This document shows, in pieces, positions 1 through 36,212 of a stretch of 36,212 nucleotides of DNA (position 1 is the first letter of the stretch; each line of letters starts with the position of its first letter). The translations under genes were made by a program, and so were the position numbers. Under the pieces are notes generated by a model. It ran no database searches. It worked only from the letters and a program-made list of their open reading frames with translations, and was not told where the DNA came from. Where the stretch lies: NCBI GenBank assembly GCA_021790655.1, contig JAJYGR010000045.1, positions 1 through 36,212 of the forward strand, given 5' to 3'. This stretch comes from Acidobacteriota bacterium. GTDB taxonomy: Bacteria > Acidobacteriota > Terriglobia > Terriglobales > Acidobacteriaceae.

Positions 1-210
1 CATGGAGACGCCATGCTGCACTACCCGGTATTGATCCAGAATCTTATCGAGCATTGCGAGCGGTCGACCGCCATCCACCATGTAATTTTCAGAGATGACC
101 TCAAACCAATCGACGACCGGGTGCTGCGTGAGGATGTGCTCGTAATGCGGCACGCGCAGGCCGATCCCGATGCCGTAGTCCGTAAAGCCATTGAACCGAT
201 TGGCTGCCAT
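1..210 (-). CDS. bufB: DUF692/MNIO-family enzyme (BufB-like), N-terminal part only; truncated by left window edge
   Basis: Not in ORF track because it has no stop in the window. Minus-strand reading from ATG at 210: MAANRFNGFTDYGIGIGLRVPHYEHILTQHPVVDWFEVISENYMVDGGRPLAMLDKILDQYRVVQHGVSM. The G(I/L)GLR..HY..I......DWFE.ISENYM pattern is the DUF692 N-terminal signature. GGAG ribosome-binding site lies just upstream. It directly follows a Cys-rich secreted peptide. Confidence 0.9.
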   Translation of the reverse strand, partial: MAANRFNGFTDYGIGIGLRVPHYEHILTQHPVVDWFEVISENYMVDGGRPLAMLDKILDQYRVVQHGVSM

Positions 211-288
211 ACAACACTCCAGAAACTGAAAGATTGGGCGGCAGTGTTGAACATGGTTCTGGCAGACCACCGCCCGCATCAAGTGGTT

Positions 289-582
289 TTAGGACATTTT
301 GGGCATAGGCTTGGAACCGTCGGTTGCACAGCTCCCCTTGCCCTTGCAGGAGTTCTTGTGATCGGCGCCCTGGCCCTTGCAGGAGTTCTGGCCCTTACAG
401 GCATGCTTTTCAACCTTTTTCTTCGAGGCCAAGATCAGGTTGACCGAATCGGTCGCAGTCTGGGTGGCGTACTGTGTATGGCCGCCCTCCGCAGCGGTGG
501 CTGCATTGGCGCGTACAGCGGTGCCCGTGAATAAACCGGAAACCGCTGCTGCAAACAGGAGCGTTTTGAAATTGCTGTTCAT
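289..582 (-). CDS. bufA: Bufferin-like Cys-rich secreted precursor peptide (BufA-type)
   Basis: Signal-peptide-like N-terminus (MNSNFKTLLFAAAVSGLFTGTAVRANA) followed by KHACKGQNSCKGQGADHKNSCKGKGSCATDG; adjacent to DUF692 gene. Confidence 0.85.
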   Translation of the reverse strand: MNSNFKTLLFAAAVSGLFTGTAVRANAATAAEGGHTQYATQTATDSVNLILASKKKVEKHACKGQNSCKGQGADHKNSCKGKGSCATDGSKPMPKMS

Positions 583-643
583 TCGGTAATGGCGTGCCTG
601 ATTCAGAATGAGGCCGCACCGGAGTCCGGCCCTTATCAGCTAC

Positions 644-668
644 GATTCCGCAGGAAAAGGAAAGTTAC
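644..668 (-). promoter_or_regulatory. Putative ECF promoter (GTAAC-N15-GAATC) for bufA-bufB
   Basis: Minus strand GGTAACTTTCCTTTTCCTGCGGAATCG; same spacing and motif as five other intergenic sites in the window. Confidence 0.7.
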
Positions 669-681
669 CGATGACACAGAT

Positions 682-1700
682 TTATTTCGCTGGATATTTC
701 TCAGTGCATACGTGATCTGTACGTGGAGATGTGATGCTTTGCCGTATTTTGGCGAGCGGAGCGTGGTCATCGAAAAGAATGCTGCCATCATGGGAATGGA
801 CGCCGAGCTGGCGCCATAGTAAATCGAGGTCAACTGGATCTGGCTCTTCTCCCATCTCCCTGTAAATGCTGGTCAAGACCGATGTTCCAGTGGCCTGATC
901 GCCCGCGGCAAGCACTCTGGAGATGGGCCACTCCTGATCGATGGTCCCCCTGCAGCGACGATCGCGCGCAATGCATCCTGCAACCCCTCACTGTTCTGGG
1001 TCTGTTCCCGGATGGATACGTCTGCCACGAGGCAAAACAGGGCCCCACCCCAGTAAGTGCTTGCCCAGCTATGCGCCTGATTCAAGCCCTGATCGGTGGC
1101 CCCGGGTTCTCCCTTGGGCATGTTCCGAAGCAATTCTCCCCATACTTTTTCCGGGGAAAGAGTGCCGGCTTGCGATCGGGCAATCGGCTCGATATAGGTG
1201 GCAAGCCCCTCTTCCAGCCAATGGTGGTTCTGCGAAAGTGAGGGCAATGCCATATGCACAAGTTCGTGCGTCATCGTCCAGTCGTTCGCCAAGTCCTGCT
1301 CCGTCGTATGCTGTCCGACGCGCATTCTGGTAAATGCTGGAAACCCATCGACGTTGCCCCAGGTCGTTCCGGTCAGCACTCCTGCCTCATCGGCAATCGG
1401 CAGGACAAGGACGCGCACACGCGCTACAGGAGATTTTCCATAGAAGAGAGAGACTGCATTCGCAGCCGTTTTAACCCATTGGACAATGTCGTTGTGGCTT
1501 ATGTCGAGATCGCCGTGGGCAAAATCTATCTGGATCTCAGCGCCGCTCACGTGGATCACCTGGGTTGACGTAACAGAGCTACTCCACGGTGCTCGATGCA
1601 GACCCGGAAACTGGGTCATACGTCCGCTTGCGGAGGCGGCGGTGACGGAACCAAGCAGCATTGGAAGCAAAAGAGCATATTCTAGGCGGCCTGGCTTCAT
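682..1700 (-). pseudogene. Secreted gluzincin-type metallopeptidase (HELVH...E), with apparent single-base frameshift near 946-950
   Basis: ORF 873..1700 carries a signal peptide and HELVHMALPSLSQNHHWLEEGLATY. The plausible C-terminus (TIDQEWPISRVLAAGDQATGTSVLTSIYREMGEEPDPVDLDLLWRQL...) continues in the frame of ORF 682..915. The frames join at a C5 (minus-strand G5) run. Confidence 0.7.
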
Positions 1701-1726
1701 CGGCTCTCACAAACGGATTCTTGTAT

Positions 1727-2074
1727 TCAGAGTTGCTTGGAGAGCAGATCATGGTGCTCGTAGCGTAGGCACGGATGATTCCCTGGCACTGCAACCCGAA
1801 ACCAGATAAATGGGAACAGCGGGTTTGGCAACCAATACATCCACCCCAAACTCTTTTCCGGTGTGTCACCGGGTAGCAACCAATCCATCCAGACGTAGAA
1901 GAACTTGTAGGGGCAGAAGCCCGGAACATAATTTACTTTGAACGAGCAGCCTTTCAGATATCGGCGGCGGATGTAGTAGTTTCCCTCAAACGGAGTGATG
2001 CCCCAGCCGATCGGCCCCTCAGCAAGCACCGCTCCAGTAACCCGATGCGTAATCGTAATGGCTTGACGGCTCAA
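1727..2074 (-). CDS. Conserved small protein, possibly DUF427-like
   Basis: ORF with VTGAVLAEGPIGWGITPFEGNYYIRRRYL...WMYWLPNPLFPFIWFRV; overlaps stop of upstream anti-sigma gene. Family assignment is from memory of similar proteins. Confidence 0.5.
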   Translation of the reverse strand: MSRQAITITHRVTGAVLAEGPIGWGITPFEGNYYIRRRYLKGCSFKVNYVPGFCPYKFFYVWMDWLLPGDTPEKSLGWMYWLPNPLFPFIWFRVAVPGNHPCLRYEHHDLLSKQL

Positions 2075-2316
2075 CTAGCGGAACCCTCAAGAATTGCTTT
2101 GTCCAGAAAACGATGCAGGCGAGCGCTATAACCGGACGGGACCTCAAATACCCGTTCGTCTCCTGTAATGACTAGCATCTTCCGGGTGCTGTCGTAGACG
2201 GCAGAGCACCGATGGCAACCGCGCAGATGTTGCTCGATTGTGTGGCACAATTCCGGCGAAGCTTCTCCATCCACATATTCGGACAGATGAGCGATTATCG
2301 TTTTGCAGCGAACCAT
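2071..2316 (-). CDS. Zinc-finger (zf-HC2) anti-sigma factor, apparently without a transmembrane segment
   Basis: HTIEQHLRGCHRCSAVYD (H-x3-C-x2-C motif); overlaps the end of the ECF sigma gene. Confidence 0.8.
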   Translation of the reverse strand: MVRCKTIIAHLSEYVDGEASPELCHTIEQHLRGCHRCSAVYDSTRKMLVITGDERVFEVPSGYSARLHRFLDKAILEGSAS

Positions 2317-2960
2317 GGGTTCACTCCTTTCCAGCGTTCCCAGATCGAGACCTTGGGTTTGGCGAAGATCGGCGACAGTGCTTCGCGCATCATCAAGCGG
2401 GCCCGATGCAATCGGGTCTTGACCATGGGTACGCTAATGCCAAGAATTTCTGCGGCTTCTGCGATGTTCAGGTGCTCCATGTCCCGCAACACAAAGATCT
2501 CGCGGTAGATTTCGGGGAGGCTCGCCAGCGCCTCTATGATCGCAGCGCGGACCTCTTGCTGCTCCAGGATTTCATTGGGCAGATCGCGCCAGTCGGCAAA
2601 TTGCTTTGGATGGAAGTGTTTTGTCTGCCCTTCCTTTTCCTGCTCTTCATCCACGGACTGATAGAGATGCTGGTGGCGTTTCCGCTTGTACATTTTTGCT
2701 TCGTTTTCAACGACTCGCATGGCCCACTGGGCGAATTTGTCGGTCTCCGCGAGTTGTTCCAGATGCAAAAATATCTTCAGCATGGCCTGTTGTACGGCAT
2801 CTTCCGCATCATCCTGATTGCGAAGAACGGAATACGCAATCAGGAACGCACGCCGCTCATAAGGCCGGATCAGCTCATGAAAATGGCTGCGTTCTCCTGC
2901 CCTGATTCTCTGGATCAGGAATGGTTCCCTCGATTTTTCCATCAACGCCTGATCGTTCAT
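2295..2960 (-). CDS. ECF RNA polymerase sigma factor (RpoE-like)
   Basis: Regions 2 and 4 recognisable: YERRAFLIAYSVLRNQDDAEDAVQQAMLKIFLHLEQL... and LPEIYREIFVLRDMEHLNIAEAAEILGISVPMVKTRLHRARLMMREAL. ATG at 2960 preferred over the ORF-track start at 2981. Confidence 0.92.
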   Translation of the reverse strand: MNDQALMEKSREPFLIQRIRAGERSHFHELIRPYERRAFLIAYSVLRNQDDAEDAVQQAMLKIFLHLEQLAETDKFAQWAMRVVENEAKMYKRKRHQHLYQSVDEEQEKEGQTKHFHPKQFADWRDLPNEILEQQEVRAAIIEALASLPEIYREIFVLRDMEHLNIAEAAEILGISVPMVKTRLHRARLMMREALSPIFAKPKVSIWERWKGVNPWFAAKR

Positions 2961-2994
2961 TGACAATACTGTCCGCAACAACCTTAAAAATAAG

Positions 2995-3019
2995 GATTCG
3001 CGGAACGGGCAAAGGTTAC
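2995..3019 (-). promoter_or_regulatory. Putative autoregulatory ECF promoter (GTAAC-N15-GAATC) upstream of the sigma gene
   Basis: Minus strand TGTAACCTTTGCCCGTTCCGCGAATCC. Confidence 0.7.
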
Positions 3020-3056
3020 ATCATCTCGTTTCCTCTTCTGTAAAGAAAAGCGCCCT

Positions 3057-3081
3057 GTAACCTTTTTTGATTATGGAAATC
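3057..3081 (+). promoter_or_regulatory. Putative ECF promoter (GTAAC-N15-AAATC) for the redoxin operon
   Basis: Plus strand TGTAACCTTTTTTGATTATGGAAATCA; same spacing as other sites. Confidence 0.6.
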
Positions 3082-3168
3082 AACATATAGAGGGAGCTAC
3101 GTAAAGTTTATGCTGGCTGCTTGGCGGCCACTCAGCGATTGATGGTCTGGCTGGAAAGGGTGAATTGA

Positions 3169-4251
3169 ATGAAATTTCTGCGGCATACAATCCGCGTGGC
3201 AAGGCTCAGTGCTTGTTGTCTCCTTCTTCCTGTTTTGGTGAGTGTGCTGCACGCGCAAGACGGCACAAAGATTCCAGGGCTGACGGCGGGAGACCGAATT
3301 CCACCGATTTCCGCAAAGGACCAGACTGGCACCCCCCAGACATTTGACACGCTGAAAGGGAAGCACGGTCTGCTGCTGCTGTTCTCGCGCTCCGCGGATT
3401 GGTGTCCGTTCTGCAAGCAGCAGCTTATGCAATTGCAGCAGGCCAAGCAGGAGTTTGCAGCGAAAGGCATCCATGTAGCCTCCATCACCTACGATTCACC
3501 GGCGATCCTGAAGAGCTTTGCCGACCGCAAAGGCATCACCTACCCGATGCTATCGGACCCGCAGTCGCAGATCATCCGCGCCTTTGGCATCCTCAATCCC
3601 GATGGCAAAGGCTTTGCCGCAGGCATCCCGTATCCGGGCATGTACTACATCACGCCGGATGGCATCATTCAAAAGCGCTTCTTTGAAACACAATATTTCG
3701 ACCGCTTCACTCCGAACAATGCGTATGCGGAACTGTTCGGTGGAGCTACCCCTGCGGCCAAATCTGTTGTCACTGAGCAGGGGCCGCATTTGACTCTTCA
3801 GCTTGCCCAGTCCGATACCGTCGTCGGCCCAGGCAGCCGGCTTGAACTACTGGTAAAGATCCATCCAGCGCCGAAAGTGCATGTTTATGCTCCCGGGGCT
3901 GAGACTCATGGGTACAAAGTAGTGAGCCTGGTGCTTGATACGAGTCCGAATTTTCGCGCACTTCCCACAATATATCCGCCGGGAACCATTATGGTGTTCC
4001 GCGCACTCAAAGAGTCTGTCCCTGTCTACAGCAAATCTGTGGTGATCCGTCAGGACATCGTGATGACGGCCGCGAGGGACTTTATCCACTCTATCGGTCA
4101 AGGAAGACAGGTTGAAATCTCTGGCACGTTCAACTACCAGGCATGTGACGACCACCAGTGCTTCAATCCAGTGAATGAGCCGGTGAAATGGACTGTACGA
4201 GTCGAACCGCTTGATACAGTGCGCGCTCCAGAGGCGATTCGGCACAAGTAG
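3169..4251 (+). CDS. Secreted redoxin (AhpC/TSA-like, W-C-P-F-C) fused to a DsbD-N-like domain
   Basis: GLTAGDRIPPISAKDQTGTPQTF...RSADWCPFCKQQLMQLQQ; C-terminal beta-rich region with CDDHQCFNPVNEPVKWTV typical of DsbD N-terminal domains; signal peptide. Confidence 0.8.
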   Translation: MKFLRHTIRVARLSACCLLLPVLVSVLHAQDGTKIPGLTAGDRIPPISAKDQTGTPQTFDTLKGKHGLLLLFSRSADWCPFCKQQLMQLQQAKQEFAAKGIHVASITYDSPAILKSFADRKGITYPMLSDPQSQIIRAFGILNPDGKGFAAGIPYPGMYYITPDGIIQKRFFETQYFDRFTPNNAYAELFGGATPAAKSVVTEQGPHLTLQLAQSDTVVGPGSRLELLVKIHPAPKVHVYAPGAETHGYKVVSLVLDTSPNFRALPTIYPPGTIMVFRALKESVPVYSKSVVIRQDIVMTAARDFIHSIGQGRQVEISGTFNYQACDDHQCFNPVNEPVKWTVRVEPLDTVRAPEAIRHK

Positions 4252-4350
4252 AAGTGCCTGTTCTGGTGCTCTCAAGATTGCAATATGGCCACGGCCGTTG
4301 CTACCGGACGGACAAGTCTCTCAATTTTTCAACTTTCAAGGAGTTTCTAC

Positions 4351-4920
4351 ATGAAGAACACCGCAAAACTGGCACTTCCCGCGCAGATGATCGACAGCAC
4401 CGAAGGAACCGGTAAAACAATGTTGGAGACAGCAAAAGCGCAGTTGGGGTTCGTTCCCAACATGTATGCGAACATGGTCAATTCACCAGGCTTGCTGGAA
4501 ACCTACCTGCTCGGATATAACCGCTTTCGCGAGGAAAGCGGCTTTACGCCGGTAGAACAGGAGGCGGTGCTGCTGACCATCAGTCGCTTCCATGCCTGCA
4601 CGTACTGCATGGCGGCCCACAGCATGATCGCAGACAAGATGTCGAAAGTGCCCGCTGAAGTATTGCAGGCATTGCGGACAGGTGGGCCAATTGCAGATGC
4701 CAAGCTGGCCGTCTTGTCGGAGTTTACTCGTCTGATGTTGGAGCAGCGTGGCAACCCTACGACGGACCAACTGAATGCGTTCAAGGCTGCCGGTTACAGC
4801 GAGCGTCAAGTGCTGGAGATTGTCCTGGCGATTGCCGTAAAGACCCTCAGCAATTACAGCAATCACGTCTTTCACACCGAGGTGGATGCGCCATTCCAGA
4901 AATATGTATGGGAACAATAA
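4351..4920 (+). CDS. Carboxymuconolactone decarboxylase / AhpD-like protein
   Basis: TISRFHACTYCMAAHSMIA (C-x2-C...H); start at 4351 has an AAGGAG RBS. Confidence 0.87.
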   Translation: MKNTAKLALPAQMIDSTEGTGKTMLETAKAQLGFVPNMYANMVNSPGLLETYLLGYNRFREESGFTPVEQEAVLLTISRFHACTYCMAAHSMIADKMSKVPAEVLQALRTGGPIADAKLAVLSEFTRLMLEQRGNPTTDQLNAFKAAGYSERQVLEIVLAIAVKTLSNYSNHVFHTEVDAPFQKYVWEQ

Positions 4921-4962
4921 TCGTTCGTTTTGGGCAACGCCGAGCTGGCCATCAGGAACACT

Positions 4963-6075
4963 ATGACTCTGATCATCATTCTCGCTCTAGGATTTGTCCT
5001 TGCCTATGTGAACGGCGCGAATGACGTATCGAAAGGGATTGCAACGCTGGTCGGAAGCGGCGTGACGAATTACCGTCGAGCCATTTTGTGGGGTAGTTTC
5101 TGGACCGGCATAGGTGGCATCGCGGGAGCATTTCTGGCGCACGCCATGATCCAGACATTTGGCAGCGGTCTGCTCGCACCAGGCGTTCACGCAAGTGTAT
5201 CTGCTGCACTCGCTACGATTGCCGGTGCTGCACTGTGGGTGGCGCTGGCTACGATCAGAGGTCTTCCGGTTTCTACGACGCACGCCATCGTCGGTTCAAT
5301 TGCAGGAACCGCTTCCCTCGCCTACGGGTTTGGTGGCGTCAACTGGCTATCTTTGGTTGGCAAGATCGCCTTACCTCTGCTGCTCAGCCCAATCGTGTCA
5401 CTGGTTCTCACCGCGGGCCTTCTCCGCGCTTGGAAAGCATTAGCTACTGGTTCCGTGAACGACTGCGTTTGTGCGGAAATAGTTCAGCCGATGGAGGCCA
5501 TCGGTGGCGGCGAGGGCGTGATAGGTGTGACCTCTGTTGTGCCACGACTCCACCTTGCGACGTGTGAAGCGAGCGAATGCCTGTTTCCCAAGATCACCCT
5601 CAACCATCTGCATTGGCTTACAAGTGGCGCTACCAGCTTTGCTCGCGGACTGAATGATGCACCCAAGATGGTGGCGATCTTATTGAGCGCAGCATTCCTT
5701 GCAGGGAGGGTATCTGCCCTGCCACTTACCTATTTTGTAGCGATGACACTCGGCATAGTTGCCGGGAGCTGGATGGCAGGCCAGCGAATCACCGAGGTAC
5801 TCGCCTGCGAAGTGACGCAAATGGACCATCGGGAAGGATTGGTGGCGAACCTGTCTACGGCAACATTGGTAGGGGTTGGCGCTGCTTTCGGGTGGCCGAT
5901 GTCCACAACACATGTCGCATCGGGCGCAATCTTTGGAATCGCCTCTACCAAAGACGAAAAGGTGAACGGCAAGATGATACGTACCATGCTGGCTGCCTGG
6001 ATCATCACGCTACCCGGAGCGGCGCTTTTGGGAGCTATGGTACTCGTCCTGCTTCGCATCGCAGGTTTGCATTGA
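4963..6075 (+). CDS. pit: PiT-family inorganic phosphate transporter
   Basis: GFVLAYVNGANDVSKGIATLVGSG and GWPMSTTHVASGAIFGIA; multi-pass hydrophobic profile. Confidence 0.9.
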   Translation: MTLIIILALGFVLAYVNGANDVSKGIATLVGSGVTNYRRAILWGSFWTGIGGIAGAFLAHAMIQTFGSGLLAPGVHASVSAALATIAGAALWVALATIRGLPVSTTHAIVGSIAGTASLAYGFGGVNWLSLVGKIALPLLLSPIVSLVLTAGLLRAWKALATGSVNDCVCAEIVQPMEAIGGGEGVIGVTSVVPRLHLATCEASECLFPKITLNHLHWLTSGATSFARGLNDAPKMVAILLSAAFLAGRVSALPLTYFVAMTLGIVAGSWMAGQRITEVLACEVTQMDHREGLVANLSTATLVGVGAAFGWPMSTTHVASGAIFGIASTKDEKVNGKMIRTMLAAWIITLPGAALLGAMVLVLLRIAGLH

Positions 6076-6114
6076 GCAGGTTCTGTTTTTCTGAATGCTA
6101 GGGTTAACAGGCAA

Positions 6115-7524
6115 CTAGCGCCAGAGTACCGACAGACCGCGAATGATCTTACCTGACGTTCCAGAGAATGCGCTTTCAAAAGCCATCCTTGTTACCAATA
6201 ACTGCACTCCAGTCGAATACGTCGGATAGGGATGGATCGTCGCGGCCAGGTCACTCAGCTTCAGCTTATTGTGCATGGTAATAGCAATTTCCGTGATGGT
6301 CTCTCCTGCCCGCTCGCCTACGATACTTGCGCCAACGATATGCCCGCTTTTGCGTGCGATGATCTTGATCAAGCCCAGCTTGTCATCCTCATTCACAGCG
6401 CGATCCACTTTGCTTATGTCAAAGGTCATTATCTGTAAATCGTGCTTGTATTTATCCCGCGCCCTCTGTTCGGTAAGGCCGATCTGGGCAACCTCCGGGG
6501 CCGTGAAGGTGATGCGCGGCATAGCTTCGGCCATCCCCGCATTGTTACCGGGAAGCAAAGCGTTTCTTACTGCTTGAAAACCCTGCCAGCCTGCCAGATG
6601 GGAATACTGCGGTCCTCCAATCACGTCGCCTGCCGCGTAAATGTGACTGGCTGTTGTCTGGAGATGGCCATTTACCTGAATGCCACATTCCGAATAGAGT
6701 ACTTTTGCTACTTCCAATCCTAGATCGTGTACCAGCGGAGCACGGCCTGTCGCAACGAATAAAAGATCGCCTGTAGCGCTGCCAGCATTTGTTTCCACCG
6801 TGATGTTGGGGCCATCTTTGTGCACAGCTACTGCCTGCGCGGCAATGCGCTGCACGCCCTCCTGCTCAAACACTCTGCTGATAATTTCAGAGACCTCTGG
6901 CTCTTCCGACGGCAGCAAACGCTCGGCAATGACCACCACTTCAGAGCCAAGCCTGCGATAGGCTTGAGCGATCTCGCAACCAATAGGGCCGCCACCAACG
7001 ATGAGCAATCTCTGCGGCAGTCGATCATTGTCAAAGATTTTCTGGTAGGTGAAAAATGGAACCTCTGCCAGTCCAGCCAGGGCAGGAATACGTGGCTCTG
7101 CGCCGGTGTTAATCAAGATTTTCTTTGCTTGGATCCGCTGCGTTCCCACCTCCAGCGTATGTGGGTCGAGAAACCGTGTTGCACCAAGAAGAACGTCCAT
7201 GCCTTTTTTACGGAGCGCTTCCGGCATAGTGGGTTCGTAGATTTGCTGGATGGTGGCGCGCAAATAATCGCGGACCTGCGTCATGTCCGTGACAGGAGCA
7301 CTGACCTGCAATCCATAACGGGAAGCAGTGCGTGCATGATGGGCCACGGTCGCTACTTTGATGAGCGACTTGCTAGGCACGCAGCCAGTCCAGGTGCAAT
7401 CTCCCCCGATCAAACCTTTCTCCAGCAGAGCGGTCCTCGCGCCCAATTGAACAGCGAAGTCCGCGGCGATCAGACCGGCAGCGCCCGCTCCGATGATGGC
7501 AAGATCATATTCCGGCGTGTTCAT
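6115..7524 (-). CDS. Dihydrolipoamide dehydrogenase/mercuric reductase-like flavoprotein
   Basis: DLAIIGAGAAGLIAADFAVQLGARTALLEKGLIGGDCTWTGCVPSKSLIK; NAD-binding and dimerisation domains (HPYPTYSTGVQ). Lacks HMA domain and C-terminal Cys pair of true MerA. Confidence 0.85.
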   Translation of the reverse strand: MNTPEYDLAIIGAGAAGLIAADFAVQLGARTALLEKGLIGGDCTWTGCVPSKSLIKVATVAHHARTASRYGLQVSAPVTDMTQVRDYLRATIQQIYEPTMPEALRKKGMDVLLGATRFLDPHTLEVGTQRIQAKKILINTGAEPRIPALAGLAEVPFFTYQKIFDNDRLPQRLLIVGGGPIGCEIAQAYRRLGSEVVVIAERLLPSEEPEVSEIISRVFEQEGVQRIAAQAVAVHKDGPNITVETNAGSATGDLLFVATGRAPLVHDLGLEVAKVLYSECGIQVNGHLQTTASHIYAAGDVIGGPQYSHLAGWQGFQAVRNALLPGNNAGMAEAMPRITFTAPEVAQIGLTEQRARDKYKHDLQIMTFDISKVDRAVNEDDKLGLIKIIARKSGHIVGASIVGERAGETITEIAITMHNKLKLSDLAATIHPYPTYSTGVQLLVTRMAFESAFSGTSGKIIRGLSVLWR

Positions 7525-8791
7525 AGTTCTCCTCATTTGGCTGCACTGCAAGCACCGTTACCTTATGGAGAAGGATCAGCGCATAAATTCCCATGATGAC
7601 CGTGCCAAGCAGCAGGCCATCGACGTGGAACATTTTCCCCAGCTCCCCCGCCAGCAGCGAGCCGCCAATCGCACCCAAACTCAGCAGAACGGAGTAGAGG
7701 CCCATGGCAGCGCCTTTTCCCGTGCCCGTGCCAAGGGACTGCGCCAGCCATGCAAGCGCCGCGGGAGTAAAACCGCTCTCTACCATAATCAGCAGAGCAG
7801 TGACCGCTGTGATAGACCCGCGCACAGAAGGAGCCATATTGCCCGAATGGTTGATCGCGAAAAGTCCTAAGCAGACAGGCAACATGGCGAGGAGCGATAG
7901 GCGCATGGCAGAGCGAATCTTCATGTGGGGGAGAACAAAACTCCATCCACTGACGCCGATGCCGAAGACGATGGAGTAGCCAAGCAGAAGCCAGCCGACA
8001 TGCGTCGGATTCTCCGCGAAGATTCCATCCAGATATTGGGAGCCGTGCGACTTCTGTGTCAACAGAAATGGAAGCGTTGGTCCGAGCCAAAGCCCAACCA
8101 CAGCGTTCACGCACAGCCAGACCGGGGCCAGAGACCGTACAGAGGGACTTTTTAGAGCGCGCAGCAGTCCTGCGAATGCGGCCTGCGAACCATGACTCCT
8201 GCTGCCGTTCGCGCCAAAAAACAGCAGGATCGCACAGAGAAGATACGCAACGGCCACCAGGCCGAATGCGTGGAGATGAAAGCGTTGCCAGAATTCGCTC
8301 CCCATTAGTCCACCAAGCGCCAGTCCTGCCAGCAGAGAAAGCTCGAAGAAGCTCATCACACGAGCGCGCAGGCCAGGTTCATGGACAGTGGAATCCGCAA
8401 GGTAAGCCAGCAGTGGAGGAGTCACAGCGGCCACGCCAATCCCTTCCAGCGTTCTGCTCAGGAAAAATATCTCGACACGCGTGCTGAGGGCAAAGAGTTG
8501 CACAGCCAGCGCGCCGATCATGGCTCCAGTCCCCATCAACCAGCGTGGCGAGATGGCGTCGGAAGCCATGCCAAACGGAATCGAAAATAGCAGCTCCGCT
8601 GCGAAAGAGACGGCGCCCAGTGTCCCCAGCAGGCGAGCATTTATCGGGAAACCGTGCCCGCTCAGATTTGCTAGGTAGATACCGATGAGAACGCCGCTGG
8701 CGCTGCTCGCAATCCGCAGAATGGCGTGTGCGAAGATCGTGACTGCCAATCGGTCTGGGCGTTGGTGCATTCGCAGGTTTGAGTCCTTCAT
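7505..8791 (-). CDS. MFS transporter
   Basis: 12-TM-like hydrophobic ORF (FSIPFGMASDAISPRWLMGTGAMIGALAVQLFAL...); ATG at 8791 (MKDSNLRM) or 8770; 20 nt overlap with next gene. Confidence 0.83.
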   Translation of the reverse strand: MKDSNLRMHQRPDRLAVTIFAHAILRIASSASGVLIGIYLANLSGHGFPINARLLGTLGAVSFAAELLFSIPFGMASDAISPRWLMGTGAMIGALAVQLFALSTRVEIFFLSRTLEGIGVAAVTPPLLAYLADSTVHEPGLRARVMSFFELSLLAGLALGGLMGSEFWQRFHLHAFGLVAVAYLLCAILLFFGANGSRSHGSQAAFAGLLRALKSPSVRSLAPVWLCVNAVVGLWLGPTLPFLLTQKSHGSQYLDGIFAENPTHVGWLLLGYSIVFGIGVSGWSFVLPHMKIRSAMRLSLLAMLPVCLGLFAINHSGNMAPSVRGSITAVTALLIMVESGFTPAALAWLAQSLGTGTGKGAAMGLYSVLLSLGAIGGSLLAGELGKMFHVDGLLLGTVIMGIYALILLHKVTVLAVQPNEENYEHAGI

Positions 8792-8798
8792 GCCATAG

Positions 8799-8823
8799 GA
8801 TGTTTGAGCACGCGAAACGTTAC
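8799..8823 (-). promoter_or_regulatory. Putative ECF promoter variant (GTAAC-N15-ACATC) for MFS/MerA-like operon
   Basis: Minus strand GGTAACGTTTCGCGTGCTCAAACATCC. Confidence 0.5.
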
Positions 8824-8837
8824 CAAACTCGGTGCTT

Positions 8838-8862
8838 GTAACTTTATCTTGCTTTGGGAATC
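8838..8862 (+). promoter_or_regulatory. Putative ECF promoter (GTAAC-N15-GAATC) for radical SAM/methyltransferase operon
   Basis: Plus strand TGTAACTTTATCTTGCTTTGGGAATCC. Confidence 0.68.
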
Positions 8863-8911
8863 CTTGAATTGCGGGTTCTTTGGGTTGATCGTATAACCCT
8901 GGGGCCGTACA

Positions 8912-10531
8912 GTGAACACAATAGGAAGGGTGGCTTCCTTGGAAACCCCGAACGTAGAAACCTTGAACTGCAAACTCCATGCCAATGATCCATCGCAATC
9001 GCAAGTCAAGAAAGACGCCGACTACGTTTTCTACGAACTGACCCGCAGCATCTGTCCGCAGTGCAGACAAGTGATCGATGCGAAGATCCTGCTGCGCGAC
9101 AACAAGGTGTACATGGCCAAGCGGTGTCCGGAGTGCGGTCCGTTTGAGGGGCTAGTCTATGGAGACGCAGAGGCCTACACGAACTTCGGCAAATTCAATA
9201 AGCCGGGAACGATTCCGCTGGCCTATGGCACGGAGATCAAAGACGGCTGCCCATTGGATTGCGGCCTGTGTCCGGATCATCAACAGCACACCTGTCTGGG
9301 CATCATTGAGGTCAACAGCGCCTGCAATATGGATTGTCCGCTGTGCTTCGCCGATGCGCGGCCTGGTTTCAGCTTGACGATGGAAGAAGTGGAGGCGATG
9401 CTGGACGATTTTGTTCGCACCGAAGGCAGCCCGGAGGTGGTCCAGTTCTCCGGGGGCGAGCCGACCATCCATCCGCAGATCATCGATTTTGTGAAGGCTG
9501 CTCACGGTCGCGGCATTCCGTTCGTCATGGTCAATACCAACGGTAAGCGCATCGCACATGATGATCGCTTTCTCGAACAACTCAACGAGGTGCGTCCCTC
9601 TCTCTACTTCCAGTTCGATGGCTTTGAGCGCGAGACCTACCGCATTATTCGCGGAGAGCCGGACATATTGGAAGAAAAGCTGCGCGCACTCGATCGGCTC
9701 GCCTCGATTGGCCTCAACGTGACACTTGTCCCAGCGATTGAGCGCGGCGTGAACGACCATGAGGTCGGAAAGATCGTTGAATTTGCTATCAGACACCCTG
9801 CGGTCCGCGGCATCAATTTTCAGCCAGCGTTTCACGCGGGCCGCCACATGCAGCATGATCCGATGCAGCGAATCACTATCCCAGACATTCTCAGGATGAT
9901 TGAACAGCAAACATCCGGCAAGTTTGTCGTCAGCGACTTCATTCCTGTTCCTTGCTGCTTTCCTACCTGCAACTCCGTTACTTACGCCTTCATCGACGGT
10001 GAACAGGTGACTCCGCTTTCGCGCATCGTGAATGTCTATGAGTATCTCGACTACATCACCAATCGAGTGATGCCGGATTTCAGCCTGGAGATCAAGAAGG
10101 CGCTCGAAGGACTCTGGTCGTCCTCGTCGGTCTCCGGTTCGCAGAAGTCGGCGGAGCAGTTTGCCGTCTCCTGTCAGGCGTGCGGACTGCCGGAGAGCTT
10201 GACTGTCGGCGACATTGCCAACAATATGCTGATGATTATGTTGCAGGACTTCATGGATCCGTGGACCTTCAACCAGAAGAACCTGATGAAGTGCTGCAAA
10301 GAGTTTCTGCTGCCTGGCGGTAAGCAAGTACCCTTCTGCGCCTACAACACGATTGGCTACCGGGAGCAGGCCCGCGCACAACTGGAAGCCATGGAACCCG
10401 AGCGCAAGCAGGCGCGCCGCGATGGACGGCCATATGAACTGAAACCCATTGTCTTCGATCTCAAGACAGGGATACCTCGCAAGGAAACGAGTACCCTACA
10501 ACAGATCGAGCAGAAGAACGGATCACATTAA
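8912..10531 (+). CDS. Radical SAM enzyme of the Tes/MJ0619-like type (rubredoxin-like N-terminal Cys pairs, extra Cys-rich C-terminus)
   Basis: CPQC...CPEC; KDGCPLDCGLCPDHQQHTCLGIIEVNSACNMDCPLCFADA; QFSGGEPTIHP; C-terminal CQACGLPE...LMKCCKEFLLPGGKQVPFCAYNTIGYRE. GTG start at 8912 uncertain. Confidence 0.85.
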   Translation: MNTIGRVASLETPNVETLNCKLHANDPSQSQVKKDADYVFYELTRSICPQCRQVIDAKILLRDNKVYMAKRCPECGPFEGLVYGDAEAYTNFGKFNKPGTIPLAYGTEIKDGCPLDCGLCPDHQQHTCLGIIEVNSACNMDCPLCFADARPGFSLTMEEVEAMLDDFVRTEGSPEVVQFSGGEPTIHPQIIDFVKAAHGRGIPFVMVNTNGKRIAHDDRFLEQLNEVRPSLYFQFDGFERETYRIIRGEPDILEEKLRALDRLASIGLNVTLVPAIERGVNDHEVGKIVEFAIRHPAVRGINFQPAFHAGRHMQHDPMQRITIPDILRMIEQQTSGKFVVSDFIPVPCCFPTCNSVTYAFIDGEQVTPLSRIVNVYEYLDYITNRVMPDFSLEIKKALEGLWSSSSVSGSQKSAEQFAVSCQACGLPESLTVGDIANNMLMIMLQDFMDPWTFNQKNLMKCCKEFLLPGGKQVPFCAYNTIGYREQARAQLEAMEPERKQARRDGRPYELKPIVFDLKTGIPRKETSTLQQIEQKNGSH

Positions 10532-10540
10532 AGAGTGCGC

Positions 10541-11323
10541 ATGGAAGAGCAAAGCGTCAAACAGTGCTGCGCCGCTTTTTATGGAAGCGATTTTGCACGC
10601 CTCTTGCTGGGAGACAGCTTTCATCCAGGTGGCACGGAACTCACGCATCACCTGGGCGCGTTACTCGGGCTAACGACTGCTTCCAGCGTGCTCGACGTTG
10701 CCTCAGGCCGCGGCACCAGCGCGTTCCATCTCGCAGAGTCCTTCGGCTGCCACGTTACTGGCGTTGACCTGAGCAAAGAAAACGTGCGCTTTTCCGCAGA
10801 GGAAGCCCGCCGGCGGGGATTGAACCAGCAGATCAGCTTCCAATTCGGCGATGCGGAACGCCTGCCGTTTGCCAGCAACACTTTCGACGCCATAGTCTGC
10901 GAGTGCGCTTTCTGCACCTTCCCCAGCAAACAGATTGCCGCCAGCGAGTTCTATCGGGTGCTCAAACCGGGAGGATTGCTGGGTCTCAGCGACCTGACGC
11001 GAATGGAAGCAGCCCTTCCTGATCTGGAAGGACTGCTGGCCTGGATCGCCTGTATCGGGGATGCGCTGCCGGTCGAACATTACATTAAAATCTTGCGTGC
11101 AGCTGGATTGCAACTGAAGGCTGTTGAAGATCAAGGCCATGCCTTAACAGAAATGGTGCGGCAAATTCAGGGAAAATTGCTGGGAGCTGAGATCCTGTCC
11201 AAGCTGAAAAAGATTGAACTTCCCGGCGTGGACTTTGCCACGGCGAAGCAATTCGCCCAAACCGCGCTGCAGGCCACGCGCACGGAAAAGCTAGGCTATA
11301 GCGTCATTGTTTCGAGAAAGTGA
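10541..11323 (+). CDS. SAM-dependent methyltransferase, ArsM-like
   Basis: VLDVASGRGTSAFHLAESFGCHVTGVDLS; Cys-containing segments CECAFCTFPSKQIAASEFYRVLKPGG and AWIACIGDALPVEHY resemble ArsM Cys positions; N-terminal CC pair. Confidence 0.8.
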   Translation: MEEQSVKQCCAAFYGSDFARLLLGDSFHPGGTELTHHLGALLGLTTASSVLDVASGRGTSAFHLAESFGCHVTGVDLSKENVRFSAEEARRRGLNQQISFQFGDAERLPFASNTFDAIVCECAFCTFPSKQIAASEFYRVLKPGGLLGLSDLTRMEAALPDLEGLLAWIACIGDALPVEHYIKILRAAGLQLKAVEDQGHALTEMVRQIQGKLLGAEILSKLKKIELPGVDFATAKQFAQTALQATRTEKLGYSVIVSRK

Positions 11324-11350
11324 TCCTCGAATACAGGCAGACCGTTACGT

Positions 11351-12712
11351 TCAAGGCACCGGAGCAGTTCCGGCAGAAACATTCTCCCCGGTCGCAAACT
11401 CCAGATTCGCCAGCATTGCCCGGTAGTCGATGCCGGCTTGGGTAGCTTGCTCGCCCGCCCTGGATAGATGCACCTGCGCCTGCATCACATCGTAGGCGGA
11501 GATCAGATGGGCAGCGTAACGTGCCTTTGCCAGATGAAGGGCCTGTTCCGCGGCGGAACGCTCTTGGGTGAGAGCACGTACCTGCGCCTGTTTATCGGCA
11601 AGTCCGTAATACGATCGACTTACTTCAAGTTCGACCTGTTGCCTCAGCAGGTTGTTGTCGGCCTGGGCCGCATCCACCTCAGCCAGGGCTTCCACGCGCT
11701 CCGCCTTCAGGCGTCCTCCGGTATACACCGGCATCTGGACGCCAACGGCGCCCACTCCATGCTGCTGGTCAGGCTTGACGGTTGAGTCGTTGAAACGTCC
11801 GCCCCCGCCGGCGGCAAAACCGTTCACCGTGGGCCGACTCTGTGCGCGGGCCAACGCCAGGTCTTCACGTAGGGCCTGCACCGTAAGGGAAGATGCCTTC
11901 ATCTCCGGTCTTGTGCGCAATGCGGTTGCGATCTCGTTGGGCAAAGGCGGTATACCGGTCTGTACCGTAGCCGGCATCAACAGGACTGGCTCAACGGAGG
12001 TCTCTTCTGTCCCCATTGCGGTATCGAGCGCCGAATACGCAGCATGCAGCGCCTCTGTTGTATGCACCCGATTGCCGTGCGCCCTGGCCAGGTCTGCCTC
12101 GGCCTCAACCACGTCATGTTTTGAGGCAAGTTTTGCCTCATAGTAAGCGGACGTGCGCCGCACCTTCGTTTCCTCAGCCTGTTCGGTTACGTGCGCAAGC
12201 TGGTCTAGATTGGTCGCGGCAATCGTGAGCAGATAGGCCTGCGTCACAGCAAGAACAATACGCCGGTCCTCGGCCTGCTTCTGAACTACTGTAGCCTGTG
12301 CCCTCAGTTTTGCGGCGGCCAAGGCGTGATGGATGCGTCCGAAGTCGAAGATCGCCTCCGATAAATTCAGCGAGCCTGCAAAATTGCGATAGAACGGGGA
12401 CGCTGGAAAACCCGTCAGGTCGAGCGCGTTCGTCGCGCCCGAGAGGCCCGCTTTGGCAATCCCCGACACCGACAGCTGGGGATAATACGCCGCGCGTACT
12501 TCGCGTACCTTCGCCTCCGTCTCCTGCTCCCTGGCCTCGGCCTTTTGTAGAGACGGCTGGTGTTCGAGGGCCGTCGCAATCGCCTGCGGAAGCGTCAGGG
12601 TGTTTTTCGTGGGCACAACAGTCTGCGGTCCAATTCCTTGCGCAAACACGTTGAGCGCGAAGACAGAGAAGACAGAAAAGATCAGCGGTAGATAGATAGA
12701 AGAAATTCGCAT
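11351..12712 (-). CDS. TolC-family outer membrane efflux protein (RND system)
   Basis: Signal peptide then LTLPQAIATALEHQPSLQKAEAREQETEAKVREVRAAYYPQLSVSG. Confidence 0.9.
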   Translation of the reverse strand: MRISSIYLPLIFSVFSVFALNVFAQGIGPQTVVPTKNTLTLPQAIATALEHQPSLQKAEAREQETEAKVREVRAAYYPQLSVSGIAKAGLSGATNALDLTGFPASPFYRNFAGSLNLSEAIFDFGRIHHALAAAKLRAQATVVQKQAEDRRIVLAVTQAYLLTIAATNLDQLAHVTEQAEETKVRRTSAYYEAKLASKHDVVEAEADLARAHGNRVHTTEALHAAYSALDTAMGTEETSVEPVLLMPATVQTGIPPLPNEIATALRTRPEMKASSLTVQALREDLALARAQSRPTVNGFAAGGGGRFNDSTVKPDQQHGVGAVGVQMPVYTGGRLKAERVEALAEVDAAQADNNLLRQQVELEVSRSYYGLADKQAQVRALTQERSAAEQALHLAKARYAAHLISAYDVMQAQVHLSRAGEQATQAGIDYRAMLANLEFATGENVSAGTAPVP

Positions 12713-12713
12713 G

Positions 12714-13931
12714 CTACTGACTTCCATCCTGTTGATCGTTATTTGCCTGCACAGCCATACCGTTTGCCAGGCTTTCACTGGTGCCGACGACTACATCGTC
12801 CGACCTCGATAAGCCGTTGACGCTTACATGAATGCCGTCATCGGATAAAGGAGTTACAAAGACCTGATATGCCTTGCCGTTACGGATCACATAGACGTAA
12901 TTGCTGTGGTTCTCGCTTGCCTTCGTCACGCTTTGGCCGGGCAGTACCTGATGCAGCGCTGCGGATGGAAGGACCACGGAGCCGGCGAGTATATGAAGCC
13001 TGGCTGTGGCGCTGCCGAACATTCCTGCTTGGAGCGTTTCTTTGGGGTTGGGCAGGTCGATCTCTGCGCGCATGGTGCGACTTTGCGGGTCAATCGCCCC
13101 GGCGAAGCGAGTGATGGTCCCGGAGAACACAAGCCCAGGCAGGGCGTCGAGTTGTATGGTTGCGGGTTCTCCGCGATCAACAAAGGAGACCTCCCGCTCC
13201 GGGATGGTCAGAAAGACTCGCACAACGTCAGTGTGTGAAACCGTGAACAGCGGCAAAGCGCCGGTGTTTGAACTGCTGAAGTTCTGGATCAGATCTCCCG
13301 GATTGACCGAGCGCTGGGTCACGATTCCGTTAAATGGAGCGCGAATCGTGGAGTATTGGAGCAGCGCTTCCAGCCTGCCGATTTGCGCCCTGGCACTGTC
13401 GACGCTCGCTTTCGCCAGTTGCAGGGCGCCGTGTGCCACCTGTGAATCGGTCGATGCTGTGTCCACGTCTTGTTGTGCCACAAAATCCGGATCGCTCTTC
13501 CGCACCTGCGCAAGCCGCTGGTAACTCAACTGCTTCAGATTATTGGACTGCTCGGCCTGTAGCTCGCTCGACTGGGCTTCCTCCAGCCGTGCCTTTGCGT
13601 CGGCCAGGCTCTGTTGCAATTCCGGAACCGCGATGTGCGCCATCACGTCTCCCTTGCGCACGCGAGAACCGATGTCTACCCGCATCCGGTCCATATATCC
13701 CGCCACCTGAGCATAAATGGGCGTCTCCTCCCAGGCCGAGACAGTCGCGGGAAGAGTTAGCGACTCATAGTTGTTTTGCAGCCTGGGATGCACCGTGGTC
13801 ACGGTCGGCAGCGCATCGGCGGCTGAGGAAGGAGCGTTATGGGGTACTCTTGTGGCGCGGAAGATCAGGATCGCTGCGGCCACCACCAGAACAGCGATCG
13901 GCACTAGGGCCGCTTTCAAGGTGCTCTTCAT
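12714..13931 (-). CDS. RND efflux periplasmic adaptor (HlyD/MFP)
   Basis: PIYAQVAGYMDRMRVDIGSRVRKGDVMAHIAVPELQQSL...RAPFNGIVTQRSVNPGDLIQ. Confidence 0.92.
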   Translation of the reverse strand: MKSTLKAALVPIAVLVVAAAILIFRATRVPHNAPSSAADALPTVTTVHPRLQNNYESLTLPATVSAWEETPIYAQVAGYMDRMRVDIGSRVRKGDVMAHIAVPELQQSLADAKARLEEAQSSELQAEQSNNLKQLSYQRLAQVRKSDPDFVAQQDVDTASTDSQVAHGALQLAKASVDSARAQIGRLEALLQYSTIRAPFNGIVTQRSVNPGDLIQNFSSSNTGALPLFTVSHTDVVRVFLTIPEREVSFVDRGEPATIQLDALPGLVFSGTITRFAGAIDPQSRTMRAEIDLPNPKETLQAGMFGSATARLHILAGSVVLPSAALHQVLPGQSVTKASENHSNYVYVIRNGKAYQVFVTPLSDDGIHVSVNGLSRSDDVVVGTSESLANGMAVQANNDQQDGSQ

Positions 13932-16900
13932 TGTTCTCCCTCGACAGAGTGGTTTTGGTTCGATGCGTGAGGCCTCATCGTGATGTAGAGCAGAGGAACA
14001 ACGAACAGCGTCAGTAGAGTGGAGGCCGCCAGGCCTCCAACAACAGCGCGAGCGAGCGGCACATTGGCCTCAGCGCCCGGCGATAGGTCAAAAGCCATGG
14101 GCAGCAGGCCGGCAATCGCTGCGATGGAGGTCATCAGAATAGGCCGTAAACGGATGCTGCTCGCAGTCACGACGGCCTCTGTTACAGCCAGTCCTTCGCC
14201 CAGTTTCCGGTTGGTAAACTCGACCAGCAAAACGCTATTGGATACTGCAATGCCGACCATAAAGATGGTCCCCAGGTAGGACTGGATGTTGACCGTCGTT
14301 CCGGTAAGCAGCAGCATGACGATAACGCCGATGAGTCCCAGCGGCACCGCAATCAGAATGATGACGGGTTCGACGAAGGAGCGGAACTGCGCCACAAGCA
14401 GCAGGTAAACCAGTGCGATTGCCATCAACAGGCCAAAGCCCATCCCGCTGAATGACTCCCGCATGTTCGACGCTTCGCCCCTCATCACAATTCGGTAGCC
14501 GCTTGGGATCTGTATCTTGTCCAACCGACGCTGGATTTCCGCGGCTGTTGAGCCGATGTCGCGTCCGGAGACGTTGGCATAAACGTCTGTCACGCGGGCT
14601 ATGTTCCGATGGTCTACCTCGACCGGAGCTTCTCCGCGGCTGATGGTGGCCACGTTACGCAGCAGCGTTGGGTCATGCTTAAGAACATCCGTGCCCTTTG
14701 CGATCATGTCCGGATCGGTAATCGGGATGTCCTGGAGCGTCCCAATGGATTCGATTTTGCTCTCGGGATATTGCGCGCCCAGGAAATAGTGATTGCCGTT
14801 GTGGTCGTCCACCCAGAAGGCTGGCTGGAACGTCACACTCGAGTTCAGCGCGGTCAGGATGTTCTTGACCACGTCCGCAGCATTCAGGCCGAGATAGGCC
14901 GCCTTCACCCGGTCGATATGTATGTCCAGCCTCGGATAGTCCAGCTTTTGCTGCACTCGCACGTCCACCGTGCCGCCTGTGGCCTCGACGGCCTTCTTTG
15001 CCTCTTGGGCCAGTCCCTGCGCTGTTTCAAGACTGTTGCCAATGACCTGCACGTCGATGGGCGACGGCAGCCCACCGTTAAGCGCGGAAGAAAGCAGCCC
15101 TCCTGTGTCAAAAGCGAAGCTGACGCCGGGAAACTCCTGGGGCAATATCCGGCGAAGACGCCGCACATAGGCTTGAGACGCAACGGTATGGTCCTTGTTT
15201 AACTGAACGGCAAAGAAGGCGTCCATCGGCCCCGAGTTCGGCGTGTAAGCAGCCGGCCAGTCATACAGGATGCCTATATTGGTTACGATCGTATTGAGAT
15301 CATGCGCCGGGATCGCTTTGCGCAATGCCTTTTCCACTCGGTAGGTTATCTGTTCGGTGTCTTCAATGCGGGTCCCGGAGGGGGCGCGCATCAGGATGGT
15401 GAACTGCCCGGCATCGACCTGTGGAAACAACTCCTTGCCCAGCAAGGGATACAGAAACAGCGCCAGCACAAAAATGCACGCGGAGCTGGCAAGGACCGGC
15501 CACCGGTAGTTGAGGGCCCACTCAAGGGTTTGCCGGTAGCGCTTCTCGATGAAGCTGGTTGACGCAGAAACTCGCCGCAAAACGCTGTCCCGATCAGCAT
15601 GCTTACTTTCCGGCTTCAGGAAACGCCGCGCGAAGACCGGCACCAGCATCATCGCAAGAACGTAAGATGCCGCCATGGCAAACGCGACCGCCAGCGCCAG
15701 CGGCTCGAAGAGGAACTTCCCCATACCCTTGAGAAAGATCACCGGGAGAAACACGATCATGGTCGTTAAGGTCGAAACAATCACGGGCATCGCGACCTCC
15801 TCCGCGCCATCTTTGGCAGCGACCAAGGAAGGTTTACCCATCTCCAGGTGCCGATTGATATTTTCGATGACCACAATGGCATCATCCACTAGTCTTCCCA
15901 CGGCCAGCGCCAGACCGCCCAGCGTCATGCTGTTGATGGTGTTGCCAGTGACAAACAATCCAATCACGGCAGCCAGTATCGACAATGGGATCGCGAGAAA
16001 CACCACGCCTGTCGATCGGATGCTGCCCAGAAACAGTAGCACCATCAGCCCCGCGAGGACCGCACCGAGAACTAGCTCCTTTTCAAGAGATCCCAGGGAC
16101 TGCCGGACATAGACTGACTGGTCGGCGATGATGTTCATGTTGATCCCGGCGGGAATGCGGGCCTTTAGGCGGGGAAAGGCGCTGCGGATACTATTTACCA
16201 CCTGGACGGTATTGGCCCCCGGCTGCCGGTAGATCGGAATATAGACCTCGCGCCTGCCGTTCACGTGAACGATATTGTTCTGTATCTCGAAGGAATCCTG
16301 CGCATAGCCGATGTCCTTGATGAAGACAGGGGCGCCGTTGACGATGTGCAAGGGGAAATTGTTGATCTCGTCGACTCGGGGAACCATCCCGTTGGCGGAG
16401 ATCAGATAATCCGTCTGGCCGATCTTTGCGTCTCCCGTAGGAATAAAGACGTTCCATTTGCGAAGCGCATTGGCGACATCCAAAGGCGACATGCCATGCG
16501 CTGCTAGCTTGATGGGATCGACATAGACGAGAATTCTGCGGATGCGTCCGCCAAAAACCGCAGGTGCGATTACTCCCTGAATGCCGCTGAGCATGTTGCG
16601 CACATTGAAGTATGCGACATCGTATAGCTGTGTTTGATCGAGAGTGTTGCTGGAAAGCGTCAGCAGCGCCAGCGGTATGCTTGCCGTCGGGTCATACGGC
16701 ATGACCATGGGAGGGATCGTGCCCGGCGGCAGATAGTACAGATCGGAGCTGGCCAGAGAGGAGACCTGAGCTAACGCCGCATTCGGATCGATATCGCTCC
16801 GGAAGTAATCGCGCACCACGCTCACTCCCGTCAGGCTTTTTGACTCCTGCCGCTCCACGCCATTTGCCTGCGAGGTCCACCGTTCAATTCGGTTGGTAGT

Positions 16901-17080
16901 ATCGCGTTCCATCGTCTCGGTTGGCATTCCTGGGTACAGCGTCAAAATCTGAACTGCCGGCGTCTTGAACATCGGCAGGATGTCGAGCGGAATCCGGAAT
17001 GCGACGGTGATGCCGAATAAAAGCAGGGCGAGGATGGAGACAACGACTAGATAGGGATTTCGTAGCGCAAATCGAACCAT
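13928..17080 (-). CDS. RND efflux permease (AcrB-type)
   Basis: 1050 aa ORF; NPYLVVVSILALLLFGITVAFRIPLDILP...; GRLVDDAIVVIENINRHLEMGK; duplicated RND architecture. Confidence 0.95.
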   Translation of the reverse strand: MVRFALRNPYLVVVSILALLLFGITVAFRIPLDILPMFKTPAVQILTLYPGMPTETMERDTTNRIERWTSQANGVERQESKSLTGVSVVRDYFRSDIDPNAALAQVSSLASSDLYYLPPGTIPPMVMPYDPTASIPLALLTLSSNTLDQTQLYDVAYFNVRNMLSGIQGVIAPAVFGGRIRRILVYVDPIKLAAHGMSPLDVANALRKWNVFIPTGDAKIGQTDYLISANGMVPRVDEINNFPLHIVNGAPVFIKDIGYAQDSFEIQNNIVHVNGRREVYIPIYRQPGANTVQVVNSIRSAFPRLKARIPAGINMNIIADQSVYVRQSLGSLEKELVLGAVLAGLMVLLFLGSIRSTGVVFLAIPLSILAAVIGLFVTGNTINSMTLGGLALAVGRLVDDAIVVIENINRHLEMGKPSLVAAKDGAEEVAMPVIVSTLTTMIVFLPVIFLKGMGKFLFEPLALAVAFAMAASYVLAMMLVPVFARRFLKPESKHADRDSVLRRVSASTSFIEKRYRQTLEWALNYRWPVLASSACIFVLALFLYPLLGKELFPQVDAGQFTILMRAPSGTRIEDTEQITYRVEKALRKAIPAHDLNTIVTNIGILYDWPAAYTPNSGPMDAFFAVQLNKDHTVASQAYVRRLRRILPQEFPGVSFAFDTGGLLSSALNGGLPSPIDVQVIGNSLETAQGLAQEAKKAVEATGGTVDVRVQQKLDYPRLDIHIDRVKAAYLGLNAADVVKNILTALNSSVTFQPAFWVDDHNGNHYFLGAQYPESKIESIGTLQDIPITDPDMIAKGTDVLKHDPTLLRNVATISRGEAPVEVDHRNIARVTDVYANVSGRDIGSTAAEIQRRLDKIQIPSGYRIVMRGEASNMRESFSGMGFGLLMAIALVYLLLVAQFRSFVEPVIILIAVPLGLIGVIVMLLLTGTTVNIQSYLGTIFMVGIAVSNSVLLVEFTNRKLGEGLAVTEAVVTASSIRLRPILMTSIAAIAGLLPMAFDLSPGAEANVPLARAVVGGLAASTLLTLFVVPLLYITMRPHASNQNHSVEGEQ

Positions 17081-17130
17081 GAAAGATAACTCGCTCTTAC
17101 AAACTCAAACCGATGTTTTCCAAAGGGGGT

Positions 17131-17877
17131 CTATGGGGTCTGCTGCCGTATCGCCTCAGCGATTTGCTGCATCGAGGAATCGTTCAGCGTAGCGACGACG
17201 TCATACACTAGGCCGCGATGGCACCAAAGAACTGAGCGAACGCCATGGCCTGAGGTTTCCACGTTAACCTGCATTTTTTCGCGCTCGTATGCTCTGGGCT
17301 CGGCTGCTACGAAGATGGAGATGGATGTATTGCTATCGTTGTGGTGATATTGCAGCAATGCCGCCTTGCGTCCCGAAATGTCACAGATACGGGCAGTTTT
17401 GAGCGCCGCTCCTGGGACTGTCGGCACGTGGACAGGAAAGTCTACGCGGCCTTGTAACCATTCCTCCGCCTGCTGTGGCGAATCTGCGGCGATTTGCTCC
17501 CGGCCTGGAAGGTATTGCAGATAGTCGGCGACGAAGGCCTGCGCCAAGCGTTCGGGCGAGGGAGTGTAGCGATCCCACAAAATGCCCGCCGTGGCACCGG
17601 CCAGCAGCACAACCGCTGCCGCAGCCGCCATCCATCGCCGCAGATCACGCCTCTTGCTGGCGTTCGGTCTCTCAACCATTCCGGAGATTCTCCGCCGTAG
17701 CGCAACAGGAGCCTGCTCGCTGTTTGCCAGCTTCTTAAGTTCAGCGCGCAAGCGTTCTTCCTCCTTTTGGAACATCTGACACTGGCCGCATTCCACAAGG
17801 TGAAGGCGCGCTTCATCGGAGAGCGTTCCGTCTTCATGGTCAAGCAACCGTTGCTTCCGGTATTCCTGGCAGTTCAT
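17131..17877 (-). CDS. Membrane-anchored zf-HC2 anti-sigma factor
   Basis: MNCQEYRKQRLLDHEDGTLSDEARLHLVECGQCQMF; TM segment WMAAAAAVVLLAGATAGILW; ATGA overlap with sigma gene. Confidence 0.8.
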   Translation of the reverse strand: MNCQEYRKQRLLDHEDGTLSDEARLHLVECGQCQMFQKEEERLRAELKKLANSEQAPVALRRRISGMVERPNASKRRDLRRWMAAAAAVVLLAGATAGILWDRYTPSPERLAQAFVADYLQYLPGREQIAADSPQQAEEWLQGRVDFPVHVPTVPGAALKTARICDISGRKAALLQYHHNDSNTSISIFVAAEPRAYEREKMQVNVETSGHGVRSVLWCHRGLVYDVVATLNDSSMQQIAEAIRQQTP

Positions 17878-18425
17878 GATTTCCTCATCTTCCTGGTCGC
17901 ATAGACGGAGAGCATCTGGCGCAAGGCGCTCCGGGCACGGGCGAGCCGCGAAGCGGCCGTGCCAATCGGACAATCCAGAATGGTTGCAATCTCGCGAAGA
18001 CGAAAGTCCTCTGCATCCGAAAGCCACACGACAATGCGTAGATGTTCCGGCAAAGATTCGAGGGCGCGACGCACATCCTCCGCCGCAACCAGGGCCGGGA
18101 GCGGATCAGCACAACTCCCGGATTCCGCCATCTCAGGATCGCCCGCTTCATCCTCCCTCCATCGCTTGCTGCGGCGCTTGCCGCTGAGGAACGTGTGGTA
18201 AAGCGTTTGAAAGAGCCAGGCGCGCCAATTGCGCACGATCGTATCTCGCCTCTCCCATGCCCGTGCGGCGGTCTCCTGGGTCAATTCCTGCGCCTCATCC
18301 GCATTCCTCGACAGGCGGAGCGCAAACCGGTAGAGGTCATTTAAGTTGTCCTGCAGAGCATCAGACAGGGATGTCCTCTCCGAAGGGCGATCGAAATTGA
18401 TCGGAATGACCTCATTTTTCAGCAT
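17874..18425 (-). CDS. ECF RNA polymerase sigma factor (second)
   Basis: LYRFALRLSRNADEAQELTQETAARAWER...LPEHLRIVVWLSDAEDFRLREIATILDCPIGTAASRLARARSALRQML. Confidence 0.9.
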   Translation of the reverse strand: MLKNEVIPINFDRPSERTSLSDALQDNLNDLYRFALRLSRNADEAQELTQETAARAWERRDTIVRNWRAWLFQTLYHTFLSGKRRSKRWREDEAGDPEMAESGSCADPLPALVAAEDVRRALESLPEHLRIVVWLSDAEDFRLREIATILDCPIGTAASRLARARSALRQMLSVYATRKMRKS

Positions 18426-18560
18426 TGGCAGTAGTAGGACGCCTGGGGCACAAATAATTATCCATAAATCGACAAAAAATCGGAGGCAAGCTAAACAGCC
18501 AATCTCAGAACGTTCATGATACGCAGCCGATCCCGCCAGACTTGGCACTGAAGAACAGAT

Positions 18561-19358
18561 TTACGGCTGAGACCTATTGACCTCAAGTAAGGCCGCGCTT
18601 CCGGCATAGAGTTTGACGGTATGACGCCGGGACTCAAGTCTGAAACTTCCGCTTCTCATGCCATCGTCCGGCATGTAGATTGAGTCGAACCCATAGAGGC
18701 CACATGCGCTGGCGGAAAAGATGGCCAGTGATTGCTCTCGAGTTGTGCCGTCGCAGCGGAAATTTGCGTATCGATCTTCGTATGTATTCGAGATCAATCG
18801 ACCAAATACACCGTGTTTGCGGATATACCCGACGACATCACCGTCGGAGGACAGCAGTTCTTTGCCGATTGGAGAGAATTCGTCCCCGCCGATAAGCACC
18901 ATCGTGCCCGGGGAGTCGGTTTCGTCAGTATAGTGAGGAGCGCTTGCCTCATAGGATTCAATGGTGCTCGCCAGGGCGCGCATGGAGACATTCAGAGGCA
19001 TCTCCAAACCCTTCGTCACGATCTTGTCAAAGCGGATGGAGAGGTAAGAGGGCCGTTGCACTGCGTATGGTGCCGGGGCAAAGATAAAAGGCCGCGATTC
19101 GACCACATGGCCAACCATTGAAGCGCCTTTGGGAAGAATCTGACCGTCAGGCAAGTGGACGACCTGCATTGTCTTCGCTACGACGGCATCTCCCGGTTTT
19201 GCCTTTCCGGCATCAAGCGTGTGTGTGAAGCGCACTGGAATTGCTGTAGAAGCAGGCAGCACTGCGGCGTGGCACAATTTGACGCTTATCCCAATACTGA
19301 CGACACCCGCAATCAGGGCTATCGCTCTCGCACAAAGCAATCGGTTTGCACGCATCAT
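18561..19358 (-). CDS. Secreted hypothetical protein
   Basis: Signal peptide; IPVRFTHTLDAGKAKPGDAVVAKTMQVVHLPDGQILPKGASMVGHV; GAGG upstream of ATG. Confidence 0.6.
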   Translation of the reverse strand: MMRANRLLCARAIALIAGVVSIGISVKLCHAAVLPASTAIPVRFTHTLDAGKAKPGDAVVAKTMQVVHLPDGQILPKGASMVGHVVESRPFIFAPAPYAVQRPSYLSIRFDKIVTKGLEMPLNVSMRALASTIESYEASAPHYTDETDSPGTMVLIGGDEFSPIGKELLSSDGDVVGYIRKHGVFGRLISNTYEDRYANFRCDGTTREQSLAIFSASACGLYGFDSIYMPDDGMRSGSFRLESRRHTVKLYAGSAALLEVNRSQP

Positions 19359-19439
19359 TGTGGCGCCTCTTTCCACTTTGTTTCTTTTTCATTTGGCAAT
19401 ATCAGCAACTGACGGCCGACCGTCGCTGTCGAACTGTGC

Positions 19440-19604
19440 ATGGCGATCCATTTGCGTCTGTATGACGCCTGGTGCCCTGATTTTTATCTGGAAGCGACGG
19501 AGCGACTGGAATCTGAATGGGAGGTAATAGAGGATGTCAATGCTTTAGGTCAGGAACACGCCCAGGCAGCCCGCGAGGGCCGCGCAAGCCGCGAAGAAGC
19601 TTGA
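19440..19604 (+). CDS. Possible small ORF (54 aa) or gene remnant
   Basis: Below ORF-track cutoff: MAIHLRLYDAWCPDFYLEATERLESEWEVIEDVNALGQEHAQAAREGRASREEA*. Protein-like composition, no clear RBS. Confidence 0.25.
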   Translation: MAIHLRLYDAWCPDFYLEATERLESEWEVIEDVNALGQEHAQAAREGRASREEA

Positions 19605-19788
19605 CAGCGACGATGCGGGAGCTCCCCGGAGTTCATCGCGGGGAACGTGGAGGAGAAGCCGAAGTGCGATGCAATGGCGCCGGAACACCAGGCGCTTTTA
19701 TTTTTGAGTAACGCAGTAGACAACCGAGGTATTGGAGTGCGTTTTTGAAAGCGCCACATCCGAATAAGCCGTCAAGCTCGGCAAGAAT

Positions 19789-21141
19789 TCACAGCATATA
19801 GGGAATATCCGAGGAGTTCGTGGGATAGGCATAAATCATGTGCCTGAGATCGGTCGCACGCAGCTCTGATCGGATTGCCAATGCAAAAAGATTGATAATC
19901 TCCTCGGCTTTTGGACCGAACAAATGCGCGCCCAGGATGCGCTCACTGTCTTCCTCGATAAGAACTTTGAAGCCCGATCTCTTTATCCCTATACGCCGAG
20001 AGGAATACCAGGATGTGGTGTCCTGAGAATTCACCCGGAATTTCAAACCATTCCTGGTTGCATCCTGTTCAAGTAGTCCCACCGAAGCGAGCGGAGGAGT
20101 TGTAAAAACTACAGTTGGTATTCCCAGATAATTTGGCTTCCGCTGATTTCCGTCGAGGAGATTCCTGGCAACCGCATGGCCTTCCATGCTCGCCACTGGG
20201 GTCAGGGGCATTCCTGCGGTACTTGCGGCGTCGCCCGCTGCATACACCGACGGATTTGAGGGACTCTGGAGATATTCATTGACCACGATACCTTTGTGGT
20301 CACGCTCGATACCAGCCGTTGCCAGATCCAGGTCATCAATCTCCGGCACGCGTCCTGCGCCATGTACCACCATGTTTGTTTCGAACTTCTGCTCAGCGCC
20401 ATTTACGGCGGTCGTCACTATGAAGTGATTTCCAGCCTGCTCAATCGCTTTGACGGCTGTGTTCAACTGGATGTCGATACCCGAATCGCGACTCGCGCTG
20501 ACGAGCTCGTCGACGAGATCGGGATCAAAGCCCTGCAGCGGCCACGCGCTGCGATGAAGGATTTGAACTCGCGCACCCGCTTGGGCTGCTATATGAGCAA
20601 ATTCGAACGAGATGTACCCTCCCCCAACGAACAAGATATGGGCAGGGAGTTGCTCAAGCTCCAGGAATTGTTCACTCGTTTTCAGATATTGTTCGCCGGG
20701 GATATCCAGGTGGGCGGGCATTGCTCCTGCCGCGATGACTACGTGTCGAGCCGTGAGTATGTCATCCCCGATTTGGAGTGTGTTCCGATCCAGGAATCGC
20801 GCACGTCCGTGAAATGAGCTGATCCCAGCTTTTGAAAAGCCATTCTCCCGGTTTTCGGGTACAGGGTCAGTAAATGATCTTTTGAAGCGGATGAGCGCGG
20901 GCCAGTCTATTTCGGGGCCGTTTAGTGAGATCCCTTTCCCGCTCATACGATGGCTCCAGTCGCGAAGTTCGGCGACGCCGACGAATACTTTCTTCGGATC
21001 ACAACCTCGCAGTGCGCAAGTGCCTCCGAACGGCCTTGAATCAATGATTGCGACCTTCCAACCAGCAGAGCGGCATTTGAACGCGACAGTAGCTCCGGCC
21101 GCTCCGGTTCCAATCACAATGAGATCGAATGTTTGCCGCAT
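19789..21141 (-). CDS. Glutathione-reductase-like FAD/NAD(P) disulfide oxidoreductase
   Basis: DLIVIGTGAAGATVAFKCRSAGWKVAIIDSRPFGGTCALRGCDPKKVFVG; VYAAGDAASTAGMPLTPVA; MIYAYPTNSSDIPYML. Confidence 0.88.
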   Translation of the reverse strand: MRQTFDLIVIGTGAAGATVAFKCRSAGWKVAIIDSRPFGGTCALRGCDPKKVFVGVAELRDWSHRMSGKGISLNGPEIDWPALIRFKRSFTDPVPENRENGFSKAGISSFHGRARFLDRNTLQIGDDILTARHVVIAAGAMPAHLDIPGEQYLKTSEQFLELEQLPAHILFVGGGYISFEFAHIAAQAGARVQILHRSAWPLQGFDPDLVDELVSASRDSGIDIQLNTAVKAIEQAGNHFIVTTAVNGAEQKFETNMVVHGAGRVPEIDDLDLATAGIERDHKGIVVNEYLQSPSNPSVYAAGDAASTAGMPLTPVASMEGHAVARNLLDGNQRKPNYLGIPTVVFTTPPLASVGLLEQDATRNGLKFRVNSQDTTSWYSSRRIGIKRSGFKVLIEEDSERILGAHLFGPKAEEIINLFALAIRSELRATDLRHMIYAYPTNSSDIPYML

Positions 21142-21187
21142 GCTTTCCTCCGGTTATCTAACATCATGTCTTGCGTCATCGACAGCT

Positions 21188-21594
21188 TCAGCAGCAGCCG
21201 CAGCTTTCAGCCCGCCAGGCCGCACGACCTTCTTTGAGTAATAACGGCAGCGCCGCCAGCGCCGCTGCTGAATCAAACCACGCGATACGAAAGATTGCAT
21301 TCAACACCAGGCCGACCAACGTAATAACAGCTAGATACGCACAAGTTGCCGATTGGACGGCATCAGCCGCGAGGGCAACATTGTCGATCCGGCGCGCTTC
21401 TCGACGTTTCAGCCAAGCCAGGACCGGCATGGCCAAAAGAGCCGCAACGGTGATGCCCATGCCGAGAAGGCTGATCTCAGGCTTCAGGCGCAGTGCTGCT
21501 CCGAGAATGGCAGTAACGGCGACAAAACCGGCGAGCGGGGCTCAGACGTATTTTCGCAAGCTGTCGACTGCAATCCGGTGAAACCTGACGACAT
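21188..21594 (-). pseudogene. Decayed cation-transporter (CDF-like TM half) gene
   Basis: C-terminal half readable: ALRLKPEISLLGMGITVAALLAMPVLAWLKRREARRIDNVALAADAVQSATCAYLAVITLVGLVLNA...EGRAAWRAESCGCC. In-frame TGA at 21542-21544, and the RBS-preceded ATG at 21594 is in another frame. Confidence 0.65.
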
Positions 21595-21613
21595 AGAGGC
21601 TCCTCTTGTTAGC

Positions 21614-21638
21614 GATTCCCCGTATGACAAAAAGTTAC
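21614..21638 (-). promoter_or_regulatory. Putative ECF promoter (GTAAC-N15-GAATC) upstream of the decayed transporter and GR-like gene
   Basis: Minus strand CGTAACTTTTTGTCATACGGGGAATCG. Confidence 0.65.
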
Positions 21639-21654
21639 GAATAGGATTATGCCT

Positions 21655-24156
21655 CTAAGCTATTCTGTCGTCGGAGAACCTTGGGGTGACCTGGAACCCC
21701 TGCTCAAGAATCGCGGTTCGGATGCCATCCGGGTCAGCTTCGCCTTCGCGGTAGACGACGGTAATGGTGTGCCGCTCTACGTCGCCCTTGACGTCCTGAA
21801 TGCCGCTCAATTTTGTAATAGCGCGCCGGATCGCGGCGATACAGCTCTCGCAGTGCATGTTGAGAACATTGAACGTCATTTCAGTCTGCCGGCCCGCGCG
21901 CTTCTGAGGCAGTAATCGCCCGGCGAAAGAGTTCGTGAGGACCGTGGTGACGCTGGCGATCATGGCGACCATGGCCCACACTGGATGTAGCAGCCCCGTA
22001 ATTGCCAACGGAACACCGATGCCATTGAAAGCGAACGCCAGCGAGAGGTTTTGAACTGTTTTTCTGTAAGAACGTCGGCCAATGTAGAATGCGTCGACAA
22101 CTGCCCCGAGGCGTTGTCCCACCAGCACAACGTCGGCGGACTCGATCGCAATGTCCGTTCCAGCGCCGATCGCGATGCCCACATCCGCCTGCATCAGAGC
22201 TGGGGCGTCGTTGATTCCATCTCCTACCATCGCCACGCGAAAGCTTTGACCTTGCAGCTCCCGGATTACGGCAGCTTTGTTCTGTGGCAGGACTTCCGAG
22301 CGATAGTCTGTGATTCCAACCTGCCGGGCAACAACCTGGGCGGTCTTGGCATTGTCGCCGGTCACCATCATGGGTTCAAGCCCGGCAGTCCGCATGCGTT
22401 GAATGGCATCTCTTGCGTCCGGCTTAATCTGGTCGGCTATGCCGATCAGACCAGCCAATCTGCCGTCAATCGCAAGGACTACGACGGTGTCGCCTTTCGC
22501 GCTCATCGTTTCAATCTGCGCGATGGCGGAGGCGACTTCTATGTGTTCGCCTTGAAGGAACTGTGGCTTGCCAATAAGCACACGATGACTCTCGACGTTC
22601 GCAGTCACACCCATACCGGGGGTCGCCTCAAAGTCGCTAGCGACTGGAATCGATAAATGTTGCGCTTCTGCAGAAGCCACAATTGCCTGAGCCAACGGAT
22701 GCTCGGAAGATCGCTCCGCCGCGGCCGCGAATCGTAGGATTTCATCATTATTCCAATCCGATTCAGACTGGATGTCGGTGACGGATGGTTCACCTCGCGT
22801 AATCGTGCCCGTCTTATCGAGGACGACTTTGCGAATATCCTTGAGAACCTGAAATGCTTCGGCGGAGCGCATGAGAACTCCGTGCTCGGCAGCCATGCCG
22901 CCGCCGCGGATCATGGCGAGAGGGCTGGCCATACCGAGGGCGCACGGATAGCCCATGACCAGCACGGCAAGCACGGCGAAAATTGCGCGCGTCCAGTCCG
23001 GCGAGCCGGTCACCAGCCATGCACCCAGGCTCCAGATGACAAAAGCAAGAAAGGCCGCTCCCAAAACGGCAGGTACATAGACGGCAAGTACACGGTCCAC
23101 CAGCGCCAGAATGCCCGGTTTGAGGGCGCGCGCTTCTTCCACGCTTCGAGCTACTTGATGCAGGAAGCTCTCTTTGCCGACTTTTGTCACTCGAACCAGC
23201 AAAGTCCCGGTCTGGTTCATCGAACCTCCGATGACTTCGTCGCCGGCTTTCTTGGCCTGGGGCATCGATTCCCCTGTAACCAGGCTTTCATTGACGCCGG
23301 ACCTGCCATCGATGACTTCTCCATCGACCGGTATCGATTCTCCCGGCCGTACACGCACCGTATCCCCGGGCCGAACCTGTTCGAGAGGTACTTCTTCTTC
23401 GGCCCCATCGCGCACAATCCGTGCTGTGGGCGGTACCAGAGACAGGAGTTTTCGGACCGCCTGGGAGCTGCGTGTTCTTACACGCAGGGACACAAAGCCT
23501 GAGAGTAGATGGTAGGTGGTAATGAATACCGATACGGCAAAGAAGTCGGCAATGGGAAACGATGACGAGAAGTAGCCGAGTACGCCGCCGATCAGACCGG
23601 CAAATGCCCCAAATTCCAGAAGCACATGTTGATTCAGAATTCCGCGGCGCAAACTGGCCCACGCCATCTGGAGAATGTGCCACCCTGGCCCAAATACTGC
23701 CGCCAACGCCAGAAACGGCATGAGTAACGGCAAAGGTGGAGGTGGCGGGTTGGATACTACGCCAGCCCACATCAGACTCATCATGGTAACTGCCACCAGC
23801 GCAAAAGTCGCAGCCAGCATCAAGTTGTTCCGTTCTCCCAGCATGATCGCCTGTTCTTCTTCGAACGTGAGCACTTTTCGGGGATCGCGAACGGTATAGC
23901 CGAGATCGATGATTAACTTCTTTAGCTGCTGGGTCGATGCTTTGGCCGGCTCATATTCGATCAGGGCCTCTTCGTGGGCCAGATTCACACTCGCCCGCCG
24001 CACTCCTTCCGTTCTCTCCAGTGCCTTGGTCAAACTGGCCACGCAGAAGGAGCAGGACATTCCGTCGATCTTTAGCTGTAGCTTCTCGACTCCGCTCCCT
24101 TTGCCAAAGCCCTTCGGGGCCTCCGCCAAATTTTCGGTTTCCTGAAGGGAAATCAT
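21655..24156 (-). CDS. copA: Heavy-metal P1B-type ATPase with N- and C-terminal HMA domains and YPC motif
   Basis: N-terminal GMSCSFC and C-terminal NMHCESC HMA motifs; [47 protein letters not shown]. Confidence 0.92.
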   Translation of the reverse strand: MISLQETENLAEAPKGFGKGSGVEKLQLKIDGMSCSFCVASLTKALERTEGVRRASVNLAHEEALIEYEPAKASTQQLKKLIIDLGYTVRDPRKVLTFEEEQAIMLGERNNLMLAATFALVAVTMMSLMWAGVVSNPPPPPLPLLMPFLALAAVFGPGWHILQMAWASLRRGILNQHVLLEFGAFAGLIGGVLGYFSSSFPIADFFAVSVFITTYHLLSGFVSLRVRTRSSQAVRKLLSLVPPTARIVRDGAEEEVPLEQVRPGDTVRVRPGESIPVDGEVIDGRSGVNESLVTGESMPQAKKAGDEVIGGSMNQTGTLLVRVTKVGKESFLHQVARSVEEARALKPGILALVDRVLAVYVPAVLGAAFLAFVIWSLGAWLVTGSPDWTRAIFAVLAVLVMGYPCALGMASPLAMIRGGGMAAEHGVLMRSAEAFQVLKDIRKVVLDKTGTITRGEPSVTDIQSESDWNNDEILRFAAAAERSSEHPLAQAIVASAEAQHLSIPVASDFEATPGMGVTANVESHRVLIGKPQFLQGEHIEVASAIAQIETMSAKGDTVVVLAIDGRLAGLIGIADQIKPDARDAIQRMRTAGLEPMMVTGDNAKTAQVVARQVGITDYRSEVLPQNKAAVIRELQGQSFRVAMVGDGINDAPALMQADVGIAIGAGTDIAIESADVVLVGQRLGAVVDAFYIGRRSYRKTVQNLSLAFAFNGIGVPLAITGLLHPVWAMVAMIASVTTVLTNSFAGRLLPQKRAGRQTEMTFNVLNMHCESCIAAIRRAITKLSGIQDVKGDVERHTITVVYREGEADPDGIRTAILEQGFQVTPRFSDDRIA

Positions 24157-24386
24157 GCTGTATTCCTTGTTCTTACGTCGTATCCGAGTTCATGCAGTTT
24201 CGCCTGCACCTGTTCTGGCGTTGTGCGATCTGGATAGATCGAAACGGAAATACACTGTTCCTTTGCGCTGGCCTTTACATTTTCCACGCCAGGCATACGT
24301 TTCAACGCTCGCGCAATCCGCTGCTCGCAACTTTCACAATGAATCTTCTGTTCCCCTGTCACGCTGAATTCAAGGTTGGTAGCCAT
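24153..24386 (-). CDS. copZ: HMA-domain metallochaperone (CopZ/MerP-like, cytosolic)
   Basis: KIHCESCEQRIARALKRMPGVENVKASAKEQCISV; overlaps ATPase start. Confidence 0.85.
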   Translation of the reverse strand: MATNLEFSVTGEQKIHCESCEQRIARALKRMPGVENVKASAKEQCISVSIYPDRTTPEQVQAKLHELGYDVRTRNTA

Positions 24387-24404
24387 ATCTTCCTCCTGTT
24401 CGCA

Positions 24405-24435
24405 AGGTAAGCCCTGTACCTGGGTATAGAGTCAA
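24405..24435 (-). promoter_or_regulatory. MerR-family regulated promoter with 19-bp spacer
   Basis: Minus strand TTGACT-CTATACCCAGGTACAGGGC-TTACCT upstream of copZ. Confidence 0.85.
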
Positions 24436-24482
24436 GGGCCGGTTGCAAGAAGCGCTCGGAGAGCCTCAGCGCTTTCGGAATT

Positions 24483-24809
24483 TCATGTTGCCGCCCGCTC
24501 GAATGCCGTCCGGAGTTGTTGCTCGGTAATCAACCCATCCAGCCGTTCCATTTCTCTCCCCTGCCTGAATACCAGAATGGTAGGAATGCTCTTCACTCCA
24601 AGGCGCTCTGCAATGGAGAGATCGCGTTCAATATCGATCCGGTAAACAACAACTCGCCCGGCATACTGCTGTGCCACGGCTTCCAGGCGCGGTTCCAACG
24701 CCCGGCAGGGCGCGCAAGTTGCCTGGTAGAAATCGAGAATCACTGGTTGCTGCGCCTGCAATGCCTTCGTTTCAAGCTCGCTGCTCGTAATCGTTGTAAC
24801 GTTGGACAT
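24483..24809 (-). CDS. Thioredoxin-fold protein (CAPC active site)
   Basis: PVILDFYQATCAPCRALEPRLEAVAQQYAGRVVVYRIDIERD...IPTILVFRQGREM. Confidence 0.9.
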   Translation of the reverse strand: MSNVTTITSSELETKALQAQQPVILDFYQATCAPCRALEPRLEAVAQQYAGRVVVYRIDIERDLSIAERLGVKSIPTILVFRQGREMERLDGLITEQQLRTAFERAAT

Positions 24810-24814
24810 ACCCT

Positions 24815-25531
24815 TCACCTGCCGTTCTGTGACTGAGGCTGCCGCTTAGAGTCGCCATGCTCCACCATTCGTCCATCCATAAGGCGAATGACACCGTCCA
24901 CTTCACTGATCATGCGGGTATCGTGAGTGACCACCAGGATTGCCGTGCCCTGATCTTTGCTCACCTTGCGCAGCAGTCGCATCACGCTTAGTCCACGCTC
25001 CGTATCCAGGGCCGCCGTGGGCTCGTCGGCTAGGATGATGGCTGGGTTGTTTGCCAGGGCGCGGGCGATGGCTACGCGCTGCCTCTCGCCTCCGGAGAGT
25101 TGTTCGGGAAGATTGCCAGCGCGGTCTGCCACTTCCAGATACTCCAGCAGTTCCATAGCACGCGAGTCCGCTTGCCGCCCGAAGATGCCGATTAGTTCCA
25201 GGGAGAGTAGCACGTTTTCCTTTGCCGTTAAAAACGGAATGAGGTTGGCAAATTGAAAAATGAAGCCAACCTTCTCACGGCGAAGCCGCTGCAAGTCGAA
25301 CCTTTTCCCGTTATAGATGTTTTCCCCTTCAAGCAGCACGCGTCCCTCGGTAGGTTCGGTGACCAGCCCAAGAATCATCAGGAGCGTAGTTTTTCCCGAC
25401 CCGCTCGCTCCCATGATGGCGAACAGTTCTCCAGGACGTACCGCCATGCTGATGCCCTTGAGGGCTTCGACCCGCGTATGCCCTTCGCCATAGCTCTTGG
25501 CCAAATCGGTCGCTTCAATCGCGTACTCCAT
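24815..25531 (-). CDS. ABC transporter ATP-binding protein (LolD/MacB-like)
   Basis: Walker A GASGSGKTT, signature LSGGERQRVAIARALANNPAIILADEPT. Confidence 0.95.
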   Translation of the reverse strand: MEYAIEATDLAKSYGEGHTRVEALKGISMAVRPGELFAIMGASGSGKTTLLMILGLVTEPTEGRVLLEGENIYNGKRFDLQRLRREKVGFIFQFANLIPFLTAKENVLLSLELIGIFGRQADSRAMELLEYLEVADRAGNLPEQLSGGERQRVAIARALANNPAIILADEPTAALDTERGLSVMRLLRKVSKDQGTAILVVTHDTRMISEVDGVIRLMDGRMVEHGDSKRQPQSQNGR

Positions 25532-25543
25532 CCGTCCTCCTCC

Positions 25544-26833
25544 TTAAGTCCCGAGTACGCTGCGTGGGTCTACTTTCGTGGCCCGCCGGATGGCCATAAT
25601 ACTGGCCAGAAACGCAATGACGCTGATGACGATCAGCATCTGCACAACATCGCCGCGGGTCGCCACGACTCTTCTTGGGAAATACGGTTCACTGGCGAAC
25701 TCCAGCGCTGCCCCCAGGAGGGTGCCTAAAAGCCCCATCAACACCGCCTGTTGCAGGATCATGGCATAGATACGGCGAGTTTGCGTGCCCAGCAGCTTCA
25801 GCACCGCGATCTCCTTCAGTTTGTCCAGCGTGAACGTGTAGGTGATGAGTCCGATCACGACTCCCGCAATGACCAGCAGGATGAGGCGGAACAGCGACAG
25901 TTGCAGCAGGATGAGCCGGTTGGAGCCCATCAGCTGCATATTCACTTCCCGCGCTGCTGTATACACTTCAAGGTGTTTCCAGCGCGTGATCTCTTGCGCC
26001 ACCTCGTCCACCGGAACTCCGGGGGCGACTTTCACCGCAATTGCATTCACAAGGCTTACATTTTCGGCGATTTGAGAAGCCTGCTGCGCCAGTGGGCCAC
26101 CGATACGTGGATCGAGGGCCGCGGCGCCGAGCACCTGTTGTTGCGTGCGTCTGCGTATGTTACGCAGAAGATCGGGATCGGCTTCGAACAAGATATTTTG
26201 CGCATCATCGAGCGAGGCGTAGATGACCGGATCGGCAGTGTAGCCGACCATGTTCCTGGTCAGGCCGACTACGGTGTAATCAAAATCTCCCAGACGAATG
26301 CGTTCGCCCACCTGCAAACCGGTTTTCACATCCGCGACGATTTCGTAATGGCTCGCTTCGATGCCACGGCCTGCGATGATCGTCGGCGGGCCACCGATGT
26401 GTCCCGGCTCATAACCAATCACAATGAACCGCGAATCATGTGGCATGTCTATCCAACCCGGTTCGACCATCGTGCGTGTCCCGATGAGGGTGTTCATATA
26501 CATGAACTTCATCAGCTGTGTTGGGCGCATCGCACGTTCCACATGGTCCCACGCCATGACCAGAGGGCTGGCTTCGGCCACCCCATGCATCGACTGAATC
26601 GCGTGGTAATAATCCTCGGGGAACCTGGAGATTTCAACGAAGGGACCAAGCCAGGCTTTCTGGACGACCCAAAGGTCGGCGCCAGTTGTCTCGGTAATGG
26701 TGGATGAGTCTAGGATGATGCCGCGAATGATGCCACCGATCGTCAGCATTACCATCAAGAGCAATCCGACACCAATGGTCGATGTAAGAAATTTGAAAAA
26801 ATGGTAGCGAATGTCCTTGACTGCCAGGTTCAT
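25544..26833 (-). CDS. ABC transporter permease (FtsX/MacB/DevC-like)
   Basis: N-terminal TM, large periplasmic region, C-terminal TMs with LKEIAVLKLLGTQTRRIYAMILQQA. Confidence 0.9.
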   Translation of the reverse strand: MNLAVKDIRYHFFKFLTSTIGVGLLLMVMLTIGGIIRGIILDSSTITETTGADLWVVQKAWLGPFVEISRFPEDYYHAIQSMHGVAEASPLVMAWDHVERAMRPTQLMKFMYMNTLIGTRTMVEPGWIDMPHDSRFIVIGYEPGHIGGPPTIIAGRGIEASHYEIVADVKTGLQVGERIRLGDFDYTVVGLTRNMVGYTADPVIYASLDDAQNILFEADPDLLRNIRRRTQQQVLGAAALDPRIGGPLAQQASQIAENVSLVNAIAVKVAPGVPVDEVAQEITRWKHLEVYTAAREVNMQLMGSNRLILLQLSLFRLILLVIAGVVIGLITYTFTLDKLKEIAVLKLLGTQTRRIYAMILQQAVLMGLLGTLLGAALEFASEPYFPRRVVATRGDVVQMLIVISVIAFLASIMAIRRATKVDPRSVLGT

Positions 26834-28047
26834 GCGGGTTCTCCTTTGGAAGGAGCTGCCGTCTGGGTACGAACCTTTTCTCCCGGCTTCAGGCCCATTG
26901 GCTTGAGAACAATTTGTTCCCCTAGCTTAAGCTCACCTTCTACAGCAGCCAAAGGTGACCGGGGACTGCTCGCAATGGCTTTTACTCCGATCCGTTTTAT
27001 TTTTTGATCCGCGCCCACGACAAAAATAAACTGATGGTTGGCCATCGTCATAATGGCGGAGCTCGGGACTACGATTGCATTGTTTACTTTGCCGACTTCG
27101 ATATACACGTCCGCCCACTGTCCAATCTCAAGCTCTTTCGGAGGCAAGGGAAAAGCGACTTCAACGGTCATCTCCTCCGCACCTGGATCGGCCTGTGGGC
27201 TGATGCGGTAGACGTGTCCCTGGAATGGCTGGGATTCGCGGCCCCGTACGATGACCGTCGCGGATTGTCCGGCGTGGAGCTTGCCGGAAAATCTCTGATC
27301 CACGTACGCGTTGACCATCGTAATGCTGGGGTCTGCAACAGCTACCACCGGTTCTCCGGGAACGATGGCATCGCCGGGCTGTTTGGGCAGGTTGACGACA
27401 ACGCCGGACAGATAGGTGAATATTTTCGTTTCCGACAGATTGAACTGCTCGAACTGAACATCGGCCCTGGCAGATCCAACTTCCCGCTGGGTGGCTCGAA
27501 CCTCAGCCTCCGCAGCTCCTACAGCGCTTGCGGCTGTACGATACTGTTCCTCGTATTGGTCCGCCTCTTCCTGACTGACCGCTCCCGTCGCAACCAGGTG
27601 CTTTTCGCGCTCCCAATCGCGTTTCGTTTGCCATTCCGTTGCCCGCTTTGCCTGTTCGGTTGCGAGTGCCGCCTGTACTGTTGCAGCGGCTGCTTCCACA
27701 TGGGCCTGCGCGCGCTGGATCTCGCGTCGGATATCCGTGTCTTCCAACGTGGCAATCAACTGCCCTTTGCGCACGAAGTCGCTTTGATCGACAAATATTC
27801 GTTCAATCCTTCCCGGAATTTTCGCGCTTATATCGGCCTGCTGATCGACAGCGATGGTCCCTGTTCCCTGTACCTCGGCCACAAAATTCTGTCGTCGTAC
27901 CTGTGCAACCGCCACCTGAGGCGGCGTGAGAAATTTGGTTTTTACGATGAAAAATGCGATGACAAACAGCAACACATATAAGAGGCGCTTGCCCAGCTTT
28001 CTCATGTTGTATCGTTCGTTCGGTTGCCCTTGCTCCGCCTTACCCAT
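26830..28047 (-). CDS. HlyD-type membrane fusion/adaptor protein
   Basis: VQGTGTIAVDQQADISAKIPGRIERIFVDQSDFVRKGQLIATL and coiled-coil segment. Confidence 0.9.
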   Translation of the reverse strand: MGKAEQGQPNERYNMRKLGKRLLYVLLFVIAFFIVKTKFLTPPQVAVAQVRRQNFVAEVQGTGTIAVDQQADISAKIPGRIERIFVDQSDFVRKGQLIATLEDTDIRREIQRAQAHVEAAAATVQAALATEQAKRATEWQTKRDWEREKHLVATGAVSQEEADQYEEQYRTAASAVGAAEAEVRATQREVGSARADVQFEQFNLSETKIFTYLSGVVVNLPKQPGDAIVPGEPVVAVADPSITMVNAYVDQRFSGKLHAGQSATVIVRGRESQPFQGHVYRISPQADPGAEEMTVEVAFPLPPKELEIGQWADVYIEVGKVNNAIVVPSSAIMTMANHQFIFVVGADQKIKRIGVKAIASSPRSPLAAVEGELKLGEQIVLKPMGLKPGEKVRTQTAAPSKGEPA

Positions 28048-28057
28048 TGCTCACCTC

Positions 28058-29374
28058 TCACTGTCCGGTTTCGCGCTTCAGGGAAGCTGTAGCCGTGGTG
28101 TAGTCGGCAAGAGCGCGATAGTAATTTGCTTCCGACGTCAAAAGCGCCGCCTGAGCGTCCAGCAAATGTTCGATAATTCCGCGTCCATACTTTAGCTTCT
28201 CTTGTTCAATCCGCAATGCTTCGCGCGCCTCCGCAATCGAAGACTGCGTGGCTTGAATGCGCGCTTCGGCATTCCGCACCTGCAGGGTCGCCGTGCGTGC
28301 CCGCTGCATGGCGTCCAACCGCGCCTGGTCCGCCTTCGAGCGGTCTTCAAATTCCAGGCTCTTGGCCTCTTCCACGCGATGATTCAGGGGACGGTCGAAA
28401 ATCGGATAGTTGAAGGAGAATCCGGCAATCGCGCCTCCCCGGTATACGGAGAATGGATCGGTGCTTTGTTTGAAAAAGTCTGCCGAAAAGGAAAGTGTTG
28501 GCCGAAGCTGGGACTTCGCCTGCTCCACAGATTTCCGCGCGACATCCGTCTGCGCCTCTGCAAGTTGGTACTGTGTATTTCCGGTAGCGGCGGCAACAGC
28601 GGCCTGGTCTGCGGAAATCGTAACGTCCGGGCGTGGCAGCGAAGTTTGAGCGAGGATAGGAGTATCGAGGGGCCTTCCCATGAGGGCGTTTAGCTGGCCG
28701 GCCAAAATCTGCCGCTCATTCTCGAGGTCTATGTCTTCCGCCCGTACGTCCGCCAGCCGCGTATCGACCTTGAGCAGGTCCACGCGCGCAATCTTGCCGA
28801 CATCCAGCACTTGACTTGCAATACGGTGACTCTCCGTAAGAGCGTTGACAGATTCCTGCGCCGCCTGGACATCCCGCTCGACTTCGACCAGTCGCGCATA
28901 GGTGGCGGAAACTTCATATTCCAAATTGCTTTCGACGTCATGCACATTGGTCTGGGCCAGACTGCGCTCCGCCTCAGCGACATGTTTCTTCGCCCCGATC
29001 CGGCCACCGGTATAGATCGGCACCGTCGCGGTGGCGAGGCCAGTCAAGTGGCCATTCCCAAATGGCTGGTTGGGTATGTCAGCAAGAGGAGTCAAGGGAA
29101 ATCCCAGAGCGCTCTCTGTCGGTTGGTTGCTCCCCCGCAGAGCCGCATCCACGTCTACACGGGGCAATTGTTCTGCTTTGGCTGCGGCGACCGCCGCCTG
29201 TTTGGTCAGCACACTTTGCTGTGTAGCCGCCAGCAGAGGGCTGTGGTGTTTCGCATAGTCGATCGCGCCATCCAGCGTCAGGGAAGATGGAGTCGTTTGG
29301 CCCCGTCCAACGGTACACAGAAGTATCTGGACGGCTATGGCGATTAAGAAGGTCTTTAGCAAGAGTTGGCGCAT
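28058..29374 (-). CDS. TolC-family outer membrane protein (ABC system)
   Basis: LTLDGAIDYAKHHSPLLAATQQSVLTKQAAVAAAKAEQLPRVDVDAALRGS; ATG at 29374 preferred. Confidence 0.9.
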   Translation of the reverse strand: MRQLLLKTFLIAIAVQILLCTVGRGQTTPSSLTLDGAIDYAKHHSPLLAATQQSVLTKQAAVAAAKAEQLPRVDVDAALRGSNQPTESALGFPLTPLADIPNQPFGNGHLTGLATATVPIYTGGRIGAKKHVAEAERSLAQTNVHDVESNLEYEVSATYARLVEVERDVQAAQESVNALTESHRIASQVLDVGKIARVDLLKVDTRLADVRAEDIDLENERQILAGQLNALMGRPLDTPILAQTSLPRPDVTISADQAAVAAATGNTQYQLAEAQTDVARKSVEQAKSQLRPTLSFSADFFKQSTDPFSVYRGGAIAGFSFNYPIFDRPLNHRVEEAKSLEFEDRSKADQARLDAMQRARTATLQVRNAEARIQATQSSIAEAREALRIEQEKLKYGRGIIEHLLDAQAALLTSEANYYRALADYTTATASLKRETGQ

Positions 29375-29382
29375 ATGTCCTT

Positions 29383-30057
29383 CTACATTTCGGTTTTCAC
29401 GCCTCGACGAATGAGGAACCAATTTGCGGGATAGGTGGTGATGAATCCCACGATCATCGCGATCTGCATCATGAACCAATACACGACACTATTCGGATGA
29501 AACGGACGAGCGAAAAAAAATTTGCTTGTCAAAGCCATCCAGGCAAACATGCCAACCTCAAAGGCAACGAGGGAAATTGTGTCCGCCTTAATTGCCTCTT
29601 TGATTCCTTCTCCAAATCCGAGATGACGCATCGGCACAATGGCGAAGTATTGAAATGCGATTCCTAAGGAGTACGCGGCGAGAAAATCCCAAAGAAAACT
29701 CGCGTAGAGGACGGAGCCAGCGAAAGTAATGCCACTTAGAAAGATGACCCATTCCGCCAAAACATCGCCTAAGCTGCATCCTGCGCCACAGTGGGTGGAA
29801 CCAACAAAGACAGACTGCCAAAACGGTTTTGTTGTAGAACTACGCGTATCAGTGCCTTTTGATGCGGCCCTGCCAATGCGCCAATATGCCCAAAGCCCGA
29901 TGGGACCAAGGTAGAGTGCTGTGACTGGCCAAACGACATTCATCACCGCCATGCGTTGTCGATGACCGCCGAGAATGTGAGCAAAAATCGCAAATGCACA
30001 AAGGACACCCATAGAAAGCGAAATGACTGCAAGTAGGTGAAGGCATTGCGGGGCCAT
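29383..30057 (-). CDS. DUF4396-type membrane protein
   Basis: STHCGAGCSLGDVLAEW...AYSLGIAFQYFAIVPMRHLGFGEGIKEAIKADTISLVAFEVGMF. Confidence 0.8.
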   Translation of the reverse strand: MAPQCLHLLAVISLSMGVLCAFAIFAHILGGHRQRMAVMNVVWPVTALYLGPIGLWAYWRIGRAASKGTDTRSSTTKPFWQSVFVGSTHCGAGCSLGDVLAEWVIFLSGITFAGSVLYASFLWDFLAAYSLGIAFQYFAIVPMRHLGFGEGIKEAIKADTISLVAFEVGMFAWMALTSKFFFARPFHPNSVVYWFMMQIAMIVGFITTYPANWFLIRRGVKTEM

Positions 30058-30076
30058 CGAAATGAACCTCCTTTCG

Positions 30077-32530
30077 CTAAAGCTGGACGTTTCTCAACCG
30101 TAGCGCGTTGCTGATCACCGAAACCGAACTGAAAGTCATCGCTGCGCTGGCAACGACCGGGCTCAGCAATAGACCGACAAAGGGATACAGGATGCCGGCC
30201 GCAATGGGCACTCCCAGAGTGTTGTAGGCGAATGCGAAGAAAAGATTCTGGCGGATATTGCGCATCGTCTTGCGGCTGAGTTCGATGGCTCGCACAATGC
30301 CGCGAAGATCTCCCTTTACCAGCGTGACGCCCGCACTCTGGATCGCAACATCTGTTCCTGTCCCCATTGCGATTCCCACGTCCGCTGCCGCAAGTGCTGG
30401 GGCATCGTTGATCCCATCGCCCGCCATGGCAACGATTCGTCCTTCCCGCTGCAGACGCTGGACGACATTGCCTTTCTCAGTCGGAAGTACCTCCGCCTCC
30501 ACTTCATCGATCCCCAGTTTTCTGGCGACAGATTCCGCTGTCGTACGGTTGTCTCCCGTAAGCATGACAATCCGGATACCCTCGTTGTGCAGGATGCGAA
30601 TGGCTTCCGCAGCCGTCGCTTTGATAGGATCGGCGACACCGAGGACTCCAGCCGGTTGGCCATCGATGGAGACAAAGATCACCGTTTGCCCGTCACGGCG
30701 CAACTGATCGGTGCGTTCCTGAACGGACGGATCCGATGCCCAAGGCACGGCATCAAATTGCGCGTTACCAACCGTTACGTGATTCCCACGAACAACTCCG
30801 CGAACACCCTTTCCCGTAACTGACTGGAAGTTCTCTACACGGTCTAGCTGAATACCCTGATCGTGCGCCCCCGCTATGATTGCCGCAGCCAGCGGATGCT
30901 CACTTGCCTGTTCAAGACTCCCCGCAAATGCGATCAATTCTCGCTGTGTGAAGCCGGGTTGCACCGCAACGCTCGCGAGTCGAGGTTTCCCCTCGGTCAA
31001 GGTGCCTGTCTTGTCCACGATCAGCGTATTCACGCGCTCCAACACTTCGAGTGCTTCTGCATTACGGATCAGGACACCAGCCGAAGCTCCACGCCCTGTG
31101 CCGACCATGATGGACATCGGAGTGGCCAGCCCTAAAGCACAAGGGCACGCGATGATAAGAACCGCCACGGCATTCACCAGTGCGTGTGCCATTCGCGGGT
31201 TCGGACCATAGATGCTCCACACGATGAAGGTGACGAGAGAAACGATCAGGACCGCCGGTACAAACCAGCCTGAAACCACGTCCGCCAGGCGCTGGATCGG
31301 CGCCCGTGTCCGCTGCGCTTCGCTTACCATTTGCACGATATGTGCGAGCAGGGTGTCGGAGCCTACCCGCTCCGCCCGCATGATGAGAGAGCCCGTGCCA
31401 TTCACCGTACCTGCCGTTACTTTGTCGCCCGAGGTCTTTTCCACCGGAATCGGCTCGCCGGTAATCATGGATTCATCGACCGGACTTTGCCCTTCGATAA
31501 CACTGCCGTCTACAGGGATTTTTTCGCCAGGACGCACGCGCAGCCGATCACCGACCGTGACTCGCTCCAGCAATACGTCTTCCTCGCTTCCGTCATCCCG
31601 AATCGTCCGGGCGGTGCGAGGTGCAAGGCCAAGCAAGGCTCGGATCGCACTGTTGGTCTGGCCGCGCGCCCGCAATTCCAATACCTGCCCAAGCAGCACG
31701 AGGGTAACGATGAAGGCTGCCGGTTCAAAGTACACTGCAAGATGACCGTTGGCTTCACGGAATGCTTGTGGGAACAAGCTGGGGAATAACGTCGCAATGA
31801 GGCTGTAAAAATAGGCCGCTCCGGTGCCGATGCCAATCAACGTAAACATGTTGGGGTTGCGGTGAAGAACCGATGCCCAGGCACGTTGGAACAGCGGCCA
31901 ACCCGCCCATAAGACGACCGGCGAGGCCAACGCAAACTGCAGCCAGACAAGTCCGCCGCCTAGCCAGTGCTGGAGCGGCTGGCTTGGCATCATGTCCGAG
32001 ATCATCACTACCAGAATGGGAATCGTAAGAACGACACTTGCCCAAAAGCGCCGGCGCATATCGTCGTATTCCGGATTACTCTCGTCCGCAGTTACCGTTC
32101 GCGGTTCCAACGCCATCCCGCAGATGGGGCACGCGCCAGGCTCTGACCGCACGATCTCCGGGTGCATAGGGCAGGTATATTCCGTACGCACCGGTGAAGG
32201 CGCTACAGCAGGTTCCAGGGCCATGCCACATTTTGGACAGCTTCCTGGTCCCTGCTGACGGACTTCAGGATGCATCGGGCAGGTGTAATCTCCCGCTTCG
32301 CACGAGGTAGGCAAGGCGGGAGTGGAGTGTCCGGTTTGGCCGATGTACCGCTCCGGATCAGCGCGGAACTTTTCGGCACAGCCTTTGCCGCAGAAGAAAT
32401 ATGTCTGGTTCTCATAATCGATCGACGCTGCGGCACGTCCCGCTTCGACCGTCATTCCGCACACGGGATCTGCCACAGAGTCCGGCCCACGCCTCTCGAC
32501 ATCAACGTTTGTTAGTTTTTGTTCGGCCAT
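30077..32530 (-). CDS. copA: Copper-type P1B-ATPase with YHS domain and two CPMHPE heavy-metal-binding modules
   Basis: DPVCGMTVE (YHS); two copies of YTCPMHPE...[41 protein letters not shown]. Confidence 0.95.
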
Positions 32531-32544
32531 TATGAAAACCTCCT

Positions 32545-32961
32545 TCAACGCAGGTAGCGGTAGATCAGCTCCAGCAGTTCGTCATACATCTGGCGAGCAT
32601 CGTCCTTTGTTCCGTGCTTCAAGACGTCGGTTGCGCAGTGCTGCAGATGGTTCTGCATGAGAGCGCGTCCGATTCCTCGCAACGCTTCTTGTACGGATGC
32701 AATCTGGACGAGGATGTCAGGACAATACCTGTCTTCTTCCACCATCTTTTGGAGACCGCGAATCTGGCCTTCAATCCGTCGCAGACGGTTCAGATTGGAA
32801 GTCTTAATTGCAGGTTCTACTGCCAGGGCCTTACGAATCTTCGGTTTGGGAGGTCTCAAGTCTCTTTCGCTCTGTCGGCGGCGTCGCGGTAGTTTCGGTG
32901 CATCTCTGTTCAGTTGATTCCTGGTTAGACTCTCTGGACCGTTGGATTGCGTAGGTCTCAT
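32545..32961 (-). CDS. csoR: CsoR/RcnR-family metal-sensing repressor
   Basis: [54 protein letters not shown] (Cys-His-Cys). Confidence 0.9.
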
Positions 32962-33007
32962 ATATACCCCCCATCCCTATTGTGAACACCGCTCGCTTCC
33001 ATGTCAA
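32962..33007 (-). promoter_or_regulatory. Sigma70-type promoter with candidate CsoR/RcnR G-tract operator
   Basis: Minus strand TTGACA-N17-CACAAT (33007-32979), followed by AGGGATGGGGGGTATAT adjacent to csoR ATG. Confidence 0.65.
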
Positions 33008-33214
33008 TGTTGCCGCAATACAGAAAAACGCCACTCTGGTCGAATCAAACTGCCGCTGGAAGATAAACCATGTGAACGATGGAACTGCGCTCTTTCGCAG
33101 TAGAACTAATATTCGGAATTTCACAAGACTTTAGGTCATCCTTCAGGTAAAGAGACGGTCGTGTCGCACAATTTACATCCAGTGTTGAAGGCTTCTACTT
33201 TCCTTTGGAAGCGA

Positions 33215-33655
33215 TCATGCGCCTTTCCTTGGCGGGACCACCCCATGGTGCGGCAACGTGTCTTTCGCCGGAGGGCTAGCGCAGAAGATAGTGACTGGCC
33301 AACTGTTCGAGACAGAGGCCAGAATGAGCAACCCCAGTCCGGCATAGAACACTGGATCGGAAGTCAAGAAGAATTTACCGAACAAAATGAGGAATGAGGC
33401 TACAACTCCGAGAATGAATGGTCCATAACCGCGCCGTCTGTGCGCTCGAAATGCAAGCATCCCCACGGCCAGCAGCACAAACACCGCAGTGAGCGGCAAG
33501 AGATAAGTTGTATTCGGGACCAAGAAGCCAAGACCCACGGAAGAAAGTAGGCCAGCATAGGCAGGCCAGCACGCTGGGCATGCAATCTTGGGAAGCAATG
33601 AAGCTGCAATGCTGGGTACAGCGAGCAGAGTCCTCTTCCAACCGTAAGGTCTCAT
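33215..33655 (-). CDS. MerC/MerT-like small membrane transport protein
   Basis: SLLPKIACPACWPAYAGLLSSVGLGFL followed by several TM segments; overlaps merR-like gene. Confidence 0.7.
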   Translation of the reverse strand: MRPYGWKRTLLAVPSIAASLLPKIACPACWPAYAGLLSSVGLGFLVPNTTYLLPLTAVFVLLAVGMLAFRAHRRRGYGPFILGVVASFLILFGKFFLTSDPVFYAGLGLLILASVSNSWPVTIFCASPPAKDTLPHHGVVPPRKGA

Positions 33656-34062
33656 TGAAAGTCCTCCCCGTTGAGATTTTCAAGAATCGGACAGTTCGCC
33701 ACAGGTCCGCACCCTCGGCAGCTTTTGATGAGCCGCGAAATACTTGCGCGGATGGCCTGCAAATGCCGGATTTTCTGTTCGACATCGGCAAGCTTCGCTT
33801 GCGCTCGCGTCCGGATGTCAGCCTGGCTCGTGTTCGTGTCGACCCGTAGGGAAAGCAGCTCTTTGATTTCACTCAGAGAAAATCCCAATTCCTGAGCGCG
33901 TTTGATGAACTGAATCCGGCGTACTGTCTGCTGCTGGTAGATGCGATAACCGGCTTCTGTGCGGTACGCGGGTGCAAGGAGTCCCTGATGCTCGTAGTAG
34001 CGAATCGTTTGCAGATTGACGCCGCCGTTTTTGGCCAATTGGCTGATGGTCAGCTTGTCCAT
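33652..34062 (-). CDS. MerR-family heavy-metal-responsive regulator
   Basis: LTISQLAKNGGVNLQTIRYYEHQGLLAPAYRTEAGYRIY; C-terminal loop CRGCGPVANCPIL. Confidence 0.9.
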   Translation of the reverse strand: MDKLTISQLAKNGGVNLQTIRYYEHQGLLAPAYRTEAGYRIYQQQTVRRIQFIKRAQELGFSLSEIKELLSLRVDTNTSQADIRTRAQAKLADVEQKIRHLQAIRASISRLIKSCRGCGPVANCPILENLNGEDFQ

Positions 34063-34069
34063 AAATCCA

Positions 34070-34100
34070 CGGTAAACCCTGTACTCGGGTATAGAGTCAA
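34070..34100 (-). promoter_or_regulatory. MerR-family regulated promoter with 19-bp spacer
   Basis: Minus strand TTGACT-CTATACCCGAGTACAGGGT-TTACCG. Confidence 0.85.
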
Positions 34101-34403
34101 GGCGCATTCGGTGAAATTCTGAAGATAATTCGCCTGTTCAGAACTCAGAACATTCTTTGCTTGGAGTCAAGGAGGGCGATGCTGACTTCCACCCAGTTGA
34201 CGCACTCCACACGGCGGCTCATCGGCGTCTGCTTCCAGCGTGGCACTTGGCGTATGTCCGCGAGCCGACGCAATGTGCATTGGCAGCGGTGGCCGTTTGT
34301 TGTGAAAAGCTCTTATCTATTGAGAGGACGTAGCCTTCGGATGAGGAGAACGAGCCTCATCTGTCGTCTTTGTATCCACGGTGCGGATTGCCCCCAAGGC
34401 ACG

Positions 34404-34802
34404 TCAGTCCTGCACAAGGGATTGAATGATCGGACAGATGCCGCTCTTGTGCTTCAACTCACAGCGCCGGACCATCTGCTGCAAGGCGTCCCGGATACGT
34501 GCAAGGGCCGCAATCTTATCTTCCACGAGATGCAGTTTATGCAGCGCCAGGTCGTGGGCCAGGCTGCATGTCTGTGGCCCGTCTAGCTTGAGCAGTCCTG
34601 CAACGTCCTCGAGGCTGAAGCCCAATGTCTGCGCTTTCTTGATAAAGCGGATGCGCTGCACATCTGTCTGGCCATACTCCCGATAACCCGACGAAGGCCG
34701 TTCCGGTTCGGTTAACAGCCCGTAACGTTGATAGAACCGTATCGTCTCTACGCCTACCCCGGCAGCTTCCGCCAATCTTCCAATAGTCAGTCTGTATTTC
34801 AT
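34404..34802 (-). CDS. merR: Mercury-responsive regulator MerR
   Basis: LTIGRLAEAAGVGVETIRFYQRYGLL; three Cys in MerR-like context (TCSLAHDLALHKL; RRCELKHKSGICPII); divergent from merT. Confidence 0.93.
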   Translation of the reverse strand: MKYRLTIGRLAEAAGVGVETIRFYQRYGLLTEPERPSSGYREYGQTDVQRIRFIKKAQTLGFSLEDVAGLLKLDGPQTCSLAHDLALHKLHLVEDKIAALARIRDALQQMVRRCELKHKSGICPIIQSLVQD

Positions 34803-34804
34803 GC

Positions 34805-34835
34805 TTGACTCCGTACCTGTGTACGGAGATTACAG
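34805..34835 (+). promoter_or_regulatory. merT promoter/MerR operator, 19-bp spacer
   Basis: TTGACT-CCGTACCTGTGTACGGAGA-TTACAG, dyad CCGTAC..GTACGG. Confidence 0.92.
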
Positions 34836-34864
34836 TGTTTTCAGGGGGAAAGAAAAGAAGGCAC

Positions 34865-36212
<1,348 letters not shown>

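Follow-up and report, generated by a model that had tools for sequence, protein, structure and literature searches.

A four-cysteine Buf2-type bufferin operon probably controlled by an adjacent ECF sigma/zinc anti-sigma factor pair in Acidobacteriaceae

Bufferins form a very large, recently recognised class of RiPPs. Buf2 (BufA2) precursors combine a Sec-type signal peptide with a CKGxNxCKG core and are encoded in MNIO-DUF2063-DoxX operons; six cysteines were counted in 90% of them and twelve in the rest, and sigma-factor genes were reported only for Buf1, together with NrsF, with none in Buf2 clusters (PMC12452194). Buf1 (DUF2282) precursors have an unrelated core motif, carry four cysteines, are modified by MNIO/DUF2063 and have sigma-factor genes nearby. 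In captophorins of the Cys-Lys group, the substrate Cys is followed by Lys, and an Asp directly after the catalytic Asp is the typical substitution in the MNIO (PMC13097082). On the regulatory side, the closest described systems are CorE, a copper-dependent ECF sigma factor associated with copper resistance, whose own C-terminal Cys-rich domain is the copper sensor and which has no linked anti-sigma factor (PMC3107203), and the RsrA-type soluble zinc anti-sigma factors. Which Buf2 cysteines are modified and how Buf2 operons are regulated are unsettled in the literature covered, in which we found neither a characterised product of a four-Cys Buf2 nor a description of such an operon beside an ECF/anti-sigma switch.

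The DNA analysed here (36,212 nucleotides; the window) is an entire contig (C84) of a draft Acidobacteriaceae bin (G000; 3.56 Mb in 359 contigs, 88% complete, 4% contamination). Near its left end, the minus-strand frame at 289..582 encodes BufA, a 97-aa Buf2-type (Cys-Lys) precursor (MNSNFKTLLFAAAVSGLFTGTAVRANAATAAEGGHTQYATQTATDSVNLILASKKKVEKHACKGQNSCKGQGADHKNSCKGKGSCATDGSKPMPKMS) with a four-Cys core (CKGQNSCKGQGADHKNSCKGKGSC). Read by eye, its start has the features of a Sec-type signal peptide: a basic residue near the start, a hydrophobic stretch and an ANA site. A Pfam search of the precursor found no DUF2282 domain, the mark of Buf1. Against the BufA2 profile it scored 23 bits (E = 6e-5; cut-off 60), and six-Cys relatives (34–36 bits) were also below that cut-off. 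The adjacent bufB (1..210, minus strand) comprises the first 70 codons, from the ATG, of an MNIO enzyme (PF05114, formerly DUF692; 64 bits) and is cut by the contig end; this part matched NCBIfam MNIO_BufB with 70 bits over 57 positions. The first-pass annotation had recognised here a Cys-rich secreted peptide beside a DUF692/MNIO N-terminus, and both identifications hold.

Since the window contig ends within bufB, the rest of the operon was read from two paralogous loci elsewhere in the bin, on contigs C43 (L015) and C231 (L016). Both carry bufA, a full-length MNIO gene, a DUF2063 gene (313 aa) and a DoxX gene in a row, and their BufA homologues are 82% identical to that of the window. The complete MNIO of C43 passes the MNIO_BufB equivalog cut-off (352 versus 310 bits), matches solved DUF692/MbnB chains and, as in the captophorin group, has a second Asp immediately following the catalytic one (EWDD). 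The DUF2063-type partner that had been expected further left is thus present, with DoxX, in both paralogues, and the earlier interpretation of the window locus as bufferin-type is supported; that it belongs to the Buf2 type had not been recognised at first pass.

More distant homologues were collected by scanning contigs with a BufA alignment, which recovered homologues that a scan with the single BufA peptide had missed (no match with that query). They lie nearly always beside an MNIO gene, and the named relatives among the matches are mostly Acidobacteriaceae. Within this family, 142 of 398 genomes have bufA homologues. For comparison, 80 Buf2 loci were sampled through one search of Acidobacteriaceae genomes, nearly all ≥90% complete; MNIO (79), DUF2063 (78) and DoxX (73) genes are near bufA in this sample, whose genomes and loci are kin to one another, so that the p-values below overstate independence and the counts overstate the number of independent events. 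A fused MNIO-DUF2063 protein (578 aa, Pfam) beside a four-Cys precursor was seen in Methylophilus (L082, 8319-10052), and the MNIO frames of loci L108 and L121 are of comparable length.

With four Cys instead of six or twelve, the window locus is filed as a four-Cys variant rather than as a standard Buf2, a type that appears undescribed in PMC12452194, where only the two higher numbers are given. The four Cys had first been taken as an anomaly, with GADHK as a spacer interrupting the CKG repeats; neither view stands. The core holds six Cys in 43 of the 80 loci, four in 34, five in two and two in one, which makes the four-Cys form common in Acidobacteriaceae and rules out that it is unique to the source genome. 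Alignment with relatives shows that a segment of eight residues, Cys3 and Cys4 among them, is missing from the window core. GADHK is no insertion: it is the short loop that remains at the site of the missing segment. The stretch from Cys2 to Cys5 spans 18 residues in six-Cys forms versus 10, 13 or 15 in four-Cys forms. Joint loss of Cys3 and Cys4 in every case is ruled out by the five-Cys forms L021, L189 and L190. One locus (L103, 7962-8351) encodes an eight-Cys precursor made of two four-Cys units in tandem.

The distribution of the four-Cys form was examined on a tree of the MNIOs. Four changes of the label are needed, of which well-supported branches force two or more, and the lineage of the window (L015, L016) clusters with the six-Cys relative L054. 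Forcing L015 and L016 together with the GAD-loop loci L055–L058 costs 45 log units (p-AU 0.03), a comparison that is suggestive only, because the GAD-loop group was named after the tree had been seen. Repeated loss of the segment would suggest that Cys3 and Cys4 form a separable pair. Naturally occurring four-Cys precursors amount to a deletion experiment that tells which Cys are dispensable, and the four-Cys form eases the solving of the modification pattern by mass spectrometry.

Since losing a Cys pair alters the number of ligands, four-Cys precursors might no longer be copper buffers and might instead be substrates for a different modification or bind a different metal; other metals have been proposed for some bufferins (MerC fusions; PMC12452194), and MerA-like flavoproteins are encoded in the window. 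We consider this unlikely. Four-Cys and six-Cys loci share the MNIO and DUF2063 partners, the CKG motifs and the regulatory setting, their MNIOs are interspersed in the tree, and linkage to the sigma pair described below does not differ between them (p = 1).

That the window copy is a decaying, non-functional locus is very improbable. Its MNIO gene is cut by the contig end, the sigma gene on C43 encodes region 2 only, and a genome of the same genus (G003) has a bufA relic with stops; against this, bufA in the window is intact, its promoter is conserved with the paralogues, and what can be seen of the MNIO is unbroken and closely resembles its complete paralogues. In G003, where the relic lies at L017 5259-5447, the ECF pair is kept, and no MNIO was found on the contig that carries the relic. 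The C231 contig is collinear with window positions 1-11803, at 78% nucleotide identity over most of 12 kb and 88% in the bufA region. This similarity may reflect a duplicated island or two organisms mixed in one bin, and we therefore do not claim three buf copies in one cell.

The candidate regulatory pair lies upstream of bufA, on the same strand. The ECF sigma factor (2295..2981, minus strand; Pfam Sigma70 regions 2 and 4) has 228 aa from a TTG at 2981, with an internal ATG start possible, and the next gene (2071..2316, minus strand) encodes an 81-aa zinc anti-sigma factor (zf-HC2, PF13490, 42 bits) with a C-x-H-x3-C-x2-C motif that is kept in 97 of 97 collected relatives. The motif is shared with RsrA, whereas the TIGR03988 score of 34 bits is under the RsrA cut-off of 62.5; the zf-HC2 factor likewise differs from the NrsF of Buf1 loci. 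A CorE-type sensor was rejected: 37 of 40 ECF relatives have no Cys in their last 40 aa, and the zinc anti-sigma gene is adjacent. Of the 80 Buf2 loci, 55 have an ECF/zinc anti-sigma pair no more than 5 kb from bufA, in several arrangements and across many genera; the other 25 have none nearby. Cultured relatives with the pair include Edaphobacter lichenicola and Bryocella elongata (loci L118, L122, L123 and L128). Among 18 bufA-bearing genomes that are complete or nearly so, 15 encode an ECF homologue at most 5 kb from bufA, and in 12 of the 18 this nearby homologue is the best match of the genome.

Upstream of bufA, an ECF-type promoter element (GTAAC-N15-GAATC; GTAACTTTCCTTTTCCTGCGGAATC; 644..668, minus strand) is conserved in the paralogues, and a second copy, conserved in C231 and G003, precedes the ECF gene (2995..3019, minus strand), which suggests autoregulation. 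Further elements in the window precede a divergent redoxin gene (3057..3081, plus strand; one mismatch, with exact divergent sites in C231 and G003), radical-SAM and methyltransferase genes (8838..8862, plus strand; conserved in C231) and, from the pattern search, a cation-efflux fragment with a MerA/glutathione-reductase-like gene (21614..21638, minus strand). With one mismatch allowed, these five sites compare with 0.04 expected from shuffles, two of the five having defined the pattern. The window sites at bufA and the ECF gene served to define a strict form, GTAACYTT-N12-GAATC. Its nine matches in the bin (3.56 Mb) are confined to the three buf contigs, where they precede bufA, the ECF gene, the redoxin gene, the radical-SAM gene and the metal-efflux/flavoprotein stretch; the reversed motif had no match over the whole bin. 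Sites independent of the defining set are those at the redoxin gene (exact in C231), at the radical-SAM gene (C84 and C231) and at the metal-efflux/flavoprotein stretch. Nine other genomes of the genus gave matches only in G003 (two, at the ECF gene) and G002 (one), and, one case excepted, the motif is absent from those genomes of the genus that have no sigma pair at a buf locus.

Across the family, TGTAAC[CT] was found within 220 bp upstream of bufA at 52 of the 80 loci (0.8 in shuffles and 7 on the opposite strand), versus 1 of 161 MNIO and DUF2063 genes inside the operons. When a profile was anchored on GTAACY, a -10 (TCnnA) emerged at about a fixed distance, which the anchor does not force. 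A regular expression for the full motif that fixed the -10 proved too stringent for use on relatives (3/86). The upstream element co-occurs with the ECF pair, being present at 43 of 55 loci with the pair versus 9 of 25 without it (p = 4e-4); with a looser -10 the association was weaker (p = 0.1), because more loci without the pair match the looser pattern. The ECF-like promoter noted at first pass is thus conserved across relatives, and it stands next to an ECF/anti-sigma pair to which it had not been linked.

These data have to be set against the possibility that the bufferin operon is real and the ECF pair a mere neighbour in a metal-resistance island, with bufA under some other control, such as that of a copper repressor or of another sigma factor reading the same element. 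The window is rich in metal-resistance genes and has a second ECF gene, and the 9 loci that retain the element without the pair fit such a reading. We regard it as quite unlikely: the pair accompanies Buf2 operons in many genera at differing positions and orientations, the motif is missing, with one exception, from the pair-less buf loci of the genus, and the sigma gene bears an element of its own in some loci where it starts its own transcript (9/38) and in none where it lies downstream in the same operon (0/17). Some loci with a downstream sigma gene have no recognisable element.

The reading that we consider likely is a four-Cys Buf2 operon under the control of the adjacent ECF/zinc anti-sigma pair, with a copper-buffering product. 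By homology, BufA would be modified in the cytoplasm by the MNIO with its DUF2063 partner, converting Cys to 5-thiooxazoles; by analogy with Buf1, the inner two Cys would be modified and the outer two would form a disulfide. The modified peptide would be exported by Sec and would bind excess copper in the periplasm. As conservation of the element suggests, the adjacent ECF factor would drive bufA transcription together with its own gene, the redoxin gene and the radical-SAM/methyltransferase pair, the zinc anti-sigma factor holding it inactive until metal or thiol stress frees it. Gene content, the lost Cys, the proximity of the sigma pair and the common promoter element can be read directly from the sequence, and the chemistry, the binding of copper, the inducing signal and the use of this promoter by this ECF factor are deduced from conservation and homology. 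For Acidobacteriaceae at large, we lean towards a joint proposal in which Buf2 is a main output of a dedicated ECF/zinc anti-sigma stress regulon that also includes the redoxin and radical-SAM genes, and in which the four-Cys form arose more than once by loss of the Cys3-Cys4 segment. For metal stress in Acidobacteriota, the sigma/anti-sigma link offers a concrete regulator candidate, and further candidate regulon genes are indicated by the promoter element.

Two of these candidates lie within the part of the window that is collinear with C231. The redoxin (3169..4251, plus strand; AhpC/TSA by Pfam) is a predicted secreted protein with a weak DsbD N-terminal match, and the radical-SAM protein (HMPTM zinc ribbon) and methyltransferase (8912-11323) follow their ECF element in both contigs. 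Between bufA and the anti-sigma gene are a putative secreted metallopeptidase (873..1700, minus strand; HELVH...WLEEG, no Pfam family above cut-off) and, at 1727..2074 on the minus strand, a 115-aa ORF from the ORF list with no family. The HExxH...WLEEG family adjoins 11 of the 80 Buf2 loci (L183, L186, L189–L194, L199, L203 and L204), nearly all of them without the sigma pair nearby (10/25 versus 1/55, p = 2e-5), and could process or sense the bufferin. The second ECF gene (17874-18548) is followed by a putative anti-sigma gene (17131-18548 together) with a Cys/His pattern seen by eye; a Pfam search of the latter gave no match. Both lie in a metal-resistance island (11351-32548) that encodes RND efflux components (CusA/CzcA-like), two copper P-type ATPases, MerA-like flavoproteins, a thioredoxin and an ABC exporter.

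Follow-up and report, generated by a model that had tools for sequence, protein, structure and literature searches.

What do a radical SAM enzyme and a methyltransferase, encoded side by side in the metal-resistance island of a soil acidobacterium, make? We analysed the window (the whole stretch of 36,212 nucleotides of an Acidobacteriota genome) around such a pair, which looks like an uncharacterised pathway. A sequence-only reading had offered two products, a membrane remodelled in response to metal by an enzyme of the tetraether synthase (Tes) group, or an organo-metalloid compound exported by the neighbouring MFS protein. Neither is proven: ars genes are not recurrent near such pairs, mer genes are occasional, and lipid genes lie beside the pair in other lineages only.

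The gene pair and its metal-resistance island

Both genes of the pair are intact open reading frames (Table 1). The 9-nt spacing first read between them holds if the methyltransferase starts at ATG 10541 but shrinks to 3 nt if it starts at GTG 10535; the methyltransferase is likely translated together with the radical SAM gene. A scan of 84,980 species genomes returned 258 relatives, the best 80 of which we read together with a Mycolicibacterium plasmid. The resulting 81 loci span Acidobacteriota, Chloroflexota, Actinomycetota and others (at least three phyla). In 76 of these 81 loci the radical SAM gene is followed directly by a methyltransferase gene on its own strand, and in 59 of the 76 the predicted stop-to-start gap is -47 to +12 nt (start codons guessed; -4 nt commonest). 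The five exceptions were one locus at a contig edge (L117) and four with no such gene (L082, L106, L115 and L126). This survey of gene neighbourhoods establishes the linkage that had been proposed, and the objection that the two genes might lack a conserved association falls away. The pair on the Mycolicibacterium vanbaalenii plasmid shares 53% and 46% identity with the window proteins. Few Acidobacteriota have a member of the pair clade (6 of 396 genomes in the sample), and the pair was absent from all other genus members examined, whereas a homologue of about 700 aa is near-universal.

Table 1. Features of the window bearing on the gene pair
Feature	Position	Strand	Remarks
ECF-type sigma factor of the block	2295..2981	-	homologue in another pair locus matches Sigma70_r2
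AhpC/TSA redoxin protein	3169..4251	+	duplicated block
CMD/AhpD-like peroxidase-related protein	4285..4920	+	duplicated block
PiT-type phosphate transporter (PHO4)	4930..6075	+	duplicated block
MerA-like FAD disulfide oxidoreductase	6115..7551	-	CTWTGC redox motif; no C-terminal CC
Divergent MFS transporter	7505..8791	-	ORF opens at 9070; likely ATG start 8791
Radical SAM protein, Tes/TrsS architecture	8912..10531	+	539 aa; ORF, domain, motif and fold evidence
Class I SAM methyltransferase, DVU_1556-like	10535..11323	+	262 aa; NCBIfam, alignments, model
mer operon	34410..36210		merR 34874-34410 (-), merT 34796-35212 (+), merP 35294-35515 (+), merA 35518-36210 (+, cut by contig end)

The surroundings bear out the suspected metal-stress setting, a metal-resistance island with RND-type efflux genes, two heavy-metal P-type ATPases and a mer operon. 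The merRTPA genes of the window are 72–84% identical to those of another pair locus (L065), where merR follows the pair by 72 nt; that contig also carries an apparent integrase and an IstB gene. A true MerA lies within 6 kb of the pair in two more loci (L089 and L093). In the Acidobacteriota sample, true MerA and the pair occurred together in one of the six pair-positive genomes, so mercury is unsupported as a general theme. The same island holds a second sigma/anti-sigma-like gene pair at 17131–18548. The block running from the sigma factor to TolC (2069–11803) has a second copy on another contig (C231, L012) at 78% DNA identity, and a further fragment (C195, L056/L016) overlaps that copy at 95.6% identity. 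With 4% contamination in this MAG assembly, co-binned strains are possible, and the second copy may be a paralogue or come from such a strain.

The divergent MerA-like and MFS genes first read beside the pair are both real, but the 'MerA' ends GKIIRGLSVLWR and has no C-terminal vicinal cysteine pair, whereas the true MerA of L065 ends LSCCAG. Flavoproteins of this type (redox CxxxxC, no C-terminal CC) are the commonest third partner of the pair. They stand near it in Acidobacteriota, Chloroflexota, Actinomycetota and Dormiibacterota and in a Gammaproteobacteria-labelled MAG, in varying orders and orientations, and form a same-strand array of MerA-like, radical SAM and methyltransferase genes in two near-complete Acidobacteriota genomes (L195 and L196; two contigs, about 3.7 Mb in all). 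MFS proteins of the same family occur near the pair in 17 loci, and thiol-redox genes recur there (AhpC, CMD, thioredoxin-type, VKOR, DsbD/CcdA and glutaredoxin-thioredoxin reductase). The Pfam families seen most often in 120 non-redundant neighbours included no ars family, and an arsenic context for the pair was rejected on this ground. The ECF-like promoter once placed between the divergent genes did not hold up, with 107 matches to GGAAC-N16-CGTC (at most two mismatches) against 115 expected, which is chance level; no sigma-70-type promoter stands out in 8700–9000.

The radical SAM protein beside Tes and TrsS

All the motifs originally picked out in the radical SAM protein are present in its translation: the N-terminal zinc-ribbon/rubredoxin cysteines CPQC/CPEC (Cys48, 51, 72 and 75), the N-terminal auxiliary cluster CPLDCGLCPDHQQHTC (Cys113, 117, 120 and 128), the SAM core CNMDCPLC (Cys138, 142 and 145) and the C-terminal cluster cysteines 461 and 462 (KCC) and 476 (PFCAYN). 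The protein also has a further C-terminal cluster cysteine at 353, thiols at Cys348/349 and extra cysteines at 421 and 424. A domain search found Radical_SAM and the HMPTM N-terminal zinc ribbon. The motif cysteines are kept in nearly all of the 81 homologues except at Cys75, where the residue is Cys or His. The closest solved relative is the M. jannaschii tetraether synthase (3e-83; 7.5e-112 as profile), and an AlphaFold2 model (mean pLDDT 79) aligned to 7TOM with a target-normalised TM of 0.79 over 499 alignment columns, predicting the full Tes fold along the whole chain. The Tes-type layout is therefore borne out by aligned cysteines and predicted fold: domain order and the rubredoxin-type, N-terminal auxiliary, SAM and C-terminal cluster cysteines of Tes/GDGT-MAS (MJ0619, 7TOL/7TOM) all recur in the window protein.

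Placement within the Tes group itself did not survive, and the link first drawn to bacterial membrane-spanning-lipid homologues is unsupported. The window protein scored 337 bits in two stretches on the NCBIfam Tes model (NF045702, cut-off 450 bits) and 331 bits in one stretch, residues 44–480, on the TrsS model (NF045646, cut-off 490 bits), on which the Mycolicibacterium homologue also fell short (335.5 bits). No arsenic radical SAM model was among its best 25 matches (ArsL and ArsS were compared through their NCBIfam models). Trees united 41 pair-type proteins in one clade (98–100 SH-aLRT). Its nearest sister was an Lgt-linked clade and TrsS lay close by; Tes, archaeal as well as bacterial, fell outside, as did the Acidobacteriota proteins of 550 and 700 aa. 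These were quick trees with SH-aLRT support only, without bootstraps, with some long branches and a deeper order that differs slightly between the two, and the Tes side of the comparison consisted of MJ0619, its residues taken from the PDB alignment, plus two Tes-like proteins from bacteria. The pair clade thus stands beside TrsS rather than inside it.

Individual residues separate the same groups. Archaeal GDGT-MAS proteins strictly conserve Tyr459 (PMC9433317). The pair, TrsS and Lgt clades have lost this residue, and the other clades retain it, those of the 550- and 700-aa Tes-like proteins among them; its position is mostly F/I/E/V in the pair clade and Phe465 in the window protein. The position of Met439 is Q/K/T/R in the pair clade, Gln or Lys in most members. 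Cys128 and Cys348 are shared marks of the pair, TrsS and Lgt clades; part of the 550-aa clade has Cys348 too, and Cys349 is pair-specific with the exception of one TrsS row. Cys348 is invariant in the pair clade and Ser in MJ0619, and it aligns with the in-frame TGA (Sec) at the FIPPGU position of TrsS in five loci (L144, L147, L149, L150 and L151), so that the window protein has a cysteine at the reactive Sec/Cys position of TrsS. These five selenoproteins belong to one Acidobacteriota genus. The sub-threshold score, the missing Tyr459 and Met439 and a clade of its own nearer TrsS rule out Tes as an identity; judged by its sequence, the protein is related to but distinct from Tes, from which it further differs in Cys for Ser at 348, extra cysteines 128, 349 and 421 and a methyltransferase partner.

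With TrsS the window protein shares one full-length model match, Cys128, a cysteine at the Sec position and a methyltransferase partner; it differs in its sub-threshold score, separate clade, Met439 replaced by Gln/Lys, added Cys349 and Cys421 and the lack of a molybdenum-hydroxylase neighbourhood. TrsS is itself a radical SAM (seleno)protein of uncharacterised role, and the literature on TrsS, TrsM and DVU_1556 yielded a single table row, for TrsS only. The genome also encodes a separate Tes-like protein of about 700 aa (contig C114, L013), near-universal in the class. It is a distant homologue of the window protein (33%) but keeps Tyr459 and lacks the N-terminal auxiliary cluster cysteines, and its contig has no methyltransferase of the window family. 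In the Acidobacteriota sister clade (L048–L053), several members lie beside or near Lgt-like genes without such a methyltransferase, and most no longer have the C-terminal cluster cysteines 353, 461 and 476.

Cysteines of the methyltransferase

The best NCBIfam match of the methyltransferase was the DVU_1556 family (NF045667), at 135 bits against a cut-off of 155; its ArsM score, 86 bits, was far below the 263 required. DVU_1556 proteins are likewise partners of a TrsS-type radical SAM protein, and the window protein differs from them in its sub-threshold score and N-terminal CC motif. ArsM-like cysteine positions had been noted in it, and three of four are aligned and invariant. In CrArsM numbering, Cys11/12, Cys124 and Cys173 align with the SCC, C174 and C224 positions of true ArsM proteins, giving the window protein cysteines at C44, C174 and C224, but C72 (GLGCGNP) is absent from the alignment. 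All 77 homologues have Cys11, 12 and 124, and 75 of 76 have Cys173, so the As(III)-binding pair C174/C224 has a putative counterpart, by alignment, in C124/C173. The window segment LLAWIACIGDA also resembles LLWVGCVAGA of ArsM, whereas ars neighbours are lacking. Both profile and fold (confident predicted model, pLDDT 90) place AtmM, MitM, RebM and phosphoethanolamine methyltransferases nearest among solved structures, which are O-/N-methyltransferases and not ArsM; the resemblance to ArsM is therefore one of cysteine positions, not of overall similarity. A separate ArsM-family gene, in two fragments, occurs in the same genome.

Possible functions of the pair

The reading we prefer, tentatively and as a leading candidate rather than a probable answer, is a TrsS-type module of a distinct clade whose substrate, a thiophilic small molecule bound by thiolate, is methylated and modified by radical chemistry. 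The Tes-fold radical SAM enzyme and the ArsM-related methyltransferase would act in sequence on one substrate. The methyltransferase would use Cys11/12, Cys124 and Cys173 to grip the substrate atom, either a trivalent metalloid or a chalcogen/metal-thiolate, and methylate it from SAM. At the CxxxCxxC cluster of the radical SAM enzyme, a 5'-deoxyadenosyl radical would abstract hydrogen from a co-substrate, and the resulting carbon radical may couple to the atom at or near Cys348/349, beside the C-terminal [4Fe-4S] cluster and at the position of selenocysteine in TrsS. The MerA-like flavoprotein could pass electrons from NAD(P)H to disulfides or clusters, and the MFS protein may export the product in Acidobacteriota.

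A thiophilic product is favoured because the commonest threads are a thiol-rich methyltransferase, a Sec-equivalent thiol, a disulfide-reductase partner and an exporter. The module also draws on the linkage in 76 of 81 loci with short gaps in 59 of 76, the grouping of the pair clade with TrsS and the Lgt-linked clade and not with Tes, the match of TrsS Sec to Cys348, the invariant cysteines at ArsM positions, a flavoprotein found across Acidobacteriota, Chloroflexota, Actinomycetota and Dormiibacterota in several arrangements, MFS proteins in 17 loci, and a metal island with a mer operon, together with the merR gene that L065 has 72 nt away. In arsQML, ArsQ is the MFS protein and ArsL the radical SAM enzyme. 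Like the pair, arsQML (arsinothricin) and ArsM/ArsS (arsenosugar) combine a radical SAM enzyme and a SAM-methyltransferase with exporter or redox partners; they differ in using other radical SAM families, and the window pair has no arsenic context. We counted the parallel of the pair plus MFS to the arsQML set (MFS, SAM-methyltransferase and radical SAM; PMC8552651) in favour of the module. Counted against it were the absence of arsenic genes among recurrent neighbours, true MerA with the pair in one of six genomes, the missing ArsM C72, the nearest solved methyltransferases being O-/N-methyltransferases, and Chloroflexota loci that show lipid genes, not metal genes.

Those lipid genes belong to the main rival, which we regard as possible but rather unlikely: membrane-lipid remodelling, in which the radical SAM enzyme works on acyl tails in the manner of Tes, modifying or coupling them, and the methyltransferase adds a methyl group to the lipid or to its head group. 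Within metal islands this would be a membrane change induced by stress. The predicted fold is that of Tes (TM 0.79 to 7TOM; profile E 7.5e-112), and bacterial Tes homologues have been proposed for brGDGTs (PMC8941075). In 13 SAR202/Dehalococcoidia-type loci PlsY is encoded on the strand of the methyltransferase gene, 22–427 nt after it, a CDP-alcohol phosphatidyltransferase gene adjoins the pair in Ktedonobacteria and L119, and Lgt lies upstream in L115 and in the sister clade. Each of these neighbours belongs to one lineage, however, and we therefore weighed them as suggestive; the CDP-alcohol enzyme is convergent and not in an operon with the pair, and no lipid genes recur at Acidobacteriota pair loci. 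The pair clade has also replaced Tyr459 and Met439, the former kept in the 550- and 700-aa Tes-like clades, and the genome has its separate Tes-like gene. Hydrophobicity of the second-pocket segment did not discriminate and was dropped as a lipid test.

Cofactor or enzyme maturation is unlikely. Like TrsS/TrsM beside molybdenum hydroxylase genes, the pair would build or repair a sulfur- or selenium-containing cofactor or modified residue. TrsS groups with the pair and Lgt-linked clades, and at L055 it sits with genes that, from open reading frames read by eye, resemble xanthine dehydrogenase, XdhC, a MocA-like nucleotidyltransferase, a NifS-like protein, C_GCAxxG and a DVU_1556-like methyltransferase. 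Near the pair clade, however, genes of these kinds are not recurrent, and thiol-redox genes and transporters recur instead.

We consider it very improbable that the pair is a third, independent radical SAM/methyltransferase route to carbon-metalloid or carbon-metal bonds, in which the Tes-fold enzyme would attach an activated alkyl carbon (possibly a lipid tail) to an atom that is methylated and bound by thiolate. If true, such a route would bring the ArsM-type cysteines, the Sec-equivalent Cys348 and the lipid-gene neighbours under one explanation, and it could lead to lipid-type organoarsenicals or a new organometal(loid) class. Mercury-specific detoxification or alkylation, with Hg(II)-thiolates processed in mer islands, is the least credible: the window mer operon, merRTPA beside the pair in L065, true MerA in L089 and L093 and vicinal cysteine pairs in both proteins speak for it, but the MerA-like partner lacks CC, most loci (including SAR202 and Ktedonobacteria) have no mer genes near the pair, and MerA co-occurs with it in one of six genomes.

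Lipid surveys may include under 'Tes' some bacterial homologues that are not Tes. Since the pair clade lacks Tyr459, carries a Sec-equivalent cysteine and is coupled to a methyltransferase, brGDGT potential could be mis-assigned in Acidobacteriota and Chloroflexota, and the residue matrix (Tyr459, Met439, Cys128, Cys348 and Cys349) offers a simple sorting test. If its product is an organometal(loid) or a modified lipid of a new kind, the pair would count as a new biosynthetic module, one found in soil and marine bacteria alike. On a Haloarcula plasmid (L142, 5974–8084), a TrsS-like radical SAM gene overlaps a methyltransferase gene, with redoxin and DUF547 genes near. This locus may bear on the Halobacteria that have 'Tes homologues' but no GDGTs (PMC8941075).
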